Positions 1-64,000 of a stretch of DNA of 64,000 nucleotides are shown piece after piece (position 1 is the stretch's first letter; each line of letters begins with the position of its first letter). The position numbers were made by a program, and so were the translations under genes. Origin of the DNA: Actinomycetota bacterium (GTDB taxonomy: Bacteria > Actinomycetota > Acidimicrobiia > Acidimicrobiales > RAAP-2); NCBI GenBank assembly GCA_021324355.1, contig JAJPJD010000051.1, positions 1-64,000 on the forward strand, read 5' to 3'. Below the pieces are notes generated by a model. That model ran no database searches. It saw only the letters and a program-made list of their open reading frames with translations, and was not told the DNA's origin.

Positions 1-115
1 CAACTGCCGGTCCTGAGCACCGCGCATCGAAGCACCCCCGATCTCGACGACGGAACCAAGCATGGCCCGCGCCGCTCGAAATCGCGAGCACTCAAAGGGG
101 GTTTTTCAGCACCCT

Positions 116-1132
116 GCTTAGAGGCCGCGCGGATAGGGCGTGAGCAGGGATGTTGTCAAGGACTCATATGAGTAGCGATTGACCATCCACCGGTCGTGGG
201 TGTGGTCCCCGAGACAATCGGGTTGCTCACAACCACCACCCAACGACCGAATGGAGGTCCCTACATCATGCGCGCGACGGAGCCCGAGGTGGTCGATATC
301 GTCTGGGCAGCCATCGAGCCTTTGATCCCGGTCCATGCCGAGACCCATCCCCTCGGGTGCCACCGCCCACGAGCCGCCGATCGCGACTGCTTCGAGGTGA
401 TGTTGGTTCGCCTCGTGACCGGGTGCAGCTGGGAAGACGCCGAGCGACTCTGCGGGAACAAGGTGTCCGACACGACCGTGCGCCACCGGCGCGACCAATG
501 GGAGGCAGCCGGGGTCTTCAACGCCGTCGCTGAGGAGGCGATCCGGGCCTACGACAAGATCATCGGCCTCGATCTCTGCGAGGTGGCGGTCGACGGGTCG
601 CTCCACAAAAGCCCTGCTGGAGGCGAGGGAACCGGCAAGAACCCGACCGATCGGGCCAAGCTCGGGTGGAAGTGGTCGGTGCTCACCGAGAAGCATGGAA
701 TCCCCATCGGCTGGACCACCGACGGGGCCCACCGCAACGACTCCGTCCTCCTCGAACCAACCTTGGCCGACGCCGCCGAGCGGGGGCTCCTGAGCGCGGT
801 CGAGACCATCTGGCTCGACCGGGGCTACGACTCCGAGGTCACAAGGACCCGCCTGGCCGAGTTCGGCATCGCCGACGCCGTCATCGCCAAGAAGCGCAAG
901 CGGGGCGAAGCAGAAGGAACCACCACGCTCCCGATGGGACTGCGCTGGCCGGTCGAGCGAACCAACTCGTGGCTGTCCAACTTCGGGGCCCTGCGCCGCA
1001 ACACGGATCGCAAGATTTGTCATCGCCTGGCCCAGTTCGCGTTGGCCGTTGCCTTCTTGCTCACTGCAAAGCTCATCGACTGGCGCAACCGTTGGTCACC
1101 AGGATGTGTCCCTATCCGCTGAGGCTCTAAGC
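116..1132 (+). mobile_element. IS5-family-like insertion sequence with imperfect terminal inverted repeats
   Basis: Left end gcttagaggccgcgcggataggg (116-138) and reverse complement of right end (1110-1132) gcttagagcctcagcggataggg match at 19/23 positions and flank a DDE transposase ORF; TTAG/CTAA at the ends fit a YTAR/TA target. Confidence 0.88.
268..1122 (+). CDS. IS5-family DDE transposase
   Basis: ORF 196..1122, likely ATG at 268; IS5-like sequence (EVAVDGSLHKSPAGGEGTGKNPTDRAKLGWKWSVLTEKHGIPIGW ... WLDRGYDS ... WPVERTNSWLSNFGALRRNTDRK). Stop codon lies in the right TIR. Confidence 0.92.
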   Translation: MRATEPEVVDIVWAAIEPLIPVHAETHPLGCHRPRAADRDCFEVMLVRLVTGCSWEDAERLCGNKVSDTTVRHRRDQWEAAGVFNAVAEEAIRAYDKIIGLDLCEVAVDGSLHKSPAGGEGTGKNPTDRAKLGWKWSVLTEKHGIPIGWTTDGAHRNDSVLLEPTLADAAERGLLSAVETIWLDRGYDSEVTRTRLAEFGIADAVIAKKRKRGEAEGTTTLPMGLRWPVERTNSWLSNFGALRRNTDRKICHRLAQFALAVAFLLTAKLIDWRNRWSPGCVPIR

Positions 1133-1280
1133 GCTCCGCCACCGGAACAGCCATGGCAGCCAGCCGCTCTCGAGTGCTCCGGTACGGCCCTGGAGATGAG
1201 CCGGGACGGTCACGAGCTGCCCTCCTCCGTGGTCACCGCCTCGGACAGCCGCGGTGGGCGAGGAGCCTGCTTCAAGCTCG

Positions 1281-1967
1281 TCAGCCCTCCTCCTCGTTCC
1301 AGCGGCGGATCTGGCGGCCGGTCACGTCCCTGGGGGTGAGGCGGACCACGAGGTGGCGATCACCACTTGGCCACGGCTCGACGTTGAGAGGTCCGGTCTC
1401 GGTCAGCCCGTCGGAGCCCGAGGTCACCTGGGCTTCCCCTGAGGCCAGGACGCTCCAGCCTTCCCCAAGAGCTTCATCGATATGGTCGACTTCGATGCTG
1501 AGTGGCTTACCGGTACGGACTGCTCGTGCGATTGCCCCTTCACCTGTGCGGAAGACGATGTCGCCATCAATCACCCTGAAATTGACTGGGAGGGCAGTTG
1601 GCACCCCTCGTTCGTCGACGAAAACTGCTCTCCCCACTCCGCCGGCCTGGAGCAGTTGGAGGCACGTTCCTGGCTCGAGTTCGAGGAGGCGCGGGATGCC
1701 AGTAGGTGGACGCGCGTGGCCAGGTGGTAGGCCCACTCCGGCACCTCGGAGCCAGGCGACGCTGGTCTCGAGTGCACTGGCGAGCCGGGCACAGGCGGCA
1801 GGTGTTGGTCGGGCGCGCGCATGGTGTTCGAGGTATTCCAGGTATGCGGGGTGCATGCCGGCACGCTTGGCAACCTCCTCGATGTCCAGTCCGAGCGCCT
1901 TGCGGCGGGCCGCGACACGGCGGCTCAGGTCTCCGGGGTCGTCATGGTTCTCGGTGGGATCACTCAT
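1281..1967 (-). CDS. HTH (XRE-like) regulator with C-terminal pyridoxamine 5'-phosphate oxidase-like split-barrel domain
   Basis: N-terminal HTH (LSRRVAARRKALGLDIEEVAKRAGMHPAYLEYLE) then flavin split-barrel-like region (LPVNFRVIDGDIVFRTGEGAIARAVRTGKPLSIEVDHIDEALGEGWSVLASGEAQ). GAGGA upstream of ATG 1967. Confidence 0.8.
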   Translation of the reverse strand: MSDPTENHDDPGDLSRRVAARRKALGLDIEEVAKRAGMHPAYLEYLEHHARARPTPAACARLASALETSVAWLRGAGVGLPPGHARPPTGIPRLLELEPGTCLQLLQAGGVGRAVFVDERGVPTALPVNFRVIDGDIVFRTGEGAIARAVRTGKPLSIEVDHIDEALGEGWSVLASGEAQVTSGSDGLTETGPLNVEPWPSGDRHLVVRLTPRDVTGRQIRRWNEEEG

Positions 1968-2778
1968 CCTCATCATTTCCTCGGGTCTCGTCGACTTCGC
2001 CCGGTAACGATCGCGAACCGAGGTAGCGCCGTACCCGATCGGCCAGCGCGGGCGGGATGACGCTGTCGGGATCGTGCAGATGGCCGAGCGAGGTCGTGGT
2101 GCCGACCAGAGCCTGGTAGAGGGGTGGGCAGGTGGCACACCTTGCGAGGTGGGCCTCCAAGGCCGCTCGCTTACCCGTTTCCAGGTCGCCATCGATGTAG
2201 CTGGACACCTGCTCGCGTGCCTCCCAGCAACTGAGCGGCACGCCGGCATTGGCCTCGTGTCGCCGCTGTCGCTGCGAGAGAGCGCTCACGAGCATCATCC
2301 TCCCTCGTCGGATCCGCTGCTTGGCGGCAGGAAGCGAAATCCCGAGGAAGTCAGCAATCTCGTTCGCCGACCAACCCTCGGCGTCATGGAGCACAACGGC
2401 GCTGCGGTAGTGCTGGGGGAGGTGAACGAGCGCGTCGCGCAGCTCTGCTGCCGATTCGGCTCGCTCCACCACAGTCTCCGCATCGACGCTATAGGTCTCG
2501 TCACGCCAGCGTGCTTCGACATCGCTGGAACGGAGTTCGTAAGCATGCCGCCGTCCTCGGTCGATCGCGAGGTGGTAGAGGATCTGGTGGAGCCAGGTGC
2601 GGAGCGATGCCTCCGCCCGATACTGCCCAGCACGCTCAAGGGCCCGTAACACCGTATCGCCGACGAGGTCCTGTGCCTCTGCTTCGTTAGTCGTGATGGA
2701 AGACGCGTAGCGATACAGCGCGGGGAGCTCGGCTGCCACCGCGGTGCCGAAGTCCTCGGTCGCTTGGTCAGTGACCAT
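1960..2778 (-). CDS. ECF-type RNA polymerase sigma factor with fused C-terminal zf-HC2 anti-sigma-like domain
   Basis: Sigma2 (YRYASSITTNEAEAQDLVGDTVLRALE...LRTWLHQILYHLAIDRGRR) and sigma4 (LPQHYRSAVVLHDAEGWSANEIADFLGISLPAAKQRIRRGR) regions followed by HLARCATC (HX3CX2C). Start GTG/ATG uncertain (2778 or 2817). Confidence 0.85.
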   Translation of the reverse strand: MVTDQATEDFGTAVAAELPALYRYASSITTNEAEAQDLVGDTVLRALERAGQYRAEASLRTWLHQILYHLAIDRGRRHAYELRSSDVEARWRDETYSVDAETVVERAESAAELRDALVHLPQHYRSAVVLHDAEGWSANEIADFLGISLPAAKQRIRRGRMMLVSALSQRQRRHEANAGVPLSCWEAREQVSSYIDGDLETGKRAALEAHLARCATCPPLYQALVGTTTSLGHLHDPDSVIPPALADRVRRYLGSRSLPGEVDETRGNDEDE

Positions 2779-2833
2779 GTTGTCCAGTCTGCCGGATTGA
2801 TGTGTCGCGGTCGGCACACTGGCTTCTCAGCTA

Positions 2834-3085
2834 TCAAGCTGCTTGGTGCAGGTGTGAGATGTGGCGATCGCCAGGTTCAGCGTTGCCAGCACGCAGAGTT
2901 TTGGTGTGAAGCAGGCTGTAAAGGGGGCAGTAGCCGCTCATCGAAGTAACAATCATGATGGCTGCCACCACCAACAGCACAATTCCCCAGGCGGTGGTAA
3001 AACCGAGAACGCCACTCCCCGCCACCGCTCCAGCTGCGATCAGCAGCCGCAGACCTCGGTCGGATGTGCTCATGTTCTTCCTCAT
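2834..3085 (-). CDS. DUF2892-like small inner membrane protein
   Basis: Two hydrophobic segments and GYCPLYSLLHTKT, resembling the DUF2892/YgaP membrane domain. Confidence 0.7.
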   Translation of the reverse strand: MRKNMSTSDRGLRLLIAAGAVAGSGVLGFTTAWGIVLLVVAAIMIVTSMSGYCPLYSLLHTKTLRAGNAEPGDRHISHLHQAA

Positions 3086-3154
3086 CGTTCGCTCCTTTGT
3101 CGAGGATTCATGCTCTATAGACGAGCAACCTTCCCCGAGCGATACAGCCCCTTG

Positions 3155-4204
3155 TTAGGAGGAGGACGGCGGTCTTGGGATCCGGCGGAGCTCGGTGACA
3201 AGGGAGCTCACGCCGACACCGGCCACTGAGACGACCACGAGCACAAGGGGGAGACCGAGATGGTCGAGGTTGTGAACGTGAAGACCGGTCGAGATGCTGA
3301 GCGAGGCCACGTGAGGGAAGGCCACACCGAAGACACCGCCGATGATGAAGGCGATGCCACCCACCCCAAGGGTGCGTGCCGCGACCCGTAGGCCAATTTG
3401 CCGGGTGACCTCGGGTGCTGCCCGCTTACGGCGTACGAGCCATCCGACGAGCCCGCCGACGAGAACTTGGACCGCGGTCGTCCCTAGACCGAATAAGGCG
3501 CCCGGTACCCATCCGGAGGCTGATGACGGCATCTGGGGCGCGAGCACGGTGTAGACGATCACCGCGAACGCACCGAACCCCCAACCAGCAATGAAACCGT
3601 GCACGGCAGGCATCCAGGGCCTTGGATCCATAAGGTCCGGCTCGTTGCAGTCAGTGCACGGATCCTCTGACCACCGGGGTGGCGGTGCGATCGTCACTCC
3701 CCCGTGAACGTGAGCGTGAAGGTGCGTGCCTTTTCCCTCCGTTGCGGCTGCGTCCTGGGTGCCGACCGTTGCCAAGCCTCCGGAGCGAACCCGAGCAGCA
3801 TGCGCCGACCTCTCGTGGAGGTGAAAGTCGAAGTGCCAGGGCAGGCGGCCACCGTGGATGTAGCGAGCTGCCCAGATCATCGCCAGGCCGACAACGATAT
3901 AGACGATGTAATCGCCCCTCGAGCCTAGGGTGAGGAATGGAGCAAGGGCGAGGTACGCGAGCTCACTTGCCAACGAACGCTGAAAGGTGAAGGCGAGGGA
4001 GAAGATCAGGGCGTTTCGCATCCCGGCCCGGCTCGAATAGCCACCGACAGCATAGGAGAAAGTGATCGGCCACGTGTGCTCGTCGGGAGTAATCCCGTGC
4101 ACCATCCCCAACAAGAAGGCGGTGGCCAGAACAGCCCACAGAGCAAGTCCAGTGTGTGGGTTCCAAAGATTGAGCGCTAAGGTCGGCGCACTCGTCAGCA
4201 TCAT
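3155..4204 (-). CDS. Polytopic membrane protein, NicO/UreH/TauE-like putative metal transporter
   Basis: Multiple TM segments, HGITPDEH motif near the N-terminus, His-rich loop HLHAHVHGG and CTDC; start taken at the second Met cluster. Confidence 0.55.
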   Translation of the reverse strand: MMLTSAPTLALNLWNPHTGLALWAVLATAFLLGMVHGITPDEHTWPITFSYAVGGYSSRAGMRNALIFSLAFTFQRSLASELAYLALAPFLTLGSRGDYIVYIVVGLAMIWAARYIHGGRLPWHFDFHLHERSAHAARVRSGGLATVGTQDAAATEGKGTHLHAHVHGGVTIAPPPRWSEDPCTDCNEPDLMDPRPWMPAVHGFIAGWGFGAFAVIVYTVLAPQMPSSASGWVPGALFGLGTTAVQVLVGGLVGWLVRRKRAAPEVTRQIGLRVAARTLGVGGIAFIIGGVFGVAFPHVASLSISTGLHVHNLDHLGLPLVLVVVSVAGVGVSSLVTELRRIPRPPSSS

Positions 4205-4459
4205 GCGGTCTGGCTTGTCTTGGTTCCAAGTGCGAGAGTAACCCGGCTCCGTCCCACCGACCACGTGACGTGACTCTCAGTATCGGAGGGCTGGCTAGTC
4301 CATGGGGTGCGGGACAGATTCGAGCGTTCGGTGGCCTTTCCTTGGTTGACTAGTACCGACGATGCCCTGTCCTGACGCGCGACTGGTTCGTACCGGCGTC
4401 GAGCTGGCCAACGATCCCGAGGCGGGACTGGCTCCCTGAGGGAGGGCCTATCACGTGAT

Positions 4460-4483
4460 CCGGGTCGGGCGACTTCGACCCGG
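4460..4483 (-). terminator. Candidate hairpin terminator downstream of aceE
   Basis: ccgggtcg-ggcgactt-cgacccgg: perfect 8-bp stem, 8-nt loop, between the convergent ends of the region; no U tract. Confidence 0.3.
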
Positions 4484-4545
4484 AAGGGCTGAGCGGGTCC
4501 TGAGGAGCGGGTGCTTCGGTCGCCAACCAGCCCGGTCGACGATCT

Positions 4546-7251
4546 TCAGAGCCCGAGCGGACCAGGAGCCTTCGCATCGACCCCGAACGAGTGAATGGCC
4601 TTGGTCACCTCTTCGGGGTCGCCATGGCCGTGGCGGGCGAGGGACGACAGGACGGCGATCACGGTGTGGGCCGCATCCACTTCGAAGTACCGGCGAAGTG
4701 CCGCTCGAGAGTCGGAGCGGCCGAAGCCGTCGGTCCCCAAGGAGGTGAAGGGCCGCTCGACCCACCGGCTGACCTGGTCCGGCACCGCGCACAGGTAGTC
4801 CGTCACAGCGACGACCGGGTCTTCCCCCCTGCCCAGCTGGCTGGTCACGAAGGGAACGGCGGCCTCGGCTTCGGGATGCAGCCGATTGTGCCGCTCCGAC
4901 GCCAGCGCGTCGCTGCGCAACTCGGACCACGAGGTGACCGACCAGGTATCGCAGCCAACCCCGAACTGATCGGAGAGAATCGCCCGGGCCTCGTCAGCCA
5001 CCTGCCACATCGGCCCCGAGAACAAGATGGTGGCCCGACGCCGGTGTCCCTCGACTGGTGGGCGGAATTGGTACATACCTCGCAGGACTCCAGTCCGAAC
5101 TCGCTCGCCATCGGCGCCATCGGGGAGAGGAGGCATGGGGTAGTTCTCGTTGTAGAGGGTGAGGTAGAAGAACCGGTCCTCTTTCTGGTCCCCGAGGATT
5201 CGGCGTACCGCCTCTTCGACGATGATCGCGAGCTCGTATGCGAAGGCAGGGTCGTAGATGCGGGCTGCCGGGTTGGTCGAGGCAAGCAGCGGGGAGTGGC
5301 CGTCGTCATGTTGGAGGCCCTCTCCTTGGAGGGTGGTCCGGCCGGCGGTGCAGCCGGCGAGGATGCCGCGGCCCCGAATGTCGCCGAGCGCCCAGGTCAG
5401 GTCGCCGACCCGCTGGAAACCGAACATCGAGTAAAAGAGGTAGATCGGCAGCATCGGATGGGCCCAGGTCGCGTAGGACGTTGCCAACGCGATGAAGCTG
5501 GCCATGGCGCCGGCCTCGGTAATGCCTTCCTCGAGGACCTGGCCGGACTGGCTCTCCGCGTACCGCAGTGCGAGGTCGGCGTCGACCGGCGTGTAGCGCT
5601 GGCCTTCGGGGGCATAGATCTTGGACTCCGAGATGATCGGCTCGAGTCCGAACGTGCGAGCCTCGTCCGGCACGATGGGCACGACCCGTTCGCCGATGTT
5701 TGGATCCCGCACCAGGTTGCGGAGCAAGCGGACGAAGGCCATCGTGGTGGAGACCGACTGCCCCCCCGACCCGGCGATGAGGTCGGCGAAGGCCTTGGGG
5801 TCAGCGGTCACCGGGTGGGCCGGTCGGACCACCCGGGCGGGGAGCGGGCCGTTCAGGAGCTTGCGCCGGGCCATCAGGTACTCGTGGGCCTCCGAGCCCT
5901 CCGGGGGTCGGTAGTAGGGGGGGAGCTCGGCCTCGAGGGCCGAGTCCGGGATCTCCTCTTGGAGGTAGAGGCGATCGCGCAGGGCCAGCAGCTGCGCCTT
6001 GTTCATTCTCTTGATCTGGTGGGTGGCGTTGCGGGCTTCGATCTCCGGGCCCAGGGTCCAACCCTTGATCGTCTTGGCCAGGATGGCCGTCGGCGCATCG
6101 TGCTGCTCGGTGGCCAGCTTGTAGGCGGCGTAGAGCTTGCGGTAATCGTGGCCGCCTCTCGGAAGGGTGCGGAGCTCGTCGTCGCTCAGGTGCTCGACCA
6201 GACGCCGCAGGCGGGGGTCAGGGCCGAAGAAGTGTTCGCGGATGTAGGCGCCCGACTCGGTCGCGTACTTCTGGAACTCCCCGTCGACCGTGGTGTTCAT
6301 CTTGTCCAGCAGCACACCGTCGACGTCTCGGGCCAGCAGCTCGTCCCAACGCGAGCCCCAGATGACCTTGATCACGTTCCAGCCGGCCCCACGGAACAGC
6401 GCCTCGAGCTCCTGCATGATCTTCCCGTTGCCCCGAACCGGCCCGTCGAGGCGTTGGAGGTTGCAGTTGACCACGAAGATCAGATTGCCCAGATGCTCTC
6501 GCCCGGCCACTCCGAGCGCCCCGATCGACTCGGGTTCGTCCATCTCCCCGTCGCCCACGAAGCACCACACACGGCTCTCGCTCGTGTCCACCAGCCGACG
6601 GAGGTGGAGATACTTGTTCACATGGGCTTGGTAGACCGCAGCGATCGGGCCAAGACCCATGGACACGGTGGGGAATTCCCAGAAGTCGGGCAGCAGGCGC
6701 GGGTGCGGGTAGCTGGGTAGCCCGTTCCCGCCGACCTCCCGGCGGAAGTTGTCGAGCTGCTCCTCGCTGAGGCGACCTTCGATGTAGGCGCGGGCGTAGA
6801 TGCCGGGCGAGGCATGGCCCTGGATGAACACTTGGTCGCCGGCGGCCCCGTTCGCCTTGCCCCGGAAGAAGTGGTTGAAGCCGACCTCATAGAGCGAGGC
6901 CGAGCTGGCGTAGGTGGAGAGGTGCCCCCCGATCCCTTCGGAACGGGCGTTGGCTCGGGTCACCATGACCGCCGCGTTCCACCGGATGTAGGCCCGGATC
7001 CGACGCTCCAGGTGCTCGTCGCCCGGGAACCACGGCTCCTGGTCGGCCGGGATGGTGTTCACGTAGGGGGTGGAGACCGTGGCTGGGAAGTCCACCTGCA
7101 GGCTCCGGGCCCGTTCGAGCAGCCGCATCAGCAGGTAGCGGGCTCGGGGCCGCCCACGGGTGGACACCACCGCGGCGAAGGAGTCGAGCCATTCGTCGGT
7201 CTCGGTGGGGTCGGTGTCGGGGATCTGATGCGAGACGCCATCGAAGAGCAT
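4546..7251 (-). CDS. aceE: Pyruvate dehydrogenase E1 component, homodimeric type
   Basis: 901-aa ORF with AceE-like sequence throughout (GGHLSTYASSASLYEVGFNHFFRG; VWCFVGDGEMDEPESIGAL; ThDP region). Confidence 0.96.
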   Translation of the reverse strand: MLFDGVSHQIPDTDPTETDEWLDSFAAVVSTRGRPRARYLLMRLLERARSLQVDFPATVSTPYVNTIPADQEPWFPGDEHLERRIRAYIRWNAAVMVTRANARSEGIGGHLSTYASSASLYEVGFNHFFRGKANGAAGDQVFIQGHASPGIYARAYIEGRLSEEQLDNFRREVGGNGLPSYPHPRLLPDFWEFPTVSMGLGPIAAVYQAHVNKYLHLRRLVDTSESRVWCFVGDGEMDEPESIGALGVAGREHLGNLIFVVNCNLQRLDGPVRGNGKIMQELEALFRGAGWNVIKVIWGSRWDELLARDVDGVLLDKMNTTVDGEFQKYATESGAYIREHFFGPDPRLRRLVEHLSDDELRTLPRGGHDYRKLYAAYKLATEQHDAPTAILAKTIKGWTLGPEIEARNATHQIKRMNKAQLLALRDRLYLQEEIPDSALEAELPPYYRPPEGSEAHEYLMARRKLLNGPLPARVVRPAHPVTADPKAFADLIAGSGGQSVSTTMAFVRLLRNLVRDPNIGERVVPIVPDEARTFGLEPIISESKIYAPEGQRYTPVDADLALRYAESQSGQVLEEGITEAGAMASFIALATSYATWAHPMLPIYLFYSMFGFQRVGDLTWALGDIRGRGILAGCTAGRTTLQGEGLQHDDGHSPLLASTNPAARIYDPAFAYELAIIVEEAVRRILGDQKEDRFFYLTLYNENYPMPPLPDGADGERVRTGVLRGMYQFRPPVEGHRRRATILFSGPMWQVADEARAILSDQFGVGCDTWSVTSWSELRSDALASERHNRLHPEAEAAVPFVTSQLGRGEDPVVAVTDYLCAVPDQVSRWVERPFTSLGTDGFGRSDSRAALRRYFEVDAAHTVIAVLSSLARHGHGDPEEVTKAIHSFGVDAKAPGPLGL

Positions 7252-7342
7252 GGGTCCATGTTCCCACCATCACGCCGGCCCACCGGCCCGCCTCGGGCCG
7301 GGGGTCGACCGTCGGCGGCGGGGTCGGTAGTACACAGGAGGG

Positions 7343-7807
7343 GTGCACCCGCCGGCCGAGCCCCTCACCGTCTACACCGACGGCTCCTGCCTCGGGAACC
7401 CCGGGCCCGGCGGCTGGGCATGGGTCGTGCCCGAGGGACCGAGCGACAGCGGGGGCGAGGCCCGGACCACCAACCAGCGCATGGAGATCACTGCGGTGCT
7501 CGAGGCGCTGCGATCGCTCGGCCGGGACGACCCAAAGCGAGCGGTCCGGGTGGTGAGCGACTCGAGCTACGTGGTGCGCTGCTTCCAGGACGGCTGGTGG
7601 CAAGGGTGGCTCCGCCGAGGCTGGCGCAATGCCGCCGGCAAGCCGGTGGCCAACCGAGACCTGTGGGAGCCGCTGCTCGAGCTGGCGCTCCGGTCAGGCC
7701 GGACCGTCGACTTTGCGTGGGTGAAGGGCCACAGCGGCGACCCGTGGAACGACGTCGTCGACCAGCTCGCACTGGCAGCAGCAATGGCTGCTCGCAGCGG
7801 CGCCTGA
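7343..7807 (+). CDS. rnhA: Ribonuclease HI
   Basis: YTDGSCLGNPGPGGWAWV, TTNQRMEITAVLEAL, SDSSYVV, WVKGHSGDPWNDVVDQLA; GTG start. Confidence 0.92.
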   Translation: MHPPAEPLTVYTDGSCLGNPGPGGWAWVVPEGPSDSGGEARTTNQRMEITAVLEALRSLGRDDPKRAVRVVSDSSYVVRCFQDGWWQGWLRRGWRNAAGKPVANRDLWEPLLELALRSGRTVDFAWVKGHSGDPWNDVVDQLALAAAMAARSGA

Positions 7808-7832
7808 GTTGGGCGGCGACGGGGCCAGCCCG

Positions 7833-7838
7833 TAGCAT
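7833..7838 (+). promoter_or_regulatory. Candidate leaderless -10 element (TAGCAT) for the SDR gene at 7847
   Basis: TAGCAT ends 8 nt before ATG; no clear SD. Confidence 0.45.
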
Positions 7839-7846
7839 CGGCGGCC

Positions 7847-8608
7847 ATGGAACTCACCAACAGCTCGGCCATCGTGACCGGTGGCGCTTCTGGCCTCGGG
7901 GCCGCAACCGTCCGTGCGCTGGCCGAACGCGGGGCCAGGGTCGTGGTGTTCGACCGCAACGAGTCCGGCGCCAAGCAGGTGGCGGCGGAGGTGGACGGCC
8001 ACGCCCACGTCGGTGACGTCACCGACCCCGAGGACTGCCAGCGGGCAGTGGACGCGGCCGCCGAGGCAGCGCCGCTCAGGGTGGCGGTCAACTGCGCCGG
8101 GACCGGCTGGGCCGAGCGGGTCATCAACCGGGAGGGCAAGCCCCACGACCTCCGGGCCTTCGAGTTCATCATGCGGCTCAACGTGATCGGCACCTTCAAC
8201 GTGATGACCCGAGCGGCGGCGGCGATGGCCCGGACCGAGCCGTTGGAGGACGGGGAGCGGGGCGTGATCGTCAACACTGCGTCGGTCGCAGCGTTCGACG
8301 GCCAGATCGGGCAGCTCGCCTACTCGGCGTCCAAAGGCGCGGTGGTGGGAATGACCCTTCCCGCGGCCCGCGACCTGTCGGTGGTGGGGATCCGGGTGCT
8401 CACCATCGCCCCCGGTCTGTTCGACACCCCGCTGCTGGCGACGCTGCCCGAGGAGCAGCGTCGGGCCCTCGGGGCCTCGGTGCTCTTCCCCAAGGTGCTG
8501 GGCAGGCCGGCGCAGTATGCACAGCTGGTGGTGGACATCGTGGGGAACCGCTACCTCAACGCCGAGGTGATCCGTCTCGACGGCGGTATCCGGATGCCGC
8601 CGCGCTGA
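7847..8608 (+). CDS. SDR-family dehydrogenase, 3-hydroxyacyl-CoA dehydrogenase type 2 (HSD10)-like
   Basis: TGGASGLGAATV, NCAGTG, NTASVAAFDGQIGQLAYSASKGAVVGMTLPAARDL, IAPGLFDTPLL. Confidence 0.88.
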   Translation: MELTNSSAIVTGGASGLGAATVRALAERGARVVVFDRNESGAKQVAAEVDGHAHVGDVTDPEDCQRAVDAAAEAAPLRVAVNCAGTGWAERVINREGKPHDLRAFEFIMRLNVIGTFNVMTRAAAAMARTEPLEDGERGVIVNTASVAAFDGQIGQLAYSASKGAVVGMTLPAARDLSVVGIRVLTIAPGLFDTPLLATLPEEQRRALGASVLFPKVLGRPAQYAQLVVDIVGNRYLNAEVIRLDGGIRMPPR

Positions 8609-8618
8609 GGGAGGGATC

Positions 8619-9626
8619 GTGCGGTACCGGGAGGCCGGGGGGGCCCGGGTCTCAGTGGTGGGCCTGGGGTGCTGGCAGTTCGGGTCGCGCGAGTGGGGTT
8701 ACGGCGAGGCCTATGCCCGCGAAGTCGCCCCAGAACTGGTGCAACGCTGCCTCGACCTCGGGATCACGCTCTTCGACACTGCGGAGATCTACGGGTTCGG
8801 GCGCTCCGAGCGCATCCTGGGGGCGGCCTTGGGCGAGCGACGACCCGAGGCCTTCGTGGCGACCAAGCTCTTCCCGGTTCTGCCGATTGACCCGGTCGTC
8901 GGTCGTCGGGCCCGGGCCAGCGCCGAGCGGCTGGGGACCGAAGTGCTGGACCTCTACCAGCTCCACTGGCCCAACCCGGTCGTGCCCCTGTCGGCGACCA
9001 TGGGCGCGTTGGCGCGGCTGCGCCGCCAAGGGCTGGTCGCCCACGTCGGGGTCTCCAACTTCAACCTCGCCCAGTGGCAGCAGGCCGAGGACCTGCTGGG
9101 GGTTCCGGTGGTGTCCAACCAGGTCCGCTACAACCTGATCGACCGACGGATCGAGCGGGACCTGTTGCCCTGGGCCCGAGAGCGTGGCCGGCTGGTCATC
9201 GCCTACAGCCCGTTGCAGCAAGGGCTCCTCTCTGCTCGCTACGGCCCCGACGATCGGCCCAGGGACCTTCGAGCGAACAGCCCGGCCTTCCTCCCCGAGA
9301 ACCTGCGTCGGCTCGGGCCGCTGCTCGAGGTGCTGCGCCGGGTGGCGGCCGCCCACCAGGCCACTCCGGCCCAGGTGGCTCTGGCCTGGCTGCTGCGCCG
9401 CGATCCGGTGGTGGTCATCCCGGGGGCCTCCTCGCGCTCGCAGGCCGAGTCCAACGCCGACGCGGCGGAGCTCGAGCTGAGCGCGGCCGAAGACGAGGAG
9501 CTGACCGCCGCCTCCGACGCCTTCCAGCCCCTTCGGGGACCCGACGCCTACCGGGCGCTTGCTCGCCAAGGGGTCGAGCGGCTTGGGGCCCGTCTCCGAG
9601 GGATCGCCGAGGGTCTCCGAGCCTGA
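8619..9626 (+). CDS. Aldo/keto reductase family protein
   Basis: GITLFDTAEIYGFGRSERILG, DLYQLHWP, HVGVSNFNLAQWQ, AYSPLQQGLLS; gggaggg SD then GTG. Confidence 0.92.
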   Translation: MRYREAGGARVSVVGLGCWQFGSREWGYGEAYAREVAPELVQRCLDLGITLFDTAEIYGFGRSERILGAALGERRPEAFVATKLFPVLPIDPVVGRRARASAERLGTEVLDLYQLHWPNPVVPLSATMGALARLRRQGLVAHVGVSNFNLAQWQQAEDLLGVPVVSNQVRYNLIDRRIERDLLPWARERGRLVIAYSPLQQGLLSARYGPDDRPRDLRANSPAFLPENLRRLGPLLEVLRRVAAAHQATPAQVALAWLLRRDPVVVIPGASSRSQAESNADAAELELSAAEDEELTAASDAFQPLRGPDAYRALARQGVERLGARLRGIAEGLRA

Positions 9627-9781
9627 GCCAGGACGGCGGCCGCTCGACCGTCCGATGCCATCGGCCCCGCAGCCCGCCGGGCCGGTCGCCGCTCTGGCGA
9701 TCCACCGCCTCGAGCAGGCCCGATGGCACAATTTTGTTCGTCCTCCTTCACCTGCGCGGTGATCGGGTGCTCCGGTGAGGC

Positions 9782-12256
9782 ATGTCCATGGCCACAGTCC
9801 TGTTCGGCGGTCACCGGGGGGACGGTCCGAGGCCCGACCGACGCCCGGAGTCCCCGGCTCTGGCTGGGTCGGCCACTGGCGGCCCATCCAGGCGGCTGTG
9901 GGTTCTCTGCACCGCCCTTCTCGGGGTCTTGGGCGTGGTCGGGTCGGTCCTCGGTGGGAGCCTGTGGACCAGCTACCAGGACACCCAGAACCTGCGTTCG
10001 TTCACCAGGACCGCCTCGGGGTTCGCCGCGTCTGTGGCCGCGACCATCCGGCGCGACCTCGACTTCCAGGCGGCGGTCCAGGCGTTGGTGGCGACGACGC
10101 CCGGCCTCACCAACCACGCGCTCGCCCCATGGTTGGCGGCGCTCGACCCCGAGGCTCGGTATCCGGGCACGGTTGGCTTCGGCTACGTCGTCCCGGTGGC
10201 TGCCGCCGACCTCTCCGCCTTCCGGGCCACCATGAGTGCCGACCCTCTGGTGGGTTACCCGTCAGTCCCCTACGCGGTGTTCCCGCCGGGGGAGCGAAGC
10301 CAGTACTGCTTGGCCCGCTTCGGCTTCGTCACCTCTGCGGAGGTCATCCCGCCAGGGATCGACCTGTGCGCTCCCGAGCCGCTCCTCATCGCGGGCCAGC
10401 TCCGCCAGGTCGCCGATAGCGGCCATCGAGCGGTGCTCGTCTATGGCAAGGCGTTCAACCCTGCAGCCGCCAAATCGCTGGGGCTGACGTTGTCGTACCT
10501 CCAGCGGGTGGTCCGGGGGCTGTTCGCGATCGTCACCCCGGTCTACGCCGGGGACGTGGCGCCGCCCAACGCGGCTGCCCGCCACCGTCTGTTCACCGGG
10601 TGGCTGGTCGGGACTTTCACTGCTCCCAAGATGCTCGAGGCAACACGCCGCGCGCTGCCCTCGACCTCCTTGGAACTGCGGCTCGGGCCGAACACGGTCA
10701 TCGACACGGTCGGGTCGATGACCGGGGGGCAGCGCATGGCGGTGACCCGAGAGGTCCTGTCCGACCCCAGCGTCTTCTTGATCGTCACCGCGCCGGCCAC
10801 ATCGGGGGCAGTCGAGCAGGGCGTCGTGCTCGGAGCGCTCGGGGTCGTGGTCGTCCTGCTGCTGTGCGGGTTCCTCCTCCACCTGGTGCAGGCCCGTGAT
10901 CGAGCCCTGCGCCTGGTCGACCAGCGCACCGGGGAGCTGCGCCACCAGGCGCTCCACGACGCGCTCACCGGGCTGCCCAACCGTGACCTGCTCTTCGACC
11001 GGGCCGAGCAGCTTCTGGTCCGCTCCCACCGCTACCTGCTCGGGGTGGGGGCGCTGTACATCGACCTCGACAACTTCAAGGACGTGAACGACAGCTACGG
11101 CCACCAGCTCGGCGACCGGCTCATCTGTGCGGTGGCTGCTCGGCTGGTCTCGGTCCTGCGAGCCAGCGACACGGTCGGCCGGCTTGGTGGAGACGAGTTT
11201 CTCGTCCTGGTGGAGGGGGACAGTTTTGAGACCGGGCCCGAGCGAGTGGCCCAGCGGATCCTCCACGCGCTGGCCGAGCCCTTCGAGTTGCGGGACCACC
11301 GGACGGTCCGCTTCAGCGTCCAAGCGAGCATCGGGGTGGCAACCGGGGTGCGCGCCAGTGCCGAAGAGCTCGTCAGGGACGCCGATGTCGCGCTCTATCA
11401 GGCCAAGGCCGCCGGCAGGAACTGCTACGTCGTCTTCCGGCCCGAGATGCAGGCCTCCGTCCAGCATCGCCTCGAGCTTCAGATGGATCTTCGGCTGGCG
11501 GTCGAGCGGGGTCAGCTGTACGTCGTCTACCAGCCGATCTTCGATCTGGGTTCCCTCAGGCCCAAAGGTGTCGAGGCGCTGGTCCGCTGGCGACACCCGC
11601 AGCGAGGAGTGCTGGCTCCGGACGATTTCATCCCCCTCGCCGAGGAGTCGGGGCTCATCGTCGGCCTCGGTGAGTTCGTCCTGTCCTGCGCGTGCGAGCA
11701 GGGCGCGAGGTGGCGGGAGCAAGGAATGGCCATCGACATGTGGGTGAACATCTCGGTCACCGAGCTCGAGGCTCGGGGTTTCGTGGACCGGGTCGCGGCC
11801 GCCCTCAGCCGAGGCGGCCTCGAACCTCGGCACCTCACCCTCGAGATCACCGAGTCCACACTGATGCACGACTCCTCGCGCAACCTCGACATCCTGACCA
11901 GGCTGAAGGAGCTCGGCGTTCGGATCGCGATCGACGACTTCGGGACCGGGTACTCCTCGCTCGCATACCTCCGCCAGTTCCCGATCGATGCCTTGAAGAT
12001 CGACCGGTCGTTCATCGCCCGAGCGACGCAGACCGCCGAGTCCGGAGCCCTGGTCCACACCCTTATCCAGCTGGGGGCTGCGCTCGGGATCGAGACCCTC
12101 GCCGAGGGCATCGAGGAGCAGTCCCAGCTCGACCGGCTCCAGTTCGAGCGCTGTGACAGCGGGCAAGGGTTCCTCTTCGCTCGGCCGCTGGAGGCGGCGG
12201 AGCTGGAGGCGTTCCTCGCCCGTCGGCCGCCCACGACGAGCACCTCCGCCCGCTGA
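9782..12256 (+). CDS. CHASE-like sensor, GGDEF and EAL domain protein (cyclic-di-GMP turnover)
   Basis: N-terminal TM plus extracellular sensor region, LGGDEFLVLV, EALVRWRHP, IDDFGTGYSSLAYLRQFPIDALKID. Confidence 0.92.
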   Translation: MSMATVLFGGHRGDGPRPDRRPESPALAGSATGGPSRRLWVLCTALLGVLGVVGSVLGGSLWTSYQDTQNLRSFTRTASGFAASVAATIRRDLDFQAAVQALVATTPGLTNHALAPWLAALDPEARYPGTVGFGYVVPVAAADLSAFRATMSADPLVGYPSVPYAVFPPGERSQYCLARFGFVTSAEVIPPGIDLCAPEPLLIAGQLRQVADSGHRAVLVYGKAFNPAAAKSLGLTLSYLQRVVRGLFAIVTPVYAGDVAPPNAAARHRLFTGWLVGTFTAPKMLEATRRALPSTSLELRLGPNTVIDTVGSMTGGQRMAVTREVLSDPSVFLIVTAPATSGAVEQGVVLGALGVVVVLLLCGFLLHLVQARDRALRLVDQRTGELRHQALHDALTGLPNRDLLFDRAEQLLVRSHRYLLGVGALYIDLDNFKDVNDSYGHQLGDRLICAVAARLVSVLRASDTVGRLGGDEFLVLVEGDSFETGPERVAQRILHALAEPFELRDHRTVRFSVQASIGVATGVRASAEELVRDADVALYQAKAAGRNCYVVFRPEMQASVQHRLELQMDLRLAVERGQLYVVYQPIFDLGSLRPKGVEALVRWRHPQRGVLAPDDFIPLAEESGLIVGLGEFVLSCACEQGARWREQGMAIDMWVNISVTELEARGFVDRVAAALSRGGLEPRHLTLEITESTLMHDSSRNLDILTRLKELGVRIAIDDFGTGYSSLAYLRQFPIDALKIDRSFIARATQTAESGALVHTLIQLGAALGIETLAEGIEEQSQLDRLQFERCDSGQGFLFARPLEAAELEAFLARRPPTTSTSAR

Positions 12257-12436
12257 GCCACCGGGGGGCATCGGGCGCGCCAGGGTCGGCGGGAGCGCCA
12301 GGGTGACCCCGGTAGGGTGGGGGGCGGAGCCGCCGGGACCGGCGGCTCCCGACGGGTCGATAGCGAGCTCGACGCACCGCTTCGCCCGGCGTCGGGGGAG
12401 GGTGGAGCCGACCGATCGACGAGGGGAGCGAGCGAG

Positions 12437-13858
12437 TTGACGACCGCGGGAGCCCAGTACGACATCGTGGTCATCGGCGGGGGCCCGGGCGGGTACGCCA
12501 CCGCCCTCTATGCCGCCGCCGCCGGCCTCTCGGTCGCCATCGTCGAGCGCGACAAGGTCGGGGGAACGTGCCTGCACCGTGGTTGCGTTCCGGCCAAGGA
12601 GTTCTTGGAGACGGCTTCGGTCCACCGGACGGTCCGTCGCTCCTCGGAGTTCGGCATCAGGGTGGGCGAGCCCACGGTCGACTTCACGGTCAGCCAGGCA
12701 CGCAAGAACGCGGTGGTCGACCGATTGTTCCGGGGCCTGTCGGGACTCCTGGCCGGGCGCAAGGTAACCGTGCTCCGGGGGGCCGGGACGCTGTTCCCCC
12801 AGCATCGGGTTCGGGTGAGCGAGGGTCCGGACGCCGGCACCGAGATCGTCGGCCGGGCGGTGGTCCTTGCCGCCGGCTCGGTCCCGCGAACGCTCCCCGG
12901 GCTCCCAGTAGACGGCCGCACCGTGGTGACCTCAGACGAGTTCTTGGACCTGGACCGGATCCCCGAGTCGGTCGCCGTGGTTGGCGGAGGGGCGATCGGG
13001 TGCGAGTTCGCGTCGCTCCTGTCGGACTTGGGGGCTCGAGTCAGCGTGGTGGAGGCGTTGCCAGCAATCTTGAATGGCTGCGATAGCGAGGTGGCGGCGG
13101 TCGTTCATCGGTCCTTCCGCCGCCGGGGCATCGAGATCCACGTCGGCACCGAGGTGAAGGGGTTCGTCCCACGCCCGGGCGGCACTGGTGGGGTCCTCCA
13201 CCTGAGCGAGGGAGGAGAAATCGATGCCGACCTGGTGGTGATCTCGGTCGGCCGCCGGCCCCGCAGTGAGGGCCTGCTGGCCGAGGGAACGTCGGTGGTG
13301 ATTGACGAGCGGGGCTTCGTGGTAACCGACCGTTACCAGCGGACCCACGAGCCGGGGGTCTGGGCGGTTGGCGACCTGGTGGCGGGTACGCCCCAGCTCG
13401 CCCACGTGGGGTTCGCTGAGGCCATCGTGGCAGTGCGCTGCATGCTCGGCGAGCAGGCGGTGCCGGTGGACTACGACCGGGTGCCCTGGGCCATCTATTG
13501 CCACCCCGAGGTGGCCTTTGCTGGCCTCACCGAGGAGCAGGCGAAGGCCCGGGGGTTCGACGTCGTGGTCAAGAAGGACCCATTCGGTGGCAACTCGCGC
13601 GCCCAGATCCTTGGGGACACTGAGGGGTTGGTCAAGGTGGTCGCCGAACGGGCAGCCGACGGCCTCAGTGGGCGGATCCTCGGCGTCCACATGGTCGGCC
13701 CATGGGTCACCGAGCAGCTTGGTGCCGGCTACCTCGCCGTCAATTGGGAAGCGACCGCGAACGAGGTCGCTCAGTTCATCCAGCCGCACCCATCGCTGTC
13801 GGAGACGTTCGGAGAAACCGTGCTGGCACTGACTGGAAGGGGATTGCATCTTGGCTGA
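12437..13858 (+). CDS. lpdA: Dihydrolipoyl dehydrogenase (E3)
   Basis: VVIGGGPGGYATALYAAAAG, GGTCLHRGCVPAKEFLE (redox-active Cys pair), VGGGAIGCEFASLLSDLG, HPSLSETFGE; TTG start after gaggggag. Confidence 0.93.
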   Translation: MTTAGAQYDIVVIGGGPGGYATALYAAAAGLSVAIVERDKVGGTCLHRGCVPAKEFLETASVHRTVRRSSEFGIRVGEPTVDFTVSQARKNAVVDRLFRGLSGLLAGRKVTVLRGAGTLFPQHRVRVSEGPDAGTEIVGRAVVLAAGSVPRTLPGLPVDGRTVVTSDEFLDLDRIPESVAVVGGGAIGCEFASLLSDLGARVSVVEALPAILNGCDSEVAAVVHRSFRRRGIEIHVGTEVKGFVPRPGGTGGVLHLSEGGEIDADLVVISVGRRPRSEGLLAEGTSVVIDERGFVVTDRYQRTHEPGVWAVGDLVAGTPQLAHVGFAEAIVAVRCMLGEQAVPVDYDRVPWAIYCHPEVAFAGLTEEQAKARGFDVVVKKDPFGGNSRAQILGDTEGLVKVVAERAADGLSGRILGVHMVGPWVTEQLGAGYLAVNWEATANEVAQFIQPHPSLSETFGETVLALTGRGLHLG

Positions 13859-15287
13859 CGTCACGATGCCGCAACTCGGCGAGACAGTGACCGAGGGCAC
13901 CATCACCCGCTGGATGAAGGCGGTGGGGGATCACGTGGAGCGCGACGAGCCGCTGTTCGAGGTGTCGACGGACAAGGTGGACACCGAGGTCCCCTCGCCG
14001 GCCACCGGCATTCTGACCGAGATCGTGGTGCCCGAAGGCGAGACGGTCGAGGTCGGCGCACGCTTGGCGGTGATCGGCGACGGCCAGTCGGCGCCGGCAC
14101 CGGCGCCGGCGGACGATCGGTCGAGCGACCACGTACCTGGCCCGCCGCCTCCGGCTGCGCCGCCTCCGGCACCATCGCCTCCGGCACCATCGCCTCCGGC
14201 CGCGCCGCCTCCGGCACCGCCGGCATTCGCCGCCGGCCCTTCGGCGGGCCCCGAAGTGCCTGGCCGCGATGCCGAGCCTCCCCTGCTGTCGCCGATGGTG
14301 CGGCGCCTCCTGGCCGAACACGGGATCAGCCCGGCAGAGATCCAGGGAACTGGTTTGGGTGGCCGCATCACCAGGGAGGACGTCCTCGCGTACATCGACG
14401 CGCGGCACGGCGCGGCTCCTGCGTCCCCCGAGCCGGTCCAACCGGCTCCGGCATCGGTGCGCCCAGCGCCAGGTGCCGTGGCGGCGGCGCCTCCGCAGCC
14501 CGAGCCGACAGCCGAGCCGCAGGTCGAGGCACGGTCCCTGCCTGCGAGGGCGGCCGCTCCGGTCGTCCCCACCGCGGCCGACCGCGTGGTCCCGTTCTCG
14601 AACGTTCGGCGCCGGACGGCCGAGCACATGGTTCGGTCGAAGGCGACATCGCCCCATGCGTTCATCGCCGCCGAGACGGATTTCGAGAACGTCGAACGAG
14701 TCCGCCGTGCCCACGGCGAGCGCTTCGCAGCCGAAGAGGGATTCTCCCTCACCTACCTACCGTTCGTGGCCCGAGCGGCGGTGGAGGCGCTGCGGGAGTT
14801 CCCGCACCTGAACGCCTCGGTGGCCGATGAGTCCCTGGTCGTCCATAGCGAAATCAACCTGGGCATCGCAGTCGACCTCGACTACGAGGGGCTGATCGTG
14901 CCGGTCATCCACCGCGCCGAGGAGGTCACCCTGCGCGGGATCGCACGCCGAGTTCGCGACCTGGCTCAGCGCGCTCGCACCCGCCAGCTGAGCGCCGACG
15001 ACATTGCCGGCGGGACCTTCTCGATCACCAACGACGGACCTTTCGGGAGCTATTTCACCGTGCCGATCATCAACCAGCCCCAGGTCGCGATCCTGGCAAC
15101 CGACGGCATCAAGCGCCGACCGGTCGTGGTCACCGCCGAGGACGGGAGCGAGTCGATCGCCATTCACTCGGTCGGGTTGCTCGGCATGTCCTGGGACCAC
15201 CGGGCGGTGGACGGCGCGTACGTCTCCTCATACCTGAGGAGGGTGGGAGAGATCCTCGCCTCCCGGGATTGGGCGGCCGAGCTCTGA
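13851..15287 (+). CDS. 2-oxo acid dehydrogenase E2, dihydrolipoamide acyltransferase
   Basis: Single lipoyl domain (FEVSTDKVDTEV), Pro/Ala linker, E3/E1-binding segment (MVRRLLAEHGISPAEIQGTGLGGRITREDV), C-terminal catalytic SWDHRAVDGA. Overlaps lpdA end by 8 nt. Confidence 0.93.
   Translation: MADVTMPQLGETVTEGTITRWMKAVGDHVERDEPLFEVSTDKVDTEVPSPATGILTEIVVPEGETVEVGARLAVIGDGQSAPAPAPADDRSSDHVPGPPPPAAPPPAPSPPAPSPPAAPPPAPPAFAAGPSAGPEVPGRDAEPPLLSPMVRRLLAEHGISPAEIQGTGLGGRITREDVLAYIDARHGAAPASPEPVQPAPASVRPAPGAVAAAPPQPEPTAEPQVEARSLPARAAAPVVPTAADRVVPFSNVRRRTAEHMVRSKATSPHAFIAAETDFENVERVRRAHGERFAAEEGFSLTYLPFVARAAVEALREFPHLNASVADESLVVHSEINLGIAVDLDYEGLIVPVIHRAEEVTLRGIARRVRDLAQRARTRQLSADDIAGGTFSITNDGPFGSYFTVPIINQPQVAILATDGIKRRPVVVTAEDGSESIAIHSVGLLGMSWDHRAVDGAYVSSYLRRVGEILASRDWAAEL
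14146..14220 (+). repeat. Five 15-bp tandem units in the E2 inter-domain linker
   Basis: Five consecutive 15-mers beginning cgcctccggc (tgcgc/accat/accat/cgcgc/accgc), encoding PPPAAPPPAPSPPAPSPPAAPPPAP-like linker. Confidence 0.85.
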
Positions 15288-15292
15288 GCCCG

Positions 15293-16933
15293 GTGCTGAG
15301 GGTCCGCCGCCTCGGGATCGTCCCCTATCACGAGGCGGACGCGCTCCAGCGAGCCCTGGCCGAGCGGTCCGATGACGACTACCTGCTCGTGCTCGAGCAC
15401 CCCCCGGTCTTTACGTTGGGGGTGCGGGCTGACCCCCAGCATGTCCTGTGCGACCCCACAGCCCTCGGGGTGCCGCTCGTGCGGACCGACCGTGGTGGCG
15501 ACGTCACGTTCCACGGCCCAGGGCAGCTCGTCGTCTACCCGGTCCTGACCCTGTCTGACCATCCGTCGGCCGGGAGGATCCATGTGGGGCGGCTCGAGCA
15601 GGTGGTGATCGACGCCCTCACCGAGCTCGGCGTGGCGGGGGCAGGCCGGCTCGCCGGGTTCCCGGGGATCTGGCTCGACCCGGAGGGCCTCAGGCCGGCC
15701 AAGGTGGCCGCGATTGGGGTCCGGGCCCGCCGGCGGCGCGATGGCCGGCGGCGAAGCCTGCACGGGGTCGCGATCAACGTTGACTGCGACCTGTCGATGT
15801 TCGAGCAGATCGTGCCGTGTGGGATCCGCGATCTGCCGGTCACCTCCCTTGCTCGAGCCGGAGTGGACGTATCGTTCGACCAAGTGGCCGACGCAGTGGT
15901 GGCCCGGGCGGTCGCCGAGTGGGGGGACGGGGAGATCGAGGAGCAGGCCGTGACCCCTCGTCGCCCAGCGTCCTCCGCTCCGCTCGCCCTCGGTCGCCGA
16001 GAGCCACCCGGCGCCGTCCGGCTGCGCCAGGCCGGCGTGGATCCGGGGGCGGGCCTTGCCCTCTCGGCCCGCAAGCCTCCGTGGTTGCGGGTCCAGGTCC
16101 GAATGGGAGAAGAGTTCCGAAGCACCTCTCGGACCCTCGGCTCCCTCTCGCTGGTGACCGTGTGCGAGGAAGCTGGGTGTCCGAACATCTTCGAGTGCTG
16201 GGCCGAGGGAACCGCGACCTTCATGGTGAACGGCTCCCGCTGCACCCGGGCCTGCGGGTTCTGCAAGGTTGACACCGGGCGTCCCTTGCCCCTCGACCCC
16301 GGCGAGCCCGAGCGGGTGGCCGAGGCGGTGGAGCGGCTCGGCCTTGCTCACGCGGTGGTGACCTGCGTCGCCCGCGACGACCTGCCGGACGGCGGTGCCG
16401 GCGCGATTGCCCGGACGGTCGACGCGATCCGGCGGCGTCGACCCGGCACTCGAGTGGAGGTCTTGGTGTCGGACTGTCGAGGCGACCAGGAGGCGCTGGC
16501 GCAGATCCTCGAGTCACGGCCCGACGTCTTCAATCACAACATCGAGACGGTGGCCCGGCTGCAGCGGGCGGTCCGGCCGTCGGCCGGGTACGCCCGGAGC
16601 CTGACCGTGCTGGCCCGGGCAGCTGACGCCGGGCTGGTGGTCAAGTCAGGTCTTATGGTCGGGCTTGGCGAACGGGAGGAGGAGGTGGTGGCCACGCTGG
16701 CCGACCTCGCCGGGGTCGGGGTCCGCATCGCCACGGTGGGCCAGTACCTCCGGCCGAGCCGAGCCCACCTCCCGGTGGCCCGGTGGTGGACGCCCGAGGA
16801 GTTCGAGCGCTTGCGCCGGGCCGGGCTGGACCTGGGGCTGGTCCATGTGGAGGCGTCACCGCTGACCCGCTCCTCGTACCACGCCCGGGCTGCGGCCGAG
16901 GCGACCGCCGCCCCGACCCGAAGGTCAGGCTGA
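15293..16933 (+). CDS. LipB-LipA fusion: lipoyl(octanoyl) transferase joined to lipoyl synthase
   Basis: LipB: LEHPPVFTLG, RGGDVTFHGPGQLVVYP, KVAAIGVR, HGVAINVDCDLSMFEQIVPCGI. LipA: RKPPWLRVQVRMGEEF, TVCEEAGCPNIFECW, CTRACGFC, HNIETV, KSGLMVGLGE. Single uninterrupted frame; possible internal GTG at 15950 with AGGAG. Confidence 0.88.
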   Translation: MLRVRRLGIVPYHEADALQRALAERSDDDYLLVLEHPPVFTLGVRADPQHVLCDPTALGVPLVRTDRGGDVTFHGPGQLVVYPVLTLSDHPSAGRIHVGRLEQVVIDALTELGVAGAGRLAGFPGIWLDPEGLRPAKVAAIGVRARRRRDGRRRSLHGVAINVDCDLSMFEQIVPCGIRDLPVTSLARAGVDVSFDQVADAVVARAVAEWGDGEIEEQAVTPRRPASSAPLALGRREPPGAVRLRQAGVDPGAGLALSARKPPWLRVQVRMGEEFRSTSRTLGSLSLVTVCEEAGCPNIFECWAEGTATFMVNGSRCTRACGFCKVDTGRPLPLDPGEPERVAEAVERLGLAHAVVTCVARDDLPDGGAGAIARTVDAIRRRRPGTRVEVLVSDCRGDQEALAQILESRPDVFNHNIETVARLQRAVRPSAGYARSLTVLARAADAGLVVKSGLMVGLGEREEEVVATLADLAGVGVRIATVGQYLRPSRAHLPVARWWTPEEFERLRRAGLDLGLVHVEASPLTRSSYHARAAAEATAAPTRRSG

Positions 16934-16950
16934 GACCGGGGCCGCCCAGT

Positions 16951-17385
16951 TCAGCTGCGGGTGGCCACGTGCTGGGTCCAGCTGGTGCCGTCCCAATAGC
17001 GCAGCGTGTCCGGCGCACCGCTCGGATCAGGCAGCCACCCAGCCGGGGTTCCCGGGGGCGGCGCTTGGGGGACCGGCGGTGGGGGCGGGGCCGGGGCGGC
17101 AACCGGCGGGCTGGCAACCGGCGGTCCAGCAGTTGCCAGCCCGCCGAAGCCGGCGAACGGGTCATTCGGCTGGCTGCCGGCACCTCCGCCTGCCGGGACC
17201 TGCATGGTCCCCAGGTCGCTGTAGTAGGAGGCGGCCGAAGCCGGAGCGGCCGCGTGGCTGCCGCCCTTGGCCGGCCGGCTCTGCCGGCGGTACAGGACGA
17301 GGACGGTCGCCAGCAGGATGATGACGATCGCCAGAATCACCACCTCGATCATCTTGGTGGAGCTGGAGAGAGCGGCCAGCGTCAC
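16951..17385 (-). CDS. DUF2510 domain membrane-anchored protein
   Basis: N-terminal TM (VVILAIVIILLATVLVL), Pro-rich linker, C-terminal GWLPDPSGAPDTLRYWDGTSWTQHVA; start GTG 17385 or ATG 17352. Confidence 0.75.
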   Translation of the reverse strand: MTLAALSSSTKMIEVVILAIVIILLATVLVLYRRQSRPAKGGSHAAAPASAASYYSDLGTMQVPAGGGAGSQPNDPFAGFGGLATAGPPVASPPVAAPAPPPPPVPQAPPPGTPAGWLPDPSGAPDTLRYWDGTSWTQHVATRS

Positions 17386-17592
17386 GGCTCTACCCCCAGG
17401 GTCGTTGCCCGGTGTCTTCCCACTCCCGAACGGTAGCCCCGGGGCGTCCGCGGATCGGGGATATCCGCTGGCCAGGGCGACTCCCGGCTCCCGACCTCCG
17501 GTTGTGGCCCCGACCGGGGCGGTAAGGTGGGGACGGGCGCACGGCCATGCACTCGGGCGGCCGTGGGTGCCGGTGTGAGAGGGGGTTGTGCG

Positions 17593-18423
17593 GTGAAGCG
17601 GTTCCTTCCGGTCGATCAGGTGGCGCGGGACTCGAGGTTTCGCTGGGTCCGGGATTCCGAGCGGGCCCAGGACCCGAGGGAGAGCGACGTCCTCGGCAAC
17701 GGGAACTACCAGCGGGCCGGCCGCTTCTCGCCTGCCTCGGAGGAGGCACCTGAGCGGACCCGCCGCCTCATGCACGGGATCTTCATGGGCGAGGTCCAGG
17801 CCCTGGAGGGTGCCGGGCGCACCTGCTTTGACTTCGACACCGGCGACGGCGCCGACCAGGCGCCCTACGCACTGAAGCTGGACATGGCCCGGCAGTGCTG
17901 GGACGAGTCCCGCCACGTCGAGATCTCGGTGAAGTTGGCCGCCTGGATGGGCACCGAGATCGGAGAGTTCGGCGAGGGGCGTGGCCTCTACGAGGCCGCC
18001 TGCAACCGCGACCCGGCACTCCGCCTGACCGCGGTCAACCGAGGGATCGAGGGTCTGGCCATCGATGTCTTTGCGACCATGCGCAAGTTCGGCATCGAGG
18101 CTGGGGACCCGGTGCTCACCTTCTGCGAGGACTGGATGCTGGCCGACGAGGTCACCCACGTGAAGATGGGCTCCGACTGGCTCCGGCGGCTGACGGCCGA
18201 CGACCCCGAGCGGCGGGAGCGGGCGCTTGAGTTCCAGCGGTTGGTCGACAAGATCTTCTCCCGGGCCGGTCGGGGCGACAGCGCCGAGGATGCCCGGCAG
18301 TACCGACGGCTGGCCGGGTTCACCGACGAGGACATCGACGAGGCCCACCAGGACCTCTCGCCTGAGGAAGAGCGTGCCTTCCGGCGGAAGATGACCGCCG
18401 ACGCCCGCGCCGTGCCCGCCTAG
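17593..18423 (+). CDS. Ferritin-like (DUF455-like) putative di-iron protein
   Basis: Ligand-like pattern GEVQALE, DESRHVEI, EGLAID, DEVTHVKMG spaced as in four-helix di-iron proteins. Confidence 0.65.
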   Translation: MKRFLPVDQVARDSRFRWVRDSERAQDPRESDVLGNGNYQRAGRFSPASEEAPERTRRLMHGIFMGEVQALEGAGRTCFDFDTGDGADQAPYALKLDMARQCWDESRHVEISVKLAAWMGTEIGEFGEGRGLYEAACNRDPALRLTAVNRGIEGLAIDVFATMRKFGIEAGDPVLTFCEDWMLADEVTHVKMGSDWLRRLTADDPERRERALEFQRLVDKIFSRAGRGDSAEDARQYRRLAGFTDEDIDEAHQDLSPEEERAFRRKMTADARAVPA

Positions 18424-18752
18424 GCAGCGCCCGCGGCCGAGCAGGGGACCGGGGGCTCGCGTTCTAGGTCCCCGGACGAGGGACGTGCCGATGCGCAGAA
18501 GACTCGTGGTATCGCTCGGTTTCGCTTGATCAGCGAGAACCCGACGGCGGTGCTCTCGCCAGCTGGTACGGGTTCCCCGTGGGGGAGCCGCAGTGGCTCT
18601 GTCGGATGACGTCCTCGGCGAGCCGTCACCTCGATGCCTCGCCCGAGCGCGCTGGTCGCGGGAGCCCGCCTCACCGTCGAGGTCTGAGGTCTGGGTCTCA
18701 GTGGGTCTCAGCGCTCCAGCCGACCGGCGCTCACCGCCCCAGCCACGACGCG

Positions 18753-21700
18753 CTAGACGACGAAGTACTTGGCGTCGGGGTGCGAGCACACGATGGCGTT
18801 GGTGGTCTGTTCGGGCTCGAGTTGAAAGTTCTCGGTCACGCTCACCCCGATCCGGCCGCCATCGAGCAGCTCAACCACCTTGGCGTTGTCCGAGAGGTCC
18901 GGGCACGCCGGGTACCCCCATGAGTACCGGCCGCCCCGGTACTGCTGGCGGAACAGCCCGATCAGGGTGGGGCCGTCCTCGTGGGCGAAGCCGAGCTCCT
19001 CGCGGATCCGGCGGTGCCAGTACTCGGCCAGCGCCTCGGTCATCTCCACCCCCAGGCCGTGGAGGAACAGGTAGTCCTGGTAGCGGTTGGCCTTGAACAG
19101 TCGGGCCGTCTCTTCCGAGACCGCTCGGCCCATGGTGACCAGCTGGAAGCTGGCCCAGTCGGGCTCCCCCGAGGCGATCGGACGGAAGAAGTCGGCGATG
19201 CACAGCCACGGCTCCTTGGTCTGGCGGGGGAAGTGGAACCGGGTGAGCTCCTCGTCCCGCCGCTCGTCGGAGAAGATCACCAGATCGTCCCCGTCGGCGT
19301 TGGCCGGGAAGTGCCCCCAGATCACCTGAGGAACGAGCAGCCCGGCCTGCTTGGCCCGAGCCAGCTGATCCCGGAGCACGGCCGAAACCCGCTCCTTGAA
19401 CTCGGCGTCGGTCTCATTGCGGGACTTGTCTGGGCGGAACCCCCACTGGTTCCGGAAGAGCGAGGTCAGGTTGAGGTACTCGGCGATCTCGTCAATTGGG
19501 ATCCCCTTCGCTACTCGGGTGCCGATGAACGGTGGGGGGAAGGTCGGGTTGTCGGTGGCCACCGCAGGCGAGCGCGCTGGCGCGTCCAGCGGCTTGGGCT
19601 TTGCGGTGAGCCCGGAGCGGGCCGGGACTCGCCGCTCGGAGACCACTCGCCCGAAGTCGGGGTCGTCAGTGCCGGCCTTGATCTCCATCAGCCGGTCCAT
19701 CGTGCGCAGGCCTTCGAAGGCGTCGCGTCCGTAGAAGACACGACCGTTGTAGACGGTGCGCAGGTCGCGCTCGACGTAGGTGCGGGTGAGCGCGGCACCG
19801 CCGAGGAGGATCGGGATGTGGGACAGGTTGCGCCGGTTGAGCTCCTCGAGGTTCTCCCGCATGACGAGCGTGGACTTGACCAGAAGCCCGCTCATGCCGA
19901 TGGCGTCAGCACCGCGCTCTTCGGCGGCCGCGATCATCTCGCCGATGCCGACCTTGATCCCGAGGTTGATCACGTCGTACCCGTTGTTGGTGAGGATGAT
20001 GTCGACCAGGTTCTTGCCGATGTCGTGCACGTCGCCCTTCACGGTGGCGAGAACGATGGTGCCCTTTCCGCCCTGGTCGGTCTTCTCCATGTGTGGCTCG
20101 AGGTAGGCCACGGCGGCCTTCATGGTCTCGGCCGAGGACAGGACGAACGGCAGCTGCATCTCGCCCGAAGCGAAGAGGTCCCCGACCGTGCGCATCCCGG
20201 CCAAGAGGAAGTCGTTGATGATCTCGAGCGCCGTGAACCCCCGTTCGAGCGCCTCGTCCAGGTCGGCTTCCAGGCCGTTGCGGTTCCCATCGACGATCCG
20301 CTGCTCGAGCCGCCGCTCCACCGGCCAGTCCCGGTGCTCGTCGGGCGGCCCGGCGGCGACCGAGGCACCCTCGAACATCGACAGGAGCTCCTGGAGGGGG
20401 TCGTACCCGGGGCGGCGGCGGTCGTAGATGAGGTCCAGGCACACCTCCCGAGCTCGCTCGTCGATCCGGGCCAGCGGAAGGATCTTCGACGCGTGCACGA
20501 TGGCGGCGTCGAGTCCGGCCTCGACGCACTCGTGCAGGAACACCGAGTTGAGGACCTGGCGAGCGGCGGGGTTGAGCCCGAAGGAGACGTTGGACAACCC
20601 GATGATGGTCGAGCAGCGGGGGAGCTCGGCCTTGATCTGCCGGATCCCTTCGATCGTCTCGATGCCGTCCCGCCGGCTCTCCTCCATCCCAGTGGACAAC
20701 GGGAGCGCGAGAGGGTCGAAGAACAGGTCCTCGGGCGCGAGCCCGTAACGCTCGGTCGCGATGGCCGCGATCTGCTTGGCTGCCCGCAGTTTCCACGCCG
20801 CGGTCCGAGCCTGGCCCTCGGCGTCGATGCAGGTGCACACGACTGCGGCGCCATAGGTGCGGGCGAGGCGCAGGAAGGTGTCCAGCCGGGTGCCGGGCCC
20901 GTCCCCGTCCTCCAGGTTGACCGAGTTGAGCACCGGCCGGCCGCCGAGCCATCGCAGCGCGGTCTCGGCCACCGCGCCTTCGGTGGTGTCGACCATGATC
21001 GGCACGCTGGATTGGGTGGCCAGCCGGCTGGCGAGGGCCTCCATGTCAGCCACTCCGTCGGCCCCGGTGTAGTCGACGCACACGTCGATGAGGTGGGAGC
21101 CCTCCTTCACCTGGTCGCGGGCGATGGCGACGCAGGTGTCCCAGTCGCCCGAAAGCATGGCCTCCCGGAATTGGCGGGACCCGTTCGCGTTCGCCCGTTC
21201 GCCAACGACGAGGAAGGAGGTCTCCTGGCGAAACGGGGTGGCCGAGTAGATGGAGGCGGCCGCCGGCTCAGGATCAGGCCGGCGGGGGGCCGGTGTCGCC
21301 TTGGCGCAGCGCTCCACCACCGCGGCCAGATGGGCTGGCGTGGTTCCGCAGCACCCGCCTACCGCGCTCACGCCGAGCTCGGTGATGAAGCGGTAGTGGT
21401 GCTCGGCCAGCTGGTCCGGCTGGAGGTCGTAGTGCATCGCGCCATCGACCACGCTCGGCAGCCCGGCATTGGGCTGACAGGCGATCGGGACGGTCGCGTT
21501 CGCCGACAGGTGCCGCAGCGCCTCGCCCATCTCGGCCGGTCCGGTGGCGCAGTTGAGCCCGACCACGTCGACCTGCATCGCCTCGAGGGTGGTCAGGGCG
21601 GCGGCGATCTCGGTGCCAGGGAGCATCCGGCCGGTCAGTTCGATGGTCACCTGGACCTGGATCGGGACCTGGAGGCCCAGGGAGGCCATGGCCGCCCGGG

Positions 21701-22262
21701 CCCCGTTGATCGCTGCCTTGGCGCCGAGCAGGTCGTAGACCGTCTCGACCAGGAGCAGGTCCACTCCGCCCGCCAGCAGCCCCCGGGCCTGCTCTTCGTA
21801 GGCATCGCGGAGCTCGGCGTAGGAGATCTGCCCCAGGGTGGCGAACTTGGTCCCCGGGCCCATGCTCCCGGCAACCCAGATTGGCCGGTCCGGGGCCCGG
21901 TACTCGTCGGCGACCCTGCGGGCCAGCTCGGCGGCGGCGCGGTTGATCTCGGTTGCCCGCTCGGCGACGCCGTACTCGGCCAGGACGACGGAGAAGGCGC
22001 CGAAGGTGTTGGTCTCGATCGCATCCACCCCGACGTCGAGGAAGGAGCGGTGGAGCTGCTCGACCAGGGAGGGGGCCGAGAGGTTGAGGATCTCGTAGCA
22101 CCCCTCGAGCTGGTGGCCGCCGAATGCGTCGGCGCCCAGGCCGAGGGCCTGGAAGCTGGTCCCGGCGGCACCGTCGAAGACCACCACCCGCTCGCGTAGC
22201 GCCTGCAGATAGCTCGAGCGGGCCGGATCGAGGCGTCCGAGCAGCGGGCTGGGCTCCGTCAT
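18753..22262 (-). CDS. metH: Cobalamin-dependent methionine synthase
   Basis: Hcy domain (FDGAAGTSFQALG...GGCCGTTPAHL), pterin-binding domain, B12 domain (DVHDIGKNLVDIILTNNGYDVINLG), reactivation domain (PWLCIADFFRP...RYSWGYPACPDL). Confidence 0.95.
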   Translation of the reverse strand: MTEPSPLLGRLDPARSSYLQALRERVVVFDGAAGTSFQALGLGADAFGGHQLEGCYEILNLSAPSLVEQLHRSFLDVGVDAIETNTFGAFSVVLAEYGVAERATEINRAAAELARRVADEYRAPDRPIWVAGSMGPGTKFATLGQISYAELRDAYEEQARGLLAGGVDLLLVETVYDLLGAKAAINGARAAMASLGLQVPIQVQVTIELTGRMLPGTEIAAALTTLEAMQVDVVGLNCATGPAEMGEALRHLSANATVPIACQPNAGLPSVVDGAMHYDLQPDQLAEHHYRFITELGVSAVGGCCGTTPAHLAAVVERCAKATPAPRRPDPEPAAASIYSATPFRQETSFLVVGERANANGSRQFREAMLSGDWDTCVAIARDQVKEGSHLIDVCVDYTGADGVADMEALASRLATQSSVPIMVDTTEGAVAETALRWLGGRPVLNSVNLEDGDGPGTRLDTFLRLARTYGAAVVCTCIDAEGQARTAAWKLRAAKQIAAIATERYGLAPEDLFFDPLALPLSTGMEESRRDGIETIEGIRQIKAELPRCSTIIGLSNVSFGLNPAARQVLNSVFLHECVEAGLDAAIVHASKILPLARIDERAREVCLDLIYDRRRPGYDPLQELLSMFEGASVAAGPPDEHRDWPVERRLEQRIVDGNRNGLEADLDEALERGFTALEIINDFLLAGMRTVGDLFASGEMQLPFVLSSAETMKAAVAYLEPHMEKTDQGGKGTIVLATVKGDVHDIGKNLVDIILTNNGYDVINLGIKVGIGEMIAAAEERGADAIGMSGLLVKSTLVMRENLEELNRRNLSHIPILLGGAALTRTYVERDLRTVYNGRVFYGRDAFEGLRTMDRLMEIKAGTDDPDFGRVVSERRVPARSGLTAKPKPLDAPARSPAVATDNPTFPPPFIGTRVAKGIPIDEIAEYLNLTSLFRNQWGFRPDKSRNETDAEFKERVSAVLRDQLARAKQAGLLVPQVIWGHFPANADGDDLVIFSDERRDEELTRFHFPRQTKEPWLCIADFFRPIASGEPDWASFQLVTMGRAVSEETARLFKANRYQDYLFLHGLGVEMTEALAEYWHRRIREELGFAHEDGPTLIGLFRQQYRGGRYSWGYPACPDLSDNAKVVELLDGGRIGVSVTENFQLEPEQTTNAIVCSHPDAKYFVV

Positions 22263-22271
22263 GAAGATCCC

Positions 22272-22277
22272 AGGCTA
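22272..22277 (-). promoter_or_regulatory. Candidate leaderless -10 element (TAGCCT) for metH
   Basis: On the minus strand TAGCCT ends 9 nt before ATG at 22262. Confidence 0.4.
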
Positions 22278-22289
22278 GTGGCCCCTCGA

Positions 22290-22295
22290 TAGCAT
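22290..22295 (+). promoter_or_regulatory. Candidate leaderless -10 element (TAGCAT) for the cobalamin adenosyltransferase gene
   Basis: TAGCAT ends 8 nt before GTG at 22304. Confidence 0.45.
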
Positions 22296-22303
22296 CAGCG
22301 CTG

Positions 22304-22855
22304 GTGCCCATCTACACACGCCGGGGGGACGACGGCACGACGGGGCTTTTGTTCGGCGGCCGCGTCGCCAAGACCTCGGCTCGGATCGAGATCAACGGGG
22401 CGGTCGACGAGGCGCAGGCGACGCTCGGACTCGCCAGGGCCGAGGCCGAGCCCGGATCGGAACTGGATGAGCTGCTGGTGGCGTTGGAGCGCGACCTGTA
22501 CGTGCTCATGGCCGAGGTCGCGACCGCCGAGGAGAACCGCCACAAGCTGGTCCCGGGGACCTCGTTGGTGACCCAGGCCATGGTCGAGGAGCTCGAGCGC
22601 CGGATCGACGAGCTCTCGGCCCGGACCGCGATGCCGACCGAGTTCATCATCCCCGGGTCCAACCGCCCCTCGGCTGCCCTGGACCTGGCCCGGACCGCCG
22701 TTCGGCGGGCCGAGCGGGCGGCGGTCGGATTGCCGGTCGCTGGGTCGCTGGTGACCACCTACCTCAACCGGCTTTCCGACCTGCTGTGGACCATGGCCCG
22801 CTGGCAGGAGGGCGACCAGCATCCGGCGGCCCGCGCCCCCAGTCGCGACCGATGA
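22304..22855 (+). CDS. Cob(I)yrinic acid a,c-diamide adenosyltransferase, PduO type
   Basis: YTRRGDDGTTGLLFGGRVAK, NGAVDEAQATLGLAR, RTAVRRAERAAVGL, YLNRLSDLLWTMAR. Confidence 0.92.
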   Translation: MPIYTRRGDDGTTGLLFGGRVAKTSARIEINGAVDEAQATLGLARAEAEPGSELDELLVALERDLYVLMAEVATAEENRHKLVPGTSLVTQAMVEELERRIDELSARTAMPTEFIIPGSNRPSAALDLARTAVRRAERAAVGLPVAGSLVTTYLNRLSDLLWTMARWQEGDQHPAARAPSRDR

Positions 22856-24333
22856 CGCTCCAGGTCGAGGTGGTCGAGGCGGCCCAGGCGCCGGCGTCGG
22901 GCCCGGTCGGCGTGCTGGCGCTGGCGACCGACGGCGAGGGCCGTCCTCTCCTGCTCGGTGGCTCGGCTGCCGCCGAGCTCGGTGTGCCCCAGCAGCTCGA
23001 CCCAGCCGAGTGCTCCCGGGAGGGCTTCGAGGCAAAACCGGGGCAGGTGCTGAAGGTCCCCGGGCAGTCGCAGCGGCCAGTGCTGGCCGTGGGCCTCGGT
23101 GCCGAGGCGGGCATGGAGCCCGACCGCTACCGCCGGGCCGCCGCTGCCTTCGTGCACGCCGCCGGGCGGGCCGACGAGGCGACGCTGCTGGTTCCGCCCG
23201 ACGCCCCGGCGGCTGCCGTGGCCGAGGGGGCCATCCTGGCCGCCTACCGCTTCCACCCCTACCGCTCCAGCCCTCCGCCGGCCCCGCTCGAGCGCCTGGT
23301 CCTGGTGGCCGCCGAGCCGAGCACGGCTGAGGCAGTGCGCCAGGGCACCGGGGTCGGGATCGTCCGGGCGAACGCGACCAGCTTTGCGCGGGACCTGGTG
23401 AACACCCCACCGAGCGACCTCAATCCGAGCGTGTTCGCCGAGCGGGTCGTCGAGCACCTCCGCGGGCGGCCGGGGACGACCGTGGAGGTGTGGGATGCCG
23501 AGCGGATCGAGGCCGAGCGCCTGGGGGGTCTCCTCGGGGTGGCCCGCGGATCAAGCCAACCGCCCCGGGTGGTCTGGGCCCGCTACGAGCCCCCGGGCCC
23601 GACCCAGGGTCCGCACGTCGTGCTGGTCGGCAAGGGCATCACGTTTGACTCCGGGGGCCTGTCCCTCAAGACGGCCGAGGGAATGACGACGATGAAGACG
23701 GACATGACCGGTGCCGCGGTGGTCATGGCCGCTCTGGGGGCCTGTGCCGAACTCTCGATCGGCGTGCGGGTGAGCGCGTTCGCGATGGTCACCGAGAACA
23801 TGCCCGGCCCCGGCGCGCTCAAGCCCGGTGACGTCCTGCGGGCTCGCAACGGCAAGACCATCGAAGTGCTCAACACCGACGCCGAAGGGCGACTGGTCCT
23901 TGCCGACGGCTTGTCGCTGGCGGTCGAGCAGGGCCCTGACGCCATCGTGGACGTGGCCACGCTGACCGGAGCCCAGGTGGTGGCGCTCGGTCGCTCGGTC
24001 GGCGCCCTGTTCGGCAACGACGACCAGCTGGTCGAGAAGCTCCGCAAGGCCGGCACCGAGGCCGGCGAGGCCCTGTGGCCGATGCCCATGCCCGAGGAGT
24101 ACGCCACCCACGTCGACTCGGACCTGGCCGACATGAAGAACGTGGGGCGCGCTGGTGAGGCCGGGGCGGTGATCGCAGCAATGATCCTGGCCCGGTTCGT
24201 CGGCGACGTGCCGTGGGCGCATCTCGACATCGCCGGCCCGGCCCGAGCCCAGGACCCGACCGGGTACCTCACCCGGGGCGGGACCGGCTTCGGCGTACGG
24301 ACGCTGGTCGGGTTCCTCCAGGAGCTGGGGTAG
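22852..24333 (+). CDS. pepA: Leucyl aminopeptidase (M17)
   Basis: VGKGITFDSGGLSLK, MKTDMTGAAVVMAALGA, NTDAEGRLVLADGLSLA; ATGA overlap with upstream gene. Confidence 0.93.
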   Translation: MTLQVEVVEAAQAPASGPVGVLALATDGEGRPLLLGGSAAAELGVPQQLDPAECSREGFEAKPGQVLKVPGQSQRPVLAVGLGAEAGMEPDRYRRAAAAFVHAAGRADEATLLVPPDAPAAAVAEGAILAAYRFHPYRSSPPPAPLERLVLVAAEPSTAEAVRQGTGVGIVRANATSFARDLVNTPPSDLNPSVFAERVVEHLRGRPGTTVEVWDAERIEAERLGGLLGVARGSSQPPRVVWARYEPPGPTQGPHVVLVGKGITFDSGGLSLKTAEGMTTMKTDMTGAAVVMAALGACAELSIGVRVSAFAMVTENMPGPGALKPGDVLRARNGKTIEVLNTDAEGRLVLADGLSLAVEQGPDAIVDVATLTGAQVVALGRSVGALFGNDDQLVEKLRKAGTEAGEALWPMPMPEEYATHVDSDLADMKNVGRAGEAGAVIAAMILARFVGDVPWAHLDIAGPARAQDPTGYLTRGGTGFGVRTLVGFLQELG

Positions 24334-24336
24334 GGG

Positions 24337-24996
24337 TCACACCGGCGCGTCCGTGCGCTCGAGCGTTTCACCCGCGACATCGGGCTCGGACCACGCCCAG
24401 CGCGCGGTGTCGTAGGCGATCGCCGGGTGTACCCCCCGTCGGAGCAGGTGCCGCTCGATGGCGGCCTGGTCCACACCGAGCTCACGCAGGTCGGTCGCGA
24501 CCAGCCTCGCCTGACGACGTCGTCGAGCCGTGGGGTCCGAGCAGGCCAACGCCGCCACCCAGTCTCGGTGCTCGGCCTGCAACGCCGGCGGGAGCCGGAG
24601 CAGCTGGCGGCGCCATACCAGCGGGACCCGGGAGCGTACCGCCAGCAGCTCCGGCGAACGCCACCGAGCGAGGCCGAAGTGGCGGCAACGGACCACGCTG
24701 CGCCACATCGGAGAGCGAACGGCATCGCTCCACTCGAGCCCCAGGCGCCGGGCGGCGTCTTGCAGGTCCAGTTGGGCCCCGGCTGGGTTGTCCTCCAGAA
24801 GATCGGCCAAGCGACGCAGGAGCCACGTCGCGGTCGGGCCAAGCACCGGCAGCCAGAACCGTTCGACGTAGCGCGAACGGGGATCGAAGCTCGCGAGCGG
24901 CGGGCAGAGGATCGGGTCGTCCCAGGGCTCGATCCCGATCACCCGTGCTGGCCGTACGAACGCAAGAGGTCCAGGCGCGTGCTGGTTCAGGGGCAC
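24337..24996 (-). CDS. Conserved-looking hypothetical protein
   Basis: ORF reads as plausible protein (IEPWDDPILCPPLASFDPRSRYVERFWLPVLGPTATWLLRRLADLL); GTG start at 24996 assumed; no firm family. Confidence 0.5.
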   Translation of the reverse strand: MPLNQHAPGPLAFVRPARVIGIEPWDDPILCPPLASFDPRSRYVERFWLPVLGPTATWLLRRLADLLEDNPAGAQLDLQDAARRLGLEWSDAVRSPMWRSVVRCRHFGLARWRSPELLAVRSRVPLVWRRQLLRLPPALQAEHRDWVAALACSDPTARRRRQARLVATDLRELGVDQAAIERHLLRRGVHPAIAYDTARWAWSEPDVAGETLERTDAPV

Positions 24997-25373
24997 GCCC
25001 CATGCTTCCGAGTCGTGCTTGCCGGGCACCTTGCGACGACCATCAGTTCTCCAGCGGCGGGTCCCGGGCTGCCGCCCGCGGCGGTGGCGTGACGGGCCGG
25101 CCTCACCCAACGGCATCGGAGGGCGCCGTCAGCGGACGCTCTGGTCACTGCTGGGACGCCAGGCCCGTGCTGTCGCACGCTGTGGCGTTCCAACACCTTG
25201 CATCGCACGGGCGCCGATCCCGACCGGGTTAGATCCGACGCGCCCGTCTTGGCCCCCAGCCGTCGGCCGGCATGACCGGAACCCGCCCAGCCGAGTACCG
25301 TGCTCGGCGGCGGTCCGGACAGGTCTGGCCAAGCGAGCGGCGCCGGGCGTCCGCAGTGCAGAACGGAGGGACC

Positions 25374-26342
25374 ATGGAACGCTTCGAAGGGCGCATTGCC
25401 GTCGTGACCGGTGGCGGGACCGGGATGGGCCGGGAGCTGGTCCGCCAGCTGGCCAAGGAGGGCTGCCACGTCGCGTCGTGCGACGTCTTCGAAGAGCCGT
25501 TGGAAGAGACCCGCCAGACAGCCCTCGCCGGGGCGCCCGAAGGGACCAGGGTGACGACCTTCGTCGCCGATGTCTCGATCGAGGACCAGGTTCGGTCGTT
25601 TCGGGATGCCGTCGCGCAGGATCACCAGACCGAGCACATCAACCTGCTGTTCAATAACGCTGGGATCGGCGGCGGCGGCAGCATGATCGCCGACGACCGG
25701 GCCGACTGGGAGCGGACCTTCGCGGTGGACTGGGGCGGGGTGTACCACTGCACCAGAGTCTTCCTCCCGATGCTCATGGCTGCTGACGAGGGTCACCTGG
25801 TCAACACCTCCAGCATCAATGGGATCTGGGCCTCGATCGGGCCGAGGACGCCGCACAGCGCCTACAGCGCGGCGAAGTTCGCGGTGCGCGGGTTCTCCGA
25901 AGCGCTCATCGCCGACTTCCGGGTCAACGCTCCTCACCTGCGGGTCTCGGTGGTCCTGCCCGGCCACATCGGGACCTCCATTGTGCTCAACTCGGCCCGG
26001 GTCTTCGGCCGTGACGCCGACTCTCTCGAGGAGGAGGACCTGCGGCGGCTCCGGCGCCAGCTGCGCGGCCGAGGTGTCCAGGCAGACTCGATCTCCGACG
26101 AGGACCTTCGCAAGGGGGTCCAGCAGATGGGCGAGGCCTTCCGGGACAACGCGCCAACCAGTGCCGCGCAGGCGGCCACGATCATCTTGAACGGGGTTCG
26201 GGAGAACCGCTGGCGCATCCTCGTCGGCGAGGATGCCGAGTGGATCGACGCCCAAGTGAGAGCCGATCCCGAGCACGCGTACGACGTGGAGTTCTGGGAA
26301 CGGCTGCGGGCGACAGGGATGTTCGGGGCCTTCGGGCCCTAG
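25374..26342 (+). CDS. SDR-family NAD(P)-dependent oxidoreductase
   Basis: VVTGGGTGMGRELVRQLAKEG, NNAGIGGGG, NTSSINGI, YSAAKFAVRGFSEAL; ggaggg SD before ATG. Confidence 0.9.
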   Translation: MERFEGRIAVVTGGGTGMGRELVRQLAKEGCHVASCDVFEEPLEETRQTALAGAPEGTRVTTFVADVSIEDQVRSFRDAVAQDHQTEHINLLFNNAGIGGGGSMIADDRADWERTFAVDWGGVYHCTRVFLPMLMAADEGHLVNTSSINGIWASIGPRTPHSAYSAAKFAVRGFSEALIADFRVNAPHLRVSVVLPGHIGTSIVLNSARVFGRDADSLEEEDLRRLRRQLRGRGVQADSISDEDLRKGVQQMGEAFRDNAPTSAAQAATIILNGVRENRWRILVGEDAEWIDAQVRADPEHAYDVEFWERLRATGMFGAFGP

Positions 26343-26354
26343 TCGGACACCGGG

Positions 26355-26975
26355 TCACCACCGACCCCGGTGGAGGCGTCCGGCCCCCGGGCCGGGTCGG
26401 CGGTCCAGCGATCGCGACCGGGTGTCGCCACCGTCTGGTTTCCCGAGCAGCACCGTCCCGAACAACCGCCACCCCGGGGGCACCCCGAGGACGCTGAGTA
26501 CCTCGGTCTCTTGGCGGAAGTTGCCGAGGAACGCCGCGCCCAGCCCGGCATCTTGGGCGCCAAGGAGGAGCAGCATGGTGGAGAAGGCGGCATCGCCGAA
26601 CCAGTAGGGGACGGGCCATGCCGCTTCGCCCCCCTCGCCCAGGTCAGGCGGGCCCAGTCCCGACCCGAGCTTGTCGGGCTCGCCGTAGCGGGTGACGTAG
26701 GCGTCGGGCGAGCACAGCGCCAGCGCGACCACCGGGGCCCGCGACAGGCCGGGGAAGCGGGGTGACCGGCGCCGCCAGTCCGGGCTGGTCGCGTGCTCCC
26801 AGTAGAGGGTGGTCTGGTCCCCTTGGAGCACCAGCCAGGCCACCCCTCGGGTGTTGCCGGCACTGGGGGCCCGCAGGGCGTCGGCGATCAGCCGCTCGAC
26901 CAGGCCGGGCTCGAGGGGCTCGGCGGCGAAACTGCGAACCATCCGCCGGCTCCGGATCGCCTGGCTGAGCTCCAC
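26355..26975 (-). CDS. Nitroreductase family protein
   Basis: ELSQAIRSRRMVRSFAAEPLEPGLVERLIADALRAPSAGNTRGV; FMN-binding type; gaggaggg SD before GTG 26975. Confidence 0.82.
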   Translation of the reverse strand: MELSQAIRSRRMVRSFAAEPLEPGLVERLIADALRAPSAGNTRGVAWLVLQGDQTTLYWEHATSPDWRRRSPRFPGLSRAPVVALALCSPDAYVTRYGEPDKLGSGLGPPDLGEGGEAAWPVPYWFGDAAFSTMLLLLGAQDAGLGAAFLGNFRQETEVLSVLGVPPGWRLFGTVLLGKPDGGDTRSRSLDRRPGPGAGRLHRGRW

Positions 26976-27072
26976 CGGCCCTCCTCCGGCCCGGCCGGCT
27001 CGCTCCGGTCGGGAATCATGATCGGACTGGTAGGGTTTTATCGCAATCCGTCCGTCCGAGCTTGGGGGTCCG

Positions 27073-28254
27073 ATGCCCAGTCCGCGAGACCTGCTGAATG
27101 CCGCCAAGGCCGCCATCACCGAGATCGAGCCGGAGGAGGCCGCCCGCCGGGTCGACAGCGCGATCTTCCTCGACGTCCGAGAGCCGGACGAGTACGAGCA
27201 GGGCGCGATCGCCGGCGCGGTCCACCTGCCTCGCGGGAACCTGGAGTTCCAGGTCGAGGGCAAGCTTCCCGACAAAGACGCCCCGATCATCGTCTACTGC
27301 GCTGGCGGCGTGCGCTCCGCTTTCGCCGCCCAGACCATGGCCCAGCTGGGCTACACCAACGTCTCCTCGTTGATCGGCGGGTTCAACCGCTGGAAGGACG
27401 GCGGCCACCCGTGGGTGACCCCGCGGACCTTGACCCACGAACAGCGGAACCGCTACCAGCGCCACCTGCTGCTCCCCGAGGTCGGTGAGGCTGGCCAGCA
27501 GAAGTTGCTCGACTCCAAGGTCCTGCTTCTCGGGGCTGGCGGTCTGGGGTCCCCGGCGGCCCTCTACCTGGCGGCAGCGGGCGTGGGCACCATCGGAGTC
27601 ATCGACATGGACGTGGTCGACGCGTCCAACCTGCAGCGTCAGGTCCTGCACAACACCGACCGGATCGGCGAACGCAAGGTTGACTCGGCCAAGAAGACCA
27701 TGACCCTGCTCAACCCGGACGTCAATGTGTCCACCTATGACGTCCGGCTCGGGGCCGACAACATCTTGGACATCATTGACGGCTACGACGTCATCGTCGA
27801 CGGGACCGACAACTTTCCCACCCGGTACCTGGTCAACGACGCCTCGCTGCTCAAGAGGATCCCGGTGGTGCACGGGTCGATCTTCCGTTTCGAGGGCCAG
27901 GTGACGGTGTTCGACCCCTACAACGGCCCCTGCTACCGATGCCTGATCCCCGAGCCGCCGCCGGCCGAGCTGGCCCCGTCGTGCGCCGAAGCCGGCGTGT
28001 TCGGCGTCCTGTGCGGCATCGTCGGCTCCATCCAGGCGCTCGAGGCGATCAAGCTGCTGCTGGGTCTGGGGGACAGCCTGTCCGGACGCCTCTTGGCGTT
28101 CGATGCGCTGGAGGAGACATTCCGGGTGTTCAAGGTCCGTCGGGACCCGAACTGCCCGGCCTGCGGGCCCGACGCCGGCGAGATCGTGATCGCCGAGTAC
28201 GACGAGCTGTGCATGCCACACCCCAAGGAGGCTCCAACCGGCGTCCGGGCATAA
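27073..28254 (+). CDS. Rhodanese-MoeB/ThiF fusion, putative sulfur-carrier adenylyltransferase (N-terminal rhodanese)
   Basis: N-terminal rhodanese (FLDVREPDEYEQGAIAGAVHLP, VYCAGGVRS) then ThiF/MoeB (RYQRHLLLPEVGEAGQQKLLDSKVLLLGAGGLGSPAALYLAAAGVGTIGVID, DGTDNFPTRYLVND, CYRC, CPAC). Confidence 0.9.
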   Translation: MPSPRDLLNAAKAAITEIEPEEAARRVDSAIFLDVREPDEYEQGAIAGAVHLPRGNLEFQVEGKLPDKDAPIIVYCAGGVRSAFAAQTMAQLGYTNVSSLIGGFNRWKDGGHPWVTPRTLTHEQRNRYQRHLLLPEVGEAGQQKLLDSKVLLLGAGGLGSPAALYLAAAGVGTIGVIDMDVVDASNLQRQVLHNTDRIGERKVDSAKKTMTLLNPDVNVSTYDVRLGADNILDIIDGYDVIVDGTDNFPTRYLVNDASLLKRIPVVHGSIFRFEGQVTVFDPYNGPCYRCLIPEPPPAELAPSCAEAGVFGVLCGIVGSIQALEAIKLLLGLGDSLSGRLLAFDALEETFRVFKVRRDPNCPACGPDAGEIVIAEYDELCMPHPKEAPTGVRA

Positions 28255-28263
28255 CCTGAGCCC

Positions 28264-29856
28264 GTGACCGAAGCACGCCGAGACGACGGGCGGCGGACCA
28301 GCTCGGGCATCGAGGTCCGCCCGGTGTACGGGCCGGCCGACCTGCGGGGCTGGGACCCTGAGGTCGCCCTGGGGGAGCCGGGCCGCGAGCCCTTCACGCG
28401 TGGGATCCGCCCCGACATGTACCGGGGCCGGCTGTGGACCATGCGCCAGTACGCCGGGTTCGGGACCGCCGAGGCGACCAACCAGCGGTTCAAGTTCCTG
28501 CTGGAGGCCGGCCAGACCGGGCTGTCGTGCGCCTTCGACCTGCCGACCCAGATGGGCTACGACTCCGACCATCCCCGCGCCGAGGGCGAGGTTGGCAAGG
28601 TGGGGGTGGCGATCGACTCGCTGGCCGACATGCGGCTCCTGCTGGCCGACCTCCCCTTGGACAAGGTCACCACCTCGATGACCATCAACTCGACCGCGGC
28701 CATCCTGCTGCTCCTCTACGAGCTGGTCGCCGAGGAGCATGGGGTTCCCGGCGAGAAGCTGGGTGGCACGATCCAGAATGACATCTTGAAGGAGTACGTG
28801 GCCCGAGGGACGTACATCTACCCGCCCCGTCCCTCGATGCGGCTGATCACCGACACCTTCAACTACTGCGCGGCCAACCTGCCCAACTGGAACACGATCT
28901 CGATCTCGGGCTACCACATCCGCGAAGCGGGATCGACTGCCGTCCAGGAGCTGGCCTTCACGCTGGCCAACGGGATCGCCTACGTCGAGGCGGCGATCGC
29001 GGCCGGCCTGGCGGTCGACGACTTCGCACCACGGCTGTCGTTCTTCTGGAACGCCCACAACAACCTGTTCGAAGAGGTGGCCAAGTTCCGGGCAGCCCGC
29101 CGGATGTGGGCCCGGATCATGACCGAGCGCTTCGGGGCCACCGACCCGCGCTCCAAGATGCTCCGGTTCCATGCCCAGACTGGGGGTTCCACCCTGACCG
29201 CCCAGCAGCCGGAGAACAACATCGTGCGGGTGGCGGTCCAGGCCCTGGGCGCCGTGCTGGGGGGAACCCAGAGCCTCCACACCAACGGCTTCGACGAGGC
29301 CCTGGGCCTTCCGACCGAGCGGGCGGCCCGCCTCGCCCTGCGGACCCAGCAGATCCTGGCCTACGAGTCCGGGGTGACCGACACCGTCGATCCGCTGGCA
29401 GGTTCCTACTACGTCGAGACCCTCACCGACCAGGTGGAGGCGGCCGCGCTGGAGTACCTAGAGCGGATCGACGCCATGGGCGGCGCGGTGGCGGCCATCG
29501 AGGCCCGCTTCATGCAGGACGAGATCGAGCAGGCCGCCTACGCCCAGGCCAAGGCGGTCGATGACGGCGAAGCGGTGGTGGTGGGCGTGAACCGTTTCGT
29601 CGAGGAGGCCCGTGAGCCGACCGAGGTCTTCCCGATCGACGCCGAGCTCCAGCGGGCGCAGGTCGAGCGGACCAGGCGAGTCCGGGCCGAGCGGAACCAG
29701 GCGGCCGTCGACGAGGCCCTGGGAAAGGTGGCCAAGGCCGCGGCCGGGACCGAGAACCTGCTCGTCCCCATGAAAGAGGCCCTGCGCAACATGGCCACCT
29801 TGGGTGAGGTGTCCGATGTGCTGCGGGCCGAGTTCGGCGTCTACCAACCTCACTGA
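28264..29856 (+). CDS. Methylmalonyl-CoA mutase family protein, large (substrate-binding) subunit only
   Basis: [75 protein letters not shown]; ends without a B12-binding domain. Confidence 0.92.
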
Positions 29857-31037
29857 GGACGGCGGCCGGAGCGTTCGAGCAGCCGGGACCGCAGGTGCGG
29901 GTCGGTGGCGGCATCGATCGCGGTCCAGGCGAGGGCAAGTGCCCCGTCGAGCAGGGCGCCGTCGGCCGACGGAGTCGTGCAGGCCGAGGCGAACTCGGGC
30001 TGATGGTTCACCGCGCCGCCGGCCTCGATCCCGATGAGCGGATGGATGGTTGGCACCTGGAGCGACACGTTCGCCATGTCGGTCGACAGGGTGGGGAGGG
30101 CCACGCCTCGGTCGTCGTCGTCGAAGCGCCGCCCCAGGGCTTCGGCGTTGGCTCGGTAGGCGGCGAGGAGGTCCCAGTCGGGCTCCATGTGGCTGTAGAC
30201 CGGCGACAGGGTTTCGAACGACACCCGGGCCCCGGTGGCCAGGGCGCCCGCCTCGAAACACCGACGCACCCGAGGCTCCAGGCGTTCTAGGTCACGGACC
30301 ACTGGCGCTCGGCACATGAAGCGGCCTCGCACCCGGGCCGGGATGATGTTGGCCGCCTGGCCGCCTTCGGTCACGAACCCGTGGACCTGGTCGCCGGGGG
30401 GGAGCTGCTGGCGGAGGAGGCCGAGGGCCACCTGGGCGACGACCATGGCGTCGGCCGCATTGATCCCCTCGTGAGGGGCAGCCGAGGCGTGGGCCTCCTT
30501 GCCGATGAACTCCACCGCGAAGTGGCTGACCGCGAGGCAGGCCGCGCTCAGCCGGTCGTTCGGCCAGGGGTGGACCATCATGGCTAGGTGGGCGTCGTCG
30601 AAGGCGCCCCGCTCGAGCATGAGCACCTTGCCGCCGCCACCCTCCTCGGCCGGGGTGCCGAGCACGTCGACGGTGACGCCCAGCTCGTCGGCCACCTCGG
30701 CCAGCGCCAGCGCGGCCCCGACCGAGGACGCGCCGATGATGTTGTGGCCGCAGGCGTGGCCGACCTCGGGCAGCGCGTCGTACTCGGCGCACAGGGCCAC
30801 CACCAGAGGGCCATCCCCGAAGCGGGCCGAGAAGGCGGTCTCCAGCTGGCAGATCCCGCGCTCGACGGCCATCCCTGATGCCGACAGGACCTCGGTCAGC
30901 TGGTCGACCGCAAAGCGCTCCTCGAAGGCCAGCTCGGGACGGGCGTGGATGGCATGGCTCAGTGTGACGAGCCGGTCACGGTGTCGCTCGAGCGCCTGGC
31001 GGGCCCGCGCTTTGAGGTCGCCAGCCGTGCTCGCCAC
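29850..31037 (-). CDS. M20-family amidohydrolase/peptidase
   Basis: [61 protein letters not shown]. Confidence 0.9.
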
Positions 31038-31047
31038 CGAGCCCGGC

Positions 31048-32823
<1,776 letters not shown>

Positions 32824-32860
32824 CCTCGTCCCTCTTGGTCGCCTGCCGACGGCTGAACAG

Positions 32861-32912
32861 GGCACGCCGCCACGACCTGACCGTTTCGGGCCATACACTG
32901 GCACGCCGCCAC
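32861..32912. repeat. Pair of 13-bp direct repeats ggcacgccgccac in the divergent pccA-like/birA promoter region
   Basis: ggcacgccgccac at 32861-32873 and 32900-32912 (39 bp start to start); second copy abuts a TACACT hexamer. Confidence 0.7.
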
Positions 32913-32964
32913 CGGTGGTCGCCACGTCGCTACGGGTCGGGTGCCGCCCGGGGGCCCGCCCGCC

Positions 32965-33726
32965 ATGACCGCTTCAGCTCCCCGACGCAGGTTCACCGAC
33001 ATCTCGTGGTTCGAGGAGCTGGGCTCCACCAACACCTGGCTCCTGGACAGGGCCGCCCAGGGCGCCGAGGAGGGCACGGTGGCGGTGGCGGACAGCCAGG
33101 GCGAGGGGCGGGGCCGGCGAGGCCGGCGGTGGGACTCCCCGCCTGGCTCGGGCCTGCTGACCTCCATCCTGTTCCGGCCCCGGCTGGCGGCGAGCGAGCT
33201 GTTCAGCGTCTCGGCACTGGTCGCATTGGCCGCCCGGGACGCCGCCCTGGGCGTGGCCGGCGTCGCGCTGGGGGTCAAGTGGCCCAACGACCTAGTCCAC
33301 GACGACCGCAAGCTGGCCGGCATCTTGGCCGAGACCCGGGGTGCCACCAGCGGCCAGCCGGTGGTGGTGGTCGGGATCGGGATCAACGTGTCGTGGCCGA
33401 GGTCCCCGAGCGACGCCCCGGAGCTCCACGCCACCTGCCTCGAGGTGGTGTGCGGCCGGCCGGTGGACCGGCGGGAGCTGCTCGAAGCGATGCTGAGCTC
33501 GGTCGAGCAGCGTCGCCCCTCCTTGGATCGGGCGAGCGGCCGGGCGTCGCTGGTCGAGGAGCTGGCCGCCTGCACGGTGACCATCGGCCGCCGGGTCAGG
33601 GTGGAGACCTCGGGCGGTCTGCTGGTGGGCACGGCAGTGGGCCTCGATCGACGGGGCGAGCTCATCGTCGAGACCGGCGGCACCCGCCAGTCCATCGCGG
33701 CCGGCGACGTGGTGCACCTGCGCTGA
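32965..33726 (+). CDS. birA: Biotin--[acetyl-CoA-carboxylase] ligase, no HTH domain
   Basis: [61 protein letters not shown]. Confidence 0.92.
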
Positions 33727-33757
33727 TGCGCCGCCAGGGATCGCCGGAGGGCGCCGG

Positions 33758-33763
33758 TAGGCT
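33758..33763 (+). promoter_or_regulatory. Candidate leaderless -10 element (TAGGCT) for the dehydratase gene
   Basis: TAGGCT ends 9 nt before ATG 33773. Confidence 0.4.
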
Positions 33764-33772
33764 GGCCGGCCT

Positions 33773-34789
33773 ATGCGGCTCCTGGTGACCGGGGGGGCGG
33801 GGTTCATCGGGTCGAACTTCGTGCGCCACTGGGTCCGCGAGCACCCCGAGGACCGGGTGGTCGTCTACGACGCCCTCACCTACGCCGGCAACCGGGCCAG
33901 CCTGGCCGACGTGGAGGGCGAGATCGGTTTCGTCCACGCCGACGTCACCGACCTCGACCGGGCCCGAGCGGCGCTGGCCGAGCACCGCATCGAGGTGGTG
34001 GTCCACCTGGCGGCCGAGTCGCACAACAGCCGGGCCGCCCTCGACCCGGCAGTGTTCTTCCGGACGAACGTGCTCGGGACCCAGACCATGCTGGAAGCGG
34101 CTCGTCAGCACGGCGTGTCCCGCTTCCATCACGTCTCGACCTGCGAGGTCTACGGCGAGCTGGCCCTCGACGACCCCGAGCCGTTCACCGAGTCGAGCCC
34201 GTACCGTCCCCGCACCCCCTACAGCGCGTCAAAGGCCGGGGCCGACCACGCGGTTCGGGCCTACCGGGAGACCTTCGGGCTGCCGGTCACCATCACCAAC
34301 TGCGCCAACAACTACGGCCCCTACCAGTTCCCCGAGAAGCTGGTCGCGATGTGCGCGACCCGGGCCCTCGACGACCGCCCGCTCCCGCTCTACGCGTCGC
34401 TCGGCCACCGCCGGGAGTGGCTGCACGTCCTCGACCACTGCCGGGCCATCGAGGCGGTCCTGCTCCGCGGCCGCCTCGGCGAGACCTACCTGGTGGGCAG
34501 CGGGGTCGAGGCGACCATCGAAGAGATCGCCGACCTGGTGCTGGCGGCTGCCGGCAAGCCGCCGTCGCTCAAGCAGATCGTTCCCGACCGCCCCGGCCAC
34601 GACGCCCGGTACCTGCTCGACTCGAGCAAGCTCCGCTCTGAGCTGGGGTGGGCGCCACAAGTTGGCCTGGCCGAGGGAGTGGCGGACACCGTCGCCTGGT
34701 ACCGGGACCACCGCCAGTGGTGGGAGCCGCTGGTGGGGGCGGTGGTGGACGAGCACGGCTGGGGCGGCGGGGGCGCCGGGGGCCGGTGA
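33773..34789 (+). CDS. dTDP-glucose 4,6-dehydratase-like NDP-sugar epimerase/dehydratase
   Basis: VTGGAGFIGSNFVRH, HLAAESHNSR, STCEVYG, TPYSASKAGADHAVRAY, TNCANNYGPYQFPEKL. Confidence 0.85.
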   Translation: MRLLVTGGAGFIGSNFVRHWVREHPEDRVVVYDALTYAGNRASLADVEGEIGFVHADVTDLDRARAALAEHRIEVVVHLAAESHNSRAALDPAVFFRTNVLGTQTMLEAARQHGVSRFHHVSTCEVYGELALDDPEPFTESSPYRPRTPYSASKAGADHAVRAYRETFGLPVTITNCANNYGPYQFPEKLVAMCATRALDDRPLPLYASLGHRREWLHVLDHCRAIEAVLLRGRLGETYLVGSGVEATIEEIADLVLAAAGKPPSLKQIVPDRPGHDARYLLDSSKLRSELGWAPQVGLAEGVADTVAWYRDHRQWWEPLVGAVVDEHGWGGGGAGGR

Positions 34790-35664
34790 GCCGGCCCGGC
34801 GACCAGGGCGGGCTGCGGGCGCTGGTGACCGGGGCCGCCGGCCAGCTCGGCGTCGAGGTGGTCGCCCGCTGGCGGCTCGAGGAGCAGGGCGCGGTGGTGG
34901 CGGCCGACCACCGCCAGCTGCCGGTCGACGACGCCCAGGCGGTGACGGCGGTCCTCGAGCAGACCCGACCCCATGTGGTCATTCACTGCGCCGCCCTCAC
35001 CGACGTGGACCGCTGCCAGCGTGAGCCGGAGCTGGCCCGGGCGGTGAACGCCGTGGGGACCGCCAACGTGGCCCGGGCCGCCGCCGCCACCGGCGCCCAC
35101 CTGGTCTGCGTCTCCACCGACTACGTCTTCGACGGCCGGGCCACCCGCCCCTACACCGAGGCCGACCCACCCAACCCGATCTCGGTGTACGGGCAGACCA
35201 AGCTGGCCGGGGAGCGGGCCTGCCCGCCCGAGGCGACCATCGTGCGGACCTCGTGGCTGTCGGGGATCGGCCCGAGCGGGTTCGTGCCGGCGATCCTGCG
35301 CCGGGCTCACGACACCGGGTCGCTCCCGGTGGTCGTGGACCAGCGGGCGTCGCCCACCTACACCGCCGACCTGGCCCGGGCGATCGTCGAGCTGGCCCGG
35401 GATCGCCGGTCGGGGTGCTTCCATGTGACCAACGCCGGCCAGGCCAGCCGCTACGAGCTGGCCCGGGAGGTCCTGGCCGTGGCCGGGGGGGACCCGGACC
35501 GGGTGCGGCCGATCACCACCGCCGAGCTCGACCCGCCCCGCCCGGCCCCTCGTCCGGCCTACTCGGTCCTGGACAACTCGGCGTTCGCCGCCGCCGGCTA
35601 CCGCCCCCTGCCCGACTGGCGGGACGCCCTGGTCCGGCTCCTGGCCCGGCTCGCCCCTCGATGA
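34786..35664 (+). CDS. rfbD: dTDP-4-dehydrorhamnose reductase
   Basis: LVTGAAGQLGVEV, HCAALTDVDRCQREPELARAVNAVGTANVARAA, STDYVFDGRATRPYTEADPPNPISVYGQTKLAGE; overlaps upstream stop (GTGA). Confidence 0.9.
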   Translation: MSRPGDQGGLRALVTGAAGQLGVEVVARWRLEEQGAVVAADHRQLPVDDAQAVTAVLEQTRPHVVIHCAALTDVDRCQREPELARAVNAVGTANVARAAAATGAHLVCVSTDYVFDGRATRPYTEADPPNPISVYGQTKLAGERACPPEATIVRTSWLSGIGPSGFVPAILRRAHDTGSLPVVVDQRASPTYTADLARAIVELARDRRSGCFHVTNAGQASRYELAREVLAVAGGDPDRVRPITTAELDPPRPAPRPAYSVLDNSAFAAAGYRPLPDWRDALVRLLARLAPR

Positions 35665-36548
35665 GCGCGCCCGGGCACTCGTGCGCGGCGGTGGTGGTCG
35701 ACTACGACACCGGCGCCTACCTGGCCGAGTGCGTGCGCTCGCTGGCCGCCGAGGGCCTGGCCGAGGTGGTGGTGGTGGAGAACGGCGACCCGGCTGCGGC
35801 CCGGGCCGCCCTGGCGGCAGCTGGCCTCGAGCACACCCCGCTGCTCTCCACTGGGCGGAACCTCGGCTACGGGGCCGGGGCCAACCGGGGCCTGGCCGCG
35901 CTTGGTGAGACCGAGTACGTCCTGGTCTGCAATCCCGACCTGGTCGTCCATGCCGGCGCGGTGGGCAGCCTGGCCCAGGCGCTGGCCGAGCACCCCGACT
36001 GGGCGGTGGTCGGTCCCCGGATCCTCACCCCCGAGGGCGCCGCCTATCCGTCGGCCCGGCTGTTCCCCACGCCGCTGGTGGCGGCCGGCCACGCCCTGCT
36101 GGGGTCGGCCTTCCCGGCCAATCCGTTCACCCGCCGGTACCGGACCCCCGGTCCTGGGGAGCGGACCGGCGAGGTCGACTGGGTGTCGGGCGCGTGCTTC
36201 CTCGCCCGCCGGCGAGCCCTGGAGGAGGTGGGTGGTTTCGACGAGCGGTACTTCATGTTCGCCGAGGACATGGACCTGTGCTGGCGGCTCCGGCAGGCCG
36301 GGTGGCTGATCGGGTTCTGCCCGGCAGCCGAAGTCACCCACCACGAGGGGATCTCCCGCCGGGCCCACCCCTACGCCATGGCCCTGGCCCACCACCGCTC
36401 GGCGTTGCGCTTCGCCGCCACCACCCTGAGCGGGCCCCGTCGGCTCCTGCTGCCGGCCGTGGCCCTGGGCCTGGCGGCCCGGCTGGGCGTGACCTGGGCC
36501 ACCACCTTCCTGCGGCGGGCCAACCCGGGGCGCCCGCCGGGCGCGTAG
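35661..36548 (+). CDS. Glycosyltransferase family 2 (rhamnosyltransferase-like)
   Basis: VVVENGDPAAA, NLGYGAGANRGLA, LVCNPDLVV, WVSGACFLARRRALEEVGGFDERYFMFAEDMDLCWRLRQAGW. Confidence 0.9.
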   Translation: MSAPGHSCAAVVVDYDTGAYLAECVRSLAAEGLAEVVVVENGDPAAARAALAAAGLEHTPLLSTGRNLGYGAGANRGLAALGETEYVLVCNPDLVVHAGAVGSLAQALAEHPDWAVVGPRILTPEGAAYPSARLFPTPLVAAGHALLGSAFPANPFTRRYRTPGPGERTGEVDWVSGACFLARRRALEEVGGFDERYFMFAEDMDLCWRLRQAGWLIGFCPAAEVTHHEGISRRAHPYAMALAHHRSALRFAATTLSGPRRLLLPAVALGLAARLGVTWATTFLRRANPGRPPGA

Positions 36549-36871
36549 GATCCGAGGTGGTCGGGTGCGGGTCTGTGGTTGCAAGTCGAGGCCAGTCGCA
36601 GGCGAAACGACCCACGTAAGGCGACGCTTGGTCGCTGAGCATGGTGCGATTTAGGGGTAAGACCTGCCCGCAGCGTCCGACGGTCGGGCGCTGACGGAGA
36701 CGGGGTGACGCGAGCCACCAAGCGGACCGAAGGGCCTGGTGCCGCCGGTCCCGGGCCCGCCAGCCCTGCAGCAGGCGAGTGTGGGGGCAAAGACCAGGTC
36801 AGCCGCACCCGGCCGGCCGCGGTCGCCCGGAACGCCACCGCCAGGGCCCCCAGGTACGATCGAGGGGTCCC

Positions 36872-39614
<2,743 letters not shown>

Positions 39615-39628
<14 letters not shown>

Positions 39629-40763
39629 GGCGCCGCCAGCCGAGCGACGCGACCTCCCCGCCGAGCTCACCAGCCTGGAGGACCGCCTTCGCGACGCCCG
39701 GGGCTACCTCGGGATCGACGCGCTGCGACAGCGCCGTGACGAGCTGGAGGCCGAGGCCGCCCGGCCCGATTTGTGGGACGACCCCGAGCGCGGCCGCATG
39801 GTGACCACCGAGCTGGGGCGGGTGGTCGACGACCTCGAAGGGTTCGACGCCCTGGGCGGGAGCCTGGAGGAGGCCAAGGTCCTGCTCGAGCTGGTCCAGG
39901 AGGCGGCGGCGGCCGGCTCGCCCGACGCCGGCTTGGAGGCCGAGCTGGCCGAGACGATCGACCGGGTCTCCGAGCGGCTCGGTCGCCTGGAGCTGCAGTC
40001 CCTGCTCTCGGGCGAGTACGACGAGAAGGACGCGGTGGCCGAGGTCCACGCCGGCGCAGGCGGGACCGACGCCCAGGACTGGGCCGAGATGCTGTTGCGG
40101 ATGTACACCCGCTGGGCCGAGCGTCGGGGCTTCGTCGTCGAGATCGACGAGGTGACCGAGGGCAAGGAGGCCGGGCTGCTCTCGGCGACCTTCATCGTGA
40201 AGGGCCGTTTCGCCTTCGGCCTGCTGTCGGCCGAGCGGGGGGTCCACCGGCTGGTCCGGATCTCCCCATTCGACTCCCAGAACCGCCGCCAGACCAGCTT
40301 CGCCTCGCTCGACGTCATCCCGTTCTTAGAAGACCTTTCCGACGAGGTGCAGATCGACGAGAAGGATCTCCGGGTCGACACCTACCGCTCCTCGGGCGCC
40401 GGCGGCCAGCACGTCAACAAGACCGACTCGGCGGTCCGCCTGACCCACCTGCCGACCGGGATCGTTGTGTCGTGTCAGAACGAGCGGAGCCAGCACCAGA
40501 ACAAGGCCCGGGCGCTGCAGATCCTGGCGGCGAAGCTGGCCCAGCGCAACCGGGAGGAGCGCCAGGCCGAGCTCGACCAGCTCTCGGGCGACCGCACCGA
40601 CAACGCGTGGGGCAACCAGATCCGCTCCTACACCCTGGCCCCGTTCCAGCTGGTGAAGGACGTCCGGACCAAGGTGGAGACCGGCAACGTCGAGGCTGTG
40701 CTCGACGGCGACATCGACCGGTTCATCGAGGCCGAGCTGCGCCGGCGGCGGGCGATCGCCTGA
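39615..40763 (+). CDS. prfB: Peptide chain release factor 2
   Basis: SPFDSQNRRQTSFAS, GAGGQHVNKTDSAVRLTHLPTGIVV; overlaps secA end by 14 nt; no in-frame stop at the usual frameshift position. Confidence 0.95.
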
Positions 40764-40999
40764 GCGCGCCGGGTGTCGCCGTCTCGTAACCAGGTTGTCG
40801 AACAACCGTCGCTCGGGACGTTGTCCCAGCTCAGGCTAGCGATCGGGGCCGTGGCCGGCCCAGCTGTGGCCCCGCTGGGACCGGGTTCCGGGCGCGCCGC
40901 CCGCTCACTGGCTAGTCTTGGCCGGTCCGATGCTCGTGCCCTGCGTGCCAGACCGTCGGCCGGTGACGTCGGCCCTCAGTCGGTGACGACACCGCTCCC

Positions 41000-41734
41000 A
41001 TGATCCGCTTCGAGAACGTCACCAAGGTCTACAAGAACGGGACGGTCGCCGTTCGCAACCTCTCCCTCGACATCCAGAAGGGCGAGTTCGTCTTCATCGT
41101 TGGTCCCTCTGGGTCGGGGAAGACCACCTGCATCCGCATGCTGCTGCGCGAGGAGCTGCCGGACCGGGGCCGGATCTGGGTGGCTGGTCGGGAGATCATC
41201 CAGCTGCCCAAGTGGCGAGTCCCCTACCTGCGGCGCAACGTCGGCTGCGTGTTCCAGGACTTCCGCCTGCTCCCCAACAAGACCGTCTTCCAGAACGTCG
41301 CCTTCGCCCTCGAGGTGATCGGCCGGCCCAAGAGCGTGGTCGAGACCCAGGTGCCTCAGGTGCTCGAGCTGGTCGGGTTGGCCAAGAAGCGAGACAACCT
41401 CCCCGGTGAGCTCTCTGGCGGCGAGCAGCAGCGGGTAGCGATCGCCCGGGCCTTCGTCAACCGCCCCCTCATCCTGCTGGCCGACGAGCCCACCGGGAAC
41501 CTCGACCCGGGGACGAGCCAGGGGATCATGCGGCTGCTTGACCGGATCAACCGGACCGGGACCACCGTGGTGATCGCCACCCACGACGCTGCCCTGGTCG
41601 ACTGGATGCGCCGCCGGGTGGTCGAGCTCGACCAGGGCATGATCGTGCGGGACCAGGCCCGGGGCGTCTACGGGATCGATGCCAACACCGGACCGGTCCC
41701 TCGGACCGAGGTCGTGGCCCGCAGGAGCTCCTAG
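41000..41734 (+). CDS. ftsE: Cell division ATP-binding protein FtsE
   Basis: [74 protein letters not shown]. Confidence 0.95.
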
Positions 41735-42619
41735 ATGCCGCTGTCGGCGGACTACATCATCCGCGAGACGACGACCAACCTCTGGCGCAACCGCCTGATG
41801 ACCATCGCCGCCGTGCTGACGGTCGCGGTGTCGCTGGCCCTCGTCGGTGCGGCCCTGTTGCTGAAGCAGGGGGCGGCCAATGCCGAGGTCGACTGGCAGC
41901 GGGGCATCCAGGTCACCGTGTGGATGAAGCCGTCCGCTAGTGCCTCAGAGATCAGCGCGATCCGCTCCGAGCTTGCCCAACTGCCCTATGTGCACGGCTG
42001 CACCTTCTGGAGCCAGCTGCGCGACTACCACGAGGCCTCGAAGCTCCTCCCGCCGTCGGAGTTCTCCGCCTTGACCCCGAGCTCCACCCCGAGCTCCATC
42101 CGCTGCACCCCGAACCAACCGCAGTACGCGACCGCCATCTACGACCGGTTCGTGCACCAGCCCGGCGTCTACGGCGTGGGCTCACCCAACTCGGCCATCC
42201 ACGCGATGGAAGAGACCATCACCATCCTCCAGTGGGTCTTCGTGTCCGTTGCCCTGGTGCTCCTGCTCTCGGCCGGGGTGCTCATCTTGAACACCATCCG
42301 GATGGCCATCTTCGCCCGGCGGCGAGAGGTGTCGGTGATGAAGCTGGTGGGCGCGACCAACTGGTTCATCCGCCTGCCCTTCATGTCCGAAGGGCTGATC
42401 CAGGGACTGGTGGGCTCGGCGGTCGCAGCGGCAGTGGTCCTGGGCCTCCACGAGCTGCTGGACAGCCTGGCCAACCCCAATCAGCCGGGCTCGGTGCTGT
42501 CCCAGATGCGCTTGACCGGCTGGCAGCTGGTGGGCACCGACGTGGTGGTGGTGGTGATCGGGGTGCTCATCGGCTCAGTCGGCTCGGCCATCGCGATCCG
42601 GCGGTTCCTCGACGTCTGA
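41735..42619 (+). CDS. ftsX: Cell division permease FtsX
   Basis: Directly abuts ftsE; N-terminal TM, extracellular loop, three C-terminal TMs, IFARRREVSVMKLVGATNWFIRLPFMSEG. Confidence 0.94.
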   Translation: MPLSADYIIRETTTNLWRNRLMTIAAVLTVAVSLALVGAALLLKQGAANAEVDWQRGIQVTVWMKPSASASEISAIRSELAQLPYVHGCTFWSQLRDYHEASKLLPPSEFSALTPSSTPSSIRCTPNQPQYATAIYDRFVHQPGVYGVGSPNSAIHAMEETITILQWVFVSVALVLLLSAGVLILNTIRMAIFARRREVSVMKLVGATNWFIRLPFMSEGLIQGLVGSAVAAAVVLGLHELLDSLANPNQPGSVLSQMRLTGWQLVGTDVVVVVIGVLIGSVGSAIAIRRFLDV

Positions 42620-42806
42620 GCGAGCGGCGCGGCGACCGGCTTCTGTCGGCCCTGGCAGCAGCGCCCCACCATCCCTGATCGGCGCGAGCCCACGCCCTAG
42701 CGTGTAGAGGAGACCATTCCGAGGGGACGCGGCACCCGCGGTCCTCGTGACCGGATCGGCGTCCGGCCGGCTGCATGCTCCATCGTCGGTTCTGAGAGAG
42801 AGGAAC

Positions 42807-45017
42807 ATGGTGAGATCACGGCACTTCGGCATCCGCAGGGTGATCGGGGTCGCGGCGGCAAGCCTTCTCGCCGCCGGGACCGCGGCGCTGGTCGGGCCAG
42901 GGCTGGCCGGCGCGGTCAATCCCGACATCTCAACCTTCGCGATCAGCCCGACGACCCCAGCCGTCGTCGCCCAGGGCCAGAGCGCGGTCGCGGTGCCGAG
43001 CGAGACCTTCACCTTGGTCAACGACTTCACCCTGGGCGCCACCATCACCTTCACCCTGGCCCCCAATGGCGCCACCGCCAACTGCAAGACCGGCACCACC
43101 GACTACGTCGCGTTCGCGGCCACCCCGACCGTCACCGCCACCGGGGCGCCGTCGACCGACACCGTGCCCAAGATCGCCGTCTCGGTCGGACCCAACACCG
43201 CCAACGACGGCGCCTGCGGCAGCACATTGAACGACGTGCTCACCCTCACCTTCCAGAACAGCGCCTCGCCCTCCAACGCCGACACGTGGACCGTCACCAT
43301 CTCGGGCATTGCCTACAACGTCGGGTCCACCACCACCACCGGCCTAGTGAGCCTGACCGATTCGACGACGCTCACCAATGGCACGTCCAGCGCCACCGCG
43401 GCGTCGAACGCAACCGTGGCGAGCCCTGTCAAGGCCGGCGCCACCGGCAACAGCCCGCAGGCCACCGTCACCGTCAACACCACCGGCTCGGCCAGCAACA
43501 TCGTGGTCACCGAGTCGAGCGCCGGCGCGGTGTCCGGGTCGATCTGCGTCACCCCAATCACCGCTGAGACCTCGTTCAGCTTCTCCGGTTCGCCCACGAC
43601 CACCGCCAGCCCGACCGGGACCGGGGCCGGCACGGCCAGCGCGACTGCCCTCAGCGGTGGCTCGATCCTGGTGACCGTGACCGCTTCGACCTCGGTCGCC
43701 ACCACCTACACCATCAGCGGGATCTCGGTGACCGACGGGGCTGCCTCGGGCCCGGCCGCGGCGGTGGTGACCACCGGGGGGGCCAGCTGCGCGGCCGATC
43801 TCAGCGTCGTCTCGACCTCGGTCCCGGTGTTCAACTCGGCACCAAAGCTCAATCCGGCGATCGCCGGGCCGGACATCGACGCCACCGCCATCGCCGAGCT
43901 GGAGGCGGCCTACCCGATCAACGGGGGGGCGGGCTGCGTGCCCAGCCACACGGTCGTGCTGGCGACCGATCAGAACTTCCCTGACGCGCTGTCGGCCAGC
44001 TACCTGGCCGGCTACCTCGGCACCGGCCTCCTCCTCACTCCGACGGCCCAGCTGTCCAACGAGACCCAGGCGGCCCTGCAGGCCGAGGGGATCACCACCG
44101 TGTACGTGGTCGGCGGCCCGCTGGCGGTGAGCCAGAACACCATCAACGAGATCACCGCCACCCCGGCCTTCACCTGCGGCGGCCCCGGCGTCGGACACAC
44201 CACTGGGGGGAACATCTCGGTGACCGGGCCGATCTTCGGCCAGACCCAGTACGACACCTCCGAGCAGATTGCCGCCACCCCGCCGTCGTCGTATGTGGGG
44301 ACCATCGACCTGGCCGGTGCCTACGCCAACCAGTACAACGACACGACCGGGAACGACTCGAGCGCCCCGGAGGCGGCTGGTGCCCTCAGGACCGCGATCG
44401 TGGCCTCGGGAGCCAACTTCCCCGACGCCTCCTCCGCCAGCGTCATGGCCTACCACGACAAGTTCCCGCTGGTGCTGACCGATCCGAACAGTCTGTCGAC
44501 TCAGGCTGCCTCGACCCTCTCGGCTCTCGGCATCCAGCAGGTGATCGTCCTGGGCGGGCCGCTTGCGGTCTCCAACGCCGACGTGAGCTCGATCATGGGC
44601 ATGGGGATCTCGGTGATCCGGGTTGCCGGCCAGGACGCGACCGACACCGCGATCCAGCTGGCCTCCTTAGAGCTGAACCAGCAGGGGACCACGTTCTCGG
44701 GCCTGGGCTGGGGCGCGCCAGGTACGTGGAACAACACCGTGCTGGTGGCCAGGGGTGACTTCTACTCCGACGCCCTGGCTGGCAGCGTGCTGGCCGCGAT
44801 CCACGCCACCCCGCTGTTGTTGACCGAGAACCCGAGCACGCTCGGCGCGTACCTGCCGGGCTTCCTCAACGCCGGCGGGAGCGCGGGCGGGATCGACGGC
44901 TTGAACGCGGTGGTCGGCTCGAGCGGCAACATCCAGACGGTCCAACCGCTGGGTGGGCCGCTGGCGCTCAACGCCAGCACCCTGTCGTCGGTGGTAGTCG
45001 ACGTGGCTGATGGCTGA
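42807..45017 (+). CDS. Secreted protein with cell-wall-binding repeat 2 (CWB2)-like repeats
   Basis: Signal peptide (VIGVAAASLLAAGTAALVGPGLAGA), Thr/Ser-rich region, then three NFPDALSASYLA.../VVGGPLAVS-type repeats. Confidence 0.85.
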   Translation: MVRSRHFGIRRVIGVAAASLLAAGTAALVGPGLAGAVNPDISTFAISPTTPAVVAQGQSAVAVPSETFTLVNDFTLGATITFTLAPNGATANCKTGTTDYVAFAATPTVTATGAPSTDTVPKIAVSVGPNTANDGACGSTLNDVLTLTFQNSASPSNADTWTVTISGIAYNVGSTTTTGLVSLTDSTTLTNGTSSATAASNATVASPVKAGATGNSPQATVTVNTTGSASNIVVTESSAGAVSGSICVTPITAETSFSFSGSPTTTASPTGTGAGTASATALSGGSILVTVTASTSVATTYTISGISVTDGAASGPAAAVVTTGGASCAADLSVVSTSVPVFNSAPKLNPAIAGPDIDATAIAELEAAYPINGGAGCVPSHTVVLATDQNFPDALSASYLAGYLGTGLLLTPTAQLSNETQAALQAEGITTVYVVGGPLAVSQNTINEITATPAFTCGGPGVGHTTGGNISVTGPIFGQTQYDTSEQIAATPPSSYVGTIDLAGAYANQYNDTTGNDSSAPEAAGALRTAIVASGANFPDASSASVMAYHDKFPLVLTDPNSLSTQAASTLSALGIQQVIVLGGPLAVSNADVSSIMGMGISVIRVAGQDATDTAIQLASLELNQQGTTFSGLGWGAPGTWNNTVLVARGDFYSDALAGSVLAAIHATPLLLTENPSTLGAYLPGFLNAGGSAGGIDGLNAVVGSSGNIQTVQPLGGPLALNASTLSSVVVDVADG

Positions 45018-45049
45018 GCACCGCGCACTGTTGCTGCGCAGTTGATCGA

Positions 45050-45082
45050 GCGTCACGGGGGCCCACAGGGCCCCCGTGACGC
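45050..45082 (+). terminator. Strong hairpin terminator candidate
   Basis: gcgtcacgggggccc-aca-gggcccccgtgacgc: perfect 15-bp stem 33 nt after the CWB2 gene stop; no U tract. Confidence 0.75.
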
Positions 45083-45299
45083 GTCAGTGGTTTCCGTGCC
45101 GGTCCGTGCTCGGTGGTCAGCCGGCAATGCTGCTGTGCCTGTCGCCGATGGGTCCGTGGACTGGTGCGAGCGATGCCAATGGGAGGTGGTGGTGGTCTTT
45201 CCCTCCCTCGCGGTCCTTCGACCGTAGGGCCCGATCGGTGGCGGTGCCCAGCCAGGCCGCACGCAGCTGGTGCGACACCGCAGCGGACCAGGCGGGCGA

Positions 45300-45319
45300 G
45301 CGCCGGCTGTCGCCGGCGC
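45300..45319 (-). terminator. Candidate terminator hairpin downstream of dienelactone hydrolase-like gene
   Basis: gcgccggc-tgtc-gccggcgc perfect 8-bp stem in the convergent intergenic region. Confidence 0.35.
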
Positions 45320-45362
45320 ACAACTGTTCAGGCCCGCCCGGTGTTGAGCATCGCCGCCTGGG

Positions 45363-46109
45363 TCAGGTGGCCAGCCCCTTGGCCAGCATCGCCAGGGCCT
45401 GGTCGTAGGAGCGGGTTGCGGCTGCGTCGTGGTAGGCGGGACCGGGGACCGCGAACCCGTGATCGGCACCGGCGTGGACCTCGGCCAGCCCGCGGTCACC
45501 GAGCTTGCCGACCGCTTCGATGAGGGGCTTGTGCATCTCTGCCGACTGCATCTTGTCCTCGGCCCCGATCCCCACGTACAGGTAGCCACCGAAGTTCTCG
45601 ACGACGTGGTGGGGCGAGTCCGGGTCATCGGTCACGCAGAACGACGGGTGCAAGAGGATCCCGACCCTGAAGGTGTCGGGATGGGCACCGATGATCCGCA
45701 GCACCGAGCGGGCCCCGATGCAGTACCCGATGCACCCCATGGGACCCCCTCGGGCGGCACTGTCCTGCGGCAGGTATGCCAGGACGGCCTGGACGTCTCG
45801 CTCCACATGCTCGTCGGTGGTCCCGTTGAAGATCTGCATCATGCGCTCGCGTTCGGCGGGGTCGGCGTCGGGAGCGGCCACCCGCCGCATGTCGAGCACG
45901 AGGAACCGGCCGAATCGGTGGTAGCGGTCGGGAGCGATGACGTAGTAGCCCTCGCGGCTGATCCGCTCGATGGCCTCTTTGGACCCCTCGTCCAGCCCTG
46001 GTCCGTGGTGGAAGAACAGGACGACCGGGAAGGGACCGGGACCATCGGGGTGGCTCACCACCACGCCCATCTCTCCGTCGTCGGTCATGATCGTGCGGAC
46101 GTCGTTCAC
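45363..46109 (-). CDS. Dienelactone hydrolase family protein
   Basis: VVLFFHHGPGLDEGSKEAIERISREGYYVIAPD, GCIGYCIGARSVL (nucleophile Cys), GADHGFAVPG; GTG 46109 with agggggt. Confidence 0.88.
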   Translation of the reverse strand: MNDVRTIMTDDGEMGVVVSHPDGPGPFPVVLFFHHGPGLDEGSKEAIERISREGYYVIAPDRYHRFGRFLVLDMRRVAAPDADPAERERMMQIFNGTTDEHVERDVQAVLAYLPQDSAARGGPMGCIGYCIGARSVLRIIGAHPDTFRVGILLHPSFCVTDDPDSPHHVVENFGGYLYVGIGAEDKMQSAEMHKPLIEAVGKLGDRGLAEVHAGADHGFAVPGPAYHDAAATRSYDQALAMLAKGLAT

Positions 46110-46332
46110 TGTGCACCCCCTGGTCGCTTCTCGACGCACCGTACCGGACGCCGCGCGCACCTTGTTCGCGGGCGCGCTGTTGGCAGGATGCAGTGGCTCG
46201 AGACCCAGAGGGGACCCCCCACCCCGCCGAGCGCGTCGCCACCGGGTGGTCGGACCCGGTGGGACACCGGGGTGCCAAGCGGGGCTGCTGGGACCCTTCC
46301 GTCGTCGACCCGGGGGTGGCGCAGTTCCGGAC

Positions 46333-46740
46333 CTAGCGGGTCTCGCCCTCCGGGATGAACTCGAGGGCCAGGGAGTTGACGCAGTAGCGCAGGTGAGTCT
46401 CGGTGGGGCCGTCGTCGAAGAGGTGGCCGAGGTGCCCACCGCAGCGGGCGCAGCGGATCTCGGTGCGCCGCATGCCGAACGACAGGTCCAGGTGCTCCTC
46501 GATCGTCCCGTCGCGAATCGCCCGGTCGAAGCTCGGCCATCCTGACCCTGAGTCGAACTTGTGCTCGGTCGAGAAGAGCTCGGCCCCGCACCCGGCACAG
46601 TGGAACACCCCCTCGGTGTCCACGTGCAGGAGCTTGCCTGACCAGGCCGGCTCGGTCGCGCTCTGGCGCAGGACGGCGAACCGTTCTGGGCTCAGCCGCT
46701 CCTTCCACTCCTCATCGGTCAACTCGACGTCACGGGCCAT
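46333..46740 (-). CDS. msrB: Peptide-methionine (R)-S-oxide reductase
   Basis: GVFHCAGCGAELFSTEHKFDSGSGWPSFDRAI, CARCGGHLGHLFDDGP, RYCVNSLALEF. Confidence 0.93.
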   Translation of the reverse strand: MARDVELTDEEWKERLSPERFAVLRQSATEPAWSGKLLHVDTEGVFHCAGCGAELFSTEHKFDSGSGWPSFDRAIRDGTIEEHLDLSFGMRRTEIRCARCGGHLGHLFDDGPTETHLRYCVNSLALEFIPEGETR

Positions 46741-46870
46741 CCGACACCGTCCTTCAGCTCGTGGTGTTGCAGGGTGCTGGCTCTCTCCCTCCGGACGGTA
46801 TCGCCCCGGCGTCGTCGTCGTGTCCGGGGAGCGGACCAGGCCATTGACCAGGGGCGTTGCGGCGCTGGCT

Positions 46871-46876
46871 AGCGTG
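46871..46876 (+). promoter_or_regulatory. Candidate -10 element (TAGCGT) for the nucleotidyltransferase gene
   Basis: TAGCGT ends 6 nt before GTG 46883. Confidence 0.35.
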
Positions 46877-46882
46877 GTGGGG

Positions 46883-47626
46883 GTGAGAGGCGTGGTCCTG
46901 GCAGGCGGGAGCGGCACCCGGTTGCTCCCGCTGACCCGCATCACCAACAAGCATCTCCTGCCCATCTACGACCGGCCGATGAGCCAGTGGGCGATCGAGG
47001 CGGTGGTGAAGGCCGGGATCACCGAGGTGATGCTGGTGACCGGCGGGGCGCATGCCGGGGAGTTCCTCCGGCTGCTCGGGAACGGACGGGACGTCGGTCT
47101 CGACCTGCTCACCTACGGCTACCAGGAGCGCGAGGCGGGGGTGGCTGACGCGCTGGCGCTGGCCGAGCCGTTCGCCAACGGGGAGCCGGTGCTGGTGATG
47201 CTGGCCGACAACATCATCGAGCGCTCGATCGCCCCCACGGTCCGAGCCTTCGCCGCGGACCCGGTGGGGGCCCGGATTCTCCTCAGCCCGGTCGAGGAGC
47301 TCGACCACCTGCGCAACCTGGGCGTGGCCGAGCTCGACGAGGACCAGCGGGTGATCCGGGTGGTGGAGAAGCCCGAGGACCCGCCGAGCCGCTACGCAGT
47401 CACCGGCGTCTACTGCTACGACGCCTCGGTGTTCTCGGTCATCCAGACGCTCTCCCCCTCGGCCCGTGGCGAGCTCGAGATCGCGGACGTGAACAACCAC
47501 TACGCCCGGCTCGGGCAGCTCCGATACGACGTGCTCGAGGGGTTCTGGGGGGATGCCGGCGAGTCGATCGACGTCTACTACGCGGTCAACGACTTCGTCC
47601 GGGCGCACGGCGCCAACAAGGGCTGA
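46883..47626 (+). CDS. Glucose-1-phosphate thymidylyltransferase-like sugar nucleotidyltransferase
   Basis: GVVLAGGSGTRLLPLTRITNKHLLPIYDRPM, VLVMLADNI, VVEKPEDPPS, VTGVYCYD. Confidence 0.9.
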   Translation: MRGVVLAGGSGTRLLPLTRITNKHLLPIYDRPMSQWAIEAVVKAGITEVMLVTGGAHAGEFLRLLGNGRDVGLDLLTYGYQEREAGVADALALAEPFANGEPVLVMLADNIIERSIAPTVRAFAADPVGARILLSPVEELDHLRNLGVAELDEDQRVIRVVEKPEDPPSRYAVTGVYCYDASVFSVIQTLSPSARGELEIADVNNHYARLGQLRYDVLEGFWGDAGESIDVYYAVNDFVRAHGANKG

Positions 47627-47647
47627 GGCCCGGGCGTCGCCCAGCAA

Positions 47648-49633
47648 TCACGTCTGGCCCGGTTCGTCCCAGACCCTCGGCCGCTGTCCCTCGAGGCTGC
47701 CCTCGAGGACGCGGCGCACCGATGCCGCGATCCCCGGACCATCCAGTCCCAGCTCGGCCAGCAGATCGTCGGGGCGGCCCTGGGGGATGTAGGCCCGAGG
47801 GATGCCGAGCGCGCTGACCGGTGGCGGGACCTGCCCTTCGCCCCGAGCCCAGCTGGTCAGGGCGTCGGCCAGGTACATCCCCGCGCCCCCGAAGCGGAGC
47901 CCGTCCTCCACGGTCACCACCGCTCGGTGCGCGGCGGCGTCAGCGAGCATCTCGGGGTCGGGGGGGCTCACCACCCGGACGTCCCAGACGGTGGCTGAGA
48001 TGCCGTCGGCCTCCAGCTCCGCGGCCGCCAGCTCGCATGCGGCGAGCATCTTTCCCACGCCGAGCAGGCACACCGAGCCGTCCCCGACCCGGCACCGGCG
48101 GGCGCACAGCCCCTGGCCGACCGGATGGGGGGCCGAGCAGCGTGGCGGGGGGGTGGTCGGGAACCTGATGACCGAGGGGCCGTCCAGGCGGAGGGCCTCG
48201 GCCAGCATGACCCCGACCTCGTCGGCACATGACGGGGTCAGCACCGTCATGTTGGGCATGGACAGCGTCAGCACCAGGTCCCACACCCCGTGGTGGCTGG
48301 GACCGTTCTCTCCGGTGATCCCGGCACGGTCGAGGACGAACACCACCGGGAGGTCGTGGAGCCCCACGTCCAGGTTGGCCTGGTCGAAGGCGCGGGAGAA
48401 GAAGGTCGAGTAGACCGCGACCACCGGTTTGAGCCCACCCATGGCCAGCCCGGCGGCAGCGGTGACCTCGTGCTGCTCGGCGATCCCCACGTCGAAGCAC
48501 CGGTCGGGGAAGCGCTGCTGGAAGGGGAGCAGCCCAGTCGGTCCGGGCATGGCCGCGGTCAGGGCGACCACCCGCGGGTCGCGTTCGGCCTCGGCGATGA
48601 GTGCCTGGGTGAAGGCCTCGGTGTAGGTCGCAGCCGGTGCCGCCGAGCTGGGCGGCGCGGCCGGCTCCAGCGGCGGCGGGGTCCGCTCGACGGTGTCGGG
48701 CGGCGAGAGGCGGACCGCCTTCACGTCGTGCAGCCGCTGGACCTCGTCTTCCTCGGCCGGCGCGTAGCCGCGACCCTTCTGGGTGAGCACGTGGACCACG
48801 ATCGGCCCGTCCCAGGCGGCCGCATTGGCGAAAGCCTGCTCCATCTGCGCGATGTCGTGGCCGTCGATCGGGCCGGCGTAGCGGACGCCGAGCGCCTCGA
48901 AGAAGACGTGGGGAGCCACGATCTCCCGCAGGGCGCTGGTCAGGCCGTGCACGCCGGTCGCGGCCATCTCGCCCAGCGCCGGGATGCTTCGGATGTGTCG
49001 TCTGACCCGTTCCCGGGTCTGCACGTACGCCGGATGCAGTCGGAGGCTGGTGAGGCTCTGGGACAGATGCGAGATCGTCGGCGCGTACGAGCGGCCGTTG
49101 TCGTTGAGGATCACCACCACCCGGCGGCCCGAGTGGCCCAGGTTGTTCAGGGCCTCATACGCCATGCCTCCAGTGAGCGCCCCGTCGCCCACCACGGCCA
49201 CCACCCTGCGGGTCCCCCCGGAGCCGACCAGCTCGCCCCGCAGGGCGAGCGCGGTCGCCAGGCCGTGGGCGTAGGACAGGGCGGTGGAGGCGTGGGAGTT
49301 CTCGATCCAGTCGTGGTCCGACTCGGCACGGTTCGGGTACCCCGAGAGGCCCCCTTCCTTGCGAAGCTCGGCGAAGCGGTGCCGGCGGCCGGTCAGGATC
49401 TTGTGGACGTAGGCCTGGTGGCCGGTGTCCCACAGGATCGGGTCGTGTGGGGAGTCGAACACCCGGTGCAGCGCCAAGGTGAGCTCCACCACCCCCAGAT
49501 TGGATCCGAGATGGCCGCCGGTCTTCGTGACGGTCTCGACGATGAAGGCGCGGATCTCGGTGGCCAGCTCGGCCAGCTGGTCGTAGCCGAGGGTCCGGAT
49601 GTCGGCTGGCGTCTCGATGCTCGGCAGGATCAT
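47648..49633 (-). CDS. dxs: 1-deoxy-D-xylulose-5-phosphate synthase
   Basis: TGGHLGSNLGVVELTLALH, HQAYVHKILTGR, VVGDGALTGGMAYEALNNLG, FDVGIAEQHEVTAAAGLAMGGLKPVVAVYSTF. Confidence 0.95.
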   Translation of the reverse strand: MILPSIETPADIRTLGYDQLAELATEIRAFIVETVTKTGGHLGSNLGVVELTLALHRVFDSPHDPILWDTGHQAYVHKILTGRRHRFAELRKEGGLSGYPNRAESDHDWIENSHASTALSYAHGLATALALRGELVGSGGTRRVVAVVGDGALTGGMAYEALNNLGHSGRRVVVILNDNGRSYAPTISHLSQSLTSLRLHPAYVQTRERVRRHIRSIPALGEMAATGVHGLTSALREIVAPHVFFEALGVRYAGPIDGHDIAQMEQAFANAAAWDGPIVVHVLTQKGRGYAPAEEDEVQRLHDVKAVRLSPPDTVERTPPPLEPAAPPSSAAPAATYTEAFTQALIAEAERDPRVVALTAAMPGPTGLLPFQQRFPDRCFDVGIAEQHEVTAAAGLAMGGLKPVVAVYSTFFSRAFDQANLDVGLHDLPVVFVLDRAGITGENGPSHHGVWDLVLTLSMPNMTVLTPSCADEVGVMLAEALRLDGPSVIRFPTTPPPRCSAPHPVGQGLCARRCRVGDGSVCLLGVGKMLAACELAAAELEADGISATVWDVRVVSPPDPEMLADAAAHRAVVTVEDGLRFGGAGMYLADALTSWARGEGQVPPPVSALGIPRAYIPQGRPDDLLAELGLDGPGIAASVRRVLEGSLEGQRPRVWDEPGQT

Positions 49634-49751
49634 CGGGCGGCGGGACGGGCGAGCGGGTCGATCTGGCCAGGCTAGCCAACCGCTCCGGGTCCCTCGGGTG
49701 CACCCGGCCAGGGCTTCCTCGGACGGCCGCCGGCTGGCGTGGGCAGGTCGG

Positions 49752-49757
49752 TACGAT
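49752..49757 (+). promoter_or_regulatory. Candidate leaderless -10 element (TACGAT) for tldD
   Basis: TACGAT ends 9 nt before ATG 49767. Confidence 0.4.
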
Positions 49758-49766
49758 ACGGGCGCC

Positions 49767-51167
49767 ATGGCCTCCTCCCCGCTCATCGACCCCGACGTGC
49801 TCGAGCGGGTCCTGGCCAGCGCGTTGCGCCGGGGCGGGGACATGGCCGAGGTGTTCGCCGAGGACCGCCGGAGTAGCTCGGCGGTGCTCGACGACCGGCG
49901 GGTGGAGGAGCTGGCCTCGGGCCGGGAACGGGGGGCCGGGGTTCGGGTGGTCGACGGGGACACCACCGGCTACGCCCATACCGCTGACCTCTCCCAGGCC
50001 GGCCTGCTGGCGGCGGCCGAGGTGGCGGCGGCGGTGGCTCGGGCCGGTGGCGGCGGCACCAGGACCGTAGCGCTGGGCCCGGTGGCCTCGGCCGGTGACC
50101 GGAGCCTGGTCGACCCGGCGGCGGTGGACAAGGGCCGCAAGCTCGAGCTCCTGGCCCGGGCGGACGACGCCGCCCGGGCCGCTGGTGGCGCGATCACCCA
50201 GGTTCAGGTCTCGTACGGCGACAGCCGGCGGCGGGTGCTGGTCGCGACCACCGATGGCGTCCACGTGGAGGACGACCAGGTCCGGACCCGGTTGAGCGTG
50301 AGCTGCGTGGCGACCGGGGACACCGGGATGCAGACCGGGTACGAGTCGGTCGCCCGGACCGAGGGCTTCGAGGTGTTCGACCGGGTGGCGGTGGCGGACC
50401 TGGCCCAGGTGGCGGCGAACCGGGCCCTGCGGAAGCTGTCGGCCCGTCCTGCCCCCTCCGGCGAGCTCCCGGTGGTGCTGGCCGGGGGCAGCGGGGGGTT
50501 CTTGTTCCACGAGGCCTGCGGCCACGGTCTGGAGGCGGACCACATCGTGAAGGACGCGTCCGTCTACACCGGCCGGGTCGGCGAGCAGGTCGCGAGCCCT
50601 CTGGTGACTCTGGTCGACGACGGCACGGTGGCCGGGGAGTGGGGCAACTTCGCCTTCGACGACGAGGGGAGGCCGGCCGCCCGCAACGTGCTCATCCAAG
50701 ACGGCGTGCTCACCGACTACCTGTGGGACTGGCTGCGGGCCCGCAAGGAGGGCCGGACGTCGTCGGGGAACGGCCGCCGCCAGAGCTACCAGCACCTGCC
50801 GATGGTCCGGATGACCAACACCTTCCTCCTGGCCGGCACCGAGGACCCCGAGGAGCTGGTCGCGCAGACCCCCCGGGGCGTCTACATCGCCAAGCTGGGC
50901 GGGGGGCAGGTCAACACCGCGACCGGCGACTTCGTCTTCGGGACCTCGGAGGCGTACCTGATCGAAGACGGCCGGATCACCGCACCGCTGCGCGACGCCA
51001 ATGTGATCGGCAACGGCCCGGACATCCTCCGCCGGATTGACGCCGTCGCCACCGACTTCGCGATGATGCCCGGGACCTGCGGCAAGGACGGCCAGAGCGT
51101 CCCGGTCGGCTGCGGGCAGGCCACCCTGCGAGTCACCGGGATCACGATCGGCGGGACGGCGACGTGA
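49767..51167 (+). CDS. tldD: TldD-family metalloprotease
   Basis: FLFHEACGHGLEADHIVKDASVYTGRVGEQVASPLVTLVDDGT. Confidence 0.93.
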   Translation: MASSPLIDPDVLERVLASALRRGGDMAEVFAEDRRSSSAVLDDRRVEELASGRERGAGVRVVDGDTTGYAHTADLSQAGLLAAAEVAAAVARAGGGGTRTVALGPVASAGDRSLVDPAAVDKGRKLELLARADDAARAAGGAITQVQVSYGDSRRRVLVATTDGVHVEDDQVRTRLSVSCVATGDTGMQTGYESVARTEGFEVFDRVAVADLAQVAANRALRKLSARPAPSGELPVVLAGGSGGFLFHEACGHGLEADHIVKDASVYTGRVGEQVASPLVTLVDDGTVAGEWGNFAFDDEGRPAARNVLIQDGVLTDYLWDWLRARKEGRTSSGNGRRQSYQHLPMVRMTNTFLLAGTEDPEELVAQTPRGVYIAKLGGGQVNTATGDFVFGTSEAYLIEDGRITAPLRDANVIGNGPDILRRIDAVATDFAMMPGTCGKDGQSVPVGCGQATLRVTGITIGGTAT

Positions 51168-52519
51168 GCGACCTGGTCGCCCTGGCCGACCGGGTGGTCG
51201 ACGGGGCACGAGCAGGGGAGGAGGTCGAGGCCTACGTGGCCCGGGGCCACGACGTGGAGATCCGCGCCTACGAAGGGGAGATCGAGTCGCTGTCCTCGGC
51301 GACCACCGGGGGGGTCGGGGTCAGAGTGCTGGTTCGCGGCGAGGGGGGAGCCCGGCTCGGGTTCGCCTGGGCCGGCTCGCTCGAGGCCGACGTGGTCGAC
51401 GACGCCCTGGCCGAGGCTCGGGACAACGCCGCTTTTGCCACCCCCGACCCGCACCTGGCGCTGGCCGAACCGGACGGGGTGACTCCGGCCGAGTTGGACC
51501 TGTGGGACCCCACGGTGGCGGAGACCGCGACCGACGACAAGGTGGCCCTGGCCCTTGAGGTGGAGCGTCGGCTGCGGGCGGCCGACCCTCGGATCCGCCA
51601 GGTCCCCTCGGTCGACTACGCCGACGAGCGGGTGGAGGTGGCCCTGGCGTCGACCACCGGCATCCGGGCCTACAGCTGCCGCACCGGCGCCTACCTGGCG
51701 GCCGCAGCCATCGCCGGCGACGGTCCGGACAGCCACACCGGGACCGGGATCAGCGCGGCCCGTGGGTTCGCCGGCCTGGACGTCGAGCGGGTGTGCGCCG
51801 ATGCGGTGGCCCGCTCGACCCGCATGCTGGGTGCGACCAAGCCGCCGTCCGGGAGGGTCACGGTGGTGTTCGACCAGCGGGCGGCCTCGACCCTGCTTGC
51901 CATCGTGTCGGGGGCACTCTCGGGAGAGGCGGTGGTGAAGGGACGGTCCTTCTTTGCCGGGCGAGTCGGCGAGCAGGTGGCCACCGGGTCGGTCACCCTG
52001 GCCGACGACCCGACCGATGCTCGGGCCTTCCGGGCCGCCGCCTACGACGCCGAGGGCCTGGCGTGCCGGCGCAATCTGCTCATCGAGTCAGGCGTCCTCC
52101 TCGGCTTCCTCTACGACACCGTGTCGGCCCGGCGCGCCGGGGTGGCCTCGACCGGGTCGGCCGTGCGGGGCGGCTACGCCGGAACCCCCGGGGTGGGCTG
52201 CCGGGCGGTCGTGCTCGTCCCTGGCCAGCTCGACCTGGAAGGGATCTTGGCCTCGGTCGAAACGGGCCTGTTCGTCCAGTCGATGATCGGTGTGCACTCC
52301 GGGGTCAACCCGGTGAGCGGCGACTTCTCGGTCGGGGTCGAGGGCCTCATGGTCCGTGGCGGCGAGCTTGCCGAGCCGATCCGGGAGGCCACGATCGCGT
52401 CGACCCTCCAGCGGATGCTCCAGTCGGTGCTCCACGTGGGTTGCGACCTGGAGTGGTTGCCGGGGGTGGCCGCCGGCCAGACGCTGGCCGTGGCCGACAT
52501 GCAGCTCAGCGGCAACTGA
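51164..52519 (+). CDS. tldE: TldE/PmbA-family protein
   Basis: ATTGGVGVRVLV, VVFDQRAASTLLAIVSGALSGEAVVKGRSFFAGRVGEQVATGSVTLADDP; GTGA overlap with tldD. Confidence 0.92.
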   Translation: MSDLVALADRVVDGARAGEEVEAYVARGHDVEIRAYEGEIESLSSATTGGVGVRVLVRGEGGARLGFAWAGSLEADVVDDALAEARDNAAFATPDPHLALAEPDGVTPAELDLWDPTVAETATDDKVALALEVERRLRAADPRIRQVPSVDYADERVEVALASTTGIRAYSCRTGAYLAAAAIAGDGPDSHTGTGISAARGFAGLDVERVCADAVARSTRMLGATKPPSGRVTVVFDQRAASTLLAIVSGALSGEAVVKGRSFFAGRVGEQVATGSVTLADDPTDARAFRAAAYDAEGLACRRNLLIESGVLLGFLYDTVSARRAGVASTGSAVRGGYAGTPGVGCRAVVLVPGQLDLEGILASVETGLFVQSMIGVHSGVNPVSGDFSVGVEGLMVRGGELAEPIREATIASTLQRMLQSVLHVGCDLEWLPGVAAGQTLAVADMQLSGN

Positions 52520-52522
52520 CGC

Positions 52523-53917
52523 TCAACGGGAGCTCGAGCCGGCGGGCAGGCGGAGCGGCAGGCCCGAAGGCGCGAGGGATTGGGGGGCGCTGGCTCGAGA
52601 AGCCAGCACCGGTCGGAGCGAGAGGGCCAGGGCGCCCACGACCAGCCCGGCCTGGACGAGCTGCGGGGCGCGCTCTTGGATCGGGACCAGGACATCGAAG
52701 GCCGGCGGGTAGAACGCGCCGGTGGCGACCAGCCAGGCGAGGGTCACAGGGCGGATCCGCCCACCGACGACGTCCAGGGTGACCAGGCAGACCCCGACTG
52801 CGACGAAGTAATAGGAGTACAGATTGATCTCGAAGGCCAGGCGGAGCACGAGCGACCCGGTCACCAGCCCGAGGAGGGGGACCGGACGGAGGATGGACGG
52901 GCCGAGCCGGTGGCGAGCGGCGCCAGCCAGGGCGGCGGCGCCGGCCAGCGGGAGTCCCCGGGCGACCAACGTCCGCAGCGCACCGTGGAGGCCCAGCCAC
53001 CCGACCAGGGTGGAGCCGTTGCTGAGGGTCGCGTAGGCCCCCAACGAGCTGGTGAGCAGGCCGGTGCCCATGAGCGGCGTGAGCACCAGGAACAGCCCGC
53101 CCGCGGTCCCGACCGTGGCGCCCAGGATCCGGGACCGGGCGCCACGAGGCGCACTCGTCACGAGGGCGACTACGGCCAGGATGGCGTACTGCTTCGAGCA
53201 GCAGGCGAGGCCGCAGCACACTCCGGCCAGGATCCAGCGATGGCGGAGGCTGAGGCCGACGGCTGCCAGCACCAGCCCGAGCGCGAGCACGTCCTCGGGG
53301 TGGAAGTACTGAACATAGGCGCCGGCGAGCGGTGGGAACGCCGCGATCACCCATAGCCCCAGCAGCTCGAGCCGGGTCCGGTCCCGCTCAGCGGCTCGAA
53401 CCACCACGATGTAACCGGCGAGGAGCACCGGCCAGGCGACCAGCCCCGTGAGGAGGAACGACCACTCGGGGTAGCCGGGGCTGCTGCCCCGATTGCCCGG
53501 GCACGGGGTGCTGCGAGTCCACGGCCCGATGGCTGGCAGCGGTGCGGTGGCAGTCAGGATCCCGGCGGCGACCAGCGGGTACAGCGGCGGCACCGAGGAC
53601 TGGGCTTGCGCCGGGTAGGCGCAGGCGAGCATGCCGTGCTCGATCGCTGCCGCCGGGGTGCCGCTTTCCCACTCGTCGCCGGTTGGGGAGATCGGCCCGG
53701 TCGGTCCGTGCACCAACCCGAACCAGAGCACCAGGCTGGCGGCAAAGACCGCAGATCCGACGATCCACCCCAGTGTCCGCAAGCCCGGTGAGATCCGAGA
53801 GGACCGGGTACGCAGCAGGTGGGCGTGCGCACCGGCTCGTCGCCCACGCTGCCTGGTGAGGAACCCCAAGAGGCTCCCGGAGCTCGGTTGGAGCGGACGC
53901 ACCTTCCCGTCCGACAC
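52523..53917 (-). CDS. Polytopic membrane protein, GT-C/GT87-like putative glycosyltransferase (HPED motif)
   Basis: About 10 hydrophobic segments; YVQYFHPEDVLALGLVLAAVGLSLRHRWILAGVCCGLACCSKQ. Confidence 0.6.
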   Translation of the reverse strand: MSDGKVRPLQPSSGSLLGFLTRQRGRRAGAHAHLLRTRSSRISPGLRTLGWIVGSAVFAASLVLWFGLVHGPTGPISPTGDEWESGTPAAAIEHGMLACAYPAQAQSSVPPLYPLVAAGILTATAPLPAIGPWTRSTPCPGNRGSSPGYPEWSFLLTGLVAWPVLLAGYIVVVRAAERDRTRLELLGLWVIAAFPPLAGAYVQYFHPEDVLALGLVLAAVGLSLRHRWILAGVCCGLACCSKQYAILAVVALVTSAPRGARSRILGATVGTAGGLFLVLTPLMGTGLLTSSLGAYATLSNGSTLVGWLGLHGALRTLVARGLPLAGAAALAGAARHRLGPSILRPVPLLGLVTGSLVLRLAFEINLYSYYFVAVGVCLVTLDVVGGRIRPVTLAWLVATGAFYPPAFDVLVPIQERAPQLVQAGLVVGALALSLRPVLASRASAPQSLAPSGLPLRLPAGSSSR

Positions 53918-54027
53918 GCCTGCAGCCTAAGGAGGTGCCGCTTGCCGAGCGGGGATGGTTATGGCCGTGCGGCGATCCCGCCGTCACCGGGGCGCTGGCC
54001 GGTCGGGCCAGCCGATCCTGGCCTGGT

Positions 54028-54339
54028 TCAGTCGGTGCTCGTGCCGGAGCCGGTCGCCGATGCCGAAGTGGCGGACGAGGCGGTCTCCGACGACCCGTTC
54101 GAGCTGGCCTCGGCTGGCTTGGCGGCACCATTGGTCTTGGCACTCGAGCCGTTCGAGCTGGCCCGACGGCTGTCGGTCCGGTAGAAGCCGCTTCCCTTCA
54201 AGACGATCCCGACGTTGCCGAAGACCTTGCGCAGCCTGCCCTGGCAGCTCGGGCAGCTCGTCAGGGCGGGGTCGGAGAAGGCCTGCACCGTCTCGAAGCG
54301 GTGTCCGCAAGCTGTGCAGGCGTACTCATACGTAGGCAT
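54028..54339 (-). CDS. FmdB-type zinc ribbon protein with Ser-rich tail
   Basis: MPTYEYACTACGHRFETVQAFSDPALTSCPSCQGRLRKVFGNVGIVLKGSGFYRTD. Confidence 0.88.
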   Translation of the reverse strand: MPTYEYACTACGHRFETVQAFSDPALTSCPSCQGRLRKVFGNVGIVLKGSGFYRTDSRRASSNGSSAKTNGAAKPAEASSNGSSETASSATSASATGSGTSTD

Positions 54340-54432
54340 CTGGGCTCCCGAGCGTCAGGTTAGCACTCAAGACCTTCGACTGCTAATCCTAGCGGTTCCA
54401 GCCCTCCAAAACCTCGCTCAAGGTCAACGGCC

Positions 54433-54438
54433 TAGAAT
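54433..54438 (+). promoter_or_regulatory. Candidate leaderless -10 element (TAGAAT) for moaC
   Basis: TAGAAT ends 7 nt before GTG 54446. Confidence 0.5.
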
Positions 54439-54445
54439 CGCTCCG

Positions 54446-54946
54446 GTGACTGACCGAAGCCTCACGCACCTGGACCCACTGGAAGGTGCCCGGATGGTGG
54501 ACGTCAGTCCGAGAGAACCCACCCACCGGCGGGCACTGGCCCGGTGCAGGGTGTTCATGCAGCCGGAGACCACCGCCAAGGTGGCCAACAACGCCATCAC
54601 GAAAGGCGACGTCCTGGCAGCCGCCAGGATCGCCGGGATCCAAGCGGCCAAGCGGACGGCGGACCTGCTGCCCATGTGCCACCCGGTTCTCGTCGGATCC
54701 GTGGCGATCAACTTCTCCATTGGCGACGACCACGTAGAAGTCGAAGCCGCAGTCGAGACGGTGGATCGGACCGGGGTCGAGATGGAGGCCATGACGGCCT
54801 GCACGCTGGCCGCGCTCACGATCTACGACATGTGCAAATCGGCCGACCGGACCATGACCATCGAGGACGTGGCTCTCTGGGAGAAGTCCGGAGGTCGTTC
54901 CGGCCATTGGCAGCGCACGCCCAGCCCGGACGGCCAGCAGGTCTGA
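54446..54946 (+). CDS. moaC: Cyclic pyranopterin monophosphate synthase
   Basis: KGDVLAAARIAGIQAAKRTADLLPMCHPVLV, VETVDRTGVEMEAMTACTLAALTIYDMCK. Confidence 0.95.
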   Translation: MTDRSLTHLDPLEGARMVDVSPREPTHRRALARCRVFMQPETTAKVANNAITKGDVLAAARIAGIQAAKRTADLLPMCHPVLVGSVAINFSIGDDHVEVEAAVETVDRTGVEMEAMTACTLAALTIYDMCKSADRTMTIEDVALWEKSGGRSGHWQRTPSPDGQQV

Positions 54947-54971
54947 ACTCCGCCGCCCCCCAGGTGCCGAG

Positions 54972-56231
54972 CTAGCGGCGGTTCCGAACGCTCGCTCGGG
55001 CGAAGAAGTCCGCGGTCACTGGCGGCATCTCGTCATCGGTCCGGTCAACGCCGGCGACCTCGGGCGGTGCCGCACCCTCCTTGTCAGCGCTGTCCACCGG
55101 TGCGAAACCAGGTGGGGGCGGTACCGGGGCGCCGGAGGCAAAGCCTGGCGGTGGGGGCGGTACCGGGGCGCCGGAGGCAAAGCCTGGCGGTGGGGGCGGT
55201 ACCGGGGCGCCGGAGGCAAAGCCGGGCGGTGGGGGCGGTACCGGGGCGCCGGAGGCAAAGCCGGGCGGTGGGGGCGGTACCGGGGCGCCTGGAGTGGCGC
55301 CTCCGACGCGAACAGCCGGCGTTTCCATCGTCGTCCCGAAGGTCCCGAACCCTCGGGGCGGCGCGACCGGTTCGTCGAACTGCAGATCCGATGGCGAGGC
55401 TAGTTCGACGCGGGGGTCTGGATCGACGTGGGGGTCTGACGAGGACTGGTTGGCCATCGGATCTGCCTGTGCTGCAGTCGTTTCGAACCCGGCCGGTGGC
55501 GGAGGGGGCCCGGAGTTCTGGCTAACCGTGCTGTGCCACTCGAGTGGAGCGTCCGGACCTTGGTTGGGGAAGTCCAGCGAAAAGCCGCGTGGTGGTGGGG
55601 GCGCGACGGGAGTGGAACCAGCAGGCTCGGGAGCCGACGTCAACGGCGGGTCCGCCGCGGCGTGGGGCGGTGGAGGCCCCTGGGGGTCAGTGCTCATGAA
55701 GAAGCCCGGGGGGGTCGGCGGCGTCGAGAACTCGGCCGCGATGCGCGCTTTCACCTCTTTGGCGGCACGGCGGTTGCGGAAGAGCCGAATCCTCGGACGC
55801 GAGGGCGGACTGGCCGGCTCAGGAATCTTCTCCGGCCCTGCGGCGAGGGGTGGGCTGGTCGGAGTGGCCCACGGGTCGGCGATTTCGTAGCCCGAGGGCG
55901 GCGCATGAAGCCCTCGGGCGGCAGGCTCTGGCGGTAATGGTGGGGGAGGCCCCAGCAGCGGCTGGCGGTTGGTTCCCAACGCCGATGGGGTGCTGATCGG
56001 GTCGATGGGGGAACCCAGCGCGAGTGGACGGCCGATGGTCGCGGCGATCTCCGGTGGGAGCGCCTCATGGATGCTCGTGACGAGGCGGGCTAGCTCGGCA
56101 TGGGCGCGCTCGAGCTTCGCGAGCCGGTCGAGGACGGAGTCCCAGGGTCCGGTCGATGCGACCTCCGGGTTCCGGACGAAGTCGGGCTGATCGTCTCGGC
56201 GACGACCAACGGGGAGATCCTGTATCGACAT
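54972..56231 (-). CDS. Proline-rich repetitive protein of unknown function
   Basis: ATG 56231; repeated PPPP(P)GF motifs including a 13-aa tandem array GAPVPPPPPGFAS; divergent from the prepilin gene. Confidence 0.65.
   Translation of the reverse strand: MSIQDLPVGRRRDDQPDFVRNPEVASTGPWDSVLDRLAKLERAHAELARLVTSIHEALPPEIAATIGRPLALGSPIDPISTPSALGTNRQPLLGPPPPLPPEPAARGLHAPPSGYEIADPWATPTSPPLAAGPEKIPEPASPPSRPRIRLFRNRRAAKEVKARIAAEFSTPPTPPGFFMSTDPQGPPPPHAAADPPLTSAPEPAGSTPVAPPPPRGFSLDFPNQGPDAPLEWHSTVSQNSGPPPPPAGFETTAAQADPMANQSSSDPHVDPDPRVELASPSDLQFDEPVAPPRGFGTFGTTMETPAVRVGGATPGAPVPPPPPGFASGAPVPPPPPGFASGAPVPPPPPGFASGAPVPPPPPGFASGAPVPPPPGFAPVDSADKEGAAPPEVAGVDRTDDEMPPVTADFFARASVRNRR
55105..55289 (-). repeat. 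39-bp in-frame tandem repeat, about 4.6 copies
   Basis: ggtaccggggcgcc recurs at 55120, 55159, 55198, 55237 and 55276 (exact 39-bp period; KpnI site in each); units differ at one visible synonymous position. Confidence 0.95.
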
Positions 56232-56526
56232 CGATTGCGCTCCTCCCGAACGGTCCCGGCCTGCGCCGTTGTGGTCGCCATCCCTGGCGGAGGCGTGGCT
56301 CGGGCGGACCAAGCCTCCGATGTCGACCTGCCTGGCAGCGTAGTTGAGGAGGCTCCCGAATTCGTGGTTATCGATCGCCCAAAGGCCCAGGTCCACAGGG
56401 TGGCCCACAGATCGCGACCATCCGCGACTTGCGCGTTCGGGCGGGTTAGCTTTCTCGGGCGAGCCGATCCGGCTCGTGATCATTGACAGATACGGAGCAG
56501 TAAATCCACCAGGGAGGATTTCCGTC

Positions 56527-57105
56527 ATGCAAACCGGCAACACCCCGCGGCTCGTACGCGCGTTGCGTCGAGCCCACGATCGGATGAAGGGCCGTACCGA
56601 GCTGGAGGGGGCCGAAGCCGGCTTCACCCTCATCGAGCTCATGGTCGTGCTCTTGATCATGGCCATCCTGCTCGCCATCGCCATCCCGACCTTCCTCGGG
56701 GTGAAGGGGAGCGCCCAGGACCGTGCGGTCCAGTCGAACCTGACCAACGCGTTGACGTCGGCCAAGGCGTCGTACGCAAACAGCGACTCCTACGCCACGG
56801 CCGCCTCGCTCGAGGTCTCATCGCTGAGTGCCGATGAGCCCAACCTCACGTTCGAGACCGGGGCTGCCACCACTGGGTCGAACAACGTGGCGGTCAACGT
56901 CTCGACTGACGGCCAGCAGCTCTTGCTGGTGGCCTACTCGCAGAGCGGGACCTGCTGGGCGGTAGCCGACAACGAGGGCACGACGGCCGCCATCACCGGA
57001 ACGCCGTCTGCTCTCGGGACGCAGTACACCAGCTGGGCTGAGAGCTCGAACGCTTGCAGCGCGGCGACCTTGCCTTCCAGCTTGACGTGGCGGTCGCACT
57101 ACTAA
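56527..57105 (+). CDS. Type IV prepilin-like protein
   Basis: Class III signal GAEAG^FTLIELMVVLLIMAILLAIAIPTFLGVK; gggagg SD upstream. Confidence 0.93.
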   Translation: MQTGNTPRLVRALRRAHDRMKGRTELEGAEAGFTLIELMVVLLIMAILLAIAIPTFLGVKGSAQDRAVQSNLTNALTSAKASYANSDSYATAASLEVSSLSADEPNLTFETGAATTGSNNVAVNVSTDGQQLLLVAYSQSGTCWAVADNEGTTAAITGTPSALGTQYTSWAESSNACSAATLPSSLTWRSHY

Positions 57106-57214
57106 ACCGGTCACGAGGTGGCACTGCCACCTGAGCTGAGCGGAGGAGGGTCTCGCCGTCGTGCGAGACCCTCCTCGCGCTCGGCTCGCCATTCTTCGCT
57201 CCAGGAGCACACGA

Positions 57215-58621
57215 GTGATTGAAGTCCTCGAGCACTCATCTGCCCCCGAGTCGCCAGCAGCTCGGTCATCGGCCAACTGGATTGCTGATGGGCTCCGCCG
57301 CCGGCGAGTGCCGCTGCTCCTGGCAGTGGCGGTGGTGGCGCTGACGATGGCCTACAGCCTGCTGTGGGGCCCGCTGGTCCACCATGGCTCGTTCTGGATC
57401 GTCCCCGGCGACATCTGGGGCACCCTGCGCAGCGCGCAGTTCGTTGCCTGGGGCGACATCGGCGACGTCTACGGACACGGGAGTGGTCTGGTCACCCTGC
57501 CGGGGATCAGCGTGGTCCTGGCGCCAGTGGGTTTCGTGATCAGCCACTTCAACCTGTCGATCTCCTTCCCCTACGCCCTTGCGCACCCGACTGGCTGGCT
57601 CGTGCTCGGGCCCTACGAGGCGGCGATCGGGTCCATCGTGCTGGTGCCGCTGGACGCCTTGGCCGAACAGCTGGGTCTGGACCGGCGGGCCCGGCTGCGG
57701 GCGTCGGTGGCCGAAGCCGTCCTCTTGTGGCCCCTGGTCGGGATCTGGGGGCACCCGGAGGACTCGCTGGGCTTGGCACTGATCCTGTGGGCCGTCCTCG
57801 CCGCCATGGACCGCCGATGGCGCGCTGTCGGCTGGCTGGTCGGCCTGGCGTTGGCGGTCCAGCCGCTGGTCGTGCTGGTGGTCCCGTGCCTCGTTGCGGT
57901 GACCCCGAGGCGAGGGTGGCCGAAGCTGGTGCTGCGGGCCCTGGCACCGGCGGCAGCGCTGGTTGCCATCCCGTTGTGGCAGTCGTGGCGGGTCACCACC
58001 CAGGCGCTGTTCAAGCAACCGAACTACCCCCGGATCGACCACGCGACACCGTGGTTGGCACTCGCGCCGGTGCTGTCGAAGGCACACCCGGCTGTGGTGA
58101 AGCGGTTCTTCCTCACGACCTCGCCCGCCGGGGTGCGCGACTTCACCGCGATCTCCCTCCACACCATAAGTGGCCCGGTCGTCGCCGCCGGCCCAGCGCG
58201 GCTGATCGCGGTCGGTCTTTCGGTCCTCTTGGGCTTCTACGCCTACCGCCACCGGCCTTCTTCGGCCCAGCTGGTCTGGCTCTGCTGCGTCGCGCTGGCG
58301 CTGCGATGCGTGTTCGAGGCGGTGATGGACCCCTACTACCTCTGGCCCCCCTTGGCCCTGGCCTTTGTGCTGCTCGCTCGCTCGCTGCCCCGCCTGGCGG
58401 TGGCTTCGGTCGCCACCGCCGTCTTGACCTGGTGGAGCTACCGCCACCTAGGTCCGTGGGAGTGGTGGGTGCCGGTCGTGGCGCTCCTGGCGGTCGCGGT
58501 GGCCTTGGCGATCCCGACTCAGGCAGCCTGGGCCCAGGTGCCTGCTGGGCCCGACCGAGCGGGCACCGAGCCGCTGAGCGGACGGGCCGGTTCGGTCGCG
58601 CTGAAGGGACTCAACGCCTGA
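57215..58621 (+). CDS. Polytopic membrane protein, putative GT-C-like glycosyltransferase (HPED motif)
   Basis: Multiple TM segments; LVGIWGHPEDSLGLALILWAVLAAMDRRWRAVGWLVGLALAVQP; start GTG 57215 or upstream 57161. Confidence 0.6.
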   Translation: MIEVLEHSSAPESPAARSSANWIADGLRRRRVPLLLAVAVVALTMAYSLLWGPLVHHGSFWIVPGDIWGTLRSAQFVAWGDIGDVYGHGSGLVTLPGISVVLAPVGFVISHFNLSISFPYALAHPTGWLVLGPYEAAIGSIVLVPLDALAEQLGLDRRARLRASVAEAVLLWPLVGIWGHPEDSLGLALILWAVLAAMDRRWRAVGWLVGLALAVQPLVVLVVPCLVAVTPRRGWPKLVLRALAPAAALVAIPLWQSWRVTTQALFKQPNYPRIDHATPWLALAPVLSKAHPAVVKRFFLTTSPAGVRDFTAISLHTISGPVVAAGPARLIAVGLSVLLGFYAYRHRPSSAQLVWLCCVALALRCVFEAVMDPYYLWPPLALAFVLLARSLPRLAVASVATAVLTWWSYRHLGPWEWWVPVVALLAVAVALAIPTQAAWAQVPAGPDRAGTEPLSGRAGSVALKGLNA

Positions 58622-58639
58622 CGCCGAGGTGACCCAGTC

Positions 58640-58888
58640 TCAGCAGTCGGGGGCCGAGGAGTCGGTCGGGTCCAGCGGGTCCCGGGTCGCCCCGCACTCG
58701 GGCAAGGTGCTCGACGTCGCCGGTGCGGTGGTGGTCGTGGTGGGGTGCTGGCCGCCCGTCGGAACGGCCGTGGGCGGCGTGACCGCCGGCGATCCGGCTG
58801 AGCAGCCGGCGGCCAGCACCCCGGCAAGCGCCAGCGCGGCCAGGCCGGCTGTGCCACGCCGCCATCGGGAAGGGGTGAACGCGGTCAT
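58640..58888 (-). CDS. Small Thr-rich lipoprotein
   Basis: Signal peptide with lipobox (LALAGVLAAGC); ATGA overlap with pilO. Confidence 0.7.
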   Translation of the reverse strand: MTAFTPSRWRRGTAGLAALALAGVLAAGCSAGSPAVTPPTAVPTGGQHPTTTTTAPATSSTLPECGATRDPLDPTDSSAPDC

Positions 58889-59472
58889 CCGGTGCCCGCG
58901 GCGCTCGACGAGGCACCCCGGGTGGCGAAGATGTCCAGGTTGAACTGGTCAGTGAGCACGGTTCCCCGGTTCGTGCCGGTGCCTCCGCCGGTGATGGAGA
59001 TCTGGCTGATGATGGTCAGCCGAGGGAGGGCATCGAGCGCCTTGATGAAGGCGAGCGTCTGGCTGTACGTGCCGGTTGCCGACACGGTGATCGGGATGAC
59101 CTCGAGGTTCCCGCTCGCCGTCGGGGCCGAGGGGTTCACGCCGGAAACCTTGACCCCGGTCGCCGACGCGGCATTCGAGAGGGCGGTGATGTAGTCGTAG
59201 ACGCCCGTCGAGGAGGGCACCGCCGCGCTCAATCGCTGAGCCAGCGCCTGGAACTGGCCCGACTCCCTCGAGTACGCCTTCAGCCGGTCGAGCCGGGCCT
59301 GGAGGGCGTTCTGCTGCTCCTGGGCGCTCTGGACCGAGGCGTTCACCGAGGCCAGCTTGTGGCCCTCGGGGACGAACAGTGCGAGCAGCCAGACCAACAG
59401 GACCACCAGAGCGATGGCAATTGAGAGCAGGACCGTGCGGGTGCGAAGGACCGCGACTATTTCGCGGTTCAT
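58885..59472 (-). CDS. pilO: Type IV pilus assembly protein PilO
   Basis: N-terminal TM, coiled-coil (ASVQSAQEQQNALQARLDRLKAY), C-terminal PITVSATGTYSQTLAFIKALDALPRLTIISQISI. Confidence 0.85.
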   Translation of the reverse strand: MNREIVAVLRTRTVLLSIAIALVVLLVWLLALFVPEGHKLASVNASVQSAQEQQNALQARLDRLKAYSRESGQFQALAQRLSAAVPSSTGVYDYITALSNAASATGVKVSGVNPSAPTASGNLEVIPITVSATGTYSQTLAFIKALDALPRLTIISQISITGGGTGTNRGTVLTDQFNLDIFATRGASSSAAGTG

Positions 59473-61133
59473 GGCCCGGGCACCTCGTACTCGGATACGC
59501 GCTGCGACGCCGCGCCGTTCAGGACGTCGAGCGTCGTCGAAAAGCTGACCCCGCCGCCCTGGGTGGAGGTGGAGACGCTCGAGCTCAGGTCGGGCAGCTC
59601 GAAGATCGGGGACTGGCTGAGCGCCTGGCCCCAGGTGGTGACGTCATCCAGGGTTTGCGTGAACACCTGCGCGTTCACCGTGCCGAGGGACTGACCGGCA
59701 GCGCTGCTGGTGCCCTGGCCCGGGATCGACGTGGCGGCCATGGAGACGTTCTGGAGTGTGGCGTTGGGCGGGATGTACTGGGCGATCTGGTTGAGCACCA
59801 CCAGCCAGTCGACCTCTTTCTTCAGGGTCGGCAGGATGAGGGCGGACTGGCGCTCGACCTGGTTGCGGAGCGCGAGGGCCTTGTCGTACTTGGGGATCTC
59901 GACGTTCTTGATCGTCGCGTTGGCCGCCTCGATCGCTTGCAGGTGATCCTCCGCGTTGTGCACTTGCACGAAGCGCAGGCCAGTCAGGCCGACGACCAAA
60001 ACGCCGACCGCTACGGCGGCACGGGTGAGAGCTCGGTGCACTCGCTTCTGCACGGCTCGGGCCCGGACCGACTCGGGGAGCAGGTTGAAGGCCCGCCCGG
60101 AGGGATCGGGGAGCGCGAGGCCGACCGGCACGGCTGCCACCGTGTCGACCTCCGCGGCCTGCTGGGGGGTTAGGGGCAGCCCGGCGGCGTCGAGGGCCGA
60201 CAGGGGCGAGGCGAGCGCCACCGGCACCCCGGTGGCCTGGCCCATCGCCTCCAGCAGACCGTGAGTCCGGGTGCCGCCCCCGGTCAGCAAGACCCTGCTG
60301 ACCGGCTGGCGACCAGCCAGGGAGCCGAAGAAACGGACTGAGTTGTTGATCTCGTCCACCAGGGCTCCGACTGCTCGTTGGCAGGCCCCGGCGGCCAACG
60401 AGTCGTGGACGCCCGGTGCGCCGAGGCGCCGCTTGGCCACCTCGGCGTCGCGCAGCGGGATGTCGAGCGCACCGGCGATCGCGGCGGTGATCGTCTGGCC
60501 CCCCTTGTCGAGGGTTCGCACGAACTGGAGGGTCCCGCCCTGGTGCACGACGATCAGAGTCAGCGTGGCGCCGATCGAGACCACCGCTTCGGGTGATTGC
60601 TGCCCGGTGGCGAGCGCTCGGGCCAGTGCGGCCGTCTGGAGGTCGATCGACACCGGTTCCAGGCCGGCTCGTTCGAGTGCCTCGATGAGTGACGCGAGGA
60701 CCTCGGCATGAGCTGCGGCCACCTGCACCCGCAAGGTCGGGGGACCGTCGGCCCCGGCCACCTGTGCGATCACCTTCGACGAGAGGACTGTCTCGTCGAG
60801 GGCGAACGGTAGGACTTCGTCGGCCTTGAAACGGACGGCCGACTCGAGCTCGTCGGGGGGCAGGAGCGGCATGTCGATGTCTCGCACGATGGCCCGGAGG
60901 CCGGCCACGCCCACCCGGACCCGGCGGTTGCTGAAATGGCCTTCCCGCCACAGCCGACGCAGGGCATCGGCCAGCCCAGCGCGATCGCGAACCTCGCCGT
61001 TGGCGACGATGCCAGGTTGGAGCCCGACTTGGCCAAAGTTCGTGATCGCCGGGCGCTGACCCCCATCGAGGGTGAGCTCGACCGCCCGTACGGCGGTGGT
61101 GCCGATGTCCAGACCGATGCTTTGGTATGCCAT
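59469..61133 (-). CDS. PilM-PilN fusion protein
   Basis: PilM actin-like region (SIGLDIGTTAVRAVEL, RVLLTGGGTRTHGLLEAM) continuous with PilN-like region starting FNLLPESVR followed by TM (AVAVGVLVVGLTGLRFV) and coiled-coil/ferredoxin-like part. Confidence 0.85.
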   Translation of the reverse strand: MAYQSIGLDIGTTAVRAVELTLDGGQRPAITNFGQVGLQPGIVANGEVRDRAGLADALRRLWREGHFSNRRVRVGVAGLRAIVRDIDMPLLPPDELESAVRFKADEVLPFALDETVLSSKVIAQVAGADGPPTLRVQVAAAHAEVLASLIEALERAGLEPVSIDLQTAALARALATGQQSPEAVVSIGATLTLIVVHQGGTLQFVRTLDKGGQTITAAIAGALDIPLRDAEVAKRRLGAPGVHDSLAAGACQRAVGALVDEINNSVRFFGSLAGRQPVSRVLLTGGGTRTHGLLEAMGQATGVPVALASPLSALDAAGLPLTPQQAAEVDTVAAVPVGLALPDPSGRAFNLLPESVRARAVQKRVHRALTRAAVAVGVLVVGLTGLRFVQVHNAEDHLQAIEAANATIKNVEIPKYDKALALRNQVERQSALILPTLKKEVDWLVVLNQIAQYIPPNATLQNVSMAATSIPGQGTSSAAGQSLGTVNAQVFTQTLDDVTTWGQALSQSPIFELPDLSSSVSTSTQGGGVSFSTTLDVLNGAASQRVSEYEVPGP

Positions 61134-61335
61134 TCGGCCCTTCCAACACCCCCGGGGTTCCCTGGGCGCCGTATGCAGCTGGGCCGGGCCGATTCGCTCG
61201 GCCGGCTCTCGTGGCTGGCGCTCGTGACCAGCCAGCCCGACGACTGCAGCACTCTACTGGCGGGAGTTCTCAGATCCGCGGATGGAGGATGTCCCCTCTG
61301 GGGTGTCTAGCGTGGTGTCCCACGGGAGGTGGTCC

Positions 61336-62676
61336 ATGGCGGGTTTGTCCCTCCACCGACGGCCGGGGACCGACGGGTCGATCGAGATCTCGCTGGACGA
61401 GCTGGCCGGCCGCCAGACGGTCCTGGTCCGGTCGTGCTCGGACCACCGACGCGGGGCACTGGGTCGGCTCGACGGCGAACGACTGGCCGAAGCGGCGAAT
61501 ATGGCCCTGCGCCATCGCCTCCCGCTCATCTTGGTGCTGTCGTCCAGCGGTGCCGATGTCTCCGAGGGCGTGGACGCGCTTCACGGCTGGGGCATCGCGG
61601 CATCGGCAATCGCGGCGTGCTCGGGGGTTGTTCCGGTGCTGGCCGCCGCCACCGGCCCGGTCCTCTCAGGCCCGGCTCTGCTGCTCGGATTGTGCGACGT
61701 GGTGGTGATGACCCCCGACGCGTTCGCGTATGTCTCCGGGCCGTCGATGGTCGCCCAGTTCACCGGGGTGACGCTCAGTCCGGCCGCGCTCGGCGGTGCT
61801 GGGATCCACGCCCGTGCCAGCGGGCTGTGCGCACTGGTGACCGAGGACCCGCTGTCGGCTCTCGCCGACGTCTCTTCGTACCTCCCACCGCACACCGACT
61901 GTCCGCCACCGTCGGGCACAACGGATGACCCCTGGGATCGACTGGCCCCCGAACTGCGCGACCTGGTCCCGGTTCGCTCCTCGGCCTCGTACGACGTCCG
62001 CGAGGTGATCGCCGCGGTGGCCGACCACCGGGACCTCCTCGAGTTGTGGGCGCGCTGGGCCCCCCAGCTCGTGACCGGTCTCAGCCGGATTGCTGGCCAC
62101 CCGGTGGGCGTGGTTGCCAACCAGCCCCAGTCGCTGGCCGGGACCCTCGACATCGCGGCGTCGCAGAAGGGGGCCAGGTTCGTCCGCTTCTGCGACGCCT
62201 TCAACCTGCCCATCGTGACCTTCGTCGACACTCCCGGGTTCCTCCCGGGCAAGGACCTCGAGTGGCGGGGGATGATCCGGCACGGTGCCGAGCTGGTGTT
62301 CGCCTATGCCCAGGCCACGGTGCCCCGCCTAGCGGTCATCCTGCGCAAGGCGATGGGCGGTGCCTACATCGCCATGGACTCCAAGGGCCTGGGGAGCACG
62401 TTGTGCCTGGCCTGGCCCGGAGCCCAGCCGGCGGTGATGGGGGCCAGGGAAGCAGGGCAGATCCTCTACCGTGCCGCCAGGGCCGAGGACCGGCCCCGGC
62501 TCGAGGCCGAGTACGCAGACCGGTTCTTGTCGCCGTGGCCGGCGGCCGAGCGGGGGTATGTCGACATGGTCATCGACCCGGCTGAGACCAGAAGGGAGCT
62601 GGCACGGGCCCTGGTCAACGTGTGGAGCCGCCGAGAGCGACTGGTCGGGCGCAAACACGACAACGGGCCGCTCTGA
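61336..62676 (+). CDS. Acyl-CoA carboxylase carboxyltransferase (beta)-like protein with divergent N-half
   Basis: C-half KGARFVRFCDAFNLPIVTFVDTPGFLPGKDLEWRGMIRHGAELVFAYAQATVPRLAVILRKAMGGAYIAMDSKGLG is canonical; N-half shortened and altered. ATG 61336 with gggagg. Confidence 0.88.
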   Translation: MAGLSLHRRPGTDGSIEISLDELAGRQTVLVRSCSDHRRGALGRLDGERLAEAANMALRHRLPLILVLSSSGADVSEGVDALHGWGIAASAIAACSGVVPVLAAATGPVLSGPALLLGLCDVVVMTPDAFAYVSGPSMVAQFTGVTLSPAALGGAGIHARASGLCALVTEDPLSALADVSSYLPPHTDCPPPSGTTDDPWDRLAPELRDLVPVRSSASYDVREVIAAVADHRDLLELWARWAPQLVTGLSRIAGHPVGVVANQPQSLAGTLDIAASQKGARFVRFCDAFNLPIVTFVDTPGFLPGKDLEWRGMIRHGAELVFAYAQATVPRLAVILRKAMGGAYIAMDSKGLGSTLCLAWPGAQPAVMGAREAGQILYRAARAEDRPRLEAEYADRFLSPWPAAERGYVDMVIDPAETRRELARALVNVWSRRERLVGRKHDNGPL

Positions 62677-62808
62677 GATCTATTGCCGACCCCCTGACCA
62701 GGGAGAACGATCGTCGTCGGAGCGCCGGTGGGCTTGGCGGGGTACTCCGTCATCCAATCGCAATGACGCTGCGGTGGATTTGTCGTGCCCCTGGGGCAAG
62801 ATCTCTGC

Positions 62809-63120
62809 GTGGAACAGACCCCCGATGTCCCGCTCGTTCTCGAGTCGTGTCACAGCACCTGGCTCTTCGACACCAGGCGCATGCGGTTCCGGCGCATTCT
62901 CAAGGGCCTGAACCTCGATGCCCGCACTGCGTCGACGGCGTGGCGCCCGTACTTCGGCCTGGAGCTCGATCCCTACTCGGAGTCGTTCGTGGTGATGCTG
63001 AACCCCGAGGGGACCCGGCTGCTGCGCTCCTGGCGGCACGTCGAGCACTGCCCGCAGTGCGGAGGGGAGGCGACGGCCGAGCTGTCGATCGACGAGCTAC
63101 GCGCCGCAGCTTCGGGCTGA
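62809..63120 (+). CDS. Small hypothetical protein with a CPQC pair
   Basis: Short ORF (103-111 aa) between carboxyltransferase-like and pilT genes; GTG 62809 assumed. Confidence 0.45.
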   Translation: MEQTPDVPLVLESCHSTWLFDTRRMRFRRILKGLNLDARTASTAWRPYFGLELDPYSESFVVMLNPEGTRLLRSWRHVEHCPQCGGEATAELSIDELRAAASG

Positions 63121-63172
63121 GGTCCCCACACCTCGCGCACTGGAAGTCCTCGGTGGCCAGGAGGTCCCAACC

Positions 63173-63178
63173 TAAGCT
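63173..63178 (+). promoter_or_regulatory. Candidate leaderless -10 element (TAAGCT) for pilT
   Basis: TAAGCT ends 8 nt before GTG 63187. Confidence 0.4.
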
Positions 63179-63186
63179 AGGCGGCG

Positions 63187-64000
63187 GTGACCCCGGCCGA
63201 ACTGGAACGCCTTCTCACGCTGCTCGACCAATGGGACGGGTCGGACCTGCATCTGAAGGCCGGCGCTCCGCCGAGGATGCGGATCAACGGCGAACTTCGC
63301 ACCCTCGTCGACGAGCTGCCCCTCACTCCTGAGGACACGTCCGCCATCGTGGCCGCGATCGCGCCACCTCGGGTGGCCGAAGCCTTTCTGCGCCACCATG
63401 AGGTCGACTTCGCCTACTCGGTTCCCCGGTTGGCCCGGTTCCGGGTCAACGCCTTCTACCAGCGCAGCACGGTCGCCCTGGTGTTTCGACGGGTCCGATC
63501 GGCCCCAGCCAGCCGCCAGGAGCTCGGTCTCCCCGAGGTGGTCTACGAGCTGGCCTCCGAGCAGCGGGGCCTGGTGCTCGTGACTGGGCCCACCGGCTCG
63601 GGCAAGACCACCACGCTGGCGTCGATGGTCGACCACATCAACCGCACCCGGCCCTGCCACATCGTGACGATCGAGGATCCCATCGAGTACCTCCATCGGG
63701 ACCAGCTGGCCGCGATCGAGCAGCGCGAGGTGGGCTTCGACACCGACTCATTCGCGAGCGCGATGCGGGTGGTGCTCAGGCAGGACCCCGATGTCATCTT
63801 GGTCGGGGAGATGCGCGATCAAGAGACGGCCTTTGCCGCGCTGACTGCGGCTGAGACCGGGCACCTCGTCATGACCACCCTGCACACGATCAACGCCACC
63901 GAGACGATCACCCGGATCGTCGACTTCTTCCCACCCCACCAGCAGCAACAGATCCGAGTCTCGCTGGCCGGCTCGCTCAGAGGGACCATCGCCCAGCGCC
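63187..64000 (+). CDS. pilT: Type IV pilus retraction ATPase PilT (truncated by window end)
   Basis: SDLHLKAGAPPRMRINGEL, VTGPTGSGKTTTLASMVDHIN, IEDPIEYLH, RQDPDVILVGEMRDQETA, TTLHTINA; open at 64000. Confidence 0.93.
   Translation, partial: MTPAELERLLTLLDQWDGSDLHLKAGAPPRMRINGELRTLVDELPLTPEDTSAIVAAIAPPRVAEAFLRHHEVDFAYSVPRLARFRVNAFYQRSTVALVFRRVRSAPASRQELGLPEVVYELASEQRGLVLVTGPTGSGKTTTLASMVDHINRTRPCHIVTIEDPIEYLHRDQLAAIEQREVGFDTDSFASAMRVVLRQDPDVILVGEMRDQETAFAALTAAETGHLVMTTLHTINATETITRIVDFFPPHQQQQIRVSLAGSLRGTIAQR

Follow-up and report, generated by a model that had tools for sequence, protein, structure and literature searches.

The two enzymes that complete lipoate assembly in consecutive reactions, the octanoyl-ACP:protein N-octanoyltransferase LipB and the lipoyl synthase LipA, are encoded as a single polypeptide in the actinobacterial genome analyzed here and in nearly all of the Acidimicrobiia genomes with a matching locus, and the fusion is real and ancient. 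We consider it highly probable that the fused frame specifies one bifunctional lipoyl-assembly enzyme of single evolutionary origin, whose covalent link fixes the dosage of the two halves and favors local recapture of the intermediate. Attachment of an octanoyl group and subsequent insertion of sulfur are successive steps in the assembly of the lipoic acid cofactor. In the mechanism that we propose, the LipB half would load its cysteine with the octanoyl group of octanoyl-ACP and transfer this group to the lipoyl-domain lysine of the 2-oxoacid dehydrogenase E2, whose gene lies just upstream, and of GcvH, after which the LipA half would introduce two sulfur atoms into the chain. The link would impose a one-to-one LipB:LipA ratio and hold LipB beside the N-terminal belt where LipA docks its carrier protein, such that the freshly octanoylated domain would be recaptured locally by the adjoining LipA.

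The fused frame occupies positions 15293-16933 on the forward strand of the window, that is, of the whole 64,000-nucleotide stretch of DNA that was analyzed, and runs from a GTG to a TGA (16931-16933) through 546 codons with no internal stop; all window features given below lie on the same strand. The LipB domain (15293-15937, residues 1-215) was delimited by profiles, Foldseek, and invariant columns. The LplA/LipB catalytic family PF21948 matches residues 12-204, and the N-terminal half passes the cut-offs of the LipB equivalogs NF010925 (178.2 against 155 bits) and TIGR00214 (137.8 against 83.55 bits). Its motifs are RGG at residues 67-69, HGPGQ at 74-78, and the catalytic dyad K137/C176. 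An inter-domain linker with a clade-specific LipA lead-in follows (15938-16066, about residues 211-258), containing a junction motif, RLRxAGV, at about residues 243-249. The LipA domain (16067-16930, residues 259-546) passes the equivalog TIGR00510 over residues 259-536 (340.3 against 310.25 bits) and carries the auxiliary cluster cysteines C291/C296/C302 (Cx4Cx5C), the radical-SAM cluster cysteines C317/C321/C324 (CxxxCxxC), and an RSS motif at 526-528. The earlier note had read LipB and a complete LipA in a single open reading frame from the motifs RGGDVTFHGPGQ, KVAAIG, VPCGI, TVCEEAGCPNIFECW, and CTRACGFC; all of these are present in one frame, and the absence of stops and the equivalog scores of both halves bear out the reading. 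Among 49 fused proteins, K137, C176, R67, G69, H74, G77, and Q78 are invariant, and the catalytic and [4Fe-4S] cluster residues as a whole are invariant or nearly so, a degree of conservation that leads one to expect both reactions; it is on this basis that we infer both enzymatic activities. In one genome of the same genus (G004, locus L005:1420-3126), the position of C291 is taken by glycine (TVGEEAGCPN), through either a sequencing error or a real loss.

The fused frame forms a block with two genes of the 2-oxoacid dehydrogenase system. The dihydrolipoyl dehydrogenase E3 (12317-13858; TIGR01350, 449 against 409 bits) overlaps at its end, 13858, with the start of E2 at about 13851, and E2 (13851-15287), which has one lipoyl domain with a DKV lysine, an E3-binding domain, and a catalytic domain, stops at 15285-15287, just ahead of the GTG at 15293. 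The E3-E2-LipBA block with short overlap or spacing that the earlier note described thus agrees with the coordinates, and it recurs across the class: among the 80 Acidimicrobiia loci with enough flanking sequence, 75 have E2 as the immediate upstream neighbor in the same orientation, and E3 in turn precedes E2 in 34 of 36 Acidimicrobiia loci. Since E2 also precedes lipB in several Actinomycetota outside the class (L126 and L128, and at more distance L080 and L090), the neighborhood is older than the fusion. A scan of the block for consensus promoters and terminators found none. Upstream of the E3 gene, at 9782-12256, a long open frame carries motifs of the GGDEF and EAL types, which are associated with cyclic-di-GMP turnover.

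Within its own genome, no LipA over cut-off and no clear LipB occur outside the fused frame. Two lipoyl acceptors were found, E2 (13851 in the window) and GcvH (C6:6613), and the two remaining PF00364 matches are biotin domains with an MKM motif. With no other LipA or clear LipB available, the fusion should lipoylate both the adjacent E2 and GcvH, and E2 is likely its main substrate. The genome also encodes a divergent LplA/LipB-type protein (L131:642-1604, corresponding to G000:C20:42541-43503) that matches PF21948 with 44 bits and carries RRSGGGAVLL. This protein (G000:C20:42904) has no NCBIfam match, and similar weak matches occur in most genomes of the genus; it is possibly a lipoate ligase-like paralogue, in which case the fusion may not be the sole route of lipoylation. 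A richer complement is seen in a single-contig genome of the same order (G053, 2.16 Mb), in which the LplA/B-type catalytic domains number five and the GcvH-like proteins four; the clusters at G053:C1:1089676-1092626 and 993926-994711 may belong to lipoate-dependent sulfur oxidation of the sHdr/LbpA type.

The earlier note had suggested looking for further single-frame LipB-LipA proteins, and these turned out to be the rule in the class. Matches were obtained in 37 of the 41 genomes closest to that of the window (its own included) and in 114 of 119 genomes sampled evenly across the class, and 112 of these 114 have one stop-free LipB-LipA frame; the named loci L032, L036, L053, L056, L061, and L100 identify the class as Acidimicrobiia. 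Sixteen genomes in which the halves had matched separately and six flagged for stops all proved to be fused when read. The two exceptions are a genome whose contig ends within the gene (G139) and one with a stand-alone LipB in another gene context (G128, locus L123), where LipA was not found. Two other candidates for an unfused state were rejected: an apparent split at L062 traces to LipB itself, whose frame changes beside unknown bases, with the junction unaffected, and a second, unfused lipB/lipA pair in G090 (contig C83, locus L125) lies on a 5-kb contig in a genome that also has the fusion, possibly owing to contamination or transfer. Six class genomes that are at least 90% complete gave no match to LipA or the fusion (G006, G008, G012, G135, G095, and G099), and five of them have GcvH over cut-off; gene loss, assembly gaps, or lipoate scavenging by LplA-like proteins could each account for this.

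The Acidimicrobiia fusions are recovered as one clade from LipA (SH-aLRT 90), from LipB (80), and from the two concatenated (97); these are quick trees whose deeper forks are not firm, and the simplest reading of their agreement is a single fusion event at the base of the class. In a phylum-wide sample outside the Acidimicrobiia, the halves match separately or LipA matches alone, and in the Actinomycetota loci read there lipB and lipA are separate genes, mostly adjacent; in many of these loci, a set chosen by one search, the two genes share a frame across a short gap. The ancestor of the Acidimicrobiia would have had lipB and lipA side by side, as in other Actinomycetota, and the two would have been joined a single time, when lipB lost its stop. 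Three candidates outside the class were dismissed: in G185 and G260 (Actinomycetota family f61) the open frames are long but lipB and lipA are separate, and in G236 a match that extends in one frame as far back as residue 116 proved to be a LipA whose additional N-terminal stretch is unrelated and has no LipB motifs. Apparent LipB-LipA fusions with the same domain order were found in a gammaproteobacterial metagenome-assembled genome, or MAG (L085:5917-7506), and a deltaproteobacterial one (L092:5980-7509), both halves passing at least one family cut-off in each case and the second following immediately on E2 and E3 genes, an arrangement also seen in the Acidimicrobiia. They branch elsewhere than the Acidimicrobiia in the LipA and LipB trees, which points to an apparently independent origin for these fusions, each known from one MAG. 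The plasmid collection yielded only matches below 60% identity. A LipB-LipA from a genome named 'Acidobacteria bacterium' (L035, JAGXAY010000003.1) nests among the Acidimicrobiia, and the genome is probably misnamed or a mixed MAG.

In a single genome, a frame of this kind could be an artefact of high G+C content or metagenome assembly, two neighboring genes sharing an open frame by accident. With a G+C content of 70%, chance alone would keep a gap of 46 codons in frame and free of stops in about 14% of cases, and the window genome alone is therefore weak evidence of fusion. However, the fusion is also present in closed genomes, which already make a sequencing error at the junction unlikely, with the single-contig genomes G026, G030, G042, G053, G061, and G066 among its carriers, and it is kept in members with 33-37% G+C, in which a stop-free linker would occur by chance in only 0.08-2% of cases; in the small-genome genus g55 (0.7-1.1 Mb, about 34% G+C), which is fused too, this chance is about 2% or less. 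Together with the 112 fused genomes of the class survey, the low-G+C members refute an accidental joining, to which we attach practically no credence. A subtler alternative is that the genes are fused on the DNA while a separate LipA is produced by internal initiation or by cleavage of the linker, leaving two proteins as the working enzymes. The earlier note had proposed such a start at GTG 15950, and its elements are indeed there in frame, with AGGAG (15939-15943) at workable spacing from the GTG (candidate site 15939-15952); moreover, four of the six genus members have a start with a Shine-Dalgarno (SD)-like sequence in the linker, against 9 of 114 others, a contrast drawn post hoc among relatives. 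The AGGAG falls in Glu-Glu codons, and the valine of GTG 15950 is part of a motif late in LipB that is retained in many relatives. Conservation of this start across the class is not supported: starts with SD-like sequences are no commoner in linkers (14 of 7,506 codons, 0.0019) than in domain bodies (85 of 55,024, 0.0015; p = 0.53), and of the 120 linkers 75 lack an ATG and 7 lack any start codon. In addition, ribosomes that start at LipB will produce the fusion for want of a stop, and both frame and freedom from stops have been maintained at 33-37% G+C. Minor internal initiation may occur in the window genus, but we judge it improbable that the working enzymes are generally two proteins, and retain the single bifunctional polypeptide as the preferred reading.

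What the covalent link contributes is a matter on which models and linker evolution both bear. AlphaFold models of the window protein (pLDDT 93.0, pTM 0.93) and of a low-G+C relative that is 40% identical to it and differs in linker length (pLDDT 89.3, pTM 0.91) are less confident mainly in the linker region, the lowest values being at residues 221-240. Freely placed domains should score much lower in pTM (a match to LipA alone reaches a TM of about 0.51 relative to the complete fused protein), and the pTM scores by themselves suggest a defined arrangement of LipB and LipA. In human LIAS, the H protein docks mainly on N-terminal residues 66-110 (PMC12246082), which by alignment of the Cx4Cx5C motif correspond to about residues 251-295 of the fusion, directly after the linker. 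LipB would therefore be attached next to the carrier-docking belt, a placement that lends plausibility to local recapture of the octanoylated domain and, with it, to the channelling of octanoylated protein that the earlier note had envisaged. A stronger version, with LipB and LipA packed against each other in an orientation that is fixed and conserved and the lipoyl domain passed between their active sites, strikes us as rather unlikely; if it holds, the fusion would expose a LipB-LipA complex that bacteria with separate genes also form without a covalent link. Across 120 fused loci, a few genomes being represented twice, the LipB and LipA alignments are separated by 21 to 112 residues. Each of the 53 distinct spacings preserves the frame, and no junction contains a stop; so wide a range argues against a geometry dictated by the linker. 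The same variability and fast evolution of the linker favor a further alternative, which competes only with the inferred benefit and not with the fusion itself: a lost lipB stop may have become fixed in the ancestor as a neutral relic, with the domains working independently and without channelling. Other Actinomycetota manage with separate genes, and the many same-frame, short-gap pairs among the split loci imply that loss of one stop would suffice. Neutrality sits less easily with the finding that none of the 112 class genomes shows clear re-splitting, with the apparent independent fusions in two other lineages, and with the high pTM of both models; we regard it as a serious possibility that falls just short of an even chance. 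The bifunctional fusion with a dosage and recapture advantage remains our preferred reading.

The component enzymes and their chemistry are well known. Apparently new, and new to us, are the class-wide LipB-LipA fusion, its probable single origin, and its predicted fixed arrangement; a literature search, with most subscription journals outside its reach, found no published description of such a fusion, and the two domains may already be annotated together, without remark, in public protein databases. That a natural fusion persists throughout a class, and seems to have evolved separately in two lineages of Proteobacteria, hints strongly, in the 'Rosetta stone' sense, that LipB and LipA work as a physical unit. 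As a single protein, the fusion also lends itself to structural and kinetic tests of how transfer proceeds from the octanoylation step to sulfur insertion, and it is a candidate molecular marker of the Acidimicrobiia.

Among known systems, the bifunctional lipoate--protein ligase/lipoyl synthase family NF053790 (LplA-LipA) likewise has a cofactor transferase N-terminal to LipA, but its N-terminal half is an LplA-type ligase, and the window protein falls outside the family (347.5 bits against a cut-off of 800), matching only profile positions 331-604, the LipA half. The lipoate-protein ligases Lpl(AB) and Lpl(BA) are also domain fusions in lipoate assembly and also occur in Actinomycetota, yet they join ligase catalytic and accessory domains rather than a transferase and a synthase, and the passages searched do not mention a LipB-LipA fusion (PMC10332631). 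The best solved relatives of the two halves come from Mycobacterium tuberculosis (LipA, 5exi; LipB, 1w66). The LipB half resembles M. tuberculosis LipB (PDB 1w66) in fold and catalytic residues, with 45% identity in the structure alignment and a Foldseek TMt of 0.83, and the LipA half likewise resembles M. tuberculosis LipA (5exk) with 49% structure-aligned identity and a TMt of about 0.92; in M. tuberculosis, however, the enzymes are encoded by two genes with a stop between them and have no covalent link, whereas in the Acidimicrobiia they are joined in one frame.

Follow-up and report, generated by a model that had tools for sequence, protein, structure and literature searches.

A natural fusion of PilM and PilN in a predicted monoderm type IVa pilus system of Acidimicrobiia

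The pilMN gene and its pilus neighbourhood

The window, by which we mean the whole stretch of 64,000 nucleotides that was analysed, encodes PilM and PilN in a single gene. This gene, pilMN, is one open reading frame of 554 aa on the minus strand (59469-61133), with an ATG start and no internal stops, and the plus-strand reading of the same interval is interrupted by stops. Residues 1-341 (60111-61133, minus strand) form the PilM actin-like domain. The Pfam model PilM_2 (PF11104) matched residues 7-341 (E = 5.2e-43; 147.7 bits, cut-off 27), the NCBIfam model TIGR01175 pilM scored 184.7 bits against a cut-off of 133, and the domain matched PDB chains 3jc8, 2ych, 5eou and 5eox. Continuing along the same strand, the last helix of PilM, marked by GLAL, is followed by a 7-residue linker, PDPSGRA (60090-60110), and by the docking motif FNLLP at residues 349-353 (60075-60089), both read directly from the sequence. 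A transmembrane helix is predicted from the Kyte-Doolittle maximum at about residues 373-391 (59961-60017); this maximum lies 19 residues past FNLLP, and the helix has 5 net positive charges on its cytoplasmic side. The PilN periplasmic domain lies at residues 446-535 (59529-59798), where the Pfam model PilN (PF05137) matched with E = 3.6e-6 and 27.4 bits (cut-off 22.8).

Thus PilM is here not a separate soluble cytoplasmic protein, as the chain runs on into the transmembrane helix and PilN, and the PilN part has its cytoplasmic [IVF]NLLP tail followed by a single transmembrane helix. The preliminary description had read PilM as continuing into FNLLPESVR without a stop, though it left the strand unstated, and had placed a transmembrane helix and a PilN-like periplasmic part behind the motif. 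It had also taken PilM to be covalently fixed as the cytoplasmic head of PilN, with the docking motif retained at the junction. All of this is borne out by the continuous frame and by the two Pfam matches, which exceed their curated cut-offs, the PilN match falling within the region of about 345-554 first assigned to it. The fusion is real and not an assembly artefact, since it is also carried by five contigs of the same genus (67-72% identity; labelled Acidimicrobiaceae or Actinomycetes), by dozens of further genomes and by G042, a one-contig assembly of 99% completeness. When the 2.45 Mb assembled genome (64 contigs) was searched, the PilN HMM matched the pilMN locus alone, and the pilMN protein itself had no second match.

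Genes of a type IV pilus surround pilMN. The pilO gene (58885-59472, minus strand; 195 aa; PF04350 PilO, E = 1.4e-12) overlaps pilMN in an ATGA at 59469-59472, and a third gene overlaps pilO in the same way at 58885-58888, so that the ATGA coupling first described for pilO and the lipoprotein gene is present at both boundaries. A type IV pilin gene lies at 56527-57105 on the plus strand (PF07963 N_methyl, E = 4.9e-7; TIGR02532 above cut-off), and a gene for the retraction ATPase PilT (TIGR01420 above cut-off) begins at 63187 on the plus strand and continues past the window end at 64000. Beyond the window, the same contig encodes pilB, a second pilT-family gene and pilC, and the prepilin peptidase PilD is encoded on a different contig. 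Pilin, PilB, PilC, PilD, PilT and PilO are therefore all encoded, as in a type IVa pilus. No secretin (PilQ or GspD) was found in the genome with PF00263. The PilQ secretin is a diderm feature, and its absence is expected in a monoderm. Judged solely from the genes of the assembled genome, the predicted system is a monoderm type IVa pilus without a secretin.

Some features of the neighbourhood stand apart from the fusion. Two MshEN domains were called in the PilB of this contig, and the second PilT-family ATPase (653 aa; G000:C21 67554-69515, plus strand, equivalent to L150 5054-7015, plus strand) has an N-terminal MshEN domain. MshEN domains are of the c-di-GMP-binding type and are usual in PilB/MshE extension ATPases. 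A few kb past the pilus cluster, a TrwC relaxase (L150 13717-15126, plus strand) and a conjugative coupling protein (16135-17493, minus strand) are encoded, hinting at an integrated conjugative element.

An actin-like cytoplasmic head, one transmembrane helix and a PilN-like periplasmic domain are also united in one protein in GspL/PulL of the type II secretion system, and PulL has been described as a PilM-PilN fusion (PMC10191384). Given this shared architecture, and a partner gene that also scores on GspM-like models, pilMN could in principle be a GspL rather than a pilus protein. We give this hardly any credence. The best matches of the protein are PilM, over the TIGR01175 cut-off, and PilN; NLLP stands at the junction; no GspL family appeared in the Pfam or NCBIfam output; and the gene sits beside pilT in a genome that encodes two PilT-family ATPases and no secretin, GspD included. 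Membership in a type II secretion system was rejected on the lack of a GspL model match and of a secretin in the genome.

A putative PilP-like lipoprotein gene beside pilO

The third gene (58640-58888, minus strand) encodes an 82-aa protein with a lipobox and the sequence RDPLDP, ending in ..CGATRDPLDPTDSSAPDC. It had first been noted simply as a lipoprotein, a label with which the lipobox agrees, but it is probably not a mere unrelated neighbour, as it resembles a shortened PilP. In most of the Actinomycetota examined, a counterpart is encoded at this position and consists of an anchor, a low-complexity linker, [RK][DN]PFxP and a beta-rich domain at the C-terminus, often ending in LK. RDPLDP of the window lipoprotein corresponds to RDPF or KNPF in most relatives, and in Myxococcus xanthus PilP (PDB 3JC8) the C-terminal domain is preceded by KRDPF. 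An [RK]DPF motif between the anchor and the C-terminal domain may be PilP-defining.

Profile comparisons were used to examine this relationship. The Pfam PilP model (PF04351) matched neither the window lipoprotein nor its relatives. The C-terminal domain of the relatives aligned with a PilP profile of three sequences (hhalign P = 5.6e-5, probability 66%). The Pseudomonas PilP probe fits 2LC4 almost throughout its C-terminal part, and its N-terminal part is provisional. Against the PDB, the third-gene profile had Neisseria PilP (2IVW) as its second match, at a non-significant E of 0.72. A match to a mitochondrial ribosomal protein spans the low-complexity linker and was set aside. These results suggest that the third gene is likely a PilP homologue.

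The window lipoprotein lacks the C-terminal HR-type beta domain. It looks like a shortened PilP in which the anchor and an RDPF-type motif remain. In the genus of the window, in families f16, f42 and f29 and in part of f18, little or nothing of the protein follows the motif, and besides the window gene such shortened forms were seen at L104, L038, L040, L159-L161 and L169. None of 51 genomes checked encodes a secretin. If the PilP homology is true, the motif outlives the domain that contacts the secretin in diderms, and a reduced PilP-like partner without a secretin would separate the role of PilP at the PilN-PilO complex from its secretin role.

Distribution and origin of the fused gene

A survey of related Actinobacteria for fused and split genes, as proposed in the preliminary description, found both forms across the phylum, with the fusion tied to lineage. 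PilM was present in 22 of 41 near relatives sampled, and every complete copy lay in a frame of 557-639 aa or longer. Throughout the class Acidimicrobiia, PilM was present in 90 of 297 genomes. In the same order as the window genome, every PilM uncut by a contig end runs into PilN, odd cases having been checked individually; the apparent split at L156 proved to be a contig end. Some other families of the class are also fused (e.g., f45, f53, f57, f61 and f65), while f44, f46, f48, f49, f51, f55, f58, f60 and f63 have split genes. Outside the class, one of the phylum loci examined is fused (L131), and in almost the whole sampled phylum the genes are split and adjacent. The length of the C-terminal extension past PilM is bimodal, at 3-19 aa in split genes and 175-280 aa in fused genes, except in contig-cut cases and L103. 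To judge from this distribution, the fusion is a lineage trait. A search of plasmid records gave no match.

Several unusual loci came to light in the survey. The fusion outside the class (L131 4087-5793, minus strand; genome G656) is independent; its linker is longer, and its motif reads ADLMP. At L103 (2807-5758, minus strand; genome G078, family f59), PilM is joined to a transmembrane helix and a putative PilN-like end; the extension after PilM is 639 aa, including several hundred low-complexity residues before the helix, and the motif is eroded to about IDVLK. Long frames in f85 and f102 that resembled fusions were rejected as N-terminal extensions of split PilM. These extensions (L132-L136 in f85 and L137-L140 in f102) precede the PilM domain and are long, charged and of low complexity; some of them contain repeated motifs, WKKELS for example.

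Phylogenies of the PilM domain were used to place the origin of the fusion. In the larger tree, of 103 rows, 51 fused proteins fall on one side of a single branch, and L131 is a separate fusion. A tree of 55 rows, from which the longest branches were omitted and which was rooted with PilM of Myxococcus, Thermus and Pseudomonas, recovered the fused forms as one clade (99/94), and 99% of its bootstrap trees need only one origin of fusion. The fused clade is nested among actinobacterial split PilM lineages in this rooted tree, which implies that the fusion is the derived state. Most probably, the PilM and PilN motor subunits of a monoderm type IVa pilus became joined in one polypeptide by one fusion event in an ancestral member of Acidimicrobiia.

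Junction, docking motif and known fusions

Comparison of fused and split relatives suggests how the join arose. Where the genes are split, pilM ends 3-5 aa past GLAL (16-19 in one family), pilN mostly starts -4 to +3 nt from the pilM stop, and INLLP lies near the PilN start. Where they are fused, the linker from GLAL to the motif is 7-13 residues in most. The distance from the motif to the transmembrane helix has a median of 14 residues in fused and 13 in split forms, with a range of 10-19 in both, and the periplasmic part has a median of 174 versus 169 residues. This matching geometry implies that the fusion erased the gene boundary and altered little else.

The fused frame might still contain an internal pilN start, from which free PilN could be made, or PilN might be released by post-translational cleavage, with the two proteins acting separately after all. 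An in-frame start codon does lie within 6 codons before the motif in 8 of 52 fused genes. However, the pilMN gene of the window is not among them, no start position is conserved across the 52 genes, and a Shine-Dalgarno-like string accompanies the start in only 3 of the 8 (3/52). We consider separately acting proteins very improbable, and an internal start for free PilN was rejected on the unconserved starts and by the lack of one in the window gene.

We also asked how well the docking motif has been kept. The first eight residues of PilN bind a channel between two PilM subdomains (PMC6325625), and for monoderms another PilN motif has been proposed to bind PilM (PMC6916266). Across 51 fused proteins, the motif columns carry 2.4-4.0 bits versus 1.0-1.7 in most flanking linker and juxtamembrane columns, a contrast somewhat inflated by taking the best match near the junction as the motif position. 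The motif N persists in 34/52 fused versus 54/58 split forms and the P in 46/52 versus 57/58, and the L is kept in 48/52 fused forms. When PilM identity was matched (35-40%), pairwise identity of the motif was 0.54 in fused and 0.78 in split forms, uncorrected for shared descent. A fair reading of these alignments is that the motif in fused proteins has been kept but relaxed, as expected of a weak interaction turned intramolecular.

The same relaxation could mean that the motif is a relic, in that a tethered PilM needs no groove docking and FNLLP survives simply as a linker close to the membrane. Consistent with this, fused proteins show the looser motif when divergence is matched, its P or more has disappeared from some fused lineages (IDLTT, INLIG, IDLSM), and L103 interposes its low-complexity stretch between PilM and the transmembrane helix; tight groove binding may therefore not be required. 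Nevertheless, L and P persist at the above frequencies while adjoining columns drift, and L351 and P353 belong to the 29 positions that are invariant in a set of 14 diverse fused proteins, with N350 nearly so. We regard a mere relic as unlikely.

Continued docking of FNLLP in the PilM groove is indirectly suggested by motif conservation, by the unchanged geometry and by PDB 5EOU, a single chain of PilM and PilN that aligns with the pilMN protein through the motif. AlphaFold models, built from only 6 input sequences, were too poor to use (mean pLDDT 42.4 at full length and 42.5 for residues 1-364). We envisage that the fusion did away with the border separating two adjoining genes, pilM and pilN, and left almost nothing extra, such that the short cytoplasmic tail of PilN sits 7-13 residues after the last helix of PilM. 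Extrapolating from the published PilN-PilM binding and the 5EOU alignment, the [FI]NLLP segment would stay in the PilM cleft of its own or a neighbouring subunit and act as a shaped joint that links the actin-like head to the membrane, instead of a reversible clip. PilM may then relay PilB/PilT movement via PilN-PilO to the pilus base, and drift of the motif in some lineages would reflect binding that no longer depends on affinity alone.

Fusions of this kind are already known and would not surprise a specialist, GspL/PulL being one example. Another is Clostridioides difficile, for which a passage in a review (PMC6916266, citing Melville and Craig 2013) describes PilM and PilN joined in a monoderm type IVa pilus; this system belongs to Firmicutes, and our comparison is with the review's description rather than with the sequence. 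The 5EOU chain, from Pseudomonas aeruginosa, likewise has PilM followed, after a short linker, by the INLLP peptide of PilN, but it is an engineered crystallisation chimera with only the start of PilN, whereas the natural pilMN contains all of it. Split pilM-pilN pairs of other Acidimicrobiia and Actinomycetota share gene order, motif and geometry with pilMN, but encode two proteins with a stricter INLLP. The PilM-like Amuc_1101 family (NF045709, about 608 positions) aligns with residues 54 to 455, across the junction, scoring 99.5 bits where the cut-off is 650, and pilMN is not a member. No report of a PilM-PilN fusion in Acidimicrobiia was found in the literature searched, mostly outside subscription journals. 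What is new is a separate clade in Actinomycetota with a PilN-type docking motif at the join, to which split sister lineages can be compared.

These results bear on whether PilM must leave PilN in the pilus cycle, a question that a natural fusion helps to answer as separation is impossible here, and they suggest that the PilM and PilN parts can work permanently connected. Taken jointly, PilM would have been tethered ever since the fused clade arose, and its third partner would be a PilP homologue reduced to an anchor and RDPF, a combination we find plausible if slightly more open to doubt than to belief. Were it true, neither extension nor retraction would need PilM to be released from PilN, a PilP homologue would have been retained without a secretin and reduced apparently several times, and the RDPF motif would be the minimal working part of PilP. 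The pilMN protein also provides a ready structural construct, one chain in place of a weak complex, and the coexistence in one class of fused and split genes that match at the junction makes their mechanics comparable between relatives.
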